Positions 1 through 64,000 of a stretch of DNA of 64,000 nt are shown here, piece by piece. How positions within the stretch are numbered: position 1 is the stretch's first letter; each line of letters opens with the position of its first letter. The notes beneath the pieces were generated by a model, which searched no databases, was not told the origin of the DNA, and saw nothing but the letters and a program-made list of their open reading frames with translations. The translations under genes were made by a program, and so were the position numbers. Source of the DNA: a bacterium (lineage in GTDB: Bacteria; SZUA-182; DTGQ01). Location of the stretch: the NCBI GenBank assembly GCA_040755755.1, contig JBFLZW010000018.1, positions 120,024 through 184,023 on the forward strand, given 5' to 3'.

Positions 1-465
1 CTTGAGGAACAGAAAAAAGACCTGGTTGACCGGCTGGTGGAGTACCAGCGATATAAAGAGGCTGCTGAATTCCTCTGCACCATGGCTGATGAGCACAGCA
101 GGATTTTCTTCCGCCCTCCCCTGCCGGACCCGGAGCAGGGAGATTCGCTCTCCATCGGCGAGGCAGAGATATTCGACCTCGTTCTGGCTTTCCGGAACAT
201 CCTCCATGCGCACCAGGCAGAAGAGCCGGTTATTCCGCTGAAGATCGACGAGATTGACGTCAAGGACAAGATACAGCAGATTCTGGTATTCCTGCGGGTA
301 TATCACCATGCACACTTTGAAGAGCTCCTCGAAGGGAGATATGAAAGGCATATCATCGTTGTCACCTTTCTCGCGCTCCTCGAAATGGCAAAAACGGGAA
401 TTATCCGCCTGCGGCAGGCAATGCCCTTCGGAAAGATATCAATATCGGTCGTTCCTTCGGAATAA
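1..465 (+). CDS. scpA: Segregation and condensation protein A, C-terminal part (partial)
   Basis: ScpA is the kleisin-type subunit that links SMC and ScpB in the bacterial condensin complex and helps chromosome segregation. The reading frame is open from base 1 and ends at a TAA at 463-465, so the 5' part lies outside the window. The visible 154 codons start with LEEQKKDLVDRLVEYQRYKE, a stretch typical of ScpA, and end with the winged-helix region that binds the SMC head, including LLEMAKTGIIRLRQ. An internal GTG at 37 is not a likely start because homology runs upstream of it. The C-terminal extension after LRQ is short. Family assignment is by recognition of these motifs. Confidence 0.85.
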   Translation, partial: LEEQKKDLVDRLVEYQRYKEAAEFLCTMADEHSRIFFRPPLPDPEQGDSLSIGEAEIFDLVLAFRNILHAHQAEEPVIPLKIDEIDVKDKIQQILVFLRVYHHAHFEELLEGRYERHIIVVTFLALLEMAKTGIIRLRQAMPFGKISISVVPSE

Positions 466-725
466 AAATTTCGCTGTACTCTTTGAAGGGGGGAGAATCA
501 CGGGCAAACTATCAAGTATGAAATATCTTGCATGCTAAGATTTTTTTTTCATAGAGAGGGAGAAAAAAGTTATCAGTTTGAAGTTATCTATTACCAGTTT
601 TTTCACTGACAACTGGCAACCGGCAATTGATAACCGCTGCCTGTCGCCCCGCACGGGATACGGCAAAAATATTGCATATTTGCAAGGAGCGGCAGTTTAT
701 TTTATGGATGGAGGCGTATTAAACT
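466..725. other. Intergenic stretch with a repeat-like inverted block
   Basis: No gene is seen here. Bases about 570-645 hold GTTATCAGTTTGAAGTTATC and, further on, ACTGACAACTGGCAACC and TTGATAACC. This is a diverged relative of the CAGTGGTCAGTGG word-repeat family found elsewhere in the window. A good ribosome binding site (GGAGG at about 711-715) precedes the next gene. Confidence 0.45.
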
Positions 726-1892
726 ATGGAAAAGCGACGGCAAGAGTTTTTGAAAGAGATTTGGCTCAGAAAGCATCTGATCTATGCATTGTCAGGAGTA
801 ATTCTTTGTCTGGCGTTATGGTGTGGAAAAAGCACAGCCCAGTTTTTCCCCCTGCCGTTTGGCGGCCCTGTTTTCGGCGGAGCTCCTTTTGGCGCAATCG
901 GTCCCCTGGGGTTTGGAGGCGGACTCGGATTCGCACCCGGGATTGGCCTTCCCGCTCCTTCCTTAGTAGGTGATCCTTTTGCCCTGGGCGCGGCATCAGG
1001 TTACGCCGGCTTAGGATTTGGCTGGCAGCAACCGGTTCCAATATATGGACAGCCGACATTTATGCAGCCTTCAGGCATGTTCGGCTCAGCAGCCTTTATG
1101 CCGCTCACTCAGCCCCCTGTGGGATCACCTTATGGGGCAGGGGTATATGGACAGAGCATGCCAGGCTATGGTGCTTATCTGCCCACGGCACCGGCAAACT
1201 ATGGGCAGGGCGGGTATATGCCGCCTTATGGGACCGGCATGCCGACCACCTATGCTCAGCCGGGATATTGGCCCACCTCACCGACTACACCGGGAAACTA
1301 TTTTCTCGACCCGCGATATGCCCAGAGTACTACTTATGGGCAGTCCGCCAATCCGGGCGGGTATTTTGGAGGGACATCATATCCCTATACCAATCCCGCG
1401 CAGCCGACTACTCCCACTACGCCCACTACCCCCACCCAGCCATCGGACTCGGGCGGTGATACATCTATCCAGGATCTGCCCAACCTGAGCGCTCTGTGGC
1501 AGGGCTCATACGTTCTTTATGACCCCAACAGCACGAGCCTGGAGGTTCTGGCTGAAGGAACTGTCAACCTGGGGCTGACACAGAAAAAGAACGATTATCA
1601 GGTCAGCGGATACATGACTGTTACCAATTGGGAAATTGTCAACGAGAAGAAAAAGGGGCGTGTTGTGGCTACTGCCAATTATGCCGACAGCACGAAGGTC
1701 GATTTTCTCAACGTCATTGTCAGATTTTATCCTGATCTCGAGGACGACGAGACACCTACGAATGACAGCGTCCAGTATGTTTGGGTATTCAGCGGAAATA
1801 TCAAAAACAATACACTTGAGGGCAGCCTTAACATAAGCGGCGATAACTATTCAAAAGCCGGAACTATTACGCTGGCAAAAAAGCAGATCTAG
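726..1892 (+). CDS. Secreted Pro/Gly/Tyr-rich low-complexity protein
   Basis: I do not recognise a family. The 388-residue product has a basic N-terminus and a hydrophobic segment at residues 19-33, followed by STAQ-F, so it looks like a signal-peptide protein cleaved near residue 39. Residues about 40-250 are rich in Gly, Pro, Tyr and Gln with loose GYG/YGQ/PPYG motifs and a TTPTTPTTPTQP linker. Residues about 255-388 look like a folded beta-rich domain with alternating polar and hydrophobic residues (for example GTVNLGLTQKKNDYQVSG). The ATG has GGAGG 10 bases upstream. It lies just upstream of another secreted low-complexity protein. A surface, matrix or adhesive role is possible but not shown. 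Confidence 0.7.
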   Translation: MEKRRQEFLKEIWLRKHLIYALSGVILCLALWCGKSTAQFFPLPFGGPVFGGAPFGAIGPLGFGGGLGFAPGIGLPAPSLVGDPFALGAASGYAGLGFGWQQPVPIYGQPTFMQPSGMFGSAAFMPLTQPPVGSPYGAGVYGQSMPGYGAYLPTAPANYGQGGYMPPYGTGMPTTYAQPGYWPTSPTTPGNYFLDPRYAQSTTYGQSANPGGYFGGTSYPYTNPAQPTTPTTPTTPTQPSDSGGDTSIQDLPNLSALWQGSYVLYDPNSTSLEVLAEGTVNLGLTQKKNDYQVSGYMTVTNWEIVNEKKKGRVVATANYADSTKVDFLNVIVRFYPDLEDDETPTNDSVQYVWVFSGNIKNNTLEGSLNISGDNYSKAGTITLAKKQI

Positions 1893-1920
1893 CTCGCAAC
1901 CTCAAGAGCCTTAGAATTGC

Positions 1921-1973
1921 CCCCTCACCCTGTCCTTTTCTCCCGCACGATGGGAGAAAGACAGGGTGAGGGG
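1921..1973. repeat. Perfect-looking hairpin, CCCCTCACCCTGTC family
   Basis: Arms at 1921-1944 and 1952-1973 are nearly complementary around the loop GCACGAT. No T-tract follows, so it is not a classical intrinsic terminator. It resembles the other C-rich/G-rich repeat blocks at about 12.7 kb, 33.1 kb, 35.1 kb and 63.4 kb and probably belongs to that dispersed family. It may still protect the upstream mRNA end. Confidence 0.6.
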
Positions 1974-2207
1974 GGAACATTATCGCGAATTTGATGCAAA
2001 TAAAGTCCTCAACAAGAAAAATAATTGCTGATATTTTCCTGAGAGAGTATAACTAATCAGGTATCTATCGCGTCTAATGAACAAAGCATACTTTCCCCCT
2101 TGGTATTAAACCTTATTCCTGGAGGGGGGTGAATAGATGGAGCAAGTTTGTGGGGGTTAAAGAATAGGGTTTATGGTGTAAAAACAGAAAGGAGAAAGGT
2201 GTGTAGT

Positions 2208-3254
2208 ATGAGAAGTAAACGGTTTTTGAGAGCATGGATTTTCAGTATTGTCCTGATAGCTGGTACCAGCCTGATTTACTCTTCAGCCTTTGGCCAGTTC
2301 AGCCAGGATGTCTCTATCAGCGGGGGAAATCTTTTCAGCACGTACAGTCTCGATTCGAGCCTTTTTATCAGCCCGTTTCTCCAGACCTCTGCGTATTCTT
2401 CGACTCAGGTAAATCCCTTCAGCACATCAACTCTTGATTCGAGCCTTTATGTCAGCCCGCTTGTCCAGTCTTCTTCGTATTCCTCGTCGGTGACGAATCC
2501 CTTCGCTGCAGCGTCCAGCGAGTATTCCACGTATCATGACCTGTTTTCCACCTCATATGACCAATCTTCCAGTTACCAGAATATTCTGGGCTTCGGCTAT
2601 TCCACGGGCTCCAGTTTCTCTGCCGGCCCGTTTTCTACCTCAGCGGGCGGATATTCCAGCTTTATGGCTCCGGGTTCATCGTATTCAAGTGAATATGATG
2701 TTTCCCAGAACCTTTTCGGGGGAAGCAGCCATTACGAAAACAGCCTGGTACTGCCCTGGACCACGTATGGTTCTGAAGTGACCAGCAGTTATGGCCTGGA
2801 TGCCTTTCCTTTTGCCACCGAGTTTTCCGGCTCTTCCGTAGCGGTAGGAACGCCAACGGTTTTCAGCGGCCCCCTTACCGGCTTCAACCGCACCAGTGAG
2901 GGGATCGCCAATTTAATATATTATGCGCCGATCTCTGCTCAACTGGATCAGGTTCTGGGGGACCGTCCGATGTACACTGCTGAAGGCATGCCTTTCTATG
3001 CAACAGCCAGCTATTTCAATCCCTATAATGCCTCCAATTACTATTTTGCACCTGGAGTCAAGACTTCGACAACCGGGATCACGCCTGGCGGAGTCATGGG
3101 CCCGCCCGCGGTGATCTCCACGGGCTCTTACGTCGGAGTCAGCGGACCGGCAGGTGTAGGGTTAGGAGGTGCAGGTGGCGGAACCGGAAGCCCTGCTGCC
3201 GGTGGTATCTCAGCAGCAGGTTTTTCAGCGGTAAGTTATGGAATAATGCCATAG
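2208..3254 (+). CDS. Secreted Ser/Tyr/Phe-rich repeat protein
   Basis: I do not recognise a family. The start chosen is the ATG at 2208, which has GGAGAAAGG upstream and gives a clean signal peptide (basic start, then IFSIVLIAGTSLIYSS, cleavage near FGQ); an ATG at 2148 would add 20 residues without a better site. The mature protein is dominated by Ser, Tyr, Phe, Gly and Thr. The N-terminal part has at least two imperfect units: NLFSTYSLDSSLFISP followed by about 16 residues, then NPFSTSTLDSSLYVSP. The C-terminus is Gly/Ala-rich (GVGLGGAGGGTGSPAAGG). It is followed by a strong terminator. Composition suggests an extracellular structural or adhesive protein; this is inference. Confidence 0.7.
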   Translation: MRSKRFLRAWIFSIVLIAGTSLIYSSAFGQFSQDVSISGGNLFSTYSLDSSLFISPFLQTSAYSSTQVNPFSTSTLDSSLYVSPLVQSSSYSSSVTNPFAAASSEYSTYHDLFSTSYDQSSSYQNILGFGYSTGSSFSAGPFSTSAGGYSSFMAPGSSYSSEYDVSQNLFGGSSHYENSLVLPWTTYGSEVTSSYGLDAFPFATEFSGSSVAVGTPTVFSGPLTGFNRTSEGIANLIYYAPISAQLDQVLGDRPMYTAEGMPFYATASYFNPYNASNYYFAPGVKTSTTGITPGGVMGPPAVISTGSYVGVSGPAGVGLGGAGGGTGSPAAGGISAAGFSAVSYGIMP

Positions 3255-3302
3255 TCACAATTTTTGAATCGATTCAATCGCCAGATTGATTGAAGTGCTT
3301 AA

Positions 3303-3347
3303 GCCCAGGAAAAGAAGAAAAGTCTTCTTTTCCTGGGCAGTTTTTTT
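3303..3347 (+). terminator. Strong intrinsic terminator
   Basis: A 16-bp perfect stem, GCCCAGGAAAAGAAGA (3303-3318) with TCTTCTTTTCCTGGGC (3323-3338), has a 4-base loop and is followed by AG and seven T residues. It ends the transcript of the secreted protein gene at 2208-3254. Confidence 0.9.
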
Positions 3348-3405
3348 CTCAGCTCCGGTTTGTGCCTGTGTACATATGCCCCTGAGCAAGTTACCATTTT
3401 TTATT

Positions 3406-3434
3406 TTGACTTCCGGGAAGGTCTATGGTTTAAT
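3406..3434 (+). promoter_or_regulatory. Predicted sigma-70 promoter for pyrK-pyrD-relA
   Basis: TTGACT at 3406-3411 and TTTAAT at 3429-3434 are separated by 17 bases. This lies between the terminator at 3303-3347 and pyrK, about 75 bases before the first gene. No other good pair was seen in this gap. Confidence 0.5.
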
Positions 3435-3506
3435 AGACTTAATAATTTAATAGATTATTGAAACTTTTGATAAAAGTCTCCCTTATCGATTACCGCGAAG
3501 AGCACC

Positions 3507-4460
3507 GTGAGCGCAATGACAACCGAAGTTATTGAAAACGTCCGGATATCAGGCCAATACTATCGGCTTACCCTGGCTTGCGCCGAAATAGCCAATCAGG
3601 CATCTGCCGGACAATTTGTCATGATCAGGGTGCATCAGGGCCTGGATCCCCTGCTGCGCCGCCCCTTTTCCATCCACCGGCTGTGGGACTCCCGCCGGCA
3701 CAGGCCATCCCCGGATTCCGGAAGCGACCGCCCGCAAGGCATCCAGATACTGTTTCGCCTGGCAGGGAAAGGAACAGCGTATCTGGCCTCGCTGTCCACA
3801 GGAGCGAAAATCGATGTTATTGGTCCGCTCGGCCACGGTTTTCAGCTTGAAAAGCCGGTTCTGCACCCTGTTTTGATTGCCGGGGGAATCGGGATTGCTC
3901 CTTTGCTTTTCCTGGCTGATCAATTAAGAGTGGTCAGTGGTCAGTGGCCAGTGGTCAGTAAAGAGAAGACAGGAGACAGAAGCCAGGAGTCAGGAGTCAG
4001 GAGTCAGGAGAAAAACAAACTGCAAGCGACGTCATTGATGGAAAGTCCATTATTCCAGCCCCGGCTGTTCCTTGGGGGAAAAAGTGCCGAGGACATTCTC
4101 TGTCAGGAGGATTTTCGGAAACAGGGCTTTTCTCTCTCCATCTCCACTGAAGACGGGTCCCTGGGGCATAAGGGGCTGATCACGGAACCCTTGTGCGCAT
4201 ATCTGGAGCAGGTGACCCGGATTTCGTCCGGGATTGAACCTGTTCTTTTTGCCTGCGGTCCCCTCCCCCTGATGTCCAGGGTAATTGAAATTGCCCGGCA
4301 CTATCATCTGAGCTGCCAGGTTTCCCTGGAGCAAAGAATGGCCTGCGGAGTTGGTGCCTGCATGGGATGTGTGGTAGAATTGGAAGAAGGCGATAATTCG
4401 CATCAATACCGAAGGGTCTGCACGGAAGGCCCGGTTTTTGAGATACTCATAAAGAATTAA
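3507..4460 (+). CDS. pyrK: Dihydroorotate dehydrogenase electron transfer subunit with an in-frame repeat insertion
   Basis: PyrK passes electrons from the PyrD FMN to NAD through FAD and a [2Fe-2S] cluster in pyrimidine synthesis. Visible motifs are RRPFSI (residues 51-56, FAD binding), IAGGIGIAPL (124-133, nucleotide binding) and a C-terminal cluster motif CGVGACMGC followed by a fourth Cys in RRVCTEGP. At 317 residues it is longer than usual. About 40 extra residues after FLADQL (from residue 141) come from the CAGTGGTCAGTGG/CAGGAGTCAGGAG repeat at 3929-4010, read in frame. Start is GTG 3507 or ATG 3516; neither has a clear ribosome site. It precedes pyrD as expected. Confidence 0.9.
   Translation: MSAMTTEVIENVRISGQYYRLTLACAEIANQASAGQFVMIRVHQGLDPLLRRPFSIHRLWDSRRHRPSPDSGSDRPQGIQILFRLAGKGTAYLASLSTGAKIDVIGPLGHGFQLEKPVLHPVLIAGGIGIAPLLFLADQLRVVSGQWPVVSKEKTGDRSQESGVRSQEKNKLQATSLMESPLFQPRLFLGGKSAEDILCQEDFRKQGFSLSISTEDGSLGHKGLITEPLCAYLEQVTRISSGIEPVLFACGPLPLMSRVIEIARHYHLSCQVSLEQRMACGVGACMGCVVELEEGDNSHQYRRVCTEGPVFEILIKN
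3929..4010. repeat. CAGTGGTCAGTGG / CAGGAGTCAGGAG word repeat inside pyrK
   Basis: Seven-base words GTCAGTG and GAGTCAG are tandemly reiterated, encoding SGQWPVVS and SQESGVRSQE in the pyrK frame. The same words occur between genes at 7684-7736, 11415-11475, 27590-27625, 37880-37910, 52835-52920 and 58262-58494. Here the repeat keeps the frame open. Confidence 0.85.
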
Positions 4461-4464
4461 CGAT

Positions 4465-4535
4465 TACCACGAAACACACGAAACACACGAAAGAATTCAA
4501 AGTCTTTTTCGTGTACTTCGTGTGTTTCGTGGTTA
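4465..4535. repeat. CACGAAACACACG inverted repeat between pyrK and pyrD
   Basis: Left arm ACCACGAAACACACGAAA and right arm TTTCGTGTGTTTCGTGGTT form a long hairpin in the 85-base gap. A second copy with the same flank (GGTTAAAATTC) is at 29719-29790 between fliK and flgD. It is placed inside a transcription unit, so it probably does not fully stop transcription. Confidence 0.8.
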
Positions 4536-4545
4536 AAATTCATCA

Positions 4546-5475
4546 ATGACCACCAATACCATCGATACGAAAGTTCATCTGGCTGGCCTTGAGCTGAAAA
4601 ATCCGGTTATGGTAGCTTCCGGAACCTTTGGCTATGGCCGGGAGTATGCCGGTTTCATCGACCTCAATCAGCTTGGGGCTATTGTGGTCAAAGGGGTGTC
4701 TGTTCAGCCGATGGCAGGAAATCCTCCACCCCGCATTGTCGAGACACCGGCTGGCATGCTGAATTCCATAGGATTGCAGAATGTCGGCCTGAAGACCTTC
4801 ATCAGCGAGAAGCTGCCGTTTCTGGAGGAGATTGACAGCCTGGTCATCGTGAATATTCTGGGGCACACGATCGATGAATATGTGACTCTGGCCAGCGAGC
4901 TGTCAAAACACCCGCGGGTGGATGCCCTGGAGATCAATATCTCCTGCCCCAATGTTGACAAGGGAGGTCTTGCTTTCGGAACAGATGGGGAGGCCACGTT
5001 TGAGGTTGTGCAGGCTGTCCGGAAGGCAACTCATCTTCCCCTCATTACCAAGCTCACGCCCAATGTGACCAGTATCGCGCTGATTGCCCGCAGCGCTCAG
5101 GAAGCGGGCAGCGATGCCATTTCCCTGATCAACACGGTCCTTGGCATGGCCATCGATATTCACCGCCGAAAGCCGGCCCTGGCCAGAATCGTCGGCGGGC
5201 TCTCCGGCCCGGCCATTAAACCCATTGCCCTGCGGATGGTCTGGCAGGTATCGCAGGCGGTGGATATTCCCATCATCGGCATGGGCGGAATCATGAGCGC
5301 GGAGGATGCCATAGAATTTCTCCTGGCCGGAGCCAGTGCGGTTTCCATCGGCACCGCTCAATTTGTTGATCCGCAGATACCAATCAAAGTGGTCAAAGGG
5401 ATCGAAGAATATATGATGAGGTATCAATTTCACAAGATCAGGGATATTACCGGAAGCCTCGATGTTTCATTATGA
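4546..5475 (+). CDS. pyrD: Dihydroorotate dehydrogenase, catalytic subunit (class 1B)
   Basis: The product oxidises dihydroorotate to orotate with FMN in the cytoplasm. Class 1B features are visible: NISCPN at residues 131-136 with the catalytic Cys134, the FMN-site stretch around LINTVLGMAID, and the C-terminal barrel motif IGMGGIMSAEDAIEFLLAGA. The length of 309 residues is normal. Class 1B enzymes need PyrK, which is the preceding gene. The stop codon overlaps the start of the next gene (ATGA at 5472-5475), indicating translational coupling with the stringent-response enzyme. Confidence 0.95.
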   Translation: MTTNTIDTKVHLAGLELKNPVMVASGTFGYGREYAGFIDLNQLGAIVVKGVSVQPMAGNPPPRIVETPAGMLNSIGLQNVGLKTFISEKLPFLEEIDSLVIVNILGHTIDEYVTLASELSKHPRVDALEINISCPNVDKGGLAFGTDGEATFEVVQAVRKATHLPLITKLTPNVTSIALIARSAQEAGSDAISLINTVLGMAIDIHRRKPALARIVGGLSGPAIKPIALRMVWQVSQAVDIPIIGMGGIMSAEDAIEFLLAGASAVSIGTAQFVDPQIPIKVVKGIEEYMMRYQFHKIRDITGSLDVSL

Positions 5476-7676
5476 TCAGAATCTCGGATATCACCGAAAA
5501 AGTTCAATCATATATCCCCTCTCCGGACATTGACCTTATTCACCGGGCCTATGTTTTTTCAGCCAAGGTCCATAAAGGCCAGGTCCGGCTCTCCGGAGAG
5601 CCCTATCTGACCCATCCCCTCGAGGTTTCAGCCATTCTGGCGGAGCTGAGGCTGGATGAGGTGACCGTGGCCGTGGGACTGCTGCACGATACGGTTGAAG
5701 ATACCCTGGCCACGGAAAATGAGATCAGGGAACTTTTCGGTGAGGAAATCGTATTCCTGGTCAATGCCGTAACCAAGATCAGTCAGATTTCCTTTGCCTC
5801 CCATGAGGAAAAGCAGGCCGAAAACTTCAGAAAAATGCTTCTGGCCATGGCCAAGGATATCAGGGTTATCCTGATCAAACTGGCTGACCGGCTCCATAAC
5901 ATGCGCACCCTGGAGTACCTGCCCAGAGAAAAGCAGATCCGCATCGCCCGCGAAACCATGGAGATTTATGCTCCCTTTGCCAACCGCCTCGGAATTGCCA
6001 AGGTCAAATCCGAGCTGGAGGACCTTGCCTTCAAGTATCTGGAGCCTGAAATCTTTGCCGAGCTTTCCCGGAAACTTACCGAGGAAATCCGCCATCGCCA
6101 GGGAATTATCGATGAAGCGATCAAGAGCATCCAGACCAAGCTCAAGGAGTATAACACCGAGGGGACGGTTACCGGGCGGACCAAGCACCTGTGGAGCATC
6201 TATCAGAAGATGAAGCGAAAGGGCATCACCTTTGAGGAAGTCTTTGACCTGATGGGCATTCGCATCATCACCGGCAATGTCCGGGACTGCTATGCATCAC
6301 TTGGATTGATGCACTCGATCTGGACCCCGCTTCCCGGAGAATTCGATGACTATATCGCCATGCCAAAACCCAATATGTATCAATCTCTCCATACCGTAGT
6401 CATCGGACCGGGCGGGCATCCCCTGGAAATTCAGATCCGGACCTACGACATGCATCGCACAGCCGAAGAGGGGATCGCCGCCCATTGGCGCTATAAGGAA
6501 AAGGAGAAACTGGATAAACCATACGATGAGCGGTTTGTCTGGCTCCGGCAGCTCATGGAGTGGCAGCAGGATCTCAAGGATCCCACCGAATTTCTCCACA
6601 TGATGAAGGTGGACCTGTTCCATGATGAAGTCTATGTTTTTACTCCCAAGGGAGAGGTCATGGGATTTCCGCAGGATGCAATCACCATTGATTTTGCCTA
6701 CGCTATCCATACGCAGGTCGGCCATACCTGTGTCGGGGCCAAAGTCAACGGACGGATGGTTCCCTTGCGTTACCGGCTGAAAACCGGTGACATTGTCGAG
6801 ATTCTCACCTCGCCAAACCATCATCCGAGCCGGGACTGGCTGAAAATCGTCAAAACCCCCAGAGCTATTCAACGGATAAAGCGCTGGCTGAAAACCGAGG
6901 AAAAGGAACGCTGCCTGACCCTTGGCCGGGAGATTCTCGATAAAGAACTGGCCAAATATGGTTTGAGCTTCCTGAAACTCCAGAAGAAGGGAGAGCTTCA
7001 GAAGGCGGCGGGACGGTTTGGACTGGTGGATGCAGATGAACTCATTGTCGATATCGCCTACGGAAAAATTTCCGCACGGCAGGTACTGAGCGAGCTTCTG
7101 CCCCAGGAGAAGCTTCAGCCCAGGCCTGAACCCTCCAAGCTGCAAAAAGTCATTACCAGAATTACCCAGCGCAAAGAAGAAGGGGTGAAGATCAAGGGGG
7201 TGGATGATGTTATGGCCCGCTTCGCCAAATGCTGCAATCCGGTGCCGGGAGATAAAATCGTGGGCTTTATTACCCGTGGCCGCGGGGTGTCCGTACACCG
7301 GGCCAATTGCCCCAATGTCGATCCCTTCCTCTACGGGACCGAGCGCCTGATCGAGACAACCTGGGATGTCAAGGGGAATATTCCCTATCAGGTGGAAATC
7401 CATGTCCGCTGCGCTCATAAGCCGGGAATGCTGGCTAAAATTACCGCGGCCATATCGGAGTCCGAGATCAACATCATGACCGCGGATGTGAAAGCAACCG
7501 GGGATACCTACGCTACCTGCCGATTCACCCTGGAAATCACCAACCTCAAACAATTGGAAAAGGTAATCAATTCCATCAAGACCATCCGCGATGTCATCGA
7601 GGTCGAACGGGTAACATCATTCCTTTCCAAAAACAAGACCGAAACCCATACCGTCAAAGATAAGCTCAGCGGGTAG
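5472..7676 (+). CDS. RelA/SpoT-family (p)ppGpp synthetase/hydrolase
   Basis: A 734-residue long RSH protein. An HD hydrolase domain lies at about residues 25-180 with HDTVEDT at 72-78, which is intact and suggests hydrolase activity. The synthetase domain follows at about 235-350 (SIYQKMKRKG, DYIAMPKPNMYQSLHT). A TGS domain at about 385-450 contains VYVFTPKGEVMGFPQ, and an ACT domain lies at about 660-725. The layout is that of bifunctional Rel/SpoT enzymes that balance alarmone level under starvation. It overlaps pyrD by 4 bases, so it is probably cotranscribed with pyrimidine genes. I leave the symbol open because rel and spoT cannot be separated by eye. Confidence 0.95.
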   Translation: MIRISDITEKVQSYIPSPDIDLIHRAYVFSAKVHKGQVRLSGEPYLTHPLEVSAILAELRLDEVTVAVGLLHDTVEDTLATENEIRELFGEEIVFLVNAVTKISQISFASHEEKQAENFRKMLLAMAKDIRVILIKLADRLHNMRTLEYLPREKQIRIARETMEIYAPFANRLGIAKVKSELEDLAFKYLEPEIFAELSRKLTEEIRHRQGIIDEAIKSIQTKLKEYNTEGTVTGRTKHLWSIYQKMKRKGITFEEVFDLMGIRIITGNVRDCYASLGLMHSIWTPLPGEFDDYIAMPKPNMYQSLHTVVIGPGGHPLEIQIRTYDMHRTAEEGIAAHWRYKEKEKLDKPYDERFVWLRQLMEWQQDLKDPTEFLHMMKVDLFHDEVYVFTPKGEVMGFPQDAITIDFAYAIHTQVGHTCVGAKVNGRMVPLRYRLKTGDIVEILTSPNHHPSRDWLKIVKTPRAIQRIKRWLKTEEKERCLTLGREILDKELAKYGLSFLKLQKKGELQKAAGRFGLVDADELIVDIAYGKISARQVLSELLPQEKLQPRPEPSKLQKVITRITQRKEEGVKIKGVDDVMARFAKCCNPVPGDKIVGFITRGRGVSVHRANCPNVDPFLYGTERLIETTWDVKGNIPYQVEIHVRCAHKPGMLAKITAAISESEINIMTADVKATGDTYATCRFTLEITNLKQLEKVINSIKTIRDVIEVERVTSFLSKNKTETHTVKDKLSG

Positions 7677-7683
7677 AAAAGAG

Positions 7684-7736
7684 AGTGGTCAGTGGTCAGT
7701 GGTCAGCTTTTTTCCGGCCACTGACCACTTTTTTTT
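7684..7736. terminator. Repeat-derived bidirectional terminator between relA/spoT and rpmB
   Basis: AGTGGTCAGTGG (7691-7702, also 7684-7695) pairs with CCACTGACCACT (7718-7729) and is followed by seven T residues at 7730-7736. The loop also contains a T run, and on the opposite strand A/T-rich sequence follows. The arms are copies of the dispersed CAGTGGTCAGTGG repeat, so the repeat appears to serve as terminator for the two convergent genes. Confidence 0.75.
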
Positions 7737-7926
7737 AAACAGCCTTCTGGATTTTTCCGCCGCGAATACACCGGGTGCAGACATTCAGCCTCCGGGCGGC
7801 ACCGTTTACCAGCACCCTGATTTTCTGGATATTGGGAAGCCATCGCCGGTTTGTTTTATTATGGGCATGACTTACGGTGTGGCCGAATTGTGAACCCTTG
7901 CCGCAGATGTCGCATCTTCTGGACAT
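7735..7926 (-). CDS. rpmB: 50S ribosomal protein L28
   Basis: A 63-residue protein beginning [11 protein letters not shown] and containing [14 protein letters not shown], the hallmark of L28, with C-terminal CTRCIRGGK. Both Cys pairs (CDIC, CTRC) that can bind zinc are present. The ribosome site AGGAG lies about 8 bases upstream of the ATG. It is convergent with relA/spoT and shares the hairpin at 7684-7736. A promoter-like pair (TTGCGC, 17 bases, TATTAT on the minus strand) lies at 7994-8022. Confidence 0.95.
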
Positions 7927-7993
7927 TGATCGATTCTCCTCTTTTTATAACTTCCGGATAACTTTATGATAGATTCTTCCACCAGGAAAATGT

Positions 7994-8022
7994 ATAATAA
8001 CACACGCTTTGATAAAGCGCAA
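7994..8022 (-). promoter_or_regulatory. Predicted promoter of rpmB
   Basis: On the minus strand TTGCGC (8022-8017) and TATTAT (7999-7994) are 17 bases apart, about 70 bases before the rpmB start. A small palindrome, GCTTTGATAAAGC, overlaps the -35 side. Confidence 0.45.
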
Positions 8023-8108
8023 TTATTATCTCCGGTTATATTGGCATTTTATATCAAATCATTCTCTTTGGCTGATAGCTCAATGACAACTCTCGGGATG
8101 ACAGCTCA

Positions 8109-8996
8109 ATGACAAAAGAGCACGAGATTTCACGAAAGCATTTACTTTTGCTTTTCCTTTACGGAGTAATTATCTTCGGTGTTTTTTGCCTGGTCCTCTT
8201 CCCCAAGGAAAGGATCATCCGTCAGGCCCTTTACCGTGTTTCCGAGCGGTCAAGCTATCTTCTTTCAGCCAAAGAGCTTCTGGTCGCTTTCCCGGGTCAG
8301 GTGGAGCTGAAAAATTTAACCATCACCAAAAAAGACTCCAGGGCCGAGGCCGAAGGCTTCCCTCATTTTCAGATTGACACGGTCCGGATAAAACCAAAGT
8401 ATAGTCAGCTTTTTCTCAAGAAACTGGCCCTCCTTTTCGATCTCGAGCTTTACCAGGGGAAGTGCAGCGGAGTAACCAGTTTTGATCTCCTGCAACCTCA
8501 TTATCTCAAGGAACTTGATTGCCTTGGCCAGGGGATACAACTGGCCAGCCTGAAGCAAATCCGTGAACTGTTAAACATCCATATCAACGGGCAACTTTCC
8601 GGCAAGGCCAAATTACACCTGGACAAAAACGACATCGAGACCCTGTCGGGTGATTACAGCTTCGAGGTTGCGCCGGGAGATATTCAGATCATGAGTTTTC
8701 CAGGCTTCAGTTTCCGTCAAATCAACGGGCAGGGCAGCCTGAGCCACGGCAAAATCAGAATCCGGTCAATGCGCATTCAAGGGGACGATCTCCAGGCCCA
8801 GATCACCGGAGACCTCCAGCTTGATAAAAACATTGCCCGAAGCTTCCTCAAAGTCAAGGTCAACCTGAAGATCAGCCAGGAAATGAAAGAGAAACTGGGG
8901 CCTCTGGCCAACTTTTTACCACCACAGCAGGACCGGGAGGGAATTCAACTGACGATCCGGGGAAATCTGAATAATTTGTCCTTCCTGCCGACTTAG
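8109..8996 (+). CDS. Type II secretion protein N-like (GspN family), probable
   Basis: The 295-residue product has one N-terminal membrane segment (LLLLFLYGVIIFGVFCLVLFP, about residues 12-32) and a periplasmic beta-rich remainder. The pattern LFPKERIIRQAL, the ELKNLTI motif, INGQGSLSHGKIRI and the C-terminal LTIRGNLNNLSF fits the GspN proteins of delta-proteobacteria, which share the AsmA/GspN-like repeat fold. No other gsp genes are present, so the secretion role is inferred. It is 17 bases upstream of a histidine kinase gene. The start region has no strong ribosome site. Confidence 0.6.
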   Translation: MTKEHEISRKHLLLLFLYGVIIFGVFCLVLFPKERIIRQALYRVSERSSYLLSAKELLVAFPGQVELKNLTITKKDSRAEAEGFPHFQIDTVRIKPKYSQLFLKKLALLFDLELYQGKCSGVTSFDLLQPHYLKELDCLGQGIQLASLKQIRELLNIHINGQLSGKAKLHLDKNDIETLSGDYSFEVAPGDIQIMSFPGFSFRQINGQGSLSHGKIRIRSMRIQGDDLQAQITGDLQLDKNIARSFLKVKVNLKISQEMKEKLGPLANFLPPQQDREGIQLTIRGNLNNLSFLPT

Positions 8997-9013
8997 GAAA
9001 TGGAGAAGGAGTT

Positions 9014-9724
9014 ATGAACAAAGATGCAGAAAATGAAGTACCTCAGCTTCCCTCACTTTTTTATCTGGAAAAATTTTATACCCTTGGGCTCATGACTCAC
9101 CGAATCGCCCATGAAATCAATAATTCCATTCAGGGTATCCTGCTGCTGCTCAATTTCCTGGAAACCGATTATTCCCAGGACGAGAATATCGCGCTTCTCA
9201 GCCAGGAGATTCATGAAATAAAAAGGTTTATCCATTCAATCCTCAGCTATGTCAGAGCAACCAGGCCGGATTTTGAGCCGATGGACCTTGCCGCCCTCAT
9301 CCGCGAAACGATAAATCTTCTTCAGGGTCTGACCGGAGACCAAGCCTTTGCCGGAATCATTGCCCACTATCCTCCATCCGGGCCGCTGATGGTCAAAGGA
9401 AACTTTTACTGTCTTCAACTGGCTTTGCTCAGCCTTCTTCTCCTGTGCGGCCAGCGGCAGCAGGCAGGCTGTCAGAACCTGTCACCGATCGAGGTTGATG
9501 CATCACCTGCCCCCTCCGGACAGAAACATACCATTCAAATACGCTTCCCCGGCCGTCTGGTCTCAAATGAAAACCTGTCATTGCCTGCCGATGCAGGTGA
9601 GCCGAGATTCAGTCTGGTACAGAGAATCCTTCACCTGCACCAGGGAGAGTTTCAAACTCTCGATGAGAGCGGCGGGAATTCATGCTTCATTATTACCCTT
9701 CCCGCAGCAGGATGTCAGGAGTAA
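9014..9724 (+). CDS. Small soluble histidine kinase, degenerate ATPase
   Basis: A 236-residue protein with an H-box at residues 27-40 (THRIAHEINNSIQG, putative phosphorylated His33), a four-helix dimerisation region and a poorly conserved ATP-binding part. I do not see a clear N-box or the usual G-rich lid; the C-terminal GGNSCFIITLP resembles the end of a HATPase_c domain. No membrane segment or sensor domain is evident. It may be an NtrB-like kinase that has lost ATP binding, or a phosphotransfer or scaffold protein. GGAGAAGGAG lies directly upstream of the start. It follows the gspN-like gene closely. Confidence 0.6.
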   Translation: MNKDAENEVPQLPSLFYLEKFYTLGLMTHRIAHEINNSIQGILLLLNFLETDYSQDENIALLSQEIHEIKRFIHSILSYVRATRPDFEPMDLAALIRETINLLQGLTGDQAFAGIIAHYPPSGPLMVKGNFYCLQLALLSLLLLCGQRQQAGCQNLSPIEVDASPAPSGQKHTIQIRFPGRLVSNENLSLPADAGEPRFSLVQRILHLHQGEFQTLDESGGNSCFIITLPAAGCQE

Positions 9725-9829
9725 TGCTATCCGCGCTGTCGCGAGAATGGTTTTTATCCTGCACCATGAGAATCCATTAGAGAGATAAACAATATTACCC
9801 GGCAGTATCTTACGATAAGGAGTTTCGAT

Positions 9830-11413
9830 ATGAAAGTTCTCATCAGCGACAAACTATCCAAGAAAGGAATCGAGTTATTTCAACAGGAAGAGGGAATCGA
9901 GGTTGATGTCAAAGTCGGGATGCCTCCCCAGGAGTTGCTCTCCTGCATCGGCGCTTATGATGCCCTGGTGGTTCGCAGTGAAACCAAAGTCACCGCCGAG
10001 GTCCTGGCCGCTGCCAAAAATCTGAAAGTCATTGGCCGGGCAGGAAGCGGCGTGGACAACATCGATGTACCCGAGGCTTCCAAGCGGGGCATCATCGTCA
10101 TGAACACTCCGGGAGGAAACAGCGTGACTACGGCCGAACATGCCATCTCGCTCCTTCTCTCCCTGGTGAGAAACATCCCCCAGGCCACTGCCTCCATGAG
10201 GGAAGGAAAATGGGAGAAGAAAAAGTTCATGGGCATCGAGGTCACGGAAAAGACTCTGGGCATTGTCGGTCTGGGGAAAATCGGGGCCGAAGTGGCCAAA
10301 CGGGCCAAGGGCCTGCTCATGAACGTGATTGCCTACGATCCCTATATTTCGGAAGAGGCAGCCCGCAAGCTCCAGGTGGAACTGGTGGATCTTGAGGGCA
10401 TCTTCACCAGATCCGACATCATCACCATCCATGTACCCAAAAATGCTGAAACCGCATACATGATCAACCAGGAAACCATTCAAAAGATGAAGAACGGGGT
10501 CCGGATCATCAACTGCGCCCGCGGAGGACTGGTGGATGAAAAAGCGCTGGCAGAAGCGCTGAAAAGCGGCAAAGTGGCCGGAGCCGCCCTGGATGTTTTC
10601 GAGCAGGAGCCCCCGCCGGCCGATAACCCCCTGCTGGGCCTGCCCAATGTAGTCTGCACCCCTCACCTTGGCGCTTCCACCGAAGAGGCTCAGGATAAAG
10701 TGGCGGTGGCTATCGCTGAACAGATGGTTGACTATCTGAAAAACGGCACTATCCGCAATGCCGTCAATACTCCCTCTATCCCCCAGGAGGTCCTGAGCGG
10801 AATCAAGCCCTATGTCAGCCTGGCGGAAAAAATGAGCAGCCTGCTGTCCCAGATAAGTGATGGCCGGATGCAGAAGTTTACCGTCAGCTTCCACGGCGAG
10901 GTCCTGAATTACGATGTGGCACCCATCACCGTGGCTGCCCTCATGGGCCTGCTCAAGCCCATTCTCCAGGAGACGGTGAATTATGTGAACGCTCCGGTTC
11001 TGGCCAGGGAACGGGAAATCAATGTCGAGGAAATCAAGGAGACCGCTCCCGGCGATTTCACCAACCTGATCACCCTGACCCTGGTCACCGACAAGGGAGT
11101 CAATACGATTTCAGGAACCCTGTTCGGCAAGGCAAACCCCCGCATCGTTAAAATCAACGGATTCACCGTGGAGCTTATGCTGACCGAGAAAATGCTGGTC
11201 TTTTCAAATATCGATAAACCCGGTGTCATCGGCGACATCGGAAGCCTGCTTGGCCAGGCAGGCATCAATATCTCCGGCATGCAGTTTGGCCGGGAAAAAC
11301 CTGGCGGCAGAGCTATTTCGGTCCTCAACATCGATAACCATGTGGACCAGGATATGCTGCAAAAGTTCAAAGAACTGCCCAACGTAGTCGCAGTCAAGCT
11401 GATCAGCTTGTAA
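9830..11413 (+). CDS. serA: D-3-phosphoglycerate dehydrogenase
   Basis: This enzyme catalyses the first step of serine synthesis, oxidising 3-phosphoglycerate with NAD. The 527-residue form has an N-terminal substrate domain, a Rossmann NAD domain with VGLGKIGAEVA, the catalytic region NCARGGLVDE, the catalytic His in TPHLGAST, an intervening (allosteric substrate binding) domain from about residue 320, and a C-terminal ACT domain (about 455-527, DKPGVIGDIGSLLG) that usually binds serine. Start has AAGGAG about 8 bases upstream. A word repeat follows the stop codon. Assignment is secure. Confidence 0.95.
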   Translation: MKVLISDKLSKKGIELFQQEEGIEVDVKVGMPPQELLSCIGAYDALVVRSETKVTAEVLAAAKNLKVIGRAGSGVDNIDVPEASKRGIIVMNTPGGNSVTTAEHAISLLLSLVRNIPQATASMREGKWEKKKFMGIEVTEKTLGIVGLGKIGAEVAKRAKGLLMNVIAYDPYISEEAARKLQVELVDLEGIFTRSDIITIHVPKNAETAYMINQETIQKMKNGVRIINCARGGLVDEKALAEALKSGKVAGAALDVFEQEPPPADNPLLGLPNVVCTPHLGASTEEAQDKVAVAIAEQMVDYLKNGTIRNAVNTPSIPQEVLSGIKPYVSLAEKMSSLLSQISDGRMQKFTVSFHGEVLNYDVAPITVAALMGLLKPILQETVNYVNAPVLAREREINVEEIKETAPGDFTNLITLTLVTDKGVNTISGTLFGKANPRIVKINGFTVELMLTEKMLVFSNIDKPGVIGDIGSLLGQAGINISGMQFGREKPGGRAISVLNIDNHVDQDMLQKFKELPNVVAVKLISL

Positions 11414-11707
11414 AGACGGTGGGCAGTTATCAGTGGACAGTGGGCAGTAAAGACAGTTGTCAGTTATCAGGAGAAACTTTAAATGTAGGGTGGGGCTGCT
11501 TTGTTGCCCCACCAGATACCGCACGCGACCTCTTGGTTGAGCCTAACTGGCCGCGAATTTCCCGCGTCGTGTAGGCTGATAGCTTCATTGAAAGAAAGCA
11601 GGACAAATTACGAAGGCGGGGCAGCAATGTTCCGCCTTCGTGATAATATAGGTTAGGTTATTACCAATAACCCATCGAAATGACAAAAGAACAATCGGAG
11701 GGATAAA
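11414..11707. other. Intergenic repeat cluster after serA
   Basis: There is no gene. Bases 11415-11475 carry the GTGGGCAGTTATCAGTGG version of the word repeat. Bases 11521-11574 carry a diverged copy of the block GTTGAACC..ACCGGCC..TTCCCGCGTCGTGTA that recurs at 12859-12921 and 63399-63460. A short hairpin, GTGGGGC/GCCCCAC, lies at about 11490-11513. Confidence 0.6.
11521..11574. repeat. Dispersed GTCGTTGAACC block, copy 1 (diverged)
   Basis: The sequence TTGGTTGAGCCTAACTGGCC followed by TTCCCGCGTCGTGTAG aligns to the two better conserved copies at 12859-12921 and 63399-63460. All three sit in gene-free DNA. Confidence 0.6.
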
Positions 11708-11991
11708 GTGAAAACATATAATTTCAAGGTGGTAATCGAGCCCGATGACGATCAGTGGCATGCCTACTGTCCTGCTTTAAAAAAGCAGGGCGCCTCTACT
11801 GGGGAAATACACCGGAAGAGGCTGTTAAACATATTCGTGAAGTTGTACAAATGATTATTGATGAGCTCATTGAAGATGGAGAAATGATACCTGAAGGGCC
11901 TCAAGGTGAGGTAGAAGTTCTTTCTGAACCGTGGGTAGGGGTAACTGTTACTGTGTCTTCCATGGTTAATTATGTTTTTCTCCGGAGAGTT
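11708..11991 (+). pseudogene. HicB-family antitoxin, frameshifted
   Basis: HicB antitoxins neutralise the HicA RNase and repress their own operon. From the GTG at 11708 the frame reads VKTYNFKVVIEPDDDQWHAY, typical of the HicB N-terminus, then hits a stop after about 48 codons. The adjacent frame carries on with WGNTPEEAVKHIREVVQMII and EPWVGVTV, the rest of the fold. One missing base near 11799 (ACTGGGG where ACTTGGGG would restore the frame) explains this. It could be a true mutation or a sequence error. A few HicA-like codons follow, so the module looks decayed. Confidence 0.75.
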
Positions 11992-12053
11992 GTGCGCAGG
12001 CTTTGCGTGCCTGCCGTATCTGGAAATCATTTCCGATATCACAAAAATTCAAT
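11955..12053 (+). pseudogene. Possible HicA toxin remnant
   Basis: Immediately after hicB, pieces in two frames resemble HicA: SGELCAGFAC (near 11978-12008) and SGNHFRYHKN (near 12019-12048). HicA proteins have SGKEV..AGF..VR..GSH in this order. The pieces are short and need at least one frameshift and a deletion to join. It overlaps the 3' end of the DUF5615 gene on the other strand. This is tentative. Confidence 0.3.
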
Positions 12054-12371
12054 ATGGTTTTGCATATCACCAGTATCTAAGACATGATATATAGGCATCA
12101 ATCCCCGTATTATGTCACCAATTGGCATTTGTTGCCGGGCATAAACAATACCAGCGTGATTGACACCTTGAGCATGCAAGCGCAAAAAGTCATCATCCTG
12201 GGTAAAAACAACTCTACATTGATTTTTAGCTAATGCCAAATGCTCCATGTCAGTTGCACCCAACATTTTGGCCTTTTGAGGTGTTAATACATCAATGCCA
12301 CGACGCAATAACCCAGCTACCACTGCCGGATGGACATGTTCATCAGTATAAAATTTAATTCTTTCGCTCAT
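12039..12371 (-). CDS. DUF5615 PIN-like toxin candidate
   Basis: A 110-residue protein containing IKFYTDEHVHPAVVAGLLRR (positions about 5-24) and VVFTQDDDFL, the typical acidic motifs of the DUF5615 (Mut7-C/PIN-like) family. These proteins are coded downstream of DUF433 proteins in many genomes and are thought to be toxin partners, probably nucleases. It overlaps the upstream DUF433 gene by 17 bases, which supports coupled translation. The role as toxin is inferred from family context. Confidence 0.8.
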   Translation of the reverse strand: MSERIKFYTDEHVHPAVVAGLLRRGIDVLTPQKAKMLGATDMEHLALAKNQCRVVFTQDDDFLRLHAQGVNHAGIVYARQQMPIGDIIRGLMPIYHVLDTGDMQNHIEFL

Positions 12372-12666
12372 TTATCTTCTGTAGAACTTTTGATGGTGTT
12401 TTTTGGCGTAATTCTTCTACAAATGCCTCGCTCTCTTTAATTGCTTCATCAATCTCGGTTCTATGATCATAATAATAAGCTAAAGCGGCATAGACGTCGG
12501 CTAAAGATAAATTATATGCGTTTGCTATTTCATCAGCACTCTGCCCCATCCACTCATGCCAAATGACAATATTTTGTACAGTAATACGGTGACCAAAAAT
12601 ACAAGGCTTCCCACCGGCTATGTCTGCACTTATTTCAATATGCTGATCTAAAGTTTTTATTGCCAT
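12355..12666 (-). CDS. DUF433 antitoxin-like protein
   Basis: A 103-residue protein with ISADIAGGKPCIFGHRITVQ near residue 12 and a helix-turn-helix-like SADEIANAYNLSLADVYAAL, both standard for DUF433 (VapB-like winged HTH). It probably binds DNA and the DUF5615 partner that follows with a 17-base overlap. GGAG lies 6 bases upstream of the ATG. The base composition of this patch is more A/T-rich than the flanking genes, which suits a recently acquired module. Confidence 0.8.
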   Translation of the reverse strand: MAIKTLDQHIEISADIAGGKPCIFGHRITVQNIVIWHEWMGQSADEIANAYNLSLADVYAALAYYYDHRTEIDEAIKESEAFVEELRQKTPSKVLQKINERKN

Positions 12667-13061
12667 GCGATCTCCTTAACTGAAGCGATATAACCATTCT
12701 CTCTCCCCTCCCTAATTTCTCTCCCCAAAGGGGAGGAGAAGGCTGGCAGGGCTGGCTATTTCAACTCCCCCTAACTTATTGATTCCCACCCTACATTTGC
12801 TCTATAAAAACCACGCCAGGTTAGCTCTTCAACTTTAATAGCTTACTCCCATGAATGAGGGTTGGGGTGAGGGGGGCGTCGTTGAACCAAACCGGCCGGG
12901 TAATTCCCGCGTCGTGTACTTAGCACACCCCTCTTGAGAGTACCCGCCCATTCTTATACTCTTCAATATAATGCCGACTGGGTAGAGAGGTCAAGAGAAA
13001 CATTGCCTATGAGATATGAATGAAGATACTTTCCGCAGAGTAAAATCGGGCATACCTGCCC
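12667..13061. other. Gene-free stretch with repeat blocks
   Basis: No gene is seen. A C-rich/G-rich hairpin block (CTCTCCCC..GGGGAGGAG) lies at about 12700-12745. The GTCGTTGAACC block lies at 12859-12921. The rest shows no feature I can name. Confidence 0.6.
12859..12921. repeat. Dispersed GTCGTTGAACC block, copy 2
   Basis: GGGTTGGGGTGAGGGGGGCG followed by TCGTTGAACCAAACCGGCC and TTCCCGCGTCGTGTAC. Over about 60 bases it is almost identical to 63399-63460. Confidence 0.8.
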
Positions 13062-13631
13062 TTAAATCCCGGCTCCCGGCTTCGACAGAAGGAGAGCATG
13101 ACTGAGAGGGATGTGCAGTGACTCCTCTGGCCGCAGGCCGCTGCCTTCGGCAATTGATACCGACTTTTCAAAAGCTTCCTTTCTGACATGCCACTTCGGC
13201 TCGGCAAACAACACCCTTCCCCCCGGCCGTAATGCGGCATACACTTCCGAAAAAAAACCAGCGGGGTTCTTGACTTCATGAACAACGGCAAATGCAAAGG
13301 CAAAATCGATCTGCCCGCCAAGGTCATCGATTCCCAGTGATTCCGGTCCGCATGTCCGGGTCCTGATGCGGCTGAGCAATCCGAGACACCTCGCCCTGCG
13401 GCGAAGAACAGCAAGCATCTTCTCCTGCAGGTCAACGCAGATGACCTGGCCTTCGGTTCCGGCGAGTTGAGCCATTGGAAGGCTGAAAAAGCCCATTGCG
13501 CATCCGATGTCCAGGACCTTCATGCCGGTGCGGATATAGGGCATGAGAATCTTATGCGGGTCCTGCAAAAGCTTTCTTGCCGGACTTGCCAGAAGATAGC
13601 CGATCCATACCGGACATGCATGCTCAGCCAT
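13062..13631 (-). CDS. Class I SAM-dependent methyltransferase
   Basis: The 189-residue product has VLDIGCAMGFFSLPMA (motif I, SAM binding) and VICVDLQEKML (motif II acid), then a region resembling motif IV and RPGGRVLFAEPKWH. It begins with CPVWIGYLLASPARKLLQ, a start I associate with small Methyltransf_11-type proteins. The substrate is unknown. It lies 22 bases downstream of the response-regulator kinase gene on the same strand, so it may share its transcript. No ribosome site problem was noticed. Confidence 0.8.
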   Translation of the reverse strand: MAEHACPVWIGYLLASPARKLLQDPHKILMPYIRTGMKVLDIGCAMGFFSLPMAQLAGTEGQVICVDLQEKMLAVLRRRARCLGLLSRIRTRTCGPESLGIDDLGGQIDFAFAFAVVHEVKNPAGFFSEVYAALRPGGRVLFAEPKWHVRKEAFEKSVSIAEGSGLRPEESLHIPLSHALLLSKPGAGI

Positions 13632-13653
13632 AGAACCTCCTGTTTTCTTGGGC

Positions 13654-15243
13654 TTACACCGATTTCGTGTTCTTGTCCTCTTCGCTTTGCTTTAAAGGAA
13701 GTGTAACGATAAATGTCGAGCCCTCACCCGGCGTACTTCTGGCCGTAATGGTCCCGCCATGACGTTCGGTTATTTTCCGGCAGATGGCAAGCCCCATTCC
13801 CATTCCCTCGGACTGGCTCCGGCCCTGCAATCTCTGGAAGGGACGGAATATCCGGTCGAGATACCGCTCTTCAAACCCCATGCCGTTATCTTCCACAAAA
13901 ATATGGCACAAAGTATCTTCGGTATATCCGGTGATCTTTATTACCGGCTTCTCGTGCTTTTGTCCATACTTTAAGGCGTTACCGATGAGATTCTGAAAGA
14001 GCTGCCGCATCTGGTTCGGATTGACCTCGATCATGGGAAGTTGACCGATTTCCAGGCAGGCTCCTGCCTGCTCGATGACAAGACTCAGGTCACTGGCCGC
14101 ATCCTTTGCAACTTCAGTTAAATCAGTCAGTTGAGCTGGTTTCTGGCTTCTTCCCACCCGGGAATAGTCAAGAAGCGCCCCGATCAGATTATTCATTCGC
14201 TCTGCCGACCTGGTCATCCGGTCCAGGTAATCCTGGCCCTCCTCTCCCAGGGCATTTCCATAGCCGGTTTTCAGCAATTCCCCGAAGGTCGTGATTTTCC
14301 GCAGGGGCTCCTTGAGATCATGCGAGGCAACGAAGGCGAATTCCTGAAGCTCTTTATTCGCCTGCTCAAGTTTTGCTGCATTAGCCCTAAGTTCCTGATT
14401 CGCTCTTTCCAGTTCCGCAGTGCGCTCCTGCACCCGTATTTCCAGCTCGTTCCGGTACCGGCAGATCTCTTCCATGGCCTTCTCGCGCTCTGTTACGTCA
14501 CGGAAGACCAGAATCACACCGATAGTGTTCCCTTTGTCATCCGTAATGGGTGCAGCGCTGTCGTCTATCAGTATTTCCGCCCCATCCCTGGCTATGAGGA
14601 GGGTATGATTGGCCAGCCCTACGATGGTGCCATCACGCATTACCCTGGTAACCGGGTTCTCGACGGGCTGGCGCGTGTCCTTGTTAACGACGTTGAATAC
14701 CTCGGTCAACCGATGATGGAGGATTTCATTCAGCTTCCAGCCTGTCAGATTTTCGGCAATGACATTCATGAATGTTACCAGGCCCTCTCGATCAGTGGCG
14801 ATCACAGCATCTCCGATGCTCTTGAGCGTTGTTGCCAGCCACTTTTCGCTCTCTTTTAATTTCCTTTCCATCTTGTGCTTGTACAGGGCCATGTCGATCG
14901 TTATGTGCAGTTCCCTTTCCTTGAAGGGCTTGAGTATGTAGCCGTATGGCTCTGTTATCTTTGCACGCTGCAGGGTATCTGCGTCCGCATAAGCGGTAAG
15001 GTATATAACCGGAACATCAAAGCTGGCCTGGATCTGCCCGGCGGCCGTAATACCATCGATTCCACCCTGGAGCATGATATCCATTAACACCAGATCAGGA
15101 TGTATCTTTTCCGCCTTTTGGACAGCTTCTTCTCCGGAAAAAGCAATCTCAGGGGCCGGATACCCCAGACTGATCAATCTATGCTGTATATCAAGGGCTT
15201 CAATGCCTTCGTCTTCAACAATCAATATCTTTGCCTCAGACAT
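13654..15243 (-). CDS. Response regulator receiver - PAS - histidine kinase
   Basis: A cytoplasmic 529-residue signalling protein. It has an N-terminal receiver domain (residues 1-125, phospho-acceptor Asp55 in LVLMDIMLQG), a PAS domain (about 133-255), a coiled coil, a HisKA domain with the phospho-His308 in FVASHDLKEPLRK and a HATPase_c domain with NALKYG (N box) and GMGFEE and GMGMGLAICRK (G boxes). The start chosen is the ATG at 15243, which has GAAAGGA upstream; the frame is open 14 codons further. It follows the 955-residue sensor kinase, and its receiver could accept phosphate from it. The target is not evident. Confidence 0.9.
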   Translation of the reverse strand: MSEAKILIVEDEGIEALDIQHRLISLGYPAPEIAFSGEEAVQKAEKIHPDLVLMDIMLQGGIDGITAAGQIQASFDVPVIYLTAYADADTLQRAKITEPYGYILKPFKERELHITIDMALYKHKMERKLKESEKWLATTLKSIGDAVIATDREGLVTFMNVIAENLTGWKLNEILHHRLTEVFNVVNKDTRQPVENPVTRVMRDGTIVGLANHTLLIARDGAEILIDDSAAPITDDKGNTIGVILVFRDVTEREKAMEEICRYRNELEIRVQERTAELERANQELRANAAKLEQANKELQEFAFVASHDLKEPLRKITTFGELLKTGYGNALGEEGQDYLDRMTRSAERMNNLIGALLDYSRVGRSQKPAQLTDLTEVAKDAASDLSLVIEQAGACLEIGQLPMIEVNPNQMRQLFQNLIGNALKYGQKHEKPVIKITGYTEDTLCHIFVEDNGMGFEERYLDRIFRPFQRLQGRSQSEGMGMGLAICRKITERHGGTITARSTPGEGSTFIVTLPLKQSEEDKNTKSV

Positions 15244-15267
15244 TGTATCAGATTCCTTTCTTGTTTC

Positions 15268-15319
15268 GTAACTACTCAGGCACAAAGTTACCTTTCCCCC
15301 TTTGTGCCTGAGTAGTTAC
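15268..15319. repeat. CTCAGGCACAAAG inverted repeat
   Basis: GTAACTACTCAGGCACAAAG at 15268-15287 pairs perfectly with CTTTGTGCCTGAGTAGTTAC at 15300-15319. It lies between two same-strand kinase genes. A second, non-palindromic copy (ACTCAGGCACAAAGGCACAA) is at 51562-51607 upstream of motA. No T-tract follows. Confidence 0.8.
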
Positions 15320-15320
15320 C

Positions 15321-18188
15321 TTATTTCATTGTCTCAAAGGTAATAGCAAATTCTGCTCCGCCTCCCCCCGCACCAGGACGACCGATATGAACCGTGCCCC
15401 TGAGCTGTTTTACCAGTACATTCACCAGTCTCAGTCCCAGTGATTCACTCTTCTGGATTTCGATGCCTTCCGGCAGGCCCACGCCATTGTCGCTGACAGT
15501 CAGGGTGACTCTTTTGCCGCCTGTCCGGCGAAGGTCAATGCGGATTTCGCCTATTCCCTCTTCCCGCCGCCTGCCAGCCGGGAAGGCGTATTTCAGCGAA
15601 TTCGAGACCAGCTCGTTGATGATCAGGGCGCAGGGAATTACCGCATCGATGCCGAGCGGGATGTTCTCGACCTGGATGTTCGATCGTATGCCCCTCTCAC
15701 TTACTCCATAGGAGGTGAACAGGCTGGCTGTAAGGCTTCGGATATACTCGGCAAGGTCGATTCTTACCAGCGATTCCGACTGGTACAGTTTTTCATGGAT
15801 GAGGGCCATAGTGTAAATCCGGTTCTGGCTCTCCTTGAACGTCTCGATAGCCTCCTTATCCTTGACATACGGCAACTGAAGGTTGAGCATACTGTAGACG
15901 ATCTGGAGGTTGTTCTTGACGCGGTGGTGTATTTCCTTCAGCAGTGTCTCCTTTTCATGCAGGATCGTTCGCAGGTGTGCCTCACCGACGCGCAATTCTT
16001 CGTTGGCGGCCGCAAGCTGGGCTGTACGTTCGGTAACGCGCTGTTCGAGCTCCCGGTTGAGCTTTTGAATTTCTTCCTCCGCCTTTCTGCGCTCGGTGAT
16101 GTCGATATTCATCTCCAGAATAAGGGGAGAACCGTCAATATCGGTAAACGGAAAGTTGTAGACATCGATAATACTCCCCCCGTCAGGGATAGTGACTTCC
16201 CAGTGATGGGGCCGACCGGTTTTCAGGACAGTGTACGCCTCGCAGAACCCGCACGGCGCCGGGAGCCCAAAACAGTATTCATGGCAATGGCGGTCGGATA
16301 ACTCGCCGAATTTCTCGCGGAAGCTTCTATTTGCAAAGATGACGCGACGATCCGGTGTCAGCAGGCAGATCATCACCGGCAGGGTTTCCAGAACGTCAAA
16401 AAGCCGCTGCCGCTCCGCTCTCGCAGATTCCTCCGCCTTTTTGCGCTCGGTAATGTCGATGCCCACCTCCATGATGAGAGTGGAGCCGTCCACGTCGGTG
16501 AAGGGGAAGTCGGAAATATCATAAATACGTCCGTCCGGGCCGGTCCATTCCCACGTATGAGGCGACAGGGTTTTCATGACGTTATAGGTTTCGCAGGTCT
16601 CGCAGGGCTCGGTGCGCCCAAACAGATACTCGAAACATCGCCGCCCGTGGGACTCGCCGAAACGCTCGCGGAAGAAGCGATTGGCAAAAGCTACATGATA
16701 ATCCGGCGTGAGCAGCACCAGGTAAGCCGGCAGCATTTCAAGGACATCATTGAACCGCTTCCGTTCCGCATTCACGGCTTCCTCTGCCCGCTTGCGCACG
16801 GTAATTTCGGTCTGTAATTCCTCGTTGGTTCTTACCAGAGCCTGCGTCCGCTCCTGCACCCGGTGCTCCAGGGTCTCGGTCAGATGCTGAAGCTCCAGGG
16901 TCCGCTGCCGCACCAGCTCTTCGAGGTGATCGCGGTGTTTCTTCAGTTCGATTTCAGTACGCTTGCGAATGGTGACATCCTGGAGAGCGAAAACCAGGAC
17001 CTCGACTTCACCGCCCTCGTCCAGCAGGGGTGTCAGGGTCCAGTCCCAGTAGGTCACGCCCCATTCCGGGTGATCGGGGTAGACAAACGGCCGGGCAGTG
17101 ACCTCGAAGGGCTGCCGGGTCCGCACCACATTCTCGAAGATTTCCTGAGCGTCGGAGGGGTAGAACTCGAAATGATTGTGGCCGGGAAAATCGTTCACGT
17201 CCCTCTGGCAGGCCCTGGCGTAAGCCTCGTTGACCCGGATGAAATTGAAGTCGCGGTCCAGGAAAACCAGCGGGGTGATGACATGCTGGAAGAAGGCTTC
17301 CAGATACCGGGACTGTTTCACCAGGGATTGGTGGGCAGCCTGCAATTGGGCCGTGCGCTCGACGACACGCTGCCCCAATTCCTCCTTGGCCTTTTGGAGG
17401 GCTTCTTCAGCCCGCTTGCGCTCTTCCACCTCTTTGCTTAATGCATCCCGCGAAACCGTGGTATCCCGCAGTTGTTCCGTCATGAGGTCAAAAGCGCGGG
17501 AGAGTTCTCCGATTTCGTTGTCTGCTGCTATATTGACACGATGGTTCAGGTTGCCCGTCGCAATGATCCTGGTTCCTGTGCGGAGTGCTGCGAGCGATGT
17601 ACCGATATTTCTCATCAGCCGGATCAGGACAATGGTGAGAGGTAGGATTGTGATAACGATCAGGAAGAAGATCAGCGCACTGATGTTCCTTTGGGTCTTG
17701 GCTATATCATTATCGATCAGGTTTTTCAGACGCAGGGTGTCTGACAACACGTCACGGGCCCTGATCACGATCTGGCCTGCCAGCAGATCCTCCGTCTCCC
17801 TGGTCAAGGCGGCATTCTTTGCTGAACCGGCGTGCCCGGAGGTGGAGACCAGTTTGAGGAATATGTCTTTCATCGATTCGCTATTCCGGCGAATACTGTC
17901 TAAAAGCTGCTGCTGTTCCCTGGTGCTGAACCTGGTGGCGGTAATGAGTTTTGTTACCGAATCGTGCACTGCCAGGAACTGCAATCTCGGACGGTCTTCA
18001 TGGTGAAGCACATAGTCCAGGGCGAGACTGTTAAGCTCACTCGTGTGGTCCACGATCTGCCGGGCTTTTTCATCTTTCTCCAGGGAACCCTTCAACATCT
18101 GGCAGGAGAAATAGGATGCCAGGCCGATAACAAGCGCCATGAGCGCGGGTATCAATGCAGCAAGCTTTAATTTCGTAATAATTTTCAT
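15321..18188 (-). CDS. Membrane multi-PAS sensor histidine kinase (HisKA_2 type)
   Basis: A 955-residue inner-membrane sensor. Membrane segments lie at about residues 7-27 and 168-190 with a periplasmic helical region between, then HAMP (about 190-245) and a coiled coil. PAS 1 (about 290-410) follows, then two related PAS domains (about 480-600 and 605-720), each with a Cys cluster (TEPCETCETY; PAPCGFCEAY). The kinase core has a HisKA_2 H-box EIHHRVKNNLQIVYSMLN near residue 753 and a HATPase_c domain. Such kinases often act with separate receivers, here the next gene. It is preceded by a truncated substrate-binding protein that may once have been its ligand partner. Confidence 0.9.
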   Translation of the reverse strand: MKIITKLKLAALIPALMALVIGLASYFSCQMLKGSLEKDEKARQIVDHTSELNSLALDYVLHHEDRPRLQFLAVHDSVTKLITATRFSTREQQQLLDSIRRNSESMKDIFLKLVSTSGHAGSAKNAALTRETEDLLAGQIVIRARDVLSDTLRLKNLIDNDIAKTQRNISALIFFLIVITILPLTIVLIRLMRNIGTSLAALRTGTRIIATGNLNHRVNIAADNEIGELSRAFDLMTEQLRDTTVSRDALSKEVEERKRAEEALQKAKEELGQRVVERTAQLQAAHQSLVKQSRYLEAFFQHVITPLVFLDRDFNFIRVNEAYARACQRDVNDFPGHNHFEFYPSDAQEIFENVVRTRQPFEVTARPFVYPDHPEWGVTYWDWTLTPLLDEGGEVEVLVFALQDVTIRKRTEIELKKHRDHLEELVRQRTLELQHLTETLEHRVQERTQALVRTNEELQTEITVRKRAEEAVNAERKRFNDVLEMLPAYLVLLTPDYHVAFANRFFRERFGESHGRRCFEYLFGRTEPCETCETYNVMKTLSPHTWEWTGPDGRIYDISDFPFTDVDGSTLIMEVGIDITERKKAEESARAERQRLFDVLETLPVMICLLTPDRRVIFANRSFREKFGELSDRHCHEYCFGLPAPCGFCEAYTVLKTGRPHHWEVTIPDGGSIIDVYNFPFTDIDGSPLILEMNIDITERRKAEEEIQKLNRELEQRVTERTAQLAAANEELRVGEAHLRTILHEKETLLKEIHHRVKNNLQIVYSMLNLQLPYVKDKEAIETFKESQNRIYTMALIHEKLYQSESLVRIDLAEYIRSLTASLFTSYGVSERGIRSNIQVENIPLGIDAVIPCALIINELVSNSLKYAFPAGRRREEGIGEIRIDLRRTGGKRVTLTVSDNGVGLPEGIEIQKSESLGLRLVNVLVKQLRGTVHIGRPGAGGGGAEFAITFETMK

Positions 18189-18204
18189 ATTCTTACTCTT
18201 ATTC

Positions 18205-18567
18205 CTACCTGCCGGCGATTCTGACAGCCTCGGGCTGTATTGCTTTCAAACCGCCGGTATAAATAAAATCCATAAAATCGGGAGGTCTTCGGGTGCTTGT
18301 GGCATCTCTCCTGATTATCCATCGTGCCTGCTCTTCCAGGCTCAATATCAGGCTCTGGTCCAGGGCCGCGGGAAAGGTATAGTTCTTCCATTCCCTGGCA
18401 AAAAGAGCGCTCTCCATACCGATGTGCTTCAAGCTGATAGCAGGTTTCGGGAGAATGGCAAAGAAGGTGATGGCATGACCTTGCGTAATCTGAAAGTATA
18501 ATATCACGTCGCTAGAAGTAATCGGAGATAGTTTAGCATAATCAGATAATTTTTCAAATAGGTACAC
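18205..18567 (-). pseudogene. C-terminal remnant of an NMT1/SsuA-like ABC substrate-binding protein
   Basis: The 120 codons resemble only the end of NMT1/THI5-like periplasmic binding proteins: LDQSLILSLEEQARWIIRR and PDFMDFIYTGGLKAIQPEAV. Full-length proteins of this family are about 300-350 residues with a signal peptide; both are missing here. Upstream is A/T-rich promoter DNA of the divergent gene, so the 5' part is deleted rather than frameshifted. It ends 16 bases before the sensor kinase start. In other genomes such proteins occur beside or fused to PAS kinases (recollection). It may still be translated, but binding is unlikely. Confidence 0.5.
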
Positions 18568-18578
18568 CGGAAAATTGC

Positions 18579-18607
18579 TTGTTTTTTAACTAAGTTGGTT
18601 ATATAAT
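18579..18607 (+). promoter_or_regulatory. Predicted promoter of the MEDS kinase operon
   Basis: TTGTTT (18579-18584), 17 bases, TATAAT (18602-18607), in a strongly A/T-rich gap 123 bases before the kinase start. A second TTGACA at 18611-18616 lacks a convincing -10 partner. Confidence 0.45.
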
Positions 18608-18729
18608 GACTTGACAATGTGATTATATGTTTCTTCATCTTTCATGAAAAATATAAGTATATAATATCAATTTATCAATATACCCAAAAATTGTGCAATA
18701 CAATAAAATGGGTGCAGTAATGCAATAAA

Positions 18730-20253
18730 ATGGAAAATCATCCAGGGATATCAGGGATAGATGCCGTCAGGGAAATTCAGTGGGGTGCTCATCTGTGCCA
18801 ATTTTACCAAACCATAGAGGACCTGGTCGATATCCTTGTGCCAAATTTTAAATCCGGCATAGAAAGGCGGGAATGCTGCCTCTGGCATATCGCTGAGCCT
18901 CTCAATGGGCAGGAAGCCCTGGAAGCAATCAGGAAAATCTGGCCGGATTTCGACGAATACGTAACCAGAGGCCAGATAAAGATTATCCCCCCTGGCCAGT
19001 GCTACCGGGAAACGAAGGAGACTGACCACCCACAGGCATCATCCAATGCAATGAATCCAATGACCACGCTGTGCAGCTATCCTCTCGACAGATGCGGAGT
19101 GGCCGAGACGGTCGATATTGTCAGCCGTCACCAGTCGGCCTTTATCAAACGGGCTGGACAATGGGAGCTGATCGAAAATTCCGGGGGACTGAGCCATAGA
19201 CCCGAATCCCGACCTGCCCCCCGCATGCATGGACCTTCCGCCCGCATGCCCGCATCCCCCGCACCTGACATGCCGGTCAATGATACGCTCGATGCTCCGG
19301 TCATGGCTGACACCAGACTCAGGCAGACAGAGAAGTCCCTGTCCGCTGCCTCTCTCTATACCCGCAGCAGCCTGATCGAGGCAAGCCTCGATCCTCTGGT
19401 AACCATCAGTGCAGACGGAAAGATCATGGATGTCAACAAGGCCACGGAGCTGGTTACCGGACGGTCCCGCGAGCAGCTCATCGGAAGTGATTTTTCCAAA
19501 CTGAGGCGGGCCGAGAAAAAACTGAAGATGTATATGGCGAAACTTGAGAAAAGCAATCAGGAGCTTCAGGACTTCGCCTTTACGGCTTCCCATGACCTTC
19601 AGGAGCCGCTCTGTAAGATCCAGGCTTTTGGAAATCAGTTAAAAATCAAATACTTCGATATTTTTGGAGATGAAGGCCGGGACTATCTGGAGAGAATGCA
19701 GAGCGCGGCGAACCGGATGCAGGCCCTTATCCGGGCTCTGCTCGGCTACTCCAGGGTTACCACCAAGGCCGAACCTTTCTCCACCATTAATTTAACCGGC
19801 CTGATTCAGGAAGTAATGGCTGACCTGGAAACCAGGGTGAGAGAAACCGGCGGCAGGGTAGAGATCGAGAAACTGGCAGACCTGGAAGCGGATCCCAATC
19901 AAATGCGCCAGCTCTTCCAGAACCTTATCAGTAATGCCCTGAAATTCCACGGTGAGGAAAAACCCCTTATCAGGATTTGCGGGCAGATGGACCCTTCAAC
20001 TTCCCATTATCTGATTTATGTCCAGGATAATGGCATCGGTTTTGACGAAAAATACCTCGATTGCATCTTTATGCCCTTCCAGCGGCTGCATGGCCGCAGC
20101 AGCAGCTATGAAGGGACGGGGATGGGGCTGGCCATTTGCAGGAAGATCGTGGAGCGCCACAACGGTAAAATCACTGCCAGAAGCGCGCCGGGAAAAGGAT
20201 CGACCTTTATTGTCACTCTGCCGGTAAAACAGCTCAAAGAGGAAGAGGGATAA
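18730..20253 (+). CDS. MEDS-domain PAS histidine kinase
   Basis: The 507-residue soluble kinase starts with a MEDS domain (methanogen/methylotroph DcmR sensory domain), seen in GAHLCQFYQTIEDLVDILVP (about residues 17-36) and in CSYPLDRCGVAETVDIV and FIKRAGQWELIE (near 116-155). A Pro/Ala/Met-rich linker (about 155-190) follows, then a PAS core (about 205-258), HisKA with FTASHDLQEPLCKIQAF (His about 287) and HATPase_c with NALKFHG and GTGMGLAICRK. The ligand of MEDS domains is not firmly known; DcmR is linked to dichloromethane metabolism. The ATG lacks an obvious ribosome site. A response regulator gene follows after 12 bases. Confidence 0.9.
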   Translation: MENHPGISGIDAVREIQWGAHLCQFYQTIEDLVDILVPNFKSGIERRECCLWHIAEPLNGQEALEAIRKIWPDFDEYVTRGQIKIIPPGQCYRETKETDHPQASSNAMNPMTTLCSYPLDRCGVAETVDIVSRHQSAFIKRAGQWELIENSGGLSHRPESRPAPRMHGPSARMPASPAPDMPVNDTLDAPVMADTRLRQTEKSLSAASLYTRSSLIEASLDPLVTISADGKIMDVNKATELVTGRSREQLIGSDFSKLRRAEKKLKMYMAKLEKSNQELQDFAFTASHDLQEPLCKIQAFGNQLKIKYFDIFGDEGRDYLERMQSAANRMQALIRALLGYSRVTTKAEPFSTINLTGLIQEVMADLETRVRETGGRVEIEKLADLEADPNQMRQLFQNLISNALKFHGEEKPLIRICGQMDPSTSHYLIYVQDNGIGFDEKYLDCIFMPFQRLHGRSSSYEGTGMGLAICRKIVERHNGKITARSAPGKGSTFIVTLPVKQLKEEEG

Positions 20254-20265
20254 CGAAGAAGGGGT

Positions 20266-20727
20266 ATGATGAAAAATAAAATTGAGAGTATTTCAATATT
20301 GATGGCTGACGATGATCAGGATGATTGCCTTCTGGTAAAAAATGCCTTTGCCGCCAACCGGATCGCTAACAGCCTTCACTTTGTCGAGGATGGCGAAGAG
20401 CTGATGGACTACCTGTATCGGCGCGGGAATTATAGCGATATAGCCGCTTTTCCCTTACCGGCATTGATTCTGCTTGACCTGAATATGCCAAAAAAAGATG
20501 GCCGTGAAGCATTACGGGAGATAAAAGCCGACCCCAATTTAAGGAGTATCCCGGTCATTATCCTGACCACCTCCGAACGGGAGGAAGAGATCTTTCGCAG
20601 CTATGACATGGGCGCCAATTCATTCATTACCAAACCGGTAACCTTCCAGGGACTGGTGGAGGCCATGAAGGCCCTGAGCCGATACTGGTTTGAGATTGTG
20701 GAATTGCCAAGCAGGAGAGAAGAATAA
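20266..20727 (+). CDS. Single-domain response regulator (Rcp1-like)
   Basis: A 153-residue stand-alone receiver. The acidic pocket is in ILMADDDQDD, the phospho-acceptor Asp in LILLDLNMPKKDG, the conserved Thr in IILTTSE and the Lys in ITKPV. The longer beta1-alpha1 region and YLYRRGNY insertion are typical of Rcp1/CheY-like partners of soluble PAS or phytochrome kinases. It has no output domain, so it probably passes phosphate or acts by protein contact. It lies between two kinases in one transcription unit: 12 bases after the first, 2 bases before the second. Confidence 0.9.
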   Translation: MMKNKIESISILMADDDQDDCLLVKNAFAANRIANSLHFVEDGEELMDYLYRRGNYSDIAAFPLPALILLDLNMPKKDGREALREIKADPNLRSIPVIILTTSEREEEIFRSYDMGANSFITKPVTFQGLVEAMKALSRYWFEIVELPSRREE

Positions 20728-20729
20728 GT

Positions 20730-22292
20730 ATGGACACTTTTCCTGTCATTCATGTTTTACTTATCGAAGACGATGAAGACGATTATATCCTCATAAAAGA
20801 GATGCTGACCAGCATTCCGGGCAGACAATATGACCTTGAATGGATCCCGACCTATGAGGCTGCTCTGGCTGCCATGCTGGAGAACAGGCACGATGTCTAT
20901 CTCCTCGACTACCGGCTCGGCCAGCGTACCGGACTTGAGCTTATGCAGGAAGCGGCAAAGCAGGACTGCTGCCGCAGCCCGGTCATATTTCTCACCGGTC
21001 ACGGCGGCTATGAGATCGATATGGAAGTGATGAAGGTAGGAGCAGCGGATTACCTCACCAAAGGAGAGTTTACTTCCTCGCTCCTCGAACGTTCCATCCG
21101 GTATGCTCTTGAGCGGAAGAAAACCGAAGAGCTTTTGATACGGAACGAGAAGGAATTACAAAAGCTGGAACGGCTTGAATCTTTGGGCACTCTGGCTGGC
21201 GGTATCGCTCATGATTTTAATAACGTTCTAACAGCCATTGTCGGCAATCTCTCCCTGGCTAAATTCTTTGTAGCCCCGGAAAACAAGGCATTTGAACTGA
21301 TGGCTCAGATGGAAAAATCACTTTCCCGGGCCAAGGGCCTGACGCAGCAGTTGCTAACCTTTGCCAAGGGCGGTGCACCGATAAAGAAGCTTGCTCCAAT
21401 CTCCGAATTAATCCAGGATACAACTACCTTTGCCTTGAGAGGCTCGAACGTAAGAAGCGAATTTCTGATGCCGGATGATCTCTGGCCGGTCGAGATTGAC
21501 GAGGGACAGATCAGTCAGGTTATTCATAACCTGGTCATTAATGCCAAACAGGCTATGCCCGGCGGGGGGGTAATACGAATTTGTGCTGAAAACCTATTCA
21601 TCGAAGCGCAGGATATCATCCCTACTGCTATCCCATTGAAGGAGGGGCGATATCTCAGGATATCGCTGCACGATGAAGGCATCGGCATTCCCCCGGAGAA
21701 TCTTGCACATGTCTTTGATCCCTATTTTACGACCAAGCAGGAAGGGAACGGCCTGGGATTAGCGGTAGTATTCTCAATTATTAAACGGCATGAAGGGTAC
21801 ATCACTGCCGAATCCCGGGAGGGAATTGGAACAGCCTTTCATATTTATCTTCCAGCCTCCGGAAAAGAGTTTTTCGAAGTAGAAGCGATTGAAGAGGAAA
21901 GGCTCCATTTTTGCGAAGGCAGAGTGCTGGTTATGGATGATCAGGAAAATGTCAGACAGATTACCGGTGATTTACTCAATTATCTTGGCTATCAGGTCGA
22001 ATTCTCGATTGATGGAAATGAAGCTATTGAGCTCTTTAAAAAAGCCTGTGAGGCAGGGAACCCTTTTGATGCGGTTATCCTGGACCTGACCATACCTGGC
22101 GGCATCGGCGGCAAGGAGGTTATTCAGGAGCTGCGGAAGATAGATCCGGGGGTGAAAGCCATTGTCTCAAGCGGGTATTCCAATGATCCTATCATGGCTG
22201 ATTACCGGCAATACGGATTCAGTGAAGTGATTACCAAGCCGTATAGTATCGAAGAATTCAGCAAAACGCTGAGCAGGATCAGAGAAATATAG
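20730..22292 (+). CDS. Receiver - histidine kinase - receiver hybrid
   Basis: A 520-residue soluble hybrid kinase. Receiver 1 (about 1-125) has DDEDDY and the acceptor Asp in VYLLDYRLG. HisKA has LAGGIAHDFNNVLTAIVGNL (His about 159), followed by HATPase_c with VINAKQAMP, GIGIPPENLAHVFDPYFTTK and GNGLGLAVV. Receiver 2 (about 395-520) has VLVMDDQENVRQ and VILDLTIPGGIGG. The arrangement is that of phosphorelay kinases. It starts 2 bases after the response regulator, so the three genes form an operon. No DNA-binding output is encoded nearby. Confidence 0.9.
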   Translation: MDTFPVIHVLLIEDDEDDYILIKEMLTSIPGRQYDLEWIPTYEAALAAMLENRHDVYLLDYRLGQRTGLELMQEAAKQDCCRSPVIFLTGHGGYEIDMEVMKVGAADYLTKGEFTSSLLERSIRYALERKKTEELLIRNEKELQKLERLESLGTLAGGIAHDFNNVLTAIVGNLSLAKFFVAPENKAFELMAQMEKSLSRAKGLTQQLLTFAKGGAPIKKLAPISELIQDTTTFALRGSNVRSEFLMPDDLWPVEIDEGQISQVIHNLVINAKQAMPGGGVIRICAENLFIEAQDIIPTAIPLKEGRYLRISLHDEGIGIPPENLAHVFDPYFTTKQEGNGLGLAVVFSIIKRHEGYITAESREGIGTAFHIYLPASGKEFFEVEAIEEERLHFCEGRVLVMDDQENVRQITGDLLNYLGYQVEFSIDGNEAIELFKKACEAGNPFDAVILDLTIPGGIGGKEVIQELRKIDPGVKAIVSSGYSNDPIMADYRQYGFSEVITKPYSIEEFSKTLSRIREI

Positions 22293-22495
22293 GCTGGAGA
22301 AAAACCCGGCAGTTAAGAAAAAAATCCTCAACCATGCACCGCAGAGCGTGCACTCGCCATTAAAAGCCTCAATCCCGCTGCTTATACTGTAAAGGACAAA
22401 GACAAAAAGCAAAGGACACCACTGAGACACACCGGACACAGAGGTGATAGAGGTAAGTCCGGCAGAAAGGCGTGGAAGCGAGAGCGCTGGTCCGT
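22293..22495. other. Gap between convergent units with a weak repeat
   Basis: No gene and no clear terminator is seen between the hybrid kinase and the flagellar locus, which converge here. At about 22395-22445 there is a diverged copy of the CACTGAGACACACCGGACAC type repeat. Confidence 0.4.
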
Positions 22496-22828
22496 TCATT
22501 CTTTGCCATTCCCGCAAGGCCTGTTCCCGCAGGCATTACTTTGAGCTGGATTAATCTGAGACAGGAGCATTTCCTTTAATCCGGCTCCATCCTGCAAGGC
22601 CATATACTGGGCCACTCCCTGGTCAACGATGGAGTTGACCAGATTCTTCCCCTGAAATTCCGGACAGAACGTCGATTTGGGGATGGTGGAATACATGCTC
22701 TTCAGGAGCGCCTGAAAGAATATGGAGGCAAATTCGGTGCAAACCTGCTCAAGCTCAAGTCGTGTTGGCTGTGCCGGTTGTGCAGGCTGTTGTGCTGTGG
22801 GGGAGTTATATAATTTCCAGCTCAGCAT
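22496..22828 (-). CDS. flgJ: Flagellar rod-binding protein (FlgJ N-terminal domain family)
   Basis: The 110-residue product matches only the rod-binding half of FlgJ: LEQVCTEFASIFFQALLKSM (the family signature around residues 26-45), then STFCPEFQGKNLVNSIVDQG. There is no peptidoglycan hydrolase domain, as in many non-enterobacterial species where this protein caps the growing rod and recruits a separate lytic enzyme. It overlaps the flgI end by 23 bases and is the last gene of the flagellar locus. GGGAG lies upstream of the ATG. Confidence 0.8.
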   Translation of the reverse strand: MLSWKLYNSPTAQQPAQPAQPTRLELEQVCTEFASIFFQALLKSMYSTIPKSTFCPEFQGKNLVNSIVDQGVAQYMALQDGAGLKEMLLSQINPAQSNACGNRPCGNGKE

Positions 22829-24014
22829 GCAGTGCTCCCGTAGCTCTGATGGATTGCAGAATGGCGATCAGGTCCCTGGAGCTGACGCCGATGGCATTCA
22901 GTGCCCTGACCAATTCGCCGACCGTGGTATTGGCAGGAAGTGGAATCAATTTTCCCCGCTCCTCCTGAACGGTAACGTCTGTTTGAGGAACTTTCTGGGT
23001 TTTTCCGTCTGAAAGCGGCAGGGGCTGCGAAACTTCCTGAGTTTCCCTGATTTCGATGCTCAGATTGCCGTGGGAGATAGCCACACTCGAAATTTTGACA
23101 TTTTCGCCAACCACTACTGTGCCGGTGCGCTCGTTGATCACTACCCTGGCCTGATTGTCCGGCTCGACCTCGAATTCCTGAATGGTCGCCACCAGCTCAA
23201 CCAGGCTGGTTTGAAACTGGGGAGGGATAAGCAGACTGATGCTTCGGGGATCCTGGGCATGGGCAATCTTCATCTTCAGAGATGAATTGATTGTCTGGGC
23301 AATTCTGGCTGCAGTGATAAAATCCGCCCGCTCCATAGTCATCAGCAGGGGTTTCCGGACATCGAGGGTGAAGGGGATTTCGCGCTCGATCAAGGCACCT
23401 TGCGGAATTCTGGCTACGGTGGGATGGTTTTTCTGGACCCCTCCCCCGGCAGATCCTCCGGCGGCAAACCCTCCTACCGACAACGGCCCCTGGGCAACGG
23501 CATAGACCTTGTCATCCACTCCTTTGAGCGGCGTCAACAGCAGCGTGCCTCCCTGAAGGCTGGTGGCATCGCCGAGAGATGAAATGGTCACATCGATCCG
23601 CTCTCCCGTGCGGGCAAAGGGAGGCAGGGCAGCCGTAACAACCACCGCAGCCACGTTCTTGACCTTCAACTCACCGGGGTCAACCGATACCCCCAGTTTT
23701 CTCAGCATATTGGACAGGGAATTGATCGTAAATCTGGTACCTCCTTTATCCCCGGTCCCATTCAGGCCGACGATCAGGCCATAGCCGATCAACTGGTTTT
23801 CCCGGACTCCCTGAATATGGACCAGATCCTTGATCCGGCTGGCCGCCTGACAGTTCCGGACGCCGCCCCCGTGCAGGTCCACGGCCAGCAGCAGACAGAT
23901 GAGGGTAACGGCGGTAATAAGTACCGGCAACCCCAGCACCGTCCTGCCCTGCTTCCCTCTGTGTCTCTGTGTCTCTGTGGTTTCTTTTGCTTTTTGTTGT
24001 AATATCCTGCTCAT
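22806..24014 (-). CDS. flgI: Flagellar P-ring protein FlgI
   Basis: FlgI forms the periplasmic P ring around the rod in the peptidoglycan layer. The 402-residue product has the FlgI core beginning ASRIKDLVHIQGVRENQLIG, with YGLIVGLNGTGDKGG and later TDVTVQEERGKLIPLP. The ATG at 24014 is preferred; an upstream GTG (24044) is possible. The first 20 codons include KETTETQRHRGKQG, which is the CACAGAGACACAGAG repeat (23958-23996) read in frame, placed before the hydrophobic signal segment LPVLITAVTLICLLLAV. The signal peptide is therefore unusually long at its N-side. It follows flgH and overlaps flgJ. Confidence 0.93.
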   Translation of the reverse strand: MSRILQQKAKETTETQRHRGKQGRTVLGLPVLITAVTLICLLLAVDLHGGGVRNCQAASRIKDLVHIQGVRENQLIGYGLIVGLNGTGDKGGTRFTINSLSNMLRKLGVSVDPGELKVKNVAAVVVTAALPPFARTGERIDVTISSLGDATSLQGGTLLLTPLKGVDDKVYAVAQGPLSVGGFAAGGSAGGGVQKNHPTVARIPQGALIEREIPFTLDVRKPLLMTMERADFITAARIAQTINSSLKMKIAHAQDPRSISLLIPPQFQTSLVELVATIQEFEVEPDNQARVVINERTGTVVVGENVKISSVAISHGNLSIEIRETQEVSQPLPLSDGKTQKVPQTDVTVQEERGKLIPLPANTTVGELVRALNAIGVSSRDLIAILQSIRATGALHAELEII

Positions 24015-24064
24015 GATTCCTCTTCCCCTCCTCCCTTCCCCCACATCCCTTCCCTCTCTCCCCC

Positions 24065-24838
24065 CTAAAATGGCCAGACCAGGTCAATGACCCTGCTCAG
24101 CCAGCCAGGGTGCTGCTTCTCGCTCATCACCCCTTTGCCGGTATAGGCTATCTGGGCATCAGCGATGGAGGTGGAGGATATGGTATTGTCCGGAGCGATG
24201 TCTTCCGGCCTGATAATTCCCTGAATGACAATGAGCTGTTGTTCGTTGTTGATGGTCACCTGCCTGGTTCCCCGTATGGCCAGATCGCCGTTGGGCAGAA
24301 CGCGGTTGACCCGCGCGCTGAGGGTAGCGGTGACCTTGCCGCTTCGGCTGATTTCTCCGGATCCGTCGAAGGTGTTGCTGGCTGAGGCGCTCAGCAGCTT
24401 GGCCGGATCGAGGTTGGGATTGCGGCTGGCAACGGATTTTTCAAATCCCAGAAGCGAGGTGACATCCGCTGCGAGCGACGACTTTTTCCCGGTTTTGGTG
24501 CTGGCATTGCCGCTGGCGCTGGCCCTTTCCACAATATTTACGGTAACGATATCCCCCACTGCCCTGGCCCTCGGATCGGCAAAGAGATAGCCGGAAGGCG
24601 ATGAATCCTTCCAGAGCGATCCGTCACTTGCCAGCGATGCTTCATCACCGGGTGCAGCGACAACGGGCGGACACTCCGCAGGCGAATCCGCGCCCTGCTG
24701 CACCGGGCCTGAACTCCGGGCAACTTTGGCACATCCCCCTGCCGCCGTCAGCAGGAAGCAGGCAATCCCCAGCGTACAAACAATACTGATAATATTAAAA
24801 AGTAACCTGTATCTGATTTTCACCAATGACTTTTCCAT
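24065..24838 (-). CDS. flgH: Flagellar L-ring lipoprotein FlgH
   Basis: FlgH forms the outer-membrane L ring, direct evidence of a diderm envelope. The second ATG (24838, MEKSLVK) is preferred because AGGGG lies 7 bases before it; the ATG at 24844 is too close. A signal segment ends in LTAAGGC, a lipobox, with Cys as mature residue 1. Conserved motifs follow: LFADPRARAVGDIVTVNI, SASGNASTKTGKKSS, SGKVTATLSARV and LPNGDLAIRGTRQVTIN. It overlaps the flgA end by 44 bases. Confidence 0.93.
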   Translation of the reverse strand: MEKSLVKIRYRLLFNIISIVCTLGIACFLLTAAGGCAKVARSSGPVQQGADSPAECPPVVAAPGDEASLASDGSLWKDSSPSGYLFADPRARAVGDIVTVNIVERASASGNASTKTGKKSSLAADVTSLLGFEKSVASRNPNLDPAKLLSASASNTFDGSGEISRSGKVTATLSARVNRVLPNGDLAIRGTRQVTINNEQQLIVIQGIIRPEDIAPDNTISSTSIADAQIAYTGKGVMSEKQHPGWLSRVIDLVWPF

Positions 24839-25859
24839 AAACATTCCCCTGAGAAGTCAGGTTTTCAGCCGGGATGATCTCTCCCTGGCGGCCATCAGCC
24901 CTGGCTCTCCCAAAGCCGACAATGCGAAGGTTATTGCTCTCGACCGTCATTTTGATGATTGCCCCCTTCCTGATCAACAGGGGCTGCTCGACCATTTTGA
25001 GAGTCAGCTCACTGCCTGCCCGGACCGGCTGACGGCAGGTCATGCCTACGATCCGGGTTGAATCACCGATCCCGTCAGGATCAGGGTAATCGAGGACCAC
25101 GGCCTTTTGGGTCACATCGCCCGCAGTGATAATTTCACCCTTGCCAAGGTCTCTGGCTGCCACCAGAATCATGGCGTGATAGCGGATAGCGGCCAGAACC
25201 CTGATCTGCCTGAGCACCTCTCCCTTATGTTTGATCCTTACGGTATAACTTTCCTCCTGCCTGCCCGGCGGCCCGGTAAAAGGAACCTCGAATTCGATAG
25301 CTCCACCATCCCCCTCACCTCCATCATCCCCCTCCGGCACCTTCACCGGCTGGGAAAGGGAAACCCTGACCTTCTCCAGCTCGAATTCCTGGTCAGAAAA
25401 TTGCTCGAAAAAGCGCTGCCGGAAAAGCCGCTCCACCTCTTCGGCGGTAATCTCCCGGTATTTTCGCTCTACCAGGCACCTGTCAGGGCCGGAAAAGGAA
25501 ATTTTCAACGGATCAGGGTACTCTCTTTTGAGCTGATGAAGAATGCCCTGGGAGGTGATAATTACCGTGGAGCCTGGCAGGGGTGATTTCCCCACCTGGA
25601 TGCGGCCCAGTTTTCCGGTCAGGGCTGCATCGGTCCCCTGCACGCTGGCAATATCGCCGAGCAGGACCTTTTCTTTACTCACTGCAGACCGCTCCTTGAG
25701 GAGCAGGGTCACATTCCTGCACCCCGTGCTGCCATCGGCCTGCACCGGCTGGCAGCATCCCGTTCTGCCGGGCAGCAGCAGCACCAGGCCGATCAGGGTC
25801 AGGCCGGTCATAGCCGCCAGGCTGCGCAGATTATCCTTTCCTGCCTTCCGGTTCATCAT
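24795..25859 (-). CDS. flgA: P-ring assembly chaperone FlgA
   Basis: FlgA is a periplasmic chaperone for FlgI. The 354-residue protein has a signal segment ([15 protein letters not shown]) and, from about residue 220, the SAF-like domain with [35 protein letters not shown] and the C-terminal [15 protein letters not shown]. It is longer than FlgA of enterobacteria; the additional N-terminal part (about 40-215) fits the larger FlgA forms. It lies between flgG (4-base overlap) and flgH (44-base overlap with the start chosen there), so all three are translationally linked. Confidence 0.9.
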
Positions 25860-26644
25860 CTCTTCACATTACTGGCCAGACGCATCATTTCGTCAGCGGT
25901 CTGCATGGCCTTGGAATTGATCTCATAGGCCCTCTGGGCAACAATCATATTGACCATCTCTTCCATAATGCTGACATTGGACATCTCAAGATACCCCTGG
26001 GTAATGGTCCCCAGGCCATCCTGACCGGGTGTGCCCGTGACCGGATCACCGGAGGCGTCTGTTGCCTCGTAGAGGTTGCGGCCGATACTGCTCAGTCCGG
26101 CAGGATTCGGAAAATTGACCAGTTCGATGTTTCCCAGTTCGGTAAAGGTGCTCTGACCAGCCAGTTTGACCGAAACAAGGCCGTCAGAGCCGATGTTGAC
26201 CTTTTCCGTATCAGCGGGAATGGTGATTTCGGGAGCGATAACGAATCCATCGGAAGTCACTACCCTGCCCTGGCTGTCCAGTTTCAGGGCCCCGGAGCGG
26301 GTGTAGGCCATGTCGCCGCTGGGCCTGGTGACCTGAATAAAACCATCCCCCTCAATGGCTATATCCAGTTCGTTTTCCGTTTTCTGATAATCCCCCTGCA
26401 GGAACAGCTTCTGAACAGCTACCGTCCTCGATCCCTGCCCCAGCTCAATGCCGGTAGGTACCTGGGTACCCAGTGAGGATGGTGCTCCGGCCGGCCGGAG
26501 GTTCTGATACAGCAGGTCCTGAAAATCAGCCCTGCTTCGCTTGAAGCCGGTGGTATTGACATTGGCCAGGTTATTGGAAATAACATCGATATTGAGCGTC
26601 TGGGCTTCCATGCCGGAAGCTGAAATCCAGAGAGAACGAATCAT
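25856..26644 (-). CDS. flgG: Distal rod protein FlgG
   Basis: FlgG builds the distal rod. The 262-residue product starts [20 protein letters not shown], followed by [20 protein letters not shown], the standard rod/hook N-terminal signature, and ends with the C-terminal helix [15 protein letters not shown]. The middle has [17 protein letters not shown], typical of FlgG rather than FlgF. AAGGAG precedes the ATG by 6 bases. It is downstream of flgF with a 50-base gap and overlaps flgA by 4 bases. Confidence 0.95.
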
Positions 26645-26694
26645 AACAAGCTCCTTCCTGTAAGATAAACCACGCCATGAGCATCATCAGCCGA

Positions 26695-27384
26695 TTACAT
26701 CCTGTTGGTTTCGGTGATAATCTTCTGGTCCATTTCATCGACAGCCTGAATGACCTTCTGGCATGACTCGTAAGTGGTGGATATTTCAATGAGTCTGGCC
26801 ATCTCTTTCATCAGGTTGACGTTGGCAAGCTCAACCTGGCCCTGCTGGACCACCGCTCCCTGCGCGGGTTGCTCCCGGACACCGGGAGACTGAAGAAAGA
26901 ACAGGCTTCCACTCCGGGTATCGAAGGGATAAGGACGGGGGAAAGTAGCCAGACGCAGTTTGTCCACAACCTGCCCGTCCACCTGAATCGTCCCGTCAGC
27001 AGTGATGCTGATGTCATTTCCGGTGATCCGTACAGGCCCGTTTTGTCCGAGGATCGGAAGCCCTTCCTGGGTAACCAGCCCCCCCCTGGCATCCAGAGAG
27101 AAATTTCCTTTCCGGGTATAGGCAGGTCCCTGTGCAGTCTGGACCACGAAAAAACCATCCCCCTCCAGGGCAAGGTCCAGCCTGCTGTTGGTGTTCTGCC
27201 GTGCGCCCTCGGAAAAGTCCATGCTTTTTCTGTCCACCTGGGCAACATCACCGTTGAAACCCACGCTCAGGCGGGCAGCTTTATAGCCAATGGCGTTGCT
27301 GTTCGCCATGTTCGTACTCGCTGCATCCAGCCGCTCCTGCTGAACAAGACAGCCGGCTACAGCCCGATACATTCCAATGTTCAT
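26695..27384 (-). CDS. flgF: Proximal rod protein FlgF
   Basis: The start is placed at the ATG at 27384 (MNIGMYRAVAG), which has AGGGAG upstream. The open frame runs 77 codons further but only through word repeats (VSGQWSVKT and LRRRG-type translations), so that part is not coding. The 230-residue protein has ASTNMANSNAIGYKA near the N-terminus, GDGFFVVQTAQGPAYTRKGNF and a C-terminal helix TTYESCQKVIQAVDEMDQ, matching FlgF. It sits in the usual place before flgG. Confidence 0.9.
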   Translation of the reverse strand: MNIGMYRAVAGCLVQQERLDAASTNMANSNAIGYKAARLSVGFNGDVAQVDRKSMDFSEGARQNTNSRLDLALEGDGFFVVQTAQGPAYTRKGNFSLDARGGLVTQEGLPILGQNGPVRITGNDISITADGTIQVDGQVVDKLRLATFPRPYPFDTRSGSLFFLQSPGVREQPAQGAVVQQGQVELANVNLMKEMARLIEISTTYESCQKVIQAVDEMDQKIITETNRM

Positions 27385-27462
27385 GAGCTTACTCCCTGTA
27401 AAAGAAGTTGTCAGGTGGAAGTTATCAGTAATTTCACGACCCGTTAGGATCGGCAAAGGATG

Positions 27463-27593
27463 GAAGAACGATCTCCCGCAGAGACGCAGGGGCGCAGAGA
27501 ATAACCGAAAATGATTTCCTCTGCGTCTCAGCGTCTCTGCGGGAGAAATACAACACTGCCGTGTCGTCTTTCCCATAAGAGCGATTGTCTTTA
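27463..27593. repeat. GCAGAGACGCAGAGG composite repeat, copy 1
   Basis: An inverted repeat (CTCCCGCAGAGACGCAGG..CTGCGTCTCAGCGTCTCTGC) is followed by a conserved 45-base tail CACTGCCGTGTCGTCTTTCC..AAGAGCGATTGTCTTTA. The whole 130-base unit recurs in the same orientation at 43001-43140. It is followed at 27590-27625 by tandem CTGACCACTGACCA words. It separates flgE and flgF. Confidence 0.85.
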
Positions 27594-27630
27594 CTGACCA
27601 CTGACCACTGACCACTGACCACTATACTGA

Positions 27631-28830
27631 CTACCGTTTCAGGTTCACCAGTTCAGTCAGGAGCTGATCAGCCGTGGTGATGGTTCGGGCATTGGCCTGA
27701 AAGGCGCGCTGCGTAATGATCATTCTCACAAACTCAGCGGCCAGGTCCACGTTCGAATTTTCCAGATTAAAAGAGGCGATGCTTCCCTTGCCTCCTGTTT
27801 TAGGTGCATTGATGACCGGCTGGCCGGACGCCGGGGTAGCCAGATAGAGATTGTTACCCACATGCATCAGGCCATTTGGATTATGGAAATCAGCCAAAGC
27901 GATGCGGGCGATATCCTCGCGCCGGCCATTGGTAATGATTCCCTGAATTACTCCATCCCTGTTGATGACAAAGCTGCTCATGGAACCTGCCTCATAGCCA
28001 TCCTGGGAAAAAGAGATCGTGGAAGAAAGATCAGCGGCATGCTGAGTGGATCCTCCAAAATCGACATTGATTGTCTGCCCTCCACTCATGGTAATGGTAC
28101 CTGTGCCTGGCGTAGTACTGTCCAGAACTCCAGTAGTAGTGAAGGTCAGGTCGCCGCTCTGGTTCAGTGAAGTACCCTCCTCGAAGGCATGCCACTCCCA
28201 TTGATTATCGGCATCCTTGCGAAAGTAGAAGGTGAGATTGTGCCCGTCACCAAGAGAATCGTAGATTGTCAGGGATACGGTGTAGCTGGAAGTATTCGAG
28301 GGATCGGCAGGATCAAAAGCTGCACCGGATGAAACCGGATCATCGGATTTCAGATTGACTTTTATGGCCACATTTTCAGTGGCATGGGGAGAGACTGAAA
28401 TATTGGAAATATTGAGGTCAGATGGAGGACTGGCCATGCCTGCGCTATCCTGCAGGTTCCACCCCTGAACAACCCGGCCTTCGGGAGTAACCAGCTTTCC
28501 GTCTTCATTAATATGGAATTGCCCGGCCCTGGTATAATATTCACCAGCCTCATCCTTGACGATAAAGTATCCGGCTCCGTCAATGGCCAAGTCCGTCAGG
28601 TTGTTGGTGGCGGTCAGAGGGCCCTGGCTCAGGACTGACGATACACCACTGACGTTGACTCCATTCCCGAATTCAAGTTTTCCAGTCTGCTGATAGAGAA
28701 TGTCGGCAAATTCCGCCCGCTGGGTCTTATAGCCAGGTGTATTGGCATTGGCGATATTATTGGCGATGATGGACATGTCATTGTTATTGGCAGTTAAACC
28801 GTTGACTCCTGTCGAGAGACAATTGAGCAT
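27631..28830 (-). CDS. flgE: Flagellar hook protein FlgE
   Basis: FlgE polymerises into the hook outside the cell. The 399-residue product starts MLNCLSTGVNGLTANNNDMS, followed by IIANNIANANTPGYKTQRAE; the middle has SYTVSLTIYDSLGDGHNLTF (hook D1-type domain) and the C-terminus FVRMIITQRAFQANARTITT. Length is ordinary for FlgE, in contrast to the giant length-control gene fliK nearby. AGGAGG precedes the ATG. It lies between flgD and flgF. Confidence 0.95.
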   Translation of the reverse strand: MLNCLSTGVNGLTANNNDMSIIANNIANANTPGYKTQRAEFADILYQQTGKLEFGNGVNVSGVSSVLSQGPLTATNNLTDLAIDGAGYFIVKDEAGEYYTRAGQFHINEDGKLVTPEGRVVQGWNLQDSAGMASPPSDLNISNISVSPHATENVAIKVNLKSDDPVSSGAAFDPADPSNTSSYTVSLTIYDSLGDGHNLTFYFRKDADNQWEWHAFEEGTSLNQSGDLTFTTTGVLDSTTPGTGTITMSGGQTINVDFGGSTQHAADLSSTISFSQDGYEAGSMSSFVINRDGVIQGIITNGRREDIARIALADFHNPNGLMHVGNNLYLATPASGQPVINAPKTGGKGSIASFNLENSNVDLAAEFVRMIITQRAFQANARTITTADQLLTELVNLKR

Positions 28831-28952
28831 ATCATTTCCTCCTCATGTTCATTATGGTCACAATAGTCACTTGATCTCCATGATGGTCACCGATGGTCTC
28901 CTGAGTTATCCGCTGCTGAATACCAACTACCATCCGATATCTACTCCTCTAT

Positions 28953-29690
28953 CTACTCCTCACCGCTGTCCGCTTCCACTGCTGCCTGCTCCGGCGGCAA
29001 TGCGGCGGAAGATTCCTCCTTTTCGTTTTCGCTGACTTGCAGGATTCTCGATATGGGCACAGTCTGCTCTGCCACCTTTACCGAAGGATCACCTCCTTGC
29101 GTGAAAATAACCTCCTTGACCTCGTCGATCAGATAGGGAGTCAAGCTGATTGTCTTCCCTTGACGGCTGTAAGCGGTAATTTCAACCGTATATGTCCCTT
29201 CGGGCAGATCTTTTCCTTTATCCCCCTTCCCATCCCATTCGATTGTCTGCATCCCGCTGTCCTGGGAAGGTTTCTCGATAGTCCTTACTTCACGCCCGTC
29301 TGAATCGAATATTTTGACGGTCACTCTGTTCGCACTATCGGCCAATTCGTAGTTGAGGTTAACGGTACTCTGGTCTTTCAGATAAACCTTGGTTGCATCG
29401 ATCCTGGCTGTTTTTCCCAGGAGGTTGGCCAGCAGGGAATTATAGATGGAGTTTTGAGAATCGGCCAATGTCTCAAGACCCTGATTGACGTTATACATCT
29501 GCTCAAGCTGGCTGAACTGGGACAACTGAGAGACAAATTCCGTATTATCCATAGGATTTAAGGGGTCCTGGTGCTGCATCTGCGTCAGGAGAAGCTTTAA
29601 AAAGTCATCCTTGTTCAGGCTGTCAATTTTTGAAATCGTCTCGTTGGCCGACGGAGCAACCGTTGACTCGAGTAATCTGGATGCTTGCAT
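28953..29690 (-). CDS. flgD: Hook-capping scaffold FlgD
   Basis: FlgD caps the growing hook. The ATG at 29690 (MQASRLLES) is the start, with AGGAG 8 bases upstream; the upstream open frame encodes the CACGAAACACACG repeat. The 245-residue protein has FLKLLLTQMQHQDPLNPMDN followed by FVSQLSQFSQLEQM, the FlgD signature, a FlgD Ig-like domain (LADSANRVTVKIFDSDGREV) and a beta-barrel part. The acidic tail EEQAAVEADSGEE-like end is family-variable. It directly follows fliK, a common order. Confidence 0.93.
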   Translation of the reverse strand: MQASRLLESTVAPSANETISKIDSLNKDDFLKLLLTQMQHQDPLNPMDNTEFVSQLSQFSQLEQMYNVNQGLETLADSQNSIYNSLLANLLGKTARIDATKVYLKDQSTVNLNYELADSANRVTVKIFDSDGREVRTIEKPSQDSGMQTIEWDGKGDKGKDLPEGTYTVEITAYSRQGKTISLTPYLIDEVKEVIFTQGGDPSVKVAEQTVPISRILQVSENEKEESSAALPPEQAAVEADSGEE

Positions 29691-29718
29691 TTCCTCATCT
29701 CCTAAAGAATTAAAGATG

Positions 29719-29790
29719 ACCACGAAATACACGAAACACACGAAAGAGACTTTGTATTCTTTCGGGCCTATTTCGTGTATTTCGTGGTTA
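29719..29790. repeat. CACGAAACACACG inverted repeat between fliK and flgD
   Basis: ACCACGAAATACACGAAACA and TATTTCGTGTATTTCGTGGTT are the arms of a long hairpin. It is a second copy of the element at 4465-4535 with the same GGTTAAAATTC flank. Confidence 0.8.
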
Positions 29791-29805
29791 AAATTCTTTG
29801 CCAAG

Positions 29806-32800
29806 TTAAGCTAAATAGTTTATTTCATTATCGCCGGTATCGTGCTTTCCATTCTGGCCGAACGGAGAACCGGGGGTATCGGCGGCGGATATACCCGCTA
29901 AGCCCTGCTCTCTTCTTTTCTGGTATTGGCCTTCCGGATAGCCGGAAAACCTGCTTTGTTTCTGATGGCCGATGCCTCCTCCCCCAACGGATACGGAAAA
30001 TTGATTTACTTCCAGCCCCTGATCTGCAAGATGCCTGGCCAGTGACACCTTGAGGGAGGCAAGATTTTCCTCCAGAATTTTCTGTGTCTGCGGGTTATCT
30101 GCCGCCAGATGAGCCCTGAACATGTTTTCCTTCAGTTCGAGACTGATATGCAGCCTGCCCAGATGCTCCGGATGAAGATTTACGGTCAGGCTATGGCCGT
30201 TGTCCCGGATATGAGCCGTGAGCCGGGGCATGACCTGCTGGATTATCTCCTCCACAGGAGAAGATGCGGCTGAGGTAGAGGTATTGATTGCAGCCGGCAG
30301 CGATGTGCTTTCCCTGAGAGACGGCTGGCCGGGTAATTTCAGGGAAAATGCCGCCTCTTTACTGTCAGGTGATGTCAGGGGGCCGGATTTGGGCTTATCA
30401 TGGTAAGGAGTTGACTGCTTTTCCACCAGACCCGTCAGGCTCCGGGAAATTGCCGGAACATCCACCTCCTTCGATGGAGGTGCCGCGAACGGATGGGGCG
30501 GGGAAGAAACTGATATGCCGCTTCCGGGCTGCTCCTTGCTGCTGATGGGCAGTACGTTTTTTTCATCCCCCTGTTGTGCGGATGATGATTTTGAGCCCGG
30601 CTTTACCGGCTGAGTCTGACTCTGCCAATTCTGCGGGGGATTCAGGTCCACCTGCCGGGTGAGTTTGCCCTGGAGGTCAACATCTCCCTGCAAAGCCTTC
30701 GGTATGGCCTTCGGGTCAGTATCCTGCTGTTTGCCCTGAAGATTGCCTGCCTGCTGTTGAGCCTGGAAGTCAACCGCCCGCTGTCTGCTCTGATGATCAG
30801 CATCCCCCCCCTTCCTGTCCTGGAAACCGATCTCCTCCCGGTTGCCCTCCGGATCGGTGATTCCCTGTACAATGTGCGGACCAATCACTTGCTGCTTGCC
30901 GAGGGGATCGATATCCTGTCGCGTACCCTGCGGATCAATCACTCGTTGAGTGCCCTGGAGATTACCCTCTTTTTGCATAACCTGCGGATCAATATCCGCT
31001 TTTTCCCTCCGCGGGTCGGCATCCTGTGGTTTGCTGTGCCGGTCTGTCTCACCCTGTATGCTTTGCAGTTTATCGCTCTGCTGGTCAATCTCCCTCTGCC
31101 TGCCCTGCGGATCGATGGTTCGCGGATTGACGGTTTCTTGTATAACCCGCAGATCAATCAGCCGTTGTTTATCCTGCGGATCGATCTTTCCCTGAAGATC
31201 AGGATCAGATTCAACCGGCAGGTCAAACTTTGGCTGTGGATCGAAGCTTTCCGGAAGATTAAGGTCTTCCCACGAATTCAGGTCTGTTGACAGAGCAGGC
31301 TCCGCTTGCTGGTTAAGATTATCCTGCGGGGCAGGAACGAGACCCGGCTTGCGTTCGTCCTTCGGGTCAGGTCCTCTGTTCATATTGAGCTCATCCTGCC
31401 TGGCAGATGCTGCATCTAAACTGAGCGCGCCCTGCTCATCAGGCCCTGCCAGCCAATTAACTCTATTTTGGCCCTGCGGCTCAGGAACTGACTCCAGGAT
31501 GGGCTCACCCTTCGGGTCAGGCTCTACCTTCATATTGAACTCATCCTGTCTGACTGATGCTGCCTCTAAGCCGGGTTTGCCCGCCCCATCAGGCTCTGCC
31601 TGCCAATTAATTCTATCCTGTCCCTGATACTGCTGCTCAGGAACCGGCTCCGGATTGAGCTTGCCCTTCGGGTCATGTTCTGCCTGCGGGTCAAGTTTAT
31701 CCTGCCTGGCGGATGCTGTCTCCAGGTTGGGCTTACCCTTCTGGTCAGGCTCAGCTTGCGGGTTGAACATGCTCTGCTGGGTGGGCGCTGCCTCCATGCC
31801 AGGCTTGCCCTGCCCATCAGGTTCTGCCTGCCATATAACTCTATCCTGATCCTGAGCCTGATCCTGAGCCTGAAGCCCAGGAACTGGCTCCGGATTAAAA
31901 TCGTCCTTCTGGTGAGGTTCTATCTTCAGGGTAAGCTCATTCTGCTTGACAGACACTGCCTCCAAACCGACCTTGCCCTGTTCATCAGGAATTGCCTGCC
32001 ATATAATCTTTACCTCTTCCCCTTTTTGTTCCTGAGCCTGCGGCACAGGGATTGGCTCTGGATTGAGCTCACCCTTCTGGTCAGGTTCCGCCTGCGGGTT
32101 GAACATGCTCCGCTGGGCAAATACTACCTCCACCTCCGGACTGAGCTTACCCTGGCTATCAGGCTCTGCCTGCCATGTAACTCTATCCTGAGCCTGAGCC
32201 TGCGGCGCAGGAACTGGCTCCGGATTGAGCTCGCCCTTATGGTCAAGTTCCACCTTCACCTTAAGCTCATCCTGCATGGCCGATGCTCCCCCCAGGCTCT
32301 GGTTGCCCTGCCCATCAGGTGCTATTATCTGCCAATTAATCCTATCCTGTTCCTGGAGCACAGTGACTGCCTCCTGGTTAAGCTCACCCCTCTGCTCAGT
32401 CTCTGCCTGCGGAGTGAACATGCTCTGCTGCGCAGACGCTGCCTCCGGCCTGAGCTTGGCCTGCTCATCAGGCCATGCCTGCCAATTAATCTCATTCTGG
32501 TCCTGCGGACCGGGAACCGGTTCCGAATCCTGAGCCTGAAGCCCAGGAACTGGCTCCGGATTAAAATCGTCCTTCTGGTGAGGTTCTATCTTCAGGGTAA
32601 ACTCATTCTGCTTGACAGACACTGTCTCCAAACCGACCTTGCCCTGTTCATCAGGAATTGCCTGCCATATAATCTTTACCTCTTCCCCTTTTTGTTCCTG
32701 AGCCTGCGACACAGGGATTGGCTCTGGATTGAGCTCACCCTTCTGGTCAGGTTCCGCCTGCGGGTTGAACATGCTCCGCTGGGCAAATACTACCTCCACC

Positions 32801-35800
32801 TCCGGACTGAGCTTACCCTGGCTATCAGGCTCTGCCTGCCATATAACCCTATCCCGCTCCTGAGCCTGCGGCGCAGAAACTGGCTCCGGATTGAGCTCGC
32901 CCTTCTGCTCAGTCTCTGCCTGCGGGTTGAGCTCATCCTGCCTGGCAGATATTGTCCCTGGGCTCAACCTGCTCTGCCCGTCAGACTCTGCCTGCCATGT
33001 AACTCTATCCTGAGCCTGAGCCTGCGGCGCAGAAACTGGCTCCGGATTGAGCTCGACCCTCTGCTCAGTCTCTGCCTGCAGGGTGTGTTCAGAGGTTCCC
33101 CATCTTGGAGAGGTGCCTCTCTCATACTCCTCCCCCTTGAGGGGGGGAGCCCCTGTAGCAGGCAAGCCTCCATCACTCTCCTCCCCCTTGAGGGGGGAGG
33201 CTGGGTGGGGGTGATGGCTATTCTCACCCTTCTCATTGAAAAAGGGGAAATGGGGAACATCCGGGGTGTGTTCATCCTGTTTGACAGATGCTGCCTCCAG
33301 GCCAAGCTTGCCCTGCCCTTCAGTCACCGCATCCCATATAACCCTATCCTGTTCCTGACCCTGCTGCCTAAGAGCTGGCTCCGGATTGAGCTTGCCCTTA
33401 TGGTCAAGTTCCACCTTCACCTTAAGCTCATCCTGCATGGCCGATGCTCCCCCCAGGCTCTGGTTGCCCTGCCCATCAGGTGCTATTATCTGCCAATTAA
33501 TCCTATCCTGTTCCTGGAGCACAGTGACTGCCTCCTGGTTAAGCTCACCCCTCTGCTCAGTCTCTGCCTGCGGAGTGAACATGCTCTGCTGCGCAGACGC
33601 TGCCTCCGGCCTGAGCTTGGCCTGCTCATCAGGCCATGCCTGCCAATTAATCTCATTCTGGTCCTGCGGACCGGGAACTGGTTCCGAATTGAGCTTGCCC
33701 TTCTGACTAAGCTCTACCTGCGGGTTGAATGGACTCCGCTGGGCAGGCGCTGCCTCCAAACCGAGCTTGTCTTGCCCATCAGGCTCTGATTGCCATGTAA
33801 CCTGGCCCTGATCCTGATCCTGACTCCGAGCCTGCGGCCCAGGGGCTGGCTCCGCCAGGCTAAATTTGCCCTTCTGGTCAGGCTCTGTCTTCATGCCGAC
33901 TTCATCCTGCCTGGCTGAAGCTGCTTCCAAGCGGAGCCTGCTCTGCTCATCAGGCTCCACCTGCCCTGTAATCCCATTCTGATCCAACGGCCTGAGAACT
34001 GGCTCAGGGTTGGGCTTGTCCTTCTGATCAGGCTCTGCCTGCGGATTGAACATGCCCTGCCGGATAGATACTGCCTCCGGGCTCATCGTGCCCCGCCCAT
34101 CGGGTTCCTCTGCCTTCATATTGAGCTTATCCTGCCTGGCCGATGCTACTTCCAGGCTGGCCTTGTCCTGCCCATCAGGTGCTATCTGCCAATTAATCCT
34201 ATCCTGTCCCTGGAGCACAGTGACTGGCTCCTGATTGAGCTCGCCCATCTGCTCAGTCTCTGCCTGCGGGGTGAACATGCTCTGCTGCGCAGACGCAGCC
34301 TCCGGGTTAAGCTTACTTTGCCCATCAGGAGACTCTGCCTGCCATGTAACCCCATCCGGTTCCTGAGCCTGCGGGCCGGGGGGAACTGTCGCCGGGCTGA
34401 ACTCGCCATTCTGATCTGAGTCCACCTGCAGGGTATATTCACCATGCTTGACAGGTTCTGCATCAAAGCTAAATTTGCTCTGTCCATCAGGCTCTGCCTG
34501 CCAATTAATCCCATTCTGAACCCGCTGCCCGGGAACTGGCTCCGAGCTGAATTTTCCCTTCTGGTCAGGCTCTGCCTGTATCCTGAATTTATCCTGCATG
34601 ACAGGCACAGGCTCTACCTCATCCTGAGCCTGTGCCCGCGGCACAAAAACTGGCTCCAGATTGAGCTTGCCATTCTGGTCAGGTTCTGCCTTCATGTTGA
34701 GCTTATCCTGCCTGGCCGAAGCTGCATCTGAGCTAAGTTTGCCCTGCCCATTGGGCACTGCCTGCCAATCAACCCTATACCTATTCTGCGGCCCAGAAAT
34801 CAACTCCGGATTGAGCGGGCTCTTCTCAGGCTCCGCCTGGGGGTCAAGGGTGCTCTGCCGGGCAGGTTCTGCGAAGTATTCGCTGTGATTGCCTTCCCCT
34901 TCGATGATGGAGCCGCGAACTACCTCCAAAGGAGGTAAGGATTCACCATGATCATCCCCTTCGATCACGGATAGGCTATCCACATCCTCATTAGGAAATG
35001 ATCTATCATACTCCTCTCTCATGGCTATGACTTCATTATCCACCTTCCCACCAGGTGCGAGACTGTCATCCCTCTCCCCCTCAAAGGGCGATGTCATTAA
35101 ATCAAGGGCAGTCATTGAGCCCAGGGCAGTCTCTTTCCCCCCTCGCCCCTGTGGAGAGAGGGTTGTGGTGAGCGGCTTTGCGGTGCGAAGCGCTAAGTTA
35201 ATGACATTGTCCGTAAGGGGGGAGGCTGAATAGGGATGATAGATGAGATCACCCTCTTCTGTCTCCCTGACAAAGGCAGGAGTCTGGCCACTGCCTTCTG
35301 CGGCGGCACCCACAGTGTGGGGTAGCCCTTTGGATTGCGGTGGCACGACACCGCTTTCCTTCTCATGGAGTGAGGATGAAGGGATAGTCATTTTCCTTGC
35401 AGATGGCTCAACATAGCCGCTTTCATGAATAGCCGGGCTTAACTGAATAGCATTGCCCTCACTGGGGAGAGGGCTGGCAGTGTGCTCAAGCCACAGGGGC
35501 TCCCTGCGCCACAGGGGCTTTAAGTCCTCCTCGATAAATGGGAGGTATTGATGACCACGGGATAGACTTTGAGTCACTTCCGGGTCAGGTTGTGTTACCC
35601 CAGAGAAGCTTTGAATTCGCACCGGGGGAGGCTGGAACCCCTCACGGATACCCTCATGGCTACCCTGACTTTCCCCAGGGTGAAGTGGGGTTTCCCCAGG
35701 GAGGCTCCGGGTGTCTTTCCCTGAACCAATGTCTGTGTCTGCTGACCCCTTATTGACAACTGCCGGTCCGGGCTCTCCTTCCTGCTGTGCCTGGAGTGGG

Positions 35801-36558
35801 CGCACATTTTCAAAGTCAATCCTGACTGTGGACCAATGGTAAGGAATTATCCGCTTTATATATATTTTATCTGCCTCTGATTCCACCAGGGTTATTCTCC
35901 CGATCCCGTTCTTCCCGATCCGATCCTGGGCTCTGTACCTGGCTATACCCCTGCCCCTGGTATCCTGAGACTGAACCATATCCCTGGCTATGGCCTGCGC
36001 TCTGAACGTGTCCCCGGCCCAATACCTGTTTTGAGCCACTTCCCCGGCATCTCTCATGAAATACCCGGCCTGAGCCACGTTCATCTTCCCGGTCATGTCC
36101 GAGTCCCTGGTCACAGCCACTTCTCCATCCGTATTCACCTCCCCGGATGTTTTCACGCTCCTGGCCATATCCACATCCACGGCTATGTCTCCATCCCTGA
36201 TCATATCCATATCTCCGGCCATGTCCACATCAGCGGCCATGTCCGTATCTCTGGCCATATCTCTATCCCTGGCCGCATCCAGAGCCAAATTCTCAGCCTG
36301 CGGCATATCCTTGACTGCAACCTGCGGCATATCCTTGACCGCATCCCTGACCCTGGCTGCCATGTCCCCGGTCATGTCCTTTGCTTTATCAAAGGAGCTC
36401 AGGGAACGGCTCAGAAACTGGAAAAAGAGATTGTCGGAATCAGGGGGAACCGTTTTTGATTCTCTCCCTCTGGATTTTTCTTCGATCTGTCTGGCCGCTC
36501 TGGTTTTTATAAATTGGAGGCGATCCGCACCTGATGGAAAATTCTGAGCCGAAAGCAT
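29806..36558 (-). CDS. fliK: Giant repeat-containing flagellar hook-length control protein FliK
   Basis: FliK is secreted during hook growth and its C-terminal domain acts on FlhB to switch export from hook to filament proteins. The product has 2250 residues, several times the usual 400-700. The Flg_hook domain is at about residues 2100-2200 (LTVNLHPEHLGRLHISLELK, then a helix). N-terminal residues about 99-152 repeat DMA.D units. Residues about 590-1760 hold roughly 19 degenerate units with W-Q-A-E-P-D-G-Q, then A-S-A-R-Q-D-E, then E-P-D-Q-K-G-K-L-N-P-E-P-V. Residues about 1786-1970 have DPQGKQ-type repeats. An in-frame 61-codon insertion lies at about 1095-1156. It sits between flgC and flgD. 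Confidence 0.88.
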   Translation of the reverse strand: MLSAQNFPSGADRLQFIKTRAARQIEEKSRGRESKTVPPDSDNLFFQFLSRSLSSFDKAKDMTGDMAARVRDAVKDMPQVAVKDMPQAENLALDAARDRDMARDTDMAADVDMAGDMDMIRDGDIAVDVDMARSVKTSGEVNTDGEVAVTRDSDMTGKMNVAQAGYFMRDAGEVAQNRYWAGDTFRAQAIARDMVQSQDTRGRGIARYRAQDRIGKNGIGRITLVESEADKIYIKRIIPYHWSTVRIDFENVRPLQAQQEGEPGPAVVNKGSADTDIGSGKDTRSLPGETPLHPGESQGSHEGIREGFQPPPVRIQSFSGVTQPDPEVTQSLSRGHQYLPFIEEDLKPLWRREPLWLEHTASPLPSEGNAIQLSPAIHESGYVEPSARKMTIPSSSLHEKESGVVPPQSKGLPHTVGAAAEGSGQTPAFVRETEEGDLIYHPYSASPLTDNVINLALRTAKPLTTTLSPQGRGGKETALGSMTALDLMTSPFEGERDDSLAPGGKVDNEVIAMREEYDRSFPNEDVDSLSVIEGDDHGESLPPLEVVRGSIIEGEGNHSEYFAEPARQSTLDPQAEPEKSPLNPELISGPQNRYRVDWQAVPNGQGKLSSDAASARQDKLNMKAEPDQNGKLNLEPVFVPRAQAQDEVEPVPVMQDKFRIQAEPDQKGKFSSEPVPGQRVQNGINWQAEPDGQSKFSFDAEPVKHGEYTLQVDSDQNGEFSPATVPPGPQAQEPDGVTWQAESPDGQSKLNPEAASAQQSMFTPQAETEQMGELNQEPVTVLQGQDRINWQIAPDGQDKASLEVASARQDKLNMKAEEPDGRGTMSPEAVSIRQGMFNPQAEPDQKDKPNPEPVLRPLDQNGITGQVEPDEQSRLRLEAASARQDEVGMKTEPDQKGKFSLAEPAPGPQARSQDQDQGQVTWQSEPDGQDKLGLEAAPAQRSPFNPQVELSQKGKLNSEPVPGPQDQNEINWQAWPDEQAKLRPEAASAQQSMFTPQAETEQRGELNQEAVTVLQEQDRINWQIIAPDGQGNQSLGGASAMQDELKVKVELDHKGKLNPEPALRQQGQEQDRVIWDAVTEGQGKLGLEAASVKQDEHTPDVPHFPFFNEKGENSHHPHPASPLKGEESDGGLPATGAPPLKGEEYERGTSPRWGTSEHTLQAETEQRVELNPEPVSAPQAQAQDRVTWQAESDGQSRLSPGTISARQDELNPQAETEQKGELNPEPVSAPQAQERDRVIWQAEPDSQGKLSPEVEVVFAQRSMFNPQAEPDQKGELNPEPIPVSQAQEQKGEEVKIIWQAIPDEQGKVGLETVSVKQNEFTLKIEPHQKDDFNPEPVPGLQAQDSEPVPGPQDQNEINWQAWPDEQAKLRPEAASAQQSMFTPQAETEQRGELNQEAVTVLQEQDRINWQIIAPDGQGNQSLGGASAMQDELKVKVELDHKGELNPEPVPAPQAQAQDRVTWQAEPDSQGKLSPEVEVVFAQRSMFNPQAEPDQKGELNPEPIPVPQAQEQKGEEVKIIWQAIPDEQGKVGLEAVSVKQNELTLKIEPHQKDDFNPEPVPGLQAQDQAQDQDRVIWQAEPDGQGKPGMEAAPTQQSMFNPQAEPDQKGKPNLETASARQDKLDPQAEHDPKGKLNPEPVPEQQYQGQDRINWQAEPDGAGKPGLEAASVRQDEFNMKVEPDPKGEPILESVPEPQGQNRVNWLAGPDEQGALSLDAASARQDELNMNRGPDPKDERKPGLVPAPQDNLNQQAEPALSTDLNSWEDLNLPESFDPQPKFDLPVESDPDLQGKIDPQDKQRLIDLRVIQETVNPRTIDPQGRQREIDQQSDKLQSIQGETDRHSKPQDADPRREKADIDPQVMQKEGNLQGTQRVIDPQGTRQDIDPLGKQQVIGPHIVQGITDPEGNREEIGFQDRKGGDADHQSRQRAVDFQAQQQAGNLQGKQQDTDPKAIPKALQGDVDLQGKLTRQVDLNPPQNWQSQTQPVKPGSKSSSAQQGDEKNVLPISSKEQPGSGISVSSPPHPFAAPPSKEVDVPAISRSLTGLVEKQSTPYHDKPKSGPLTSPDSKEAAFSLKLPGQPSLRESTSLPAAINTSTSAASSPVEEIIQQVMPRLTAHIRDNGHSLTVNLHPEHLGRLHISLELKENMFRAHLAADNPQTQKILEENLASLKVSLARHLADQGLEVNQFSVSVGGGGIGHQKQSRFSGYPEGQYQKRREQGLAGISAADTPGSPFGQNGKHDTGDNEINYLA
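31872..32238. repeat. fliK internal duplication A, copy 1
   Basis: This 367-base segment is repeated at 32538-32904 with fewer than about ten mismatches by eye. The offset is 666 bases (222 codons), so the frame is kept. Confidence 0.85.
32231..32527. repeat. fliK internal duplication B, copy 1
   Basis: This segment of about 297 bases is repeated at 33392-33688 with almost no mismatches. The offset is 1161 bases (387 codons), again in frame. Confidence 0.85.
32538..32904. repeat. fliK internal duplication A, copy 2
   Basis: Second copy of 31872-32238 at a 666-base offset. Visible differences include GGGTAAGCTC versus GGGTAAACTC and CTGCCTCC versus CTGTCTCC. Confidence 0.85.
33081..33274. 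mobile_element. Small in-frame insertion element in fliK (MITE-like)
   Basis: An 11-base direct repeat, GGGTGTGTTCA, at 33081-33091 and 33264-33274 bounds the insertion; the period is 183 bases, exactly 61 codons. Just inside are 9-base inverted repeats, GTTCCCCAT (33095-33103) and ATGGGGAAC (33250-33258). The interior has two copies of CTCCTCCCCCTTGAGGGGGG. In the protein the flanking codons read DEHT and SEHT on the two sides, and sibling units have no such insert. This is the signature of a small non-autonomous element with target-site duplication. There is no coding capacity for a transposase. Confidence 0.7.
33392..33688. repeat. fliK internal duplication B, copy 2
   Basis: Second copy of 32231-32527 at a 1161-base offset. 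Confidence 0.85.
35091..35207. repeat. Second repeat-derived block in fliK with 10-base inverted ends
   Basis: ATGTCATTAA (35091-35100) and TTAATGACAT (35198-35207) are perfect inverted repeats 117 bases end to end (39 codons). The interior has C-rich and G-rich words (CTCGCCCCTGTGGAGAGAGG) like the blocks at 33.1 kb and 63.4 kb. It encodes LTTTLSPQGRGGKE on the minus strand, a translation typical of such repeats. No clear target duplication was found. Confidence 0.5.
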
Positions 36559-36675
36559 TATCTTTTGCCCCTTGGCCTGTGCTCTTCATTCGTGCACTGA
36601 GCCCGTATTGTGTTAAACCCTTCATTTACGAATATGAACGGGAAAACCGTGCTTGTGATCCTGCCTTCTCATATC

Positions 36676-37110
36676 TCATATTTTCAGCGTGTTCTTGATC
36701 ATATCCTTGGTCGCGCTGACTGCGGTAAGATTAGCTTCGTAGGCACGCATGGTAGTGAGCAGATTGCCCATTTCCTCTATGGGGCTGATATTGGGCATGG
36801 CCACTACACCATCGGCATCTGCATCCGGATGCGAAGGGTCATAGACCAGGTTCGGCTGCCGGGGATCGGTGAAGGTTCCGATCACTTCGACTTTGTTCAC
36901 CGGCCTTATTCCAACGGATTTCAGGATTTCCTCAAAGGTAGGCTGTTGAACCGGAATGGCTGCGAAAGTGGCGTCCTGACGGCGATAGGGGCCGCCGGCA
37001 GCAGTCCTGGTGGTGGTAGCATTGGCAATATTGCTGGAAATAAGATTCATCCGATAGCGCTGGGCCATCAGCCCGGAGGAACTGACATCAAGTGAGGTAA
37101 ACAGATTCAT
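36676..37110 (-). CDS. flgC: Proximal rod protein FlgC
   Basis: The 144-residue product starts MNLFTSLDVSSSGLMAQRYR, then MNLISSNIANATTTRTAAGGPYRRQ, matching FlgC, and ends with helical EANLTAVSATKDMIKNTLKI. The PYRRQDATFAAIP segment is also typical. It begins 2 bases after flgB ends, so the two rod genes are coupled. The neighbour downstream is fliK. Confidence 0.95.
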   Translation of the reverse strand: MNLFTSLDVSSSGLMAQRYRMNLISSNIANATTTRTAAGGPYRRQDATFAAIPVQQPTFEEILKSVGIRPVNKVEVIGTFTDPRQPNLVYDPSHPDADADGVVAMPNISPIEEMGNLLTTMRAYEANLTAVSATKDMIKNTLKI

Positions 37111-37112
37111 GG

Positions 37113-37511
37113 CTATTTTCTCCCTTCGGCAATAACTGTCCGCAGTTGCTCGAACCGTTTCGAGAGCATCAGAGTCAGAGTGGTGAACATGAGCTGATTT
37201 TCAGTAAGTTTGCTCATTTCCAGGTCCAGATCCACGGTATTTCCGTCATTCTTGACCGGCGTGGAAGTTGGCACCAGTTGAGGATCACGCAGCTTTTCAT
37301 TCATTACCAGATCAAATGCCCGGTAATTGGGGGTATTCAGGTTGGCGATATTCGAGGAGATCAGGCTGTTGCGCCTGACCCGGTAATCCACTCCCTGTTC
37401 CAGATCAGGAAAGGGTTGATCGAACAATTTTTTTTGAATAATCCGGCCGGTCTGGCCTTTCGATTCAGCCTCAATATTCATTGGCGCATTTTCGATTCTA
37501 CTGATTGGCAC
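37113..37511 (-). CDS. flgB: Proximal rod protein FlgB
   Basis: FlgB forms the base of the rod. The signature RRNSLISSNIANLNTPNYRA (after about residue 45) and the C-terminal SKRFEQLRTVIAEGRK are present. Start choice is uncertain: the GTG at 37511 (VPISRIENAPM) has GGGAGAG 7 bases upstream, while a TTG at 37547 and an ATG at 37535 have no good site. With the GTG the protein has 132 residues. It precedes flgC by 2 bases. Confidence 0.88.
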   Translation of the reverse strand: MPISRIENAPMNIEAESKGQTGRIIQKKLFDQPFPDLEQGVDYRVRRNSLISSNIANLNTPNYRAFDLVMNEKLRDPQLVPTSTPVKNDGNTVDLDLEMSKLTENQLMFTTLTLMLSKRFEQLRTVIAEGRK

Positions 37512-37594
37512 TTGAGTACTCTCCCTGGACAGCATATCCTGAGTCAAAGGTCAAAGACCGCTTCACTGCAAAGACTTCGGTTCCTATCTCGTAA

Positions 37595-37625
37595 GAAACA
37601 CCAGCCATACGGTTATGGCTGGAAC
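37595..37625 (-). other. Hairpin before flgB
   Basis: CCAGCCATA and TATGGCTGG form a perfect 9-bp stem around ACCG (plus-strand positions about 37602-37623). No T-tract follows. It lies between the small unknown gene and flgB, and could be an mRNA processing or stability element. Confidence 0.4.
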
Positions 37626-37635
37626 AAATAATCTC

Positions 37636-37839
37636 CTACACGGTAACATCAATCCTTGGGGCCTGCTCTTCTTCCTGCTCCTGCGAAGGTGCTCCTCCAG
37701 ATACCTTCTTCACTCCCGCCTGAGCTGATTCCTGCTTCTTCCTGAGCGGAGACCGGCTGTTCTTCCGGCTGCCCTGATTCCTCCCGCCCACAGCCGGGTA
37801 ACCGGCTACTGGCGGCTGTATGCCGACTGGATTGATCAT
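37636..37839 (-). CDS. Small basic unknown protein of the flagellar locus
   Basis: I do not recognise it. The ATG at 37839 (MINPVGIQPP) has AGGGGG about 7 bases upstream and gives 67 residues. The open frame extends 22 codons upstream, but that part translates the CAGTGGTCAGTGG repeat (MVSGQWSVK). The protein is rich in Gly, Ser, Lys, Arg and Gln, with a central basic stretch SRKNSRSPLRKKQE, and has no membrane segment. It lies between fliA and flgB. It could be a small regulator, but nothing supports this directly. Confidence 0.5.
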   Translation of the reverse strand: MINPVGIQPPVAGYPAVGGRNQGSRKNSRSPLRKKQESAQAGVKKVSGGAPSQEQEEEQAPRIDVTV

Positions 37840-37923
37840 GCTTTTCCCCCTTTCATCCTTTTCGATTCCTGGCCACGTCTTTACTGACCACTGGCCACTG
37901 ACCACTGTTTCCTCCCCCCTCCC

Positions 37924-38688
37924 CTACAGCATCACTTCCCGGAGTTTCTGCTTCAGCAGGATCATGGCCTTGGTATGCCGCTCCGAGATAGTCGATTCGG
38001 CAAGGCCCAGGATAGTGCCGATTTCTTTCATGGTCAGCTCGTCCCAGTAATAGAGCGAGAGGATCATCTGGTCCTTGACGTTCAGCTCGTTAATGGCCTT
38101 GGCCAAGAGGTCTTTGATCTGCTTCAGATTGACCTTCTCATAGATGGTTTCATCCTGTGAGCTTTTCAGGCATTCGAGAATATTGTCCTTCTCATCGATG
38201 GGCAGGACTTTGGTTAAATCCTCCAGGCTGATAATGGACACGTTGCGCACCTGATTGATGAGCTTATGGTATTTTTCCAGGGAGATATTCATTTCCGCGG
38301 CAATTTCCTCATCGGTTGCTGCCCGGCCCTTTCTCTGCTCCACGTCGATGTAGGCTTTTTCCACCTTCTTGACCTTCTGGTGTATGGAGCGGGGAGTCCA
38401 GTCCTGGGCCCGCAGCTCATCCAGAATTGCCCCGCGGATCCTGAACTCTGCATAGGTCTTGAACTTGACGTCCTTGGAAGCGTCAAATTTTTCTATGGCA
38501 TCGAGGAGACCGATGATGCCCGCTTCGATCAGGTCTTCGGTCTGGACATTCGGAGGCAGACGGTTGGCGATGCGGGTAGCGATGAATTTGATCATGGGCA
38601 GATGATCAAGGATCAGTTGGTTGCGATCCTCTTCGCTTTCAATCCAGGATGTCTCGTACTGCTTCTCGGTTTTAAATATATTTTTCAT
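37924..38688 (-). CDS. fliA: Flagellar sigma factor FliA (sigma-28, WhiG family)
   Basis: FliA directs RNA polymerase to late flagellar genes. The 254-residue protein has sigma region 2 (LPMIKFIATRIANRLPPNVQ, then EDLIEAGIIGLLDAIEKFD and FKTYAEFRIRGAILDELRAQ), region 3 (ATDEEIAAEMNISLEKY) and region 4 (LYYWDELTMKEIGTILGLAE). SVSQIH-like features are replaced by SIHQKVKK. No anti-sigma flgM gene is seen in the window. It follows flhG by 12 bases, an order frequent in polar flagellates. Confidence 0.93.
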   Translation of the reverse strand: MKNIFKTEKQYETSWIESEEDRNQLILDHLPMIKFIATRIANRLPPNVQTEDLIEAGIIGLLDAIEKFDASKDVKFKTYAEFRIRGAILDELRAQDWTPRSIHQKVKKVEKAYIDVEQRKGRAATDEEIAAEMNISLEKYHKLINQVRNVSIISLEDLTKVLPIDEKDNILECLKSSQDETIYEKVNLKQIKDLLAKAINELNVKDQMILSLYYWDELTMKEIGTILGLAESTISERHTKAMILLKQKLREVML

Positions 38689-38700
38689 AATAGGGGTACC

Positions 38701-39594
38701 TCACTCATGTCCCAGATTAAGGACATTACTCAAGAAGAAATTAATGCTTTTGTTAGACCACGGGTCGTAGGGAATACCGCCAACAGATTCTGCTACCTTC
38801 CGGATCTCCTGACTGATCCTGGCCCTGGGGTACTGCTTGACCACGATCTGCTGGTTCCTTGATGCCTGAACCAGTCTGGGATCAGCCGAGAGAGTCCCGA
38901 GGTGTCGGATGGGAACCTTGAGGAAGCGCTGGCAGATCTTCTCCAACTTCTGAAAAAGATCCTTTCCATGCAGGGCGTTATATGCATGGTTGGTAATGAC
39001 ATGAAACCCGGTAACACCATACCGTATGGCCAGTACCTTGATGGTGGCATAGGCATCGGCCAGAGAGGTCGGATCCGGGGAGAGTATGACTATCACCTCC
39101 TGAGCCATCTGGTTAAAAGCCATGACATTGGAAGAGATGCCGGCTGCCGTATCGATCAGGATGAAATCGTAGTGCTGATCCAGAAGATCGAGCTGGGATT
39201 TCAGGTAGAGCTTCTGGCTGGCGCTCAGGTGGGTCATCTCTTCGATACCGGAAGCTGCGGGCAGGATCGAAACTCCATCGGGGCTTTCGGCAATCACTTC
39301 AAAGATGCTTTTCTCCTGCCGGATAACATGCTGGAGCGTCCACTGAGACGAGATCCCCAGCAGGATATTGACATTGGCCAGTCCAAGATCGGCATCGATA
39401 ATCAGCACCTTTTTGTTGAACTGCCGCAAGGCAAAGGCCAGATTTACGGCGATGTTGGTTTTTCCCACCCCTCCCTTGCCGCTGGTGATGGAAAAAATTC
39501 TGGCCTTCTGGATGAGCAGGGGAGCGGCGGACTCATCAGGGATTGCAGCAGTTACAGCTACCATTTTGCGAAGGTTGTCTGCCTGGTCAAACAT
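38701..39594 (-). CDS. flhG: Flagellar number regulator FlhG (MinD-like ATPase)
   Basis: FlhG (also called YlxH or FleN) limits the number of flagella. The 297-residue protein has the deviant Walker A motif SGKGGVGKTNIAVNLA, DADLGLANVNILLG and IDTAAGISSNVMAFN, all standard for this MinD branch. The N-terminal region before the ATPase is about 30 residues; the DQADNLRKMV segment (residues 3-12) resembles the FlhF-activating helix of FlhG. It overlaps flhF by 8 bases. Confidence 0.93.
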   Translation of the reverse strand: MFDQADNLRKMVAVTAAIPDESAAPLLIQKARIFSITSGKGGVGKTNIAVNLAFALRQFNKKVLIIDADLGLANVNILLGISSQWTLQHVIRQEKSIFEVIAESPDGVSILPAASGIEEMTHLSASQKLYLKSQLDLLDQHYDFILIDTAAGISSNVMAFNQMAQEVIVILSPDPTSLADAYATIKVLAIRYGVTGFHVITNHAYNALHGKDLFQKLEKICQRFLKVPIRHLGTLSADPRLVQASRNQQIVVKQYPRARISQEIRKVAESVGGIPYDPWSNKSINFFLSNVLNLGHE

Positions 39595-40888
39595 GCTTCT
39601 TTCTCTCTCCCTGCGCTCTCCAGTCGTTCGCCTGAAGGTCCGGTGAAGGCAGAAACCGGCTCTTCTGAAACAATAAATCGACGATGCCGTCTGGTGTGGC
39701 CACCTCGATATCTTCGGGAACCTTCTGGCCTGTGGTTATATAGGAGATGGGCTTTCCGGTATAAATCATGTGATTAAAGATAGTGCCGGGATATGAGCTT
39801 TCATCCAGCTTGGTAAACAGCAGTTTCTCATACCGCAGCAGATTGAACTTCTGACTGATATTGATCAACTCCTTTTCATTGGTATTGATGCTCAGCACCA
39901 GGTGGATCTCGGGATCGGCGACCTGGGCCATAAATGCATTGAGCAGTTGCAGGTGTTCCTGGTCATTATGGCTGAAGCCCGCCGTATCGATGAGAACATA
40001 ATCCTGATCCTGGTATTGAAGCACGGCTTTTCGCATCTGCTCGAACGAGGAAGCCGGTGTTATGGGAATATTCATGATTCCGGCATAGGTATTGAGCTGT
40101 TCCACTGCACCGATCCGGTAGGTGTCAATAGTTATCAGGCCGACCTTCTGCCGTTTCTTCAACACGATTTCAGCGGACAGTTTGGCAATGGTCGTGGTTT
40201 TTCCGGTCCCCGTAGGCCCGACCAGGGCCACGAATTTCGGTTTTCGTGCACCCTGCTCTATCGGCCCGGAAGTCTTAACCAGCCGGGCAAGGATATCCCT
40301 GGCCAGTCCTTCCAGGTGGAGGCTGGTATAGTTTTCCGGCTGCGGGATCTCCAGAGTGAGGACTTCATAAATATGCTCGATAATGTCCTCCTGAAGGCCG
40401 ATGTTTTTGAGTAATTGACAAAGGGAAACAATCGGGCCATGGCCTTTTCGGCTCTCCCGGCCTGGACCGGAATTTTTTCCGCGAAATGAGCTGAAAGCGC
40501 CTTTCATGCTCTGCGCCATCTGCTTTGCACCCTCGGTCATCCACTGGAAATCGGGCAGGTGCCTGCGGGAGCGCTGCTGATCGATTTGGGGATCGATACC
40601 GGCAGTACGGACTGAACCCGGCCCGGCAGACCGGACCGGCGACGGTTCAGGGGGCTGCTGTGCTGAAGGCAGAATGCTTGCCGGATACTGGCGCGGATGC
40701 CCGGAGGATGGGATATCTTCATCCAGGGCAGCCATAACTTCCACCCGGGCCGGAGACATGAGGGCCAAAGGTCCGGTCCTGGCCTTGATATTATTGACGG
40801 ACAATATGAGCGCCTCAGGCCCCAGTTCCCTTTTGACCTGTCGCAGAGCTTCCTGGATATTTCCGGCTACATACTTTTTAATGTGCAT
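39587..40888 (-). CDS. flhF: Flagellar biosynthesis GTPase FlhF
   Basis: FlhF is an SRP-type GTPase that sets flagellar position. The N-terminus MHIKKYVAGNIQEALRQVKR and GPEALILSVNNIK is the B domain start. The G domain has VGPTGTGKTTTIAKLSAE (P-loop), IDTYRIGAVEQL and IDTAGFSHND, and FTKLDESSYPG. The linker (about 70-150) is Pro/Ser/Gln-rich. It overlaps flhA by 11 bases and flhG by 8, so the three are coupled. Together with FlhG it suggests polar flagellation. Confidence 0.95.
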   Translation of the reverse strand: MHIKKYVAGNIQEALRQVKRELGPEALILSVNNIKARTGPLALMSPARVEVMAALDEDIPSSGHPRQYPASILPSAQQPPEPSPVRSAGPGSVRTAGIDPQIDQQRSRRHLPDFQWMTEGAKQMAQSMKGAFSSFRGKNSGPGRESRKGHGPIVSLCQLLKNIGLQEDIIEHIYEVLTLEIPQPENYTSLHLEGLARDILARLVKTSGPIEQGARKPKFVALVGPTGTGKTTTIAKLSAEIVLKKRQKVGLITIDTYRIGAVEQLNTYAGIMNIPITPASSFEQMRKAVLQYQDQDYVLIDTAGFSHNDQEHLQLLNAFMAQVADPEIHLVLSINTNEKELINISQKFNLLRYEKLLFTKLDESSYPGTIFNHMIYTGKPISYITTGQKVPEDIEVATPDGIVDLLFQKSRFLPSPDLQANDWRAQGERKKHV

Positions 40889-42971
40889 TCGGCAGTTCCA
40901 CCACGCCTAAGGATTGAATTTTGATGTTATCCGCGATTTCATGATACGCCAGGGTGACCAGCTTGGGGATGAACCGCTCGGTCAGCCCCCTGATATACCG
41001 CCGTACTGCACCGGAGCAGAGCAGAATGGGATAATTGTCCGACTCGGTGCTTTTCTCGACAGCGTGGCTGATCCGGGTGATGATCTCCTGAGCCACACCG
41101 GGATTCAAGGTCAAATGGCTTCCCTGATCCGTATGCTGGATTGATTTAATAACGATATCCTCGATCTTCTGATCCAGAACAAAAGCGGCCAGGGTCCCTC
41201 CCTCGTCCTGGTACAGACTCGAGATAGTGCGGGCCAGTCTGCCCCGGACATATTCGGTCAGAATATCCGGGTCCTTGGTCGATCTGCCATAGTCTCCAAG
41301 GGCCTCGATAATCGTCACCAGGTCACGGATCGGTATCTGCTCCTTCAGCAGATTCTGGAGCACCTTCTGGACCGTGCCCAGTGACAGCAGGGCGGGAACG
41401 ACTTCTTCCACCACCTTGGGGTGTGTTTCAGCCAGACTCTCCAGCATGGTCTGGACATCCTGCCGGGTAAACAGCTCGTGAGAATGTGTCCTGATGACCT
41501 CTTTGAAGTGGGTGGCCACGACCGTGGAAAGGTCCACTACCGTATATCCGAGGGCCCTGGCTTTGTTGGTTTCCCGTTCGGGAATCCACAGGGCTGAGAG
41601 CCCGAAAGTCGGGTCCGTGGTTGGAATACCCTCGATGGGCACTGCATGCTCGTCCGTATTCATGGCCAGGCAGTGGCCGGGCATCAGGCTTCCGTGGGCA
41701 ACAGCCACTCCCTTGATAAGGATGGAGTAGGCATTCGGGTCAAGCCGCAGATTATCCCTGATTCTGACCGCCGGGAAGACAAATCCCAGCTCTGAAGCAT
41801 ACTGCTTGCGAATGGCCGTAATCCGGTCCAGAATCTCCCCGTGCTGATTCAAGTCGATGAGCGGAATCAGGCGAAGGCCGACTTCAAGGCCCAGGGGTTC
41901 AACCAGCGTAAACAGTCTGGCTTCGGTATCGGATGGCGGGGGAGCGGGCCTGGCCTCTTCCTCGGCCTTTTTGTGCTCACCCGTCTGTACCTTGTAGACC
42001 GAATACGCCAGAAGGCCGCTGGCTGCCGATAGACCCAGGAACGAGAAAGTGGGAAGGCCCGGCACCAGACCGAAGCAGAACAGGATAGCTGAAGTAAGCC
42101 CGATGGCTTTGGGATGAATCAGCAGTTGCTTGGTCATTTCCTCGCCGATAGTCGTTTCCGAAATAGCCCTGGTAACGATGATACCAGAAGCGGTGGAAAT
42201 AATCAGAGCCGGAATCTGGCCAACCAGTCCATCCCCCACAGTCAGAATGATATAGGTAGTGGCGGCATCGCTGACCGACATCCCCTTTTGCAGCACGCCG
42301 ACCACCAGCCCGCCGAGAATATTGATCAGGGTGATCACGATGCCGGCAATGGCATCTCCCTTGACAAACTTGCTGGCACCGTCCATAGCCCCGTAAAATT
42401 CAGCCTCCTGGGAGATTTTAAGCCTTCGCATCCTGGCCTGCTCTTCGTTGATCATTCCGGCATTGAGATCGGCATCGATGCTCATCTGCTTCCCCGGCAT
42501 GGCATCCAGGGTAAAGCGGGCTGAAACCTCGGCTGTACGCTCCGCGCCCCTGGTAATAACGATAAAGTTGATCAGAACCAGAATGAAGAAAACCAAGAGT
42601 CCAACCACATAGTTGCCGCCGATGACGAAACTGCCGAAAGCCATGATGACTTTTCCGGCAGCTTCGACCCCGTTTTCTCCGTGCAGCAGGATGAGCCGGG
42701 TCGAGGCTACATTGAGCGACAGCCGAAAGAGCGTGGCCACCAGGAGCAGTGATGGGAAAACCGAGAATTCAAGCGGATCGAGGGTATAGAGCGAGGAGAG
42801 GAGAATGACCACGGACAGGGCAATATCAAAGCTCAGCAGGAAATCCAGCATCAGCGGAGGAAGCGGGATGATCATGACTCCGACAATGCCGATCACACCG
42901 GCGGCGATCAGAAGATCGCTCTTTCCGGTCAAGACTTTGATAGGAACCTGAATTCGGGACTGTTCTGCCAT
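40878..42971 (-). CDS. flhA: Flagellar export gate protein FlhA
   Basis: FlhA is the large transmembrane component of the type III export gate; its cytosolic nonamer ring receives chaperone-substrate complexes. The 697-residue product has eight membrane segments in about the first 320 residues (for example GVIGIVGVMIIPLPPLMLDF), the FHIPEP-type loop with SARFTLDAMPGKQMSIDADL, and a full cytosolic domain with VRIRDNLRLDPNAYSILIKG and the C-terminal ILLCSGAVRRYIRGLTER. It lies downstream of flhB; a composite repeat fills the gap. Confidence 0.95.
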   Translation of the reverse strand: MAEQSRIQVPIKVLTGKSDLLIAAGVIGIVGVMIIPLPPLMLDFLLSFDIALSVVILLSSLYTLDPLEFSVFPSLLLVATLFRLSLNVASTRLILLHGENGVEAAGKVIMAFGSFVIGGNYVVGLLVFFILVLINFIVITRGAERTAEVSARFTLDAMPGKQMSIDADLNAGMINEEQARMRRLKISQEAEFYGAMDGASKFVKGDAIAGIVITLINILGGLVVGVLQKGMSVSDAATTYIILTVGDGLVGQIPALIISTASGIIVTRAISETTIGEEMTKQLLIHPKAIGLTSAILFCFGLVPGLPTFSFLGLSAASGLLAYSVYKVQTGEHKKAEEEARPAPPPSDTEARLFTLVEPLGLEVGLRLIPLIDLNQHGEILDRITAIRKQYASELGFVFPAVRIRDNLRLDPNAYSILIKGVAVAHGSLMPGHCLAMNTDEHAVPIEGIPTTDPTFGLSALWIPERETNKARALGYTVVDLSTVVATHFKEVIRTHSHELFTRQDVQTMLESLAETHPKVVEEVVPALLSLGTVQKVLQNLLKEQIPIRDLVTIIEALGDYGRSTKDPDILTEYVRGRLARTISSLYQDEGGTLAAFVLDQKIEDIVIKSIQHTDQGSHLTLNPGVAQEIITRISHAVEKSTESDNYPILLCSGAVRRYIRGLTERFIPKLVTLAYHEIADNIKIQSLGVVELPNAH

Positions 42972-43000
42972 AGTTTATGCGACTGCCTTATAAAAGATGA

Positions 43001-43140
43001 AAGAATGATCTCGCGCAGAGACGCAGAGGCGCAGAGAATGACCAAAAACGATGTCCTCTGCGCCTTTGCGTCTCTGCGCGAGAAATACCAAGAAATGACA
43101 ACACTGTCGTGTCGTCTTTCCCATAAAAGCGTTTATCTTT
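43001..43140. repeat. GCAGAGACGCAGAGG composite repeat, copy 2
   Basis: Arms GCGCAGAGACGCAGAGGCGC and GCGCCTTTGCGTCTCTGCGC bracket ATGACCAAAAACGATGTCC. The tail CACTGTCGTGTCGTCTTTCC and AAAAGCGTTTATCTTT matches the tail of the copy at 27463-27593. It separates flhB and flhA. Confidence 0.85.
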
Positions 43141-43149
43141 GTGTTTTTC

Positions 43150-44223
43150 TTACCTTCCATATTTCTCCGGTTTCAGCCGGTAGACATAGGCCAGGATTTC
43201 AGCTACTGCCTGGTAAAGATGCGGTGGAATCGCCTTTCCGATGTCCACGGTTTTATACAGCAGTTGGGCAAGGGGTTTATTTTCCACCAGAGGAATGCCG
43301 TGCTCTCTGGCTATTTCCTTGATTTTTTCAGCAACGAATCCGGCACCTTTGGCAATGACCGTGGGAGCGGCCATACCCCGGGCATCATAGCGCAGGGCAA
43401 CGGCCAGATGCTGCGGGTTGGTGATAACCACATCGGCCTGGGGGACATGGGCCATCATGCGCTGGCGGGCAATCCGCTGCTGGATCTTGCGAATCTGGGC
43501 CCGCACTTTAGGGTCTCCTTCAGCCTGGCGCATTTCCTCCTTGACCTCCTCTTTGGTCATCATCAGGCTTTTATTCCATTCGTACCGCTGGTAGATATAA
43601 TCGAGAATGGCCATAATCAGCAGGGCAATGGTCGAGCGAAGGAGAATCCTGAACGAGACAGCGCAGATGGAATAAAAGATGCTTCCCGGAGCCATGGCCG
43701 AAAGGAGAGGAATGCCGGGCAGCTCCTCCATGATGGTTTTATAGGCGATGAAGCCGATCACCCCTACCTTGAGCAGGGACTTTATCAATTCTGCCAGCGA
43801 CCTGAGTGAAAAAAGGTTCCAAAAGCCCGTGATCGGATTCAGCTTCCCCAGGTCCGGCTTCAGGGTTTGTGTGGTCAGGAGAAAACCGACCTGGCCGAAA
43901 TTAGTTGCCAGAGCAAAGACAGCCATCAGCAGAATAATCGGCGCAAGGATGGGCAGCATTTTTTTCTCGATCTGGAAAAGAAGGCTGACCAGGTTGCTGT
44001 CCTGAATAGTCAGCTCACCGCTCGATCGAAGCAGCCACTGCATAAGCTCACCCAGATGGTGGAGGAACCTGGCCCCATAAAAATGAAAAGCGATCAGGGT
44101 TGCCAGCAGGATGGAAACAGTTCCCAGTTCCCGTGACCTGGCGACCTGGCCTTTGGTCCGGGCCTCGTGCTTTCGCTTGGGAGTTGGTTGTTCGGTTCTT
44201 TTCGATCTGTCGGTATCGGCCAA
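43150..44223 (-). CDS. flhB: Export switch protein FlhB with NPQH cleavage motif
   Basis: FlhB controls substrate specificity of flagellar export. The 357-residue product has an N-terminal TEQPTPKRKHEARTKGQVAR, four membrane segments (between about 30 and 215), the linker EVKEEMRQAEGDPKVRAQIR and the cytosolic domain. The autocleavage motif, normally NPTH, reads NPQH here (Asn269-Pro270), followed by LAVALRYD. Cleavage needs Asn and Pro, which are intact, but the Thr position is conserved in most FlhB proteins. The partner FliK is also unusual. It starts 4 bases after fliR ends. Confidence 0.94.
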   Translation of the reverse strand: MADTDRSKRTEQPTPKRKHEARTKGQVARSRELGTVSILLATLIAFHFYGARFLHHLGELMQWLLRSSGELTIQDSNLVSLLFQIEKKMLPILAPIILLMAVFALATNFGQVGFLLTTQTLKPDLGKLNPITGFWNLFSLRSLAELIKSLLKVGVIGFIAYKTIMEELPGIPLLSAMAPGSIFYSICAVSFRILLRSTIALLIMAILDYIYQRYEWNKSLMMTKEEVKEEMRQAEGDPKVRAQIRKIQQRIARQRMMAHVPQADVVITNPQHLAVALRYDARGMAAPTVIAKGAGFVAEKIKEIAREHGIPLVENKPLAQLLYKTVDIGKAIPPHLYQAVAEILAYVYRLKPEKYGR

Positions 44224-44226
44224 CTT

Positions 44227-45012
44227 TTACATCCCTTTCATCAAAAACAGCAGCGCATGATCCAGGTTACGGAAAGCCTGGCCGAGCACCTGGACAAAGA
44301 GCGGCATGGACACAGCCAGAATAAACAGGCCAAGAGCGATACCCAGCGGCATGGCTACCATGAAGATATTCATCTGCGGCATGGTCCTGGCCATAAGGCC
44401 GAGAAATACATTGGTAAAAATCGTTATGGCAATGACCGGGGCCCCGATCTGTATGGCCAGAATGAACATCCTGCCAGCCAGAACCATAACTTTTTCCACC
44501 AGAATCCCCTGGGGCTGAAATTTGAGGGGCGGAATCAGCCTGAAGCTGCTGACAAGCGCTCTGATCAGAATGTGATGGGCGTTCAGACTCAAAAATATCA
44601 GTCCGGCCACAAGATTCTGCAGTTGCCCCAGCAGGGAAACCTGTATCCCGCTCATGGGGTCGAGAATATTGGACATGGCCAGCCCCATCTGGTAGCCTGC
44701 AAGTTGTCCGGCCAGTTGAACTGCATCAAAAAGCAGCCGGCTGATAAATCCGAGGATCAGTCCAACCATAAGCTCGGTCGAGGCCAGATAGAAGAGAACG
44801 AACGGCTCAGGCGTCACCGAGAAAGATGGCCAGGTTTCCTTCTGCAGGACCGGCGTCAGAATCAGGGCGACCAGAAGTCCCAGCGAAATCCTGATCTGCA
44901 CCGGAACCACCCGGTCACCGAACAGCGGCGCGGCAAAAAGTATTCCGCTGACGCGGATGAAAATCAGCACAAAAGGTATAAATTGTGTCTCGGTAATCCA
45001 GAGAATATCCAT
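44227..45012 (-). CDS. fliR: Flagellar export gate protein FliR
   Basis: FliR is part of the FliPQR export channel. The 261-residue membrane protein has FVLIFIRVSGILFAAPLFGD near the N-terminus, and later YQMGLAMSNILDPMSGIQV, a conserved stretch of the family, with about six hydrophobic segments. It follows fliQ by 9 bases and precedes flhB by 4, the most common order. Little else is notable; no strong ribosome site is seen, so coupling to fliQ translation is likely. Confidence 0.95.
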   Translation of the reverse strand: MDILWITETQFIPFVLIFIRVSGILFAAPLFGDRVVPVQIRISLGLLVALILTPVLQKETWPSFSVTPEPFVLFYLASTELMVGLILGFISRLLFDAVQLAGQLAGYQMGLAMSNILDPMSGIQVSLLGQLQNLVAGLIFLSLNAHHILIRALVSSFRLIPPLKFQPQGILVEKVMVLAGRMFILAIQIGAPVIAITIFTNVFLGLMARTMPQMNIFMVAMPLGIALGLFILAVSMPLFVQVLGQAFRNLDHALLFLMKGM

Positions 45013-45021
45013 AAGCTCACG

Positions 45022-45291
45022 CTACCTGATAAGCAGGGGAATATTCACGAATATCCTGGTGGCAAAGCCTTTGAGCATGGCAATCATCCAGGGAAAGAAC
45101 AGCAGCAGGGAGATGGCCACAGCCAGGATTTTCGGGATAAAGGTCAGGGTCATTTCCTGAATCTGGGTGACAGCCTGAAAAAGAGCCACCAGCACCCCCC
45201 CGATCAGCCCGGCAATCAGCATGGGGGCCGAGATGAGCAGGGCAAGTTTCAGTGTCTCGTTAATATACTGAATAATCAATTCCGTGGTCAT
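45022..45291 (-). CDS. fliQ: Flagellar export gate protein FliQ
   Basis: An 89-residue protein with two membrane helices: LKLALLISAPMLIAGLIGGV and, after FQAVTQIQEMTLTFIPKILA, a second helix LAVAISLLLFFPWMI. The loop sequence is the FliQ hallmark. It is one of four subunits in the FliP5Q4R1 export channel. It lies between fliP (16-base gap) and fliR. Confidence 0.95.
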   Translation of the reverse strand: MTTELIIQYINETLKLALLISAPMLIAGLIGGVLVALFQAVTQIQEMTLTFIPKILAVAISLLLFFPWMIAMLKGFATRIFVNIPLLIR

Positions 45292-45307
45292 ACCGGGTTT
45301 TTACTCC

Positions 45308-46099
45308 TTAAGCGAAACTCTTTACCAGAGAACCCACCATGAGGTTCCATCCATCGATCAGAACAAAAAAGATCAGCTTGAATGGGAGCGAAATCATGAT
45401 CGGCGGCAGCATCATCATGCCCATTGACAGGAGGACCGAAGAGACCACCATATCGACCACCAGAAAGGGAAGATAAATCAGGAAACCGATCTGAAATGCG
45501 GTCTTCAGCTCGCTGATGATAAACGAGGGAATGAGGACCGAGGTAGGAATATCATCAGGCTTTCGCGGTCGTTTCAGATGGGCCAGACTCACGAACAGGG
45601 CCAGGTCTTTTTCCCGCGTCTGGCGGAGCATGAATCCCCGCAGGGGGGTGATGGTTTTGTTCCATGCTTCAGCCTGGCTGATCTGCTGGCTCAAGTACGG
45701 CTGAAGGGCTTCGGCATTGATTTTTTTCAGAATGGGAGACATGACGAAAAAGGTCAAAAAAAGCGACAGGCCGATGATGATCTGATTGGTCGGCAACTGC
45801 TGGGTTCCAAGCGCCTGGCGGAAGAAGGAGAGCACCACGACGATGCGGGTAAACGAGGTAACCATCATCAAAATGGCCGGGGCCAGCGAGAGAATAGTCA
45901 ACAGAAACAGAATCTGCAATGAAGTACCGATATCCTTCGGCTGGCTTGAGTCGTCCATGCTGACACTGATTTTGGGAATGGAAATCCCTCCCTGCTTCCC
46001 CTGCTGGGCCATTGCCGGGACAGTCCCTGCGGCGGTGAGGCACAGGAGGAGAAGAATGGATATCATGAGGATATGCTGGTGCACATTTGTGAGCATCAT
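45308..46099 (-). CDS. fliP: Flagellar export gate protein FliP
   Basis: The main subunit of the export channel. The 263-residue protein has a cleavable-type signal segment (ILLLLCLTAAGTVPAMA), then LQILFLLTILSLAPAILMMV, TSFTRIVVVLSFFRQALGTQ and the periplasmic loop ending RQTREKDLALFV. A second membrane pair follows (FIISELKTAFQIGFLIYLPF and MMMLPPIMISLPFKL). It overlaps fliO by 4 bases. Confidence 0.95.
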   Translation of the reverse strand: MMLTNVHQHILMISILLLLCLTAAGTVPAMAQQGKQGGISIPKISVSMDDSSQPKDIGTSLQILFLLTILSLAPAILMMVTSFTRIVVVLSFFRQALGTQQLPTNQIIIGLSLFLTFFVMSPILKKINAEALQPYLSQQISQAEAWNKTITPLRGFMLRQTREKDLALFVSLAHLKRPRKPDDIPTSVLIPSFIISELKTAFQIGFLIYLPFLVVDMVVSSVLLSMGMMMLPPIMISLPFKLIFFVLIDGWNLMVGSLVKSFA

Positions 46100-46896
46100 A
46101 CTTTTTTCAATCCTTTAAGCCGGCTTTCCAGGATACCGGCAATACTGCTGGCACTTCCCGACTCCTGGGGAAGATGCTGCATTTTCAGCGCGTTTATCGA
46201 CAGTTGCTCGGCGAAGCTCTCGGCAGCCTTCGGCCTGGTCTTTACCCCCCCGGTTTCTTCGGTCTTCGATTTTCCCAGAGAGTTGAGCTGGGTCAGGACA
46301 ACGATTTGCTGGCCGCCCACACCCAGGAGCAGGGTCTGATTTTCCACCTGGACCAGGACCAGGGAATTTTTCGGCCCCAGGGAACAGGTCTCAAGGAGAT
46401 GGATATACTTTCCCCCCAGAAGGTTTCCCTTGAGATAATATTTTTTCACCAGGTAGCTCATGCCGAAGATACCAGCCAGAACCAGTGCCAGAGAGAAGGC
46501 AGCCTTCAGCATGGAGGGGCCAGGGAGGACGGATTGAGAAGGTTGCGGACGTGTCCTTTCGCTGAGCCTTTCCCTGAGCAGGTCGAGAGCTTCGGAGGAT
46601 CGATCGCCCCCCCCGGCGGAAGATCGGGCAGCATCCCCGATGAAAGATTGGTCATCCCCGGCGAAAGATTGTATCTCTCCGCCGGTTTCTTCGGGCAAAA
46701 CCTGCTCCCCGGCCCCAATCCGCCGGCGTGCGGAATCGGACATGCGGGATGATGATCCCGCTGATGCGGCAAATACAGGGGAAATCATCAGCGGGCCAAG
46801 GATAGACAACCAGAGAAAAACCATCCCCCTTTTTTTCCGAAGGGTCTGTCCAAGATTTCTCATTACGATGTCGATAATGAAAACAGGGAGGTTCAT
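46096..46896 (-). CDS. fliO: Flagellar assembly protein FliO
   Basis: FliO helps assemble the FliP ring. The 266-residue product is longer than many FliO proteins. It has an N-terminal hydrophobic segment (GMVFLWLSILGPLMISPVFA), a Ser/Gly/Arg-rich periplasmic stretch of about 90 residues with repeated SFAGDD/SFIGDA-like motifs, a membrane segment (LKAAFSLALVLAGIFGMSYL) and the conserved cytosolic SH3-like part (IHLLETCSLGPKNSLVLVQV, ending LLLGVGGQQIVVL). It overlaps fliN and fliP by 4 bases each. Confidence 0.88.
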   Translation of the reverse strand: MNLPVFIIDIVMRNLGQTLRKKRGMVFLWLSILGPLMISPVFAASAGSSSRMSDSARRRIGAGEQVLPEETGGEIQSFAGDDQSFIGDAARSSAGGGDRSSEALDLLRERLSERTRPQPSQSVLPGPSMLKAAFSLALVLAGIFGMSYLVKKYYLKGNLLGGKYIHLLETCSLGPKNSLVLVQVENQTLLLGVGGQQIVVLTQLNSLGKSKTEETGGVKTRPKAAESFAEQLSINALKMQHLPQESGSASSIAGILESRLKGLKKV

Positions 46897-47330
46897 CTGA
46901 GTTTTTCGATCCTCTCCATAACACTGAGAATTTCGGTAAGCCGGATGCCATATTTTTCGTTGACCACGACTACTTCACCTTTGGCAACGGGTTTATGGTT
47001 GACCAGGACCTCGAGGGCGCTCCCCGCGGGATTGGTAAGCTCGATGATGGATCCCTGGCCGAGTTTCAGGATATCGGCAATGCGTACCTTGGTCCGCCCC
47101 AGCTCTACCGAGATTTCCAGGGGGATATCGAGAATAAAATCAAGATTGCGGGGAAAGCAGTGCTGGTCCTGATCGGGAGTTTCCCCTGTCTGAAAAACAG
47201 GGGACCGCGGGGCTTCTTCCTGCATTTGCGGCTCCAGAAGAGACGAGGGAGTAAAATCCTCCGGCAGGGCAGACGGATCGATCTGCCCATTCATATTTTC
47301 AGGGTCGTAGGGTGGTGTTTTTCCCGGCAT
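46893..47330 (-). CDS. fliN: Flagellar switch protein FliN
   Basis: FliN forms the lower C ring that binds CheY and exports substrates. The 145-residue product has a variable N-terminal 65 residues and the SpoA/FliN domain: LDIPLEISVELGRTKVRIAD, ILKLGQGSIIELTNPAGSAL, VLVNHKPVAKGEVVVVNEKY and GIRLTEIL. It overlaps fliM by one base and fliO by four, so fliM-N-O-P are translated as a coupled group. Confidence 0.95.
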   Translation of the reverse strand: MPGKTPPYDPENMNGQIDPSALPEDFTPSSLLEPQMQEEAPRSPVFQTGETPDQDQHCFPRNLDFILDIPLEISVELGRTKVRIADILKLGQGSIIELTNPAGSALEVLVNHKPVAKGEVVVVNEKYGIRLTEILSVMERIEKLR

Positions 47331-48334
47331 CAGGCATTTCTCCTTTTCGGCGAGAGAACCGACGTAATGCTGAGGGCATTATTGCCTTTATAGTGGCCCG
47401 GATAACCCTTGAATTTGGGCACTCCCTCGACATAGACCATCAGCTCGTCTCCGATAAATTGATTCAGAAGAATAACGTCTCCGATTTTCATGGACAAAAG
47501 ATCCCGAACCGTGACATTCTTCTTCCCCAGTTCCACCGTAACATTGGCATGAATACAGGGGACATACTCCTTCAGGTTATTCATCCATGAATAACTGGAT
47601 TTTTGTTCATCATGGCCGACCGTACTGGTCAGCTTCTGCTTGATCGGCTCAAGTGTGGTATACGGCAAAGCCAGCGTAAGCACGCCGTTGGATTCTTCAA
47701 TCTTGGTTGAAAAATAGGTAACCACAAACATCTCATCGTGGGAAACACTGGTAATATAGCGGCTGTCAAACTCCACGTCTCCGACATCGATGGTGACGGA
47801 TATAACCGTTTTCCAGACTTCCTCCAGGCAATTAATGACTTCGCGGGTAACCTTGGCCATCAGATGCTGTTCGATAGGTCCAAATTCCTCTTTCTTCATG
47901 TTCTTCGTAATCTGGCCGTTTCCTCCGCACAGGTAGTCGATGATAACCATCGCCAGATGGGTATCGAAAGCCACAAAGGGAGAACCGGGCAGAGGATCCA
48001 GGTGCAGGATGTTTATCCAGGAAGGCACCGGAATTGATTTCGATACATCCGCAAAGCTCAGGTGGTTGCTGGAAATGATGTCAACCTCTACAACTTTGCG
48101 CAGCATGGTGGAAAGGGTAGCCCTGAATTTTCGGACAAAACGGTTGTTGATAATTTCCAGCCCCACCATCTTCGATGGCAGGGTTTTTTTATCTGTCAGA
48201 TCAAACTCCGCCACTATCTGGGAGGGAGTAACCAGCAGCCCTTCAGTTTCGACTTTTCCATCGAAGACCGCTTCGCTGAGGGCCTTTATCTCATCCGGCG
48301 ACAGAATATCGCTGATACTGTTTTCGGTTGCCAT
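47330..48334 (-). CDS. fliM: Flagellar switch protein FliM
   Basis: FliM is the middle C-ring protein. The 334-residue product has the N-terminal peptide ILSPDEIKALSEAV, a diverged form of the CheY-binding LSQxEIDALL motif, then the CheC-like middle domain (KFRATLSTMLRKVVEVDIIS, LLCGG-like IIDYLCGGNGQ) and the C-terminal SpoA domain (VTVELGKKNVTVRDLLSMKI, GDVILLNQFIGDELMVYVEG). The presence of a CheY-type peptide implies chemotaxis genes elsewhere in the genome. Confidence 0.95.
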   Translation of the reverse strand: MATENSISDILSPDEIKALSEAVFDGKVETEGLLVTPSQIVAEFDLTDKKTLPSKMVGLEIINNRFVRKFRATLSTMLRKVVEVDIISSNHLSFADVSKSIPVPSWINILHLDPLPGSPFVAFDTHLAMVIIDYLCGGNGQITKNMKKEEFGPIEQHLMAKVTREVINCLEEVWKTVISVTIDVGDVEFDSRYITSVSHDEMFVVTYFSTKIEESNGVLTLALPYTTLEPIKQKLTSTVGHDEQKSSYSWMNNLKEYVPCIHANVTVELGKKNVTVRDLLSMKIGDVILLNQFIGDELMVYVEGVPKFKGYPGHYKGNNALSITSVLSPKRRNA

Positions 48335-48355
48335 TTCTTCATCCTTAGAGAAAAG

Positions 48356-48853
48356 CTATTGAATGACAAACTCGGTAAAGTAGACCTTGCGCACTTCACC
48401 GCTCGTCAAGACAGTATTGATCCGGTTCATGATTTCAGCACGAAGGCGTATCTTGCCGGAGACATCGGCTATGTCGTCATAGGATTTGCTGGATAGCAAA
48501 ACCAGCATATTGTCCTGAATTTCCGGCATCTTCTGCGTGATCTCCTCTTTCAGCAACTCCGTACTCAATTCCAGCTTGATGGTGGCTTTCAAATACCGCC
48601 TTCCTGAATCTCCCATGAGGTTGACAATGAAGGTATTCAAATCCAAAATCGGCCCTTGCGCAGGCGCTTCTTTCTGCTGCTCCGCCGCGGCTTCCGAATG
48701 GGGAGCGCTCTTTGTATGAGCATCGGCGCTTTTCCGGGGTGCCAGAAATTTCAGGTAAACAAAAATACCGGCACTGACCAAAAGAACCACTACTCCGCCG
48801 ACGATGATCAGCAGCTTGGTCGATAAAAATCCCTGTTCATTCCTCAAATTCAT
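48356..48853 (-). CDS. fliL: Flagellar basal-body-associated protein FliL
   Basis: FliL rings the stator and helps torque generation. The 165-residue protein has one membrane segment (LLIIVGGVVVLLVSAGIFVY), an Ala/Ser/Lys-rich periplasmic linker and the FliL domain with ILDLNTFIVNLMGDSGRRYL, KATIKLEL and a C-terminal VRKVYFTEFVIQ. It lies between the second motB-like gene and fliM. The gap of 135 bases upstream shows no obvious terminator. Confidence 0.93.
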   Translation of the reverse strand: MNLRNEQGFLSTKLLIIVGGVVVLLVSAGIFVYLKFLAPRKSADAHTKSAPHSEAAAEQQKEAPAQGPILDLNTFIVNLMGDSGRRYLKATIKLELSTELLKEEITQKMPEIQDNMLVLLSSKSYDDIADVSGKIRLRAEIMNRINTVLTSGEVRKVYFTEFVIQ

Positions 48854-48988
48854 AACTTCCCCCCGAAAAATTCAGAGTATTCTGGAGATATTCGACTTTC
48901 ACAAGCAACACAAGATGAGGAGTCTCAGGAGCACGGTGCATCCGGAAAAAGCTGAAGCTGCGGGAACTGGTTGTTTTCCTAATTCAAT

Positions 48989-49714
48989 TTACGTGGTGTA
49001 ATTGGCTGCTTTAATAATATAAATCTCTACATAATCCTCACTCTTTCCCCTTCTTTCCTCATACCGCAGGCTTCCGTAACCAGCCAGACTGCACCGTTCC
49101 GGGGCAAGTCCTCCCTGGGAAACCAGAAAATTCAACACTGCCGATGCCCTCCTCAGCGAGAGATCCGCGCCTTTGTCTGTTCCCTCGGTTCGTCCGCTGA
49201 AACCATTGATACGCACAGGATGAGCGAATTTTGTTAAAATCTCGGCAATCCCTTTCAGGTGCCGGGCCATATGCGGCAGTATTTGCGCACTGTTTTTATC
49301 AAAAAGTATCTGGGCCGGAAATAAAATCTGGGCAAATTTATTGTTGGCATAGATATCTATTGTCTGTGTCTGTAAGCCCTGCGGAACCGTCCCGGCCTCA
49401 TTTCCAGGCTGCTCCTCCCCGGCATCGCTCAAAAGGGCCTTGATGAGCGCGTCCTCGATTTGAGCAAATTCTTCAGTCGGCGGCAGGGAAACCGGCATGA
49501 ACCGGGGCTTCCCGATATTGGTCAGCTCTCCTCTGTTAATGGCTCCCAGTGCCCCGCGAAGCGAAGGCCCCAGATAATGCTCGAAGGCCAGGTCATTCAT
49601 GGATGACATGGAATAGAGCAGCACAAAGAAAGTCAGCATGTTCGTCAAAAGGTCAGAGAAACTGAACATCCAGGCTTGCGGATCTATTTCTTTTTTTTCC
49701 TTTTTTTTGGACAT
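48989..49714 (-). CDS. motB: MotB-like stator protein with the proton-carrying Asp
   Basis: MotB anchors the stator to peptidoglycan and conducts ions with MotA. The 241-residue protein has the membrane helix WMFSFSDLLTNMLTFFVLLY; Asp21 stands at the position of the essential Asp of E. coli MotB (Asp32). The OmpA-like domain covers about residues 125-235 with ILFDKNSAQILPHMARHLKG and INGFSGRTEGTDKGADLSLR, the peptidoglycan-binding pattern. The usual plug region follows the helix. It is the second of two motB-like genes and is separated from the first by 23 bases. Confidence 0.9.
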   Translation of the reverse strand: MSKKKEKKEIDPQAWMFSFSDLLTNMLTFFVLLYSMSSMNDLAFEHYLGPSLRGALGAINRGELTNIGKPRFMPVSLPPTEEFAQIEDALIKALLSDAGEEQPGNEAGTVPQGLQTQTIDIYANNKFAQILFPAQILFDKNSAQILPHMARHLKGIAEILTKFAHPVRINGFSGRTEGTDKGADLSLRRASAVLNFLVSQGGLAPERCSLAGYGSLRYEERRGKSEDYVEIYIIKAANYTT

Positions 49715-49737
49715 ACCGCTCTTTTCCGCCCTGTCTT

Positions 49738-50568
49738 TTACCTTTTCATGAGACCGCGTAATTTAAATAAAAAGCCATGAACCGTAACGCTGTCTTTCTC
49801 TTCCTTCGAAGGGAGCGCTTTCATCCCCTCCTGAACCAACTGGATTTCAACTCTTCGATTCAGGGCCCGGTGTTCCGGCGTATCGTTGGGAAAAATCGGG
49901 TCATGCTCTCCATATCCCGCCGCTTCCAGACGGGAGATGGCGATCCCCTGCCGGACAAAATATTTCAGGATGTTCATGGCCCTGGCCGCAGACAGCTCCC
50001 AGTTTGACCCGAACCTGTCCGAAACAATGGGGATGTCATCCGTATGCCCTTTAATGACGATATCGCAGGATGAATCCTGGATGAGCGCACTGATTTTATC
50101 AAGCAGGGGCAGTTTATCCGGCTGGAGCTCCGCTGTCCCGGGGGCAAAAAAGCTCTGATCCGAAAGAGCGATGTTCATGCCCTCATGTGATTTCCTGAGG
50201 GTGATAACCTGATACCACTTTTTCCCCGGCGCCGAGAGGACCAGGTCATAGAGTGCTTCCGGGCTGATTCCCTTGCTGGCCAGCTCATGAGATGAACCAA
50301 TAACGGGCGGAGAAGCGAGCAGGAACTCCTTCCCCGCAGTCGGCAAGACTCCGCCCGGCAGAGCGCCCAGACTCTCCGTAACCGAGCCCAGAGCGATCCG
50401 CTCCTTTTTTTTGTCTTTCACCGAGAGGGAATTTAAAACTGCAAAAAAGGCCATCATCAGGAGAACCAGAGCGCACATGAGAACAACCGTCGAGTCTCCC
50501 CTCTCTGACAAATAATAATCTTTGAGCTGATTGCTCTGCATAGTATGGTTGTCCGATTTAATTTTCAT
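49738..50568 (-). CDS. MotB-like OmpA-family protein without the proton-carrying Asp
   Basis: A 276-residue protein with one membrane helix (STVVLMCALVLLMMAFFAVL) and a C-terminal OmpA domain (IVIKGHTDDIPIVSDRFGSN, WELSAARAMNILKYFV, EHRALNRRVEIQLV). Aligned on the MMAFF motif, Ala33 stands where active MotB proteins have Asp. It therefore cannot conduct protons in the known way, though it may pair with the true MotB or structure the stator. Tandem MotB-like genes are known in some deltaproteobacterial flagellar loci (recollection). It lies downstream of motA. Confidence 0.85.
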   Translation of the reverse strand: MKIKSDNHTMQSNQLKDYYLSERGDSTVVLMCALVLLMMAFFAVLNSLSVKDKKKERIALGSVTESLGALPGGVLPTAGKEFLLASPPVIGSSHELASKGISPEALYDLVLSAPGKKWYQVITLRKSHEGMNIALSDQSFFAPGTAELQPDKLPLLDKISALIQDSSCDIVIKGHTDDIPIVSDRFGSNWELSAARAMNILKYFVRQGIAISRLEAAGYGEHDPIFPNDTPEHRALNRRVEIQLVQEGMKALPSKEEKDSVTVHGFLFKLRGLMKR

Positions 50569-50778
50569 GGTTTGATGGTCCGAGACCGGACAGCGAGTTT
50601 TAAGTCCTTTGTGAGTATTATTCCAGCAAGATTAATGCCGACGGAGCATGAAAAACGAACATAAAAAATAAACTAATAAATCAAATGGTTACTCGTGTAC
50701 GACTGCTTTTATTTTGTGCACCGGGGCCTGCTGCCTTGAGGCAAGCATTATATTAGTGCATGCCCTGGAGAGGGAGAA

Positions 50779-51543
50779 TCAGGTAAAGCTCGAAACCCGC
50801 ATTTTGGGCGGCAGAAAAGCATGAAGCTTTTGTTCGATGATGCGGGGATTGGTGCCACCGGAGATAGAAATGATGCCTTCCAGGGCAATTTGCCGATACT
50901 GGGCCTCTTCCGAGCTGCGGGTTTTCAATTTTCCGCTCAAGGGAAGGAAAATCATGTTGGCCAGAATGGCCCCATAAAAAGTAGTGAGGAGAGCAACGGC
51001 CATGCCGGGGCCGATTTTACTGGGGTCATTCAGATTTTGCAGCATCTGCACCAGTCCGATGAGGGTGCCGATGAGTCCCATGGCCGGGGCATAAGCAGCC
51101 AGGCTGGTGAGGATCTCAGCGCCGTGGGAGTGGCGGTCCTCCATCTGCTCGATATCGGTGTTGAGAATATCTCTGATGGCTTCAGGTTCCAGACCGTCAA
51201 CCAGGCCCTGAATTCCTACCCGCATGAATGGATCTTCCAGGCTCTTGGCGGTATTCTGCAGGGCCAGGAGCCCTTCTTTCCGGGCAAGGCTTGCCATCTC
51301 AACGATTTTCTTGATTAATTCTTCCGAATTGTGCTTCTTGACAAAGAAAGTATTTTTAACTACTTTCATTACTCCCAGAATATCACCCAGTGGATAATGG
51401 ATAAGGCTGACTCCGATTGTTGCTCCGACGGTAATCATGATCGAGGGGATATCGATAAAAATAAAGAGGCTGCCGCCCATAAGTATGGCGATAACTACCA
51501 GAGCAAAGGCTGAAACGATTCCGGATATGGTGGCGATATCCAT
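50779..51543 (-). CDS. motA: Flagellar motor stator protein MotA
   Basis: The 254-residue product is a MotA/PomA-type protein with four membrane segments: SGIVSAFALVVIAILMGGSL, PSIMITVGATIGVSLIHYPL, then after a cytosolic loop YAPAMGLIGTLIGLVQML and VALLTTFYGAILANMIFLPL. The loop has the basic and acidic residues that interact with FliG (LARKEGLLALQN). The ion specificity cannot be told by eye. The 46-residue C-terminus is cytosolic. A dispersed CTCAGGCACAAAG repeat lies upstream of the start. Confidence 0.93.
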   Translation of the reverse strand: MDIATISGIVSAFALVVIAILMGGSLFIFIDIPSIMITVGATIGVSLIHYPLGDILGVMKVVKNTFFVKKHNSEELIKKIVEMASLARKEGLLALQNTAKSLEDPFMRVGIQGLVDGLEPEAIRDILNTDIEQMEDRHSHGAEILTSLAAYAPAMGLIGTLIGLVQMLQNLNDPSKIGPGMAVALLTTFYGAILANMIFLPLSGKLKTRSSEEAQYRQIALEGIISISGGTNPRIIEQKLHAFLPPKMRVSSFT

Positions 51544-51561
51544 AATAGACTATTCCTTTTT

Positions 51562-51607
51562 GTAAATACTCAGGCACAAAGGCACAAAGGGATAAAGAAG
51601 ATAAGCA
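51562..51607. repeat. CTCAGGCACAAAG repeat upstream of motA
   Basis: AAATACTCAGGCACAAAGGC then ACAAAGGGATAAAGAAG and GCAGTTAC. It is related to the hairpin at 15268-15319 but only half palindromic. Confidence 0.7.
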
Positions 51608-51608
51608 G

Positions 51609-52268
51609 TTACTTCTTTTCTTCCCTGCCCTGGACGGGTGATGGTCCAATCGAGCTGCCTTTGCGTGCAATGTTTCTGGTAATTTCAGCAGCCAGTTTCG
51701 GATCGACAAATCCCCACAGACGGCCTGCCTTTTTCTTGTCCATTCGCATGATGATTTCAGAGGCTGTCGAAAGATCAGTCTGCGCAATGATGGAGCCTGC
51801 CTTCTCGGGAGGTGCGCCCTCGAAAATCTTGGACAGCTCTTTAATCCGTTTCTCCTGCTGCTCATCCAGTTGCCTGCTCTTTTCTTCAATTTCCTTCTTG
51901 AGCAGTTTCAGGGCTTCCACATTCCGGATAATCTCATTTTTGATATCAGCCAGCCGCTGCTCCTTTTTCTCCAGCATCTCTTCTCGCTCCCGGACTTTGG
52001 CCTCCCTCCCGGCTAACGATTGCTGCACTTCCTTGAGGCTTTCCCAGGTGGGTTCCTTCCCGCTCACCCCGGATTTTGCGGCCTGGCCTGCCGCGCTTTC
52101 CTTCACCCAGCTAAAATTGCCGATCCTGGAATTCCTGAGAAACATGCAGCATGCAGTTGCAGCCAGGATGGCTGCTCCCACAAGCAGCTGGAGCGGGGAT
52201 ACGGCGGAACGCTTTTTCATCGAATATCTGGTGCCAGCAGGCGGCATCGGCCCCTTACCTTTCATCAT
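51609..52268 (-). CDS. MotE-like protein (MgtE N-terminal domain family)
   Basis: A 219-residue membrane-anchored protein with one N-terminal hydrophobic segment (LQLLVGAAILAATACCMFL), a long coiled coil (about residues 75-150, for example LEKKEQRLADIKNEIIRNVE) and a C-terminal MgtE_N-like part (FEGAPPEKAGSIIAQTDLST, ASEIIMRMDKKKAGRLWGFV). MotE-type proteins are periplasmic stator chaperones in epsilon- and deltaproteobacteria. It overlaps fliJ by 14 bases and is upstream of motA. Assignment is by domain order and context. Confidence 0.75.
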   Translation of the reverse strand: MMKGKGPMPPAGTRYSMKKRSAVSPLQLLVGAAILAATACCMFLRNSRIGNFSWVKESAAGQAAKSGVSGKEPTWESLKEVQQSLAGREAKVREREEMLEKKEQRLADIKNEIIRNVEALKLLKKEIEEKSRQLDEQQEKRIKELSKIFEGAPPEKAGSIIAQTDLSTASEIIMRMDKKKAGRLWGFVDPKLAAEITRNIARKGSSIGPSPVQGREEKK

Positions 52269-52704
52269 TCAGAATCCTACGGCCCCGCCTGATGGCCCTC
52301 TCATCCAGGGTCTTCTGCTCTTCCTTCAGCATTTCCTTTTCCCACAGCGACAGAGTTTTCTCTTTCAGCCTGTCCATAATCTTTTTCTCTTTTCTGGCTT
52401 CAAGCAGGATTTGCCGCTTTTCCTCGACCGCCAGTTCGAGCGAGCGGATTTTTTCCCTTTGCCGTGCAGCCTCATCAGTCAGAAAGCTCAGGAACTTCTG
52501 ATAGAGGTCAATCTCTGCGGAATATATGCTCTGATGCTGCCTGCCTCGGAATTTTTCCTGCCAGGCAGCGATCTGGCCCTGAATCCGGGAGCCAAGCTCT
52601 ACCTCCCGGACCAGATTGCTCTGGAGCTCGGAAAATTCCCGCTGTGCTTCTTCCTCAAGGCTTTGCCGGTATTCGAGAACGGACTGTAAATGGAATCTTT
52701 TCAT
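52255..52704 (-). CDS. fliJ: Flagellar export protein FliJ
   Basis: FliJ is the coiled-coil stalk of the FliI ATPase ring. The 149-residue product is almost fully helical with heptads, starting RFHLQSVLEYRQSLEEEAQR, and has the C-terminal MDRLKEKTLSLWEKEMLKEE then QKTLDERAIRR, typical of FliJ. It follows fliI after a 224-base repeat block and overlaps the motE-like gene. FliJ sequences are weakly conserved, but position and pattern agree. Confidence 0.85.
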   Translation of the reverse strand: MKRFHLQSVLEYRQSLEEEAQREFSELQSNLVREVELGSRIQGQIAAWQEKFRGRQHQSIYSAEIDLYQKFLSFLTDEAARQREKIRSLELAVEEKRQILLEARKEKKIMDRLKEKTLSLWEKEMLKEEQKTLDERAIRRGRRILNDER

Positions 52705-52735
52705 ATTTTCATAATTCAGGAGTCAGAAAAAAAGA

Positions 52736-52920
52736 AAAAGAAACCACAGAGACACAGAGACACAGAGAAAAGCAACAGCAGGGTCAGAAGGCATCTGCCA
52801 TGAGGGTTCTCTGTGCCTGCTTTTCACTGGCCACTGACCACTGATCACTGACCACTGGCCACTGATCACTCCCCTCCTGACTCCTGACTTCTGACTCCTG
52901 ACTTCTGACTCCTGCTTTCA
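52736..52920. repeat. Composite word repeat, copy 1 (fliI-fliJ gap)
   Basis: Three blocks in order: CACAGAGACACAGAGACACA (52743 on), a unique-looking 60-base core (AAAAGCAACAGCAGGGTCAG..GGCATCTGCCATGAGGGTTC..GCCTGCTTTTCACT), then tandem GGCCACTGACCACTGATC and TCCTGACTCCTGACTTCTGA words up to 52915. An inverted copy with the same order of blocks is at 58262-58400. Confidence 0.85.
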
Positions 52921-52928
52921 TTATCGGC

Positions 52929-54266
52929 TTAACGGGAGGCATCCTTCACGGGAGCCAGAAGGTCATGGAGGGCTTTGAAGCTGCTGGCCAGGTCAGCTTT
53001 CTCTCCGATTTTCTGCCGGAGGAATTCATTGATGGAGTCGATCATGCTCAAGGCCCGGTCAGACTTCGGATTACTCCCCTTCTTGTAAGCACCGATCTGC
53101 ACCAGATCTTCGACTCTGCGGTAGGTGGCCAAAAGTTCGACCAGGCTGCGGGCATCTTCTCTCTGCCCGCTGCTCGTGATATCTCCCATGACCCGGCTTA
53201 TGCTGGGCAGAATGTCGATGGCCGGATAATGGTTCCGGGCGGCCAGATCGCGGGACAGGACAATATGCCCATCCAGAATTGACCTGGCTGAATCGGCCAC
53301 GGGCTCGTTCATGTCATCTCCATCCACCAGCACGGTATAGATGCCGGTAATGCTTCCGCCTTCCCTCGAAGCCCCGGCCCGTTCCAAAAGCGCGGGCAGG
53401 AGGGCAAAGACCGAGGGTGTGTAGCCGCGGGTAGCCGGAGGCTCACCTGTTGCCAGGCCGATTTCCCGCTGGGCCATGGCAAAGCGGGTCAGGGAATCCA
53501 TCATCAGGAGAACGTGCTTTCCCTGGTCCCGAAAGTATTCGGCCAGGGCAGTGGCCACAAAGGCCCCCCGCCTGCGCAGCAGAGGGGGTTCATCCGATGT
53601 GACCGTTACCAGAACGGACCTTTTGAGCCCATCTTCTCCCAGATCCTTGTCAATGAACTCCCTGACCTCCCTGCCCCGCTCGCCAATCAGGGCAATGACA
53701 TTGACATCTGCCTCGGTGTTTCTGGCCATTTGCCCCATCAGTACGCTTTTGCCTACGCCGCTGCCGGCAAAGATGCCGATCTTCTGTCCCCTGCCGATCG
53801 TGAGGAGGCTGTTGATGGCCCGGATGCCGACATCAAGCGGCTGAGCGATCCTCTCCCGCTCAAGGGGCCGCAGCGGGTTGGCATAAAAGGGATACTCTTC
53901 GGGCAGGTTGATATCTCCAAGGTTATCAATGGGCTTTCCTAGGGCATCGATGACTCTGCCGAGAAGCTGTGGCCCCACCCTGACCGTGTCCTTCAGCTTG
54001 GCCAATCGAATAGTGTTCCCCTGCCTGATTCCCTGGATCCCTCCCAGGGGCATCATCAAGACACCATCTTCCTTGAAACCGACTACCTCTGCCATGACTG
54101 CCGGATGGCCCTGGCATTCGATCTCACAGATACCTCCCAGGGGGACAGCGGGACCGGAACCCTCGATGATCAGACCGATGACCCGTTTGACTCTGCCGCA
54201 CAGGGCAATGGGGTTTAAGCCCTGCAGGGCGAGGCGATATCTTTCGAGATTAAGCTCCTGATTCAC
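52929..54266 (-). CDS. fliI: Flagellar export ATPase FliI
   Basis: FliI is the hexameric ATPase of flagellar type III export. The 445-residue protein has the Walker A motif GIFAGSGVGKSVLMGQMARN, Walker B region VLLMMDSLTRFAMAQREIGL, and GEPPATRGYTPSVFALLPAL, the family signature. The N-terminal part binds FliH. It overlaps fliH by 4 bases. The C-terminal end DLLAPVKDASR is normal. Confidence 0.96.
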   Translation of the reverse strand: MNQELNLERYRLALQGLNPIALCGRVKRVIGLIIEGSGPAVPLGGICEIECQGHPAVMAEVVGFKEDGVLMMPLGGIQGIRQGNTIRLAKLKDTVRVGPQLLGRVIDALGKPIDNLGDINLPEEYPFYANPLRPLERERIAQPLDVGIRAINSLLTIGRGQKIGIFAGSGVGKSVLMGQMARNTEADVNVIALIGERGREVREFIDKDLGEDGLKRSVLVTVTSDEPPLLRRRGAFVATALAEYFRDQGKHVLLMMDSLTRFAMAQREIGLATGEPPATRGYTPSVFALLPALLERAGASREGGSITGIYTVLVDGDDMNEPVADSARSILDGHIVLSRDLAARNHYPAIDILPSISRVMGDITSSGQREDARSLVELLATYRRVEDLVQIGAYKKGSNPKSDRALSMIDSINEFLRQKIGEKADLASSFKALHDLLAPVKDASR

Positions 54267-55096
54267 TGGCTATCTCCGTTGTTCGCGGTCAGGGAAAAAG
54301 TTTTATCCAGTGCCCGGAGCTGGGTCTCCATGCTGGCATCTACATATCCCAGATCGGTCTGGATCAGGCATCCGCCGGGCAGTATGCCCGGATCGCCTTC
54401 CAGACTGACGCCGTCCAGATTGAGAAACGATTGGGATATTTCCTCCTGTGCCTGATGGATACGGTCGAGGTCGCGAGGATTCAATTTTATGCCTGTCACC
54501 TTATGATTGCCGACAAATTTGAGTCCTTCACGAAGGTTGGCAAGAATGATTTCCCGGTTCTGACTGATTTCTGTATGGATGATTTTTCGCGCCATTTCAA
54601 TGCATAATTGTATAATTTCCTGCTCCTGTTTGGTCAGGATTATCTGCTGTACCTGCTCAATCCGGTTGATCAGTCGTTTGAGGGTATCTTCCAGAGGAAG
54701 CAGCCGGTCTCTGATCTCTTTCCTGCACTCCTTCCTGCCTTCCTCTCTTCCCTGCGAAAGACCCTGCGCCAGCCCTTGAGCCAGACCCTGGGACAATCCC
54801 TGCTGAAAGGCCTCCTCCCTGATCTTCCCGGCCTCCTGCCTGGCTGCACCGAGAATCTCCTCTCTTTGCCGAAGAAGCATCTCCCGCTCCCTATCCTCCT
54901 GAGTTTCCTCTCGTTCAGTGTCAGAAGCGGCTGATGCCCCGCCGGTGTCGGTATCCGAACTGCGCAGAAAAGAAATCAACTGAAAGCTTGCCCCCTTCCT
55001 TTCCTGAGACTGCTGGAAGAGGGGAATCTTTTTCTCCCTGAAAGCCTTGAATGATTCGCCCGGAACGGTCACCTGTTCAAATACCGGCTTATTCAT
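54263..55096 (-). CDS. fliH: Flagellar assembly protein FliH
   Basis: FliH links FliI to the C ring. The 277-residue protein has an acidic, charged N-terminal half, then a run of glycine-spaced helix repeats (AFQQGLSQGLAQGLAQGL) that is the GxxxG motif of FliH, followed by EEGRKECRKEIRDRLLPLED and the C-terminal HrpE/FliH domain (ALQIEMARKIIHTEI-like IIQLCIEMARKIIHTEI, GCLIQTDLGYVDASMETQLR). It lies between fliG and fliI in the usual order. Confidence 0.92.
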   Translation of the reverse strand: MNKPVFEQVTVPGESFKAFREKKIPLFQQSQERKGASFQLISFLRSSDTDTGGASAASDTEREETQEDREREMLLRQREEILGAARQEAGKIREEAFQQGLSQGLAQGLAQGLSQGREEGRKECRKEIRDRLLPLEDTLKRLINRIEQVQQIILTKQEQEIIQLCIEMARKIIHTEISQNREIILANLREGLKFVGNHKVTGIKLNPRDLDRIHQAQEEISQSFLNLDGVSLEGDPGILPGGCLIQTDLGYVDASMETQLRALDKTFSLTANNGDSQ

Positions 55097-55117
55097 TATT
55101 TATTTTCCTGCTCTTCC

Positions 55118-56128
55118 TTAAACCATGACATCGCCGCCCTTGCCGCCTTTGAGGACAATCTTGCCTTCCTCTTCCAACTTTCTGGCGATTTTGACAATAT
55201 TCTGCTGAGCTTTTTCCACATCGTGAAGCTTTACCGCACCCATGGATTCAAGGTCTTCGATTGTCATCTGAGCCGCCCGCTCGGACATGTTCCGCAGGAT
55301 CAGGTCCTTCAATTCGACGCTGGCCGTTTTCAGGGCCAGGACCAGCTCATCCTTGGGAATCTCCTTGAGAAGTGCCTGCATCTCCTGATTGCCGATGTTG
55401 CCCAGGTCTTCGAAGGTAAACATGAGCATGCGGATATTTTCAGACAGGGATGCGTCGATTTTTTCAATACTTGACATGATACTGTCTTCCGATGCCCGGT
55501 CAATATGGTTCATGATCTCGGCGATCTTGCTGACCCCTCCCACTGCCTGGCTTTCCGAGTCCTGCATATTCGTGAGTTTATTCCGGAAGTATTCACTGAT
55601 TTCCTGGATTACTCCGGGTCTGATTCGCTCCAGGTTGCAGATGCGCAGGGCCACATCGGTCCGGGTCTCTTCGGGCAGGTAGGCAAGTATCTCGGCAGCC
55701 TTGTCCGGGCTCAGGTGAGTCAGGATCAGGGCTATGATCTGGGGGTGTTCTCCCCGGATCAGATTGGCCAGCGTTTCCGAATCCAGGTCCTTGAGCACCT
55801 TGAGGTTGGTTGCCTTGCCCAGCATCGGAGCCTGGAGTTTGCGCAGGATCTCCGCTGCCTTTTTCTCTCCCAGAGCTTTGATCAGTACATTATTGATGTA
55901 CTCGGCCACTTCCTGCGGCAGGACATGCCGATAGGAAATCCGCTCCATGGTTTCCTGGAGCACACCCTTTATATCATCCAGGGAGGGGGTCTCCATATTG
56001 GTAATATACTGGGTGATCATCTGAATTTCCGCCTCTTCCAGACCGCGAAAGACCTCGGCCGTGATTTCCTCTCCCAGCGAGAGAAAAAGAATGGCTGCCT
56101 TTTCCGAATTGGTCAATTGCCTGCTCAT
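55118..56128 (-). CDS. fliG: Flagellar rotor-switch protein FliG
   Basis: FliG couples stator force to the MS ring. The 336-residue protein has the N-domain (LTNSEKAAILFLSLGEEITA), the EHPQ motif in RGEHPQIIALILTHLSPDKA, the armadillo middle domain and the charged C-terminal torque helix ELKDLILRNMSERAAQMTIE followed by LESMGAVKLHDVEKAQQNIV. The torque-related charges (R, E, D) appear intact. It overlaps fliF by 4 bases and precedes fliH by 21. Confidence 0.95.
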   Translation of the reverse strand: MSRQLTNSEKAAILFLSLGEEITAEVFRGLEEAEIQMITQYITNMETPSLDDIKGVLQETMERISYRHVLPQEVAEYINNVLIKALGEKKAAEILRKLQAPMLGKATNLKVLKDLDSETLANLIRGEHPQIIALILTHLSPDKAAEILAYLPEETRTDVALRICNLERIRPGVIQEISEYFRNKLTNMQDSESQAVGGVSKIAEIMNHIDRASEDSIMSSIEKIDASLSENIRMLMFTFEDLGNIGNQEMQALLKEIPKDELVLALKTASVELKDLILRNMSERAAQMTIEDLESMGAVKLHDVEKAQQNIVKIARKLEEEGKIVLKGGKGGDVMV

Positions 56129-57780
56129 GGCGACTGCTTTCTCTCCTCAATTATCCATTCGTGAGTAAGCTGGGCAATTCGCTTGGGCTCCTGCCTGGCA
56201 ATCTCGCGGATGATGTTAACCATGGCTTCAAGCGCCTTGCTTTCCTCACTGTCTGCGATTTTAAAGGCCTGCTCCACCTGACTGAGCCGGGTCGGCAGGG
56301 CCTGCTGAAGCTCATTGATCATGGCCTCTTGGTGATCATCATCAGTCAGTTCTCTGACCTCTGCTGCATCCCCTCCTGCCTGCACGGGTCGTTCCAGTAT
56401 CTCAGCAGGAGAAGGTGGCGGCGGGGTAAAACGGTAGAGCCATTTTAACAATGGCCGGAAAATGAGGAGCAGGAAAAACAAGGCGAGCAGAACCTTGGAT
56501 CCATATTTAGCCAGGCTCAGCCAGAGCTGCCAGTTTTTCAGGATATCCATCGATGCCTGGCCCTGACCGCTGGCGGCATCGATCTGGAAGGGAATATTGA
56601 CCACTTCGATCTGATCTCCACGGCTACTGTCATAGCCTACAGCTTTTTCCGCAATCGTCCGGATGCTTTGCATCTCCTGCGGGGTGCGGGGAATGTATTT
56701 TACTCCCTTGTCCTGTTTTTCGTATCTTCCATCCACCAGCACCGCTACCGACAGCCGGGTGATTTGTCCGGGCAATTCAACGATGCGGTTCGTGGCCTTG
56801 GTCAATTCATATTTAATGATCTCATCCGATTTTTGATAGTTGGAATTGGGACCGGCTGCCGGAGTGACCGGCGTCTGGCCCTGGGATGCCTCCTGTGTGC
56901 GCTGCTCGGTCTTGACTACTGTTCGGTCAGGATCGTATTTCTCTTCGGTCGTCTCAACCTGCTTAAGACTCAGGCTGACGGAAACCTTGGCAATCACTTC
57001 GTTCGCGCCCAGAGCCCGCTCCAGCATGGTAGTGATTTTTTTCTCCAGGATATCTTCCACCTGGGTCTGATATTCCATCTTACTGGCTTGCAGGAGCTGA
57101 CTGGAGTAGTCATTGGGATTCTCGCTCAGGATTCTTCCCTGATCGTCAATAACCTTGACATTATCCGGGGAGAGTCCCTCCACACTGCAGGAGACCAGAT
57201 GGACAATACCGTTGATCTGGGGCTTGCGTAATTGGCTTCCCTCCTTTAATTTGAGGACCACCGAGGCGGTCGGAAGCTGCTCTTTCTCGATAAACAGGCT
57301 CTTTTGGGGGATGGCCAGATGGACCCTGGCCCATTCGACCTCTGCCAGGCTGCTGATGGTGCGGCTTAATTCTCCCTGTAAAGCCCGGTGGTAATTTACT
57401 GTCTGGACGAATTCGGTGGTCCCGAGGTTTGTCTGGTCAAACAGCTCAAAGCCAATGCTCCCCTTTTGGAGCACCTTGTCAGAGGCCAGTTGCAGGCGAA
57501 GCTCATATACCCGCTCTTCCGGAACCATGATAGTGCTGCCGCCATTCTTGATCCGGTAGGGAACTTTGATTTCCTTGAGCATGGTCACGACAGCTCCGGC
57601 ATCCTCCGGATCGAGGCGGGAGTAGAGTATCTGGTAGTTGGTACGGTTGGCCCAGCTCAGCAGGGCCACAACTCCCCCTGCCAGGATGGCCAATACCAGA
57701 ACAAGAGCGATCTTTCGGTTCAGCGGAAGGCTCTGAAAAGTTTCGATGAATTTCTTTATGGACTCAAGAAGAGCTGGCAT
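56125..57780 (-). CDS. fliF: MS-ring protein FliF
   Basis: FliF builds the inner-membrane MS ring on which the flagellum assembles. The 551-residue product has membrane segments at about residues 24-45 (KIALVLVLAILAGGVVALLS) and 436-455 (SKVLLALFFLLLIFRPLLKW), two YscJ-like ring domains between (ILYSRLDPEDAGAVVTMLKE, EWARVHLAIPQKSLFIEKEQ), a large loop, and a C-terminal FliG-binding tail (EVRELTDDDHQEAMINELQQ, REIARQEPKRIAQLTHEWII). It follows fliE; the 156-base gap is A/T-rich. Confidence 0.95.
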   Translation of the reverse strand: MPALLESIKKFIETFQSLPLNRKIALVLVLAILAGGVVALLSWANRTNYQILYSRLDPEDAGAVVTMLKEIKVPYRIKNGGSTIMVPEERVYELRLQLASDKVLQKGSIGFELFDQTNLGTTEFVQTVNYHRALQGELSRTISSLAEVEWARVHLAIPQKSLFIEKEQLPTASVVLKLKEGSQLRKPQINGIVHLVSCSVEGLSPDNVKVIDDQGRILSENPNDYSSQLLQASKMEYQTQVEDILEKKITTMLERALGANEVIAKVSVSLSLKQVETTEEKYDPDRTVVKTEQRTQEASQGQTPVTPAAGPNSNYQKSDEIIKYELTKATNRIVELPGQITRLSVAVLVDGRYEKQDKGVKYIPRTPQEMQSIRTIAEKAVGYDSSRGDQIEVVNIPFQIDAASGQGQASMDILKNWQLWLSLAKYGSKVLLALFFLLLIFRPLLKWLYRFTPPPPSPAEILERPVQAGGDAAEVRELTDDDHQEAMINELQQALPTRLSQVEQAFKIADSEESKALEAMVNIIREIARQEPKRIAQLTHEWIIEERKQSP

Positions 57781-57936
57781 GAAATATTTTCCTGATATCC
57801 GGCCTTTAGTTAATAAATTTTGTCTTCTATTATACGCATATTTTACTTAATATTTACTATTTTTTGGTAAAAAGAAGTACGATTATTTCACTCTTGTCGA
57901 GACCGGGCTATTTCAAACAGGCTGGCTGGCAGACAA

Positions 57937-58239
57937 TCAGACAGGCATTCTCATAATTTCCTGGTAAGCCTCCAGAACCTTGGAGCGAACCTGCATTAAA
58001 AGTTTTAACGATGTGTCCGCCTTCTCCCAGGAAATCATGACCTCGTGAAGGTCTTTGTTCTTATGAGTCATGAAGTCCTGCAGGTTCTGGTCCGCGGTTG
58101 ACTGCAGATCATCGACTTTCTGGATCGCTTCCTTGATGACCTCACTGAATGAGGGCACATCATCCTTGGGAGGAGTTGCGGGCGGTGATGGCTGCTTGAA
58201 TAGCACCGGTTTCAAATCAATGAGGCTGATCTGTTTCAT
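57937..58239 (-). CDS. fliE: Hook-basal body complex protein FliE
   Basis: FliE joins the MS ring to the rod. The 100-residue product ends with the family signature SWEKADTSLKLLMQVRSKVL and AYQEIMRMPV, preceded by FSEVIKEAIQKVDDLQSTAD. AAAGGAGG is 9 bases upstream of the ATG. It is separated from the TPR gene by the composite repeat at 58262-58494. Confidence 0.93.
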   Translation of the reverse strand: MKQISLIDLKPVLFKQPSPPATPPKDDVPSFSEVIKEAIQKVDDLQSTADQNLQDFMTHKNKDLHEVMISWEKADTSLKLLMQVRSKVLEAYQEIMRMPV

Positions 58240-58261
58240 TTCTGGTTTCCTCCTTTGAATT

Positions 58262-58494
58262 TCAGTGGTCAGTGGTCAGTGGTCAGTGGCCAGTGGCCAG
58301 TGAAAGGCAGGCACAGAGAACCCCAATGGCAGATGCCTCTGATCCTGCTGTTGCTTTTCTCTGTGTCTCTGTGTCTCAGTGGTGTCTTTTTCTTTTTTTC
58401 TGGCTCCTGACTTCTCTTTACCGGCCACTGACCACTGATCACTGACCACTCTCTCCTGACTCCTGTCTCCTGACTCCTGACTCCTCTTCTTTAA
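58262..58494. repeat. Composite word repeat, copy 2 (inverted) with TPR gene 3' end
   Basis: From left: tandem GTCAGTGGTCAGTGGCC words, the core with GCAGGCACAGAGAACCCC..GGCAGATGCCTCTGATCCTG..TTGCTTTTCTC, then TGTGTCTCTGTGTCTCAG. It is the reverse complement of 52736-52870 with some changes. Further words (CCACTGACCACTGATCACTG, TCCTGACTCCTGTCTCC) run into the TPR gene to about 58490. Confidence 0.85.
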
Positions 58495-60457
58495 AATCGA
58501 CAACAACCGGCCAGATGGGGTCCTGATGGGCTGCTTTGATTTTCCCGAAAACATCCCGGGCAGTTTCCGATTTTGCCTCTTTCAAAGAGCAGCTGCCGAT
58601 CTGATAAAGCACCCAGTCCCGGTCCTCCGGTTTCAGGGCAAGACTTTCCGCCTTCTGGTAGGAGGCGAGCGCCTCTGCATACTTGTGGGCCTTGAATTGA
58701 CAGTCTGCCAGATGGACGGAAATTTCCGGGAGGTACTGAAGGTTTTTTTCCTGGTTAGCGAGGTCGATAGCCTTTGCGAACGATTCGATGGCCTCGGAAG
58801 TTTTGCCCAGTTTCTCAAAACATTGCCCAACTCTGAAGAGCTGTCGTATTCCCTTGTGAGGTGGCCGGACATTCAGACTGGCCTGATAATGGCCAAGGGC
58901 TGCCTGATAATCCTTCTTCTCCCAGGAAATATCTCCCATGAGCGAAAGAGCAAAAAATGCCAGCCCGGAAGAATCGGGCTGGCTGACAATTTCCTGCAGG
59001 GCCTGCATGGCTTTCTGGTAATCTGCGGTCTGAAAGAAAATCAAGCCAAGCTGAAAATTGATCTGACCGGAGAGAGGATTTACCCCTGGGGGTAAAATCG
59101 CCTGGGTCTCCCGGTAAAGGTGGATGGCTGGCGGGTAAAATTTCAGGTTCTGGTAGCTTTGAGCTATCCTGAAATAGGGGAGAGGAGCCTTTTCCTGGTG
59201 CAGAAAGGAATCCACAACATCTTTATTCTTCTCGTAAAACTTGATAACCTCAAGGTAATCCTTCTGCTGAAAACGCTGACTGAGATAATTGACCATCTCC
59301 TCCTTGAGAGCGTACAGGCTGTCCTGGTAGATGTTTTCTTTGGGAGATTTGGCCAGCAGTGACCGGAAAACAGCCATTGCCTCTCCATGTTCTCCCTTTT
59401 TCTGCAGGGCCAGGCCGAGTTTATATTCAGCCAGATGGGCCAGAACCGGATCAGTGGTTTTTCTTTTCATAAGCTCCCGGTAAGCGGCAACAGGATTGCG
59501 GAACGCGGAAAGAGGAGAGGTGGAACCTTTAATTACCATCTTCGGGTGCTCTATTCCCAGGTCTGCCATACGTATCTGGCTGACCTGCGCTCCAATCGAG
59601 TCAGGGTAGTTATCGATAACCCTCTGATAGGCAAGAATCGCCTCGGCAATCTTCCCCTGTTCCGAATAGATATCGCCACAAAAAGTGACTGCCTTATCAA
59701 GGGCTTCGAACTTCGGATGGTTTTTTTCCAGAGACAGGAACACCGCAAGGGCCTGATCGAGCCGCTTCTCCTGGAGGTAGATGCTGCCGATATTAAAGGC
59801 TGTTTTGGGATGGTCCTCGATATACTGGGGAAGCTTTTCCATTCCCTCATGGTAATAGATGCCGGCGGAGGTCATATTCTCCGATTCAACGAGGCAGTCC
59901 CCCAAACGAAAGGCAGCTTTTGGAGCGAAGCTGGTAGTGGAGTATTGGAACAGGATCTGTTTAAAAATCTTTTGGGCTTTCTTCATCTCTCCCAGACGAT
60001 AGGATATTTCTCCCTGCCTGAACAGAGCCTCCGGGACCGACTGGTGATCGGGATACCGCTCGACAAGCTGATGGTATACGGCACTGGCCTCATACAGGAG
60101 GTTCTGCTTCTCATAAATTTCTCCAAGGTACAGGTAACTGTCCAGTGCCTGCTGCGTATCGGCGTAGGTAAAAACCAATTTCTCAAAGCCTTGTCTGGCT
60201 GCCTTGAGATTGTTGTTTCCCCTGGCTATGACAGCCTCCTCGAAGATACGGGAGGCTCTCTGGGAAGACGAGGCATCCGGAGGCGATGCCCCCTCCTTTG
60301 CCCCGGATTGAGCCGCCACCGGGGTGGAGGGTGCAGCATCAAGGTGCAGGGGGAGAAGGGAGGCAGGGCAGAAGAGAAAAAGGAAGATGCAGGCCAGAGG
60401 GCCGATTCTTCCCCCGTACTGATTGATACAGGATATGCCGGGTTTTGCTCTGCTCAT
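58439..60457 (-). CDS. Secreted or periplasmic TPR protein at the head of the flagellar locus
   Basis: A protein of about 672 residues with an N-terminal hydrophobic segment (PLACIFLFLFCPASLLPL) and at least nine tetratricopeptide-type units (for example SYLYLGEIYEKQNLLYEASA, AFNIGSIYLQEKRLDQALAV, YQAALGHYQASLNV). It could be a periplasmic scaffold for the motor or envelope, like other large TPR proteins near flagellar genes; this is inference. Start is the ATG at 60457; a GTG at 60505 is also open. The last 16 codons (EEESGVRRQESGESGQ) come from the CAGGAGTCAGGAG repeat, so the native C-terminus was probably replaced. Confidence 0.75.
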   Translation of the reverse strand: MSRAKPGISCINQYGGRIGPLACIFLFLFCPASLLPLHLDAAPSTPVAAQSGAKEGASPPDASSSQRASRIFEEAVIARGNNNLKAARQGFEKLVFTYADTQQALDSYLYLGEIYEKQNLLYEASAVYHQLVERYPDHQSVPEALFRQGEISYRLGEMKKAQKIFKQILFQYSTTSFAPKAAFRLGDCLVESENMTSAGIYYHEGMEKLPQYIEDHPKTAFNIGSIYLQEKRLDQALAVFLSLEKNHPKFEALDKAVTFCGDIYSEQGKIAEAILAYQRVIDNYPDSIGAQVSQIRMADLGIEHPKMVIKGSTSPLSAFRNPVAAYRELMKRKTTDPVLAHLAEYKLGLALQKKGEHGEAMAVFRSLLAKSPKENIYQDSLYALKEEMVNYLSQRFQQKDYLEVIKFYEKNKDVVDSFLHQEKAPLPYFRIAQSYQNLKFYPPAIHLYRETQAILPPGVNPLSGQINFQLGLIFFQTADYQKAMQALQEIVSQPDSSGLAFFALSLMGDISWEKKDYQAALGHYQASLNVRPPHKGIRQLFRVGQCFEKLGKTSEAIESFAKAIDLANQEKNLQYLPEISVHLADCQFKAHKYAEALASYQKAESLALKPEDRDWVLYQIGSCSLKEAKSETARDVFGKIKAAHQDPIWPVVVDFKEEESGVRRQESGESGQ

Positions 60458-60825
60458 CGGATTCCGCTTTCGCTGATTATTCGTCACGAATTCTCGCTCA
60501 ACCACACAAATACCGTGCTGCTGTCGCCTGCGATGTGAATTTCCTTTATCCTTATTTTACACAGGAGCGGTTTTTGCCCTTAATTGCTAGCAATTTTCAT
60601 TCCGCATGGGAACATACTGTATTATCAGGCCTTTTAGGGGAATTAAACGGTAAGGGATCGCCCGTGTTGCCTTATTCTATAGCAATCACTCCTGAAGGAG
60701 GTGTCAGGAAGGGGGAACATCCGGACATAATTGCTGTAATAGGATGTTTTTTCACGAAATGCCGGTGAACTATTATGGGTCGCTTGATTGCAGAGATGCT
60801 GTACTATGATAATTATCTTTTTTAG
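60458..60825. other. Gene-free stretch between the TPR gene and the surface-protein fragment
   Basis: I see no coding region, RNA gene or repeat I can name. It presumably contains the promoter of the divergent TPR/flagellar unit; I found no convincing sigma-54 (TGGCAC-TTGCA type) or sigma-28 motif. Confidence 0.4.
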
Positions 60826-62856
60826 CGCAGCCTCAGGAAATTCACCAATGGTCAGGATGCCAATCAGCCGCCTGGCCCCTCTATACCAGTAGGCGATCCG
60901 GTCACCTGGACCTATCAGGTCACCAATACCGGCAATGACGTTCTCACCGGCGTGACCGTGACCGATGATCAGGGAGTTGCCGTCTCCTGTCCATCAACTA
61001 CCCTGGGTCCTGGAGAGTCCATGACCTGTTCAGCCAGTGGCACTGCCCATGCTGGCCAGTATGGAAATGCTGGCTCGGTTACCGGCACAGACACACTCGG
61101 CAACCAGATTATCGCCGACGACCCCAGCCATTACTTTGGGACCAGCGGTGGAATCAGGATCATAAAATCTGTGAATGGTAACGATGCCAATACTCCTCCG
61201 GGATCATATATCCCTGTGGGCGGTCAAATCACCTGGACCTATGAAGTTACCAATACCGGCAATACCACCCTCACCGGGGTCACGGTAACCGATGATCAGG
61301 GAGTTACGGTTTCCTGCCCCGCTGCTACACTGGGGCCTGGTCAGACCATGATCTGTACAGCCAGTGGCACAGCGCAGGCTGGCCAGCATACAAACACCGG
61401 GACAGCGACCGGTACTGATCCATCCGGCAACACGGTTACAGCCAGTGATCCCAGTAACTATTTTGGTTATACCAGTGGAATCAGCCTCAAGAAGTTTACC
61501 AATGGGCAGGATGCTGATCAACCGCCTGGCCCTGAAATTCCGCTCGGCGATCCAGTCACCTGGACCTACCAGGTTACAAACACCGGCAATACCAACCTTA
61601 TCAATGTCACAATTACCGATAGTCAGGGAGTTACGGTCACCTGTCCTCAAAATACCCTTGACCCTGGAGAATCCATGACCTGCACGGCCACTGGCACTGC
61701 CCGGGCTGGTCAATATGAAAATACCGGCACGGTCACGGCCATTGATCCGGTCGGCAATAATCTGACGGCCAGCGATCCCAGCCACTACTTTGGAGTGTCC
61801 CCGGCACAGCCATGCCTGAAGCTGACCAAGACAATCAATGGCCCCTATCGCACTTCGGACAACCTGTTCCTCAATGACCGGATTATTCCGGTCGCGGTCA
61901 GAGATACCCTGGTTCCGGAGGGCAAGCTCTTCTACTTTCTGGTCGGAATCACGGTGGAAAACTGCAACAATACTACCCTGACCGGAGTGGTGGTTACCGA
62001 TACCTTCAGCAATGAAGCCTATCCTTTCGAAACCAGTGATCCTGCCAATGTGACCATTGTGCCTCCACCGAGTCCCGGAGGCTTTGAACGGGAGACTCTG
62101 ACCTGGACGGCAGGCAGTATTCCAGCTTTCCAGAGCAAAACTCTTCTGATTAAAGTCGGGACGGAATTCAATCCAAGCGGACGGCTTGAGCCGACCAGTG
62201 CACCACAGTCAATCTTTTACAACGGTCGCAACAACGATACCGGCGGTGCCTCAGTCGTCACCAATGAGGGCTTGAGCGCAGCAGTTGGAGCGGCGCTCCT
62301 GACCAACGGTGCCGAGATTAGCTGTGCCGGCAGTGACGGCCAATGGGACCCGCTTCCTTATGACCGGTGTACCACTATCACGACGCCGCTGCCCATCACC
62401 CTGACCGCTACAGATACGACCACGACATCGACTGCGAACTTTGTGCCACGTACTGTATCGTCCTGGAGGACAGACGCGTATAGGAACCCTGAGCATATGC
62501 AATCCTTCCTGCCCACCTGGCTGGGAAATCCAAAGGGTCAGGAAAGTATCAAAGTTGCTGCCATCGATCAGGTTCATGATATCCTTTCCCTGAAGCAGGG
62601 AAGCAGGCTTAATGAAATCGTCAATCTGTATGCTCAATTACTCGCCTGCAAATTAAATCTGGCCAGCGGTAGCGATCCTGATGTCCGGATAAGTGAGTCA
62701 GCCAATATCCGGGACGTAGTCAGTGAGATCGATTCTTTCCTGGCCAATTACAGTTCGCAGCACTGGTACCTGAAATTAGGCAGATCCCAGAAGGATCAGG
62801 TTAAACAATGGGTGAAAGAACTTGCGGGTTATAACAGCGGAAAGAATACTCCCTAA
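60826..62856 (+). pseudogene. DUF11-type surface repeat protein lacking its 5' end
   Basis: Three tandem units of 327 bases (109 codons) start at 60841, 61168 and 61495. Each has the pattern NGQDADQPPG..P.GDPVTWTYQV, TNTGN..LTGVTVTDDQGV, SCP, GQTMTC.ASGTAQAGQ.. and SDPSHYFG. Then come a diverged DUF11-like domain (about 61810-62260) and an unrelated helical C-terminus (for example SAFLANYSSQHWYLKLG-like, near 62750). The first unit is in frame back to a stop at 60823-60825 with no start codon; homology begins at about 60829. So the original N-terminus and signal peptide are missing. An internal GTG at 60952 could allow a shorter product without a signal. A strong terminator follows. Confidence 0.75.
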
Positions 62857-62881
62857 AGGATAACCGAATCGGTTGGGCAAA

Positions 62882-62927
62882 GCAAAGAGCGCCGTGAAAA
62901 ACTTCGCCAGGGCGCTCTTTGCTTTTT
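62882..62927 (+). terminator. Strong intrinsic terminator
   Basis: GCAAAGAGCGCC (62882-62893) pairs with GGCGCTCTTTGC (62911-62922), then TTTTTA. It lies 25 bases after the surface-protein gene, which suggests the gene was once expressed normally. Confidence 0.85.
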
Positions 62928-63104
62928 ATCCAGGTTCCCTGCATAAAGAAAAGATCATTTGTTCTCTGAATTAAACCGTGACAGGCCTTTCAAGTTGGCA
63001 GAAGGCGTGCCTCCTTCAATAGATGGCGGGTCAGGTTAAGTGTTTCAGCACGCACCGCCAGACTTACTTCACAATCGCGTTCTGGGGGTCACCAACGACC
63101 ACGC

Positions 63105-63181
63105 TGGTGCGCCCAGAGGGATTCGAACCCCCGACCTACGGATCCGTAGTCCGTCGCTCTATCCAACTGAGCCATGGGCGC
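63105..63181 (-). tRNA. tRNA-Arg (anticodon ACG)
   Basis: On the minus strand the 77-base sequence starts GCGCCCATGGCTCAG and ends CTCTGGGCGCACCA. The acceptor stem GCGCCCA/TGGGCGC, the D arm with GTTGGATAGAGC, the anticodon stem ACGGA/TCCGT with loop CTACGGA (anticodon ACG) and the T arm GGGTTCGAATCCC (one base pair variation) are all visible. The 3' CCA is encoded. Confidence 0.93.
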
Positions 63182-64000
63182 ATTATATATTTGTAATTCT
63201 CTACCAGTTTGCCATGAGAAACTGTATTCAGGACAATTATACAATAATGGCAACTCTGAAAAAATTCATGGATTTTCTTTATTTAATATATTAATTACTC
63301 TCGGCTTTTTCCCTTCGATCAGCTAAGTACACTGCGCATTAAATACGCGACCAGTTAAAGCCGCACGTTCACTCCCTCGCCCCCCCTTTGGGGGGAGAAG
63401 GTTGGGGTGAGGGGGGCGTCGTTGAACCAAACCGGCCCGCCTAATTCCCGTGCCGTGTACTAAGCCTTTCTGAGTATTATATGCTAATATGTATTTGATG
63501 GAGATGCCTACAATGGGGCTATTCCCCATAAGATTAACATCAGCAGACAAAAAATTCAGAAAAAAGCCTATTAACATCCGAGATTACATCGCTCATATTA
63601 TGGTAGCCATCACCCTGTTTGGATCTGATGCCTTTAGCGAAGTGAAAATCCTATAGAGGGGAGAAATATTACTGTGTTGTCTTATCAATATGAGCGTTCA
63701 TTTTTTATGAGATATTTGTATCATATTTTAAAATATATGTCAATCCAGACTCCAACCAGCCCACGGTAAATTTGTTCTCATTTTTAGACTGTTGATGCGG
63801 AGCGGCTATTGTGGGTCATTTTCAAATAATCCAAGACCATACGAGGGGTAATTAAGAGCTGTCGCATTTTCTGCCAGATATGTTGAACTCCCTTACTTTT
63901 CAGTAGACCTGTGGCGAATCGTCTTAGACGGAATGGCACTTACATAAGCCAAGCTTATAATATAGAGAGGACACAAAGCACACAGGGAAAAAAGATCTCC
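63182..64000. other. Gene-free right end of the window
   Basis: About 820 bases without a supportable gene. It holds the third GTCGTTGAACC block (63399-63460), preceded by a C-rich/G-rich hairpin (CGCCCCCCCTTTGGGGGGAG at about 63378-63397). The remainder is A/T-rich and shows nothing I can name. Confidence 0.6.
63399..63460. repeat. Dispersed GTCGTTGAACC block, copy 3
   Basis: AGGTTGGGGTGAGGGGGGCG then TCGTTGAACCAAACCGGCCC and TTCCCGTGCCGTGTAC; nearly identical to 12859-12921, 50 kb away and in the same orientation. Confidence 0.8.

Follow-up and report, generated by a model that had tools for sequence, protein, structure and literature searches.

FliK-type rulers are a textbook example of proteins that measure length. 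In Salmonella, FliK variants of 363–785 residues yield hooks of 42–135 nm under tight control, and hook length increases linearly by 0.2 nm per inserted residue (PMC6126814). This slope was measured up to 785 residues with alpha-helical inserts, and FliK proteins of at least 520 residues already lower motility (PMC6126814). Each residue of a fully extended chain covers 0.37 nm, and the ruler has to reach across both rod and hook (PMC6972891). An intragenic duplication of 100 residues has been described in a selected FliK suppressor mutant in which switching was improved (PMC6972891). A second relevant precedent comes from Rickettsia, where palindromic elements are inserted in frame into proteins (reviewed in PMC10969869).

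An intact fliK gene in a conserved hook operon

The fliK gene examined here encodes 2250 residues and lies at 29806..36558 on the minus strand of the window, the whole 64,000-nucleotide stretch of DNA that was analyzed. The frame begins with ATG and contains no internal stops or frameshifts over 6.7 kb, and there are no N characters in the window. Residues 2115–2194 (29977..30216, minus strand) match the Flg_hook export-switch domain (PF02120, E=1e-17, 64.2 bits, cut-off 29.8), and this is the sole PF02120 match among the contigs of the 5.26-Mb genome. In a phmmer sequence search, the C-terminal part also hits 2RRL, the solved C-terminal domain of Salmonella FliK (E=4e-6). An AlphaFold model of the C terminus has a core pLDDT of 83–90, and Foldseek places 2RRL first (E=6.5e-7) and the PscP switch domain, 5CUK, second (E=9e-4). 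Outside the C-terminal part, no sequence similarity to Salmonella FliK was found. Compared with the FliK of a sister species in the same genus, the switch domain has a dN of 0.13 and a dS of 1.39 (dN/dS about 0.10). It is strongly conserved and, to judge from these rates, is under strong purifying selection.

The first 60 residues (36379..36558, minus strand) are 43% identical to the same-genus FliK over a short stretch of 42 residues, which includes the motif FFQ.LS.S..SF. From general knowledge of FliK, we take this region to be a probable hook-type export signal.

The minus-strand gene order is flhA-flhF-flhG-fliA-flgB-flgC-fliK-flgD-flgE-flgG-flgA, with further hook and rod genes between flgE and flgA. 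The order from flhA to flgA is identical in the same-genus sister MAG HOT.CON.50, and the operon proteins are 59–95% identical between the two genomes and nearly equal in length (for example, FlhA 697/697), FliK excepted. The rod genes flgC and flgB (36676..37547, minus strand) lie upstream of fliK and were assigned from profile matches and the sister comparison. Directly downstream is flgD, encoding the hook cap (28953..29804, minus strand; PF03963 and PF13860). Its ORF starts at TTG and has 283 codons for amino acids compared with 221 in the sister, so the longer start may be over-called. The hook protein gene flgE (27631..28830, minus strand; profile match) encodes a protein of ordinary length, 399 residues, that is 72% identical to the 398-residue sister protein (dN 0.18, dS 1.09). 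Two flagellin genes are present elsewhere in the genome, and thus a late-export filament is available to switch to.

The preliminary description of this locus reported a FliK of 2250 residues with an intact C-terminal switch domain. Both statements are borne out by the open frame, the single Flg_hook domain, the fold match, and the position in the operon. The conserved ends lead us to infer that 29806–36558 encodes the functional flagellar hook-length protein of this genome.

FliK length among sampled genomes

Comparison of FliK lengths in related genomes, as the preliminary description had proposed, gives 555 residues in the same genus (HOT.CON.50) and 467 in the same family (CSMAG_2299), so that the protein examined here is about four times as long as its sister version. 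Both relatives are encoded in the same operon and have a conserved C-terminal domain. The HOT.CON.50 domain is 61% identical to ours over 203 residues including flanks, and this protein also shares the short N-terminal motif. Unlike our protein, neither relative carries the repeat array described below, and the linker of the 555-residue protein is single-copy in its own genome. Their fliK genes are short yet intact, so the gene is not a pseudogene in these close relatives.

A broader sample of 386 genomes, comprising relatives and a broad spread over the domain, yielded 152 genomes with a Flg_hook match. Our frame measures 2259 codons from stop to stop, and the longest frames after it, among the matches listed, are 1235, 1175, 1172, 1092, 1032, and 1022. 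A set of 398 genomes from a single FliK-rich phylum gave a longest frame of 1057 among the matches listed. The FliK described here is real and intact, and it lies at the far end of the sampled length range, a statement that covers about 310 listed FliK frames, the higher-scoring matches, from about 780 genomes rather than all FliK proteins.

Sliding windows were used to examine seven long FliK frames of 989–1235 residues for repeats. One has a clear array, and the rest have little or none. The exception is a FliK of 1092 residues (L049, genome G317) with an array of ∼107-residue units that are unrelated to ours, which suggests that tandem duplication has lengthened rulers on more than one occasion. 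Searches of a literature drawn largely from outside the subscription journals turned up no precedent for a FliK with tandem repeats or of unusual length.

A degenerate tandem array within the linker

The main array spans residues 563–1746 (31321..34872, minus strand) and is built from units of ∼50 residues with the core WQA.PD.Q. An HMM of the unit recognizes 25 segments over these 1184 residues: 16 are full, two are near-full, one is split by an insertion, and the remainder are partial. This corresponds to about 22 degenerate Trp/Pro/Gln-rich units. The array of the preliminary description is therefore confirmed, and its estimate of about 19 units and ∼1170 residues is close to these figures. 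The unit consensus is QDRINWQA-EPDGQGKLS-LEAASAQQDEFNPQAEPDQKGELN-PEPVPxPQAQ. Autocorrelation reveals periods of 50–52 and 24–26 residues, and the two halves of the unit are alike; the basic unit may thus be about 25 residues.

Two further repeat zones had been proposed, and both are present. The first is a hexapeptide-like zone rich in Met, Asp, and Ala at residues 61–200 (35959..36378, minus strand), with autocorrelation periods of 6, 12, and 18, of which 6 is the strongest; TRF reports periods of 18/36/54 at 36158–36281. The second is a Gln/Asp-rich low-complexity zone at about residues 1747–1980 (30619..31281 for residues 1760–1980, minus strand) with a weak 9-residue periodicity. A Ser/Pro-rich linker connects this zone to the switch domain. 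Residues 201–560 hold no repeats internal to the gene, but two dispersed elements lie inside this region.

The repeat region has a Uversky score of −0.18 and contains 11% proline, and the repeats are predicted to be a disordered, proline-rich chain. A compact fold, one of the options raised initially, was considered for a two-unit segment and was not adopted. AlphaFold gave a pLDDT of 40 and no secondary structure for this segment, which is weak evidence given the shallow alignment of eight near-related rows. The idea of compactly folding repeats is weakened because the repeats look disordered and proline-rich.

Another possibility is that the repeats have a second job after FliK is secreted, such as binding the hook, the cap, or a surface through the conserved Trp motif. 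Across 17 aligned units, the core Trp, Gln, and Asp are each present in 16, so that WQA.PD.Q is conserved in nearly all units. In addition, FliK has been reported to bind FlgD and FlgE through its N-terminal part (PMC6972891), and repeated binding sites are conceivable. However, the units match no known domain in Pfam, NCBIfam, or PDB sequences, they are predicted to be disordered, and the unit has no significant match in other FliK loci. We consider a second function of this kind improbable. A tblastn search for plasmid relatives also gave no match.

Several other repeat features were observed in the window. A 704-residue ORF on the plus strand (31675–33789) lies antisense to fliK, wholly within the repeat array, and probably results from the codon composition of the repeats. 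At 60828–61730 there is a tandem repeat of 327 bp with 2.8 copies, whose consensus, read by eye, appears to encode a DUF11-like repeat. Short arrays with 7-bp units are scattered at 3929–4011, 27593–27623, 52825–52914, 58262–58302, and 58453–58485 (units AGTGGTC, ACTGACC, CACTGAC, CTCCTGA, and TCAGTGG).

Dispersed elements are read in frame within the linker

The preliminary description attributed the enlarged ruler to repeats. This holds for the array, but not all of the excess length is tandem: three linker stretches that it missed, residues 363–425, 440–496, and 1098–1158, are dispersed genomic repeats read in frame. Element A (residues 363–425; 35284..35472, minus strand) has matches in its own genome of up to 85% over 150 bp and 82% over 176 bp. 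Element B (residues 440–496; 35071..35241, minus strand) belongs to a CCTCACCC..CCCTCTCC palindrome family, with own-genome matches such as 79% over 113 bp and 74% over ∼170 bp. Tens of further matches to elements A and B are spread over the genome.

The third element is a palindromic insertion at 33082..33273 (minus strand), in frame within a single repeat unit (residues 1070–1181). The insert starts near GATGTTCCCCAT and ends near ATGGGGAACCTC, and it is flanked by 9-bp direct repeats, GAACACACC, at 33265–33273 and 33082–33090. The insertion together with one GAACACACC copy is 183 nt, or 61 codons. About 47 DNA matches to this family occur in the same genome. Many copies carry the terminal inverted repeats GATGTTCCCCAT...ATGGGGAACATC, and complete copies are typically 120–122 bp; the FliK copy retains both inverted ends, with changes. 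Target-site duplications of ∼8 bp are visible by eye at several other copies and are imperfect or absent at others. On the basis of its inverted ends and target duplication, the inserted element is best described as MITE-like.

Translated in the FliK frame, the family has the signature ..DVPHFPxLDEEGENNHHPHPASPLKGEE.., and about ten long proteins of unrelated families besides FliK carry it in frame (for example, L034, L036, L087–L093, and L097). The hosts recognized by Pfam include polyketide synthase modules, GH2, a putative N6-methylase, FHA, HEAT, NB-ARC/TPR, and LVIVD proteins. Some copies are intergenic, and in-frame copies were searched in one reading frame, so the count of in-frame hosts gives no rate relative to chance. 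In the sister species the family has a single match, which is partial, and the palindromic core of the family is commoner in other members of the class.

History, selection, and assembly of the array

Segmental duplication has contributed to the array. A 385-bp stretch has been copied at 94.5% identity and contains an exact repeat of 285 bp, the longest within the gene (33394..33678 and 32233..32517, minus strand). A second duplicated block of about 320 bp has five differences. Units differ in length by whole codons.

An assembly artefact or a decaying gene was also considered as an explanation of the array, since the draft genome comprises 88 contigs and the array contains near-identical blocks as well as the exact repeat of 285 bp. 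The exact repeat is shorter than a typical read-pair span, and most units differ by 20–30% in DNA, which permits unique assembly. A misassembly could shift the count by a few units, which is given here as in the draft, but it could not generate the array. The absence of N, stops, and frameshifts over 6.7 kb argues against both artefact and decay, and the purifying selection on the switch domain is further evidence against decay. We therefore regard this explanation as very improbable.

The median dN/dS among repeat units is 0.54, with values of 0.7–1.0 for many close pairs, compared with about 0.10 for the switch domain; these Nei–Gojobori estimates for the units are rough because the units are short and are related by duplication. 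Stop codons are absent from 13 distinct units. When the observed substitutions were redistributed at random over positions, a mean of 18.2 stops was expected, and zero was never obtained in 2000 trials. This result agrees with the earlier proposal that the long open frame is under selection. By these measures, the frame is maintained, and the array is only weakly constrained whereas the switch domain is strongly constrained.

Weak constraint could also mean that FliK is functional and that its expansion is neutral with respect to length. The chain might be slack or coiled in the channel, or switching might be probabilistic, so that a near-normal hook is made. The repeats would then be neutral baggage that multiplied through slippage and unequal exchange. 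A unit dN/dS of about 0.5 is consistent with this possibility, as are the selfish dispersed elements found in the same linker and in many other proteins of the genome, a FlgE without unusual change, and the short FliKs of the sisters. However, the Salmonella hook grows linearly with each inserted residue and is tightly controlled (PMC6126814). Moreover, the WQA.PD.Q core is closer to invariant than pure baggage would need, although recent duplication also keeps units similar. On balance, length neutrality is a serious rival to a length-setting role, though the less likely of the two.

Discussion

The comparisons above show a linker expansion in this lineage only, which proceeded by duplication and element insertion. 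The disordered linker grew from about 400 to about 2000 residues. One source is a Pro/Gln/Trp unit of ∼50 residues that was duplicated again and again, in tandem and in segments, and the other is a set of dispersed palindromic elements inserted in frame. Such insertions would be tolerated because the linker presumably must keep its frame open and its chain flexible but requires little specific sequence, as suggested by the weak dN/dS constraint together with the absence of stops.

We lean toward the view that this protein works as a ruler whose linker is tolerant and enormously extended, and that it likely gives an unusually long hook. If so, FliK would still be exported as a tape measure and threaded through the growing hook, and the switch from hook to filament export would be delayed. 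Extrapolating from the Salmonella values of 405 residues and a 55-nm hook, a protein of 2250 residues, which is far outside the measured range, would yield 424 nm at 0.2 nm per residue, or about 740 nm at 0.37 nm per residue. The hook would thus be about 0.42 μm by the Salmonella slope and up to about 0.7 μm with the chain fully extended. The slope is uncertain since this range is exceeded and the array is proline-rich and predicted to be disordered. The proline-rich linker is not helical as in the Salmonella inserts, and it might stay slack. In addition, the motility loss in Salmonella at 520 or more residues implies that a 0.4-μm hook could be costly. The more specific proposal, that this is an extreme natural ruler built by unit duplication and captured palindromic mobile elements that sets a hook of 0.4–0.7 μm, is accordingly tentative. 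If this proposal is true, natural lineages can lengthen a molecular ruler several-fold, and the dimensions of a nanomachine can be reset by mobile elements.

A natural ruler of 2250 residues with intact ends would test the linear rule far past the engineered 785 residues. It could reveal whether disordered, proline-rich chains measure length as helical ones do, and what hook length a motor tolerates. Within this one gene, the ruler has also grown in two ways: by tandem duplication and through mobile palindromes inserted in frame, a behavior best known from Rickettsia.

Comparison with known systems

Among described proteins, Salmonella FliK (405 residues) resembles ours in the sequence and fold of the switch domain (2RRL), in having a flexible linker, and in its hook-gene neighbors. 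It differs in length, and the linker of our protein consists of a repeat array plus mobile-element inserts. Engineered Salmonella FliK proteins with YscP inserts (PMC6126814) are similar in that the ruler is longer and the ends are intact. In contrast to our protein, these are laboratory-made, carry alpha-helical inserts, and reach 785 residues, about a third of the length here. The inserted elements are most like Rickettsia palindromic elements, since in both cases a palindrome of ∼120–200 bp stays in frame in many unrelated proteins (PMC10969869). Our elements are GC-rich and occur in an unrelated lineage, and the likeness is one of behavior.
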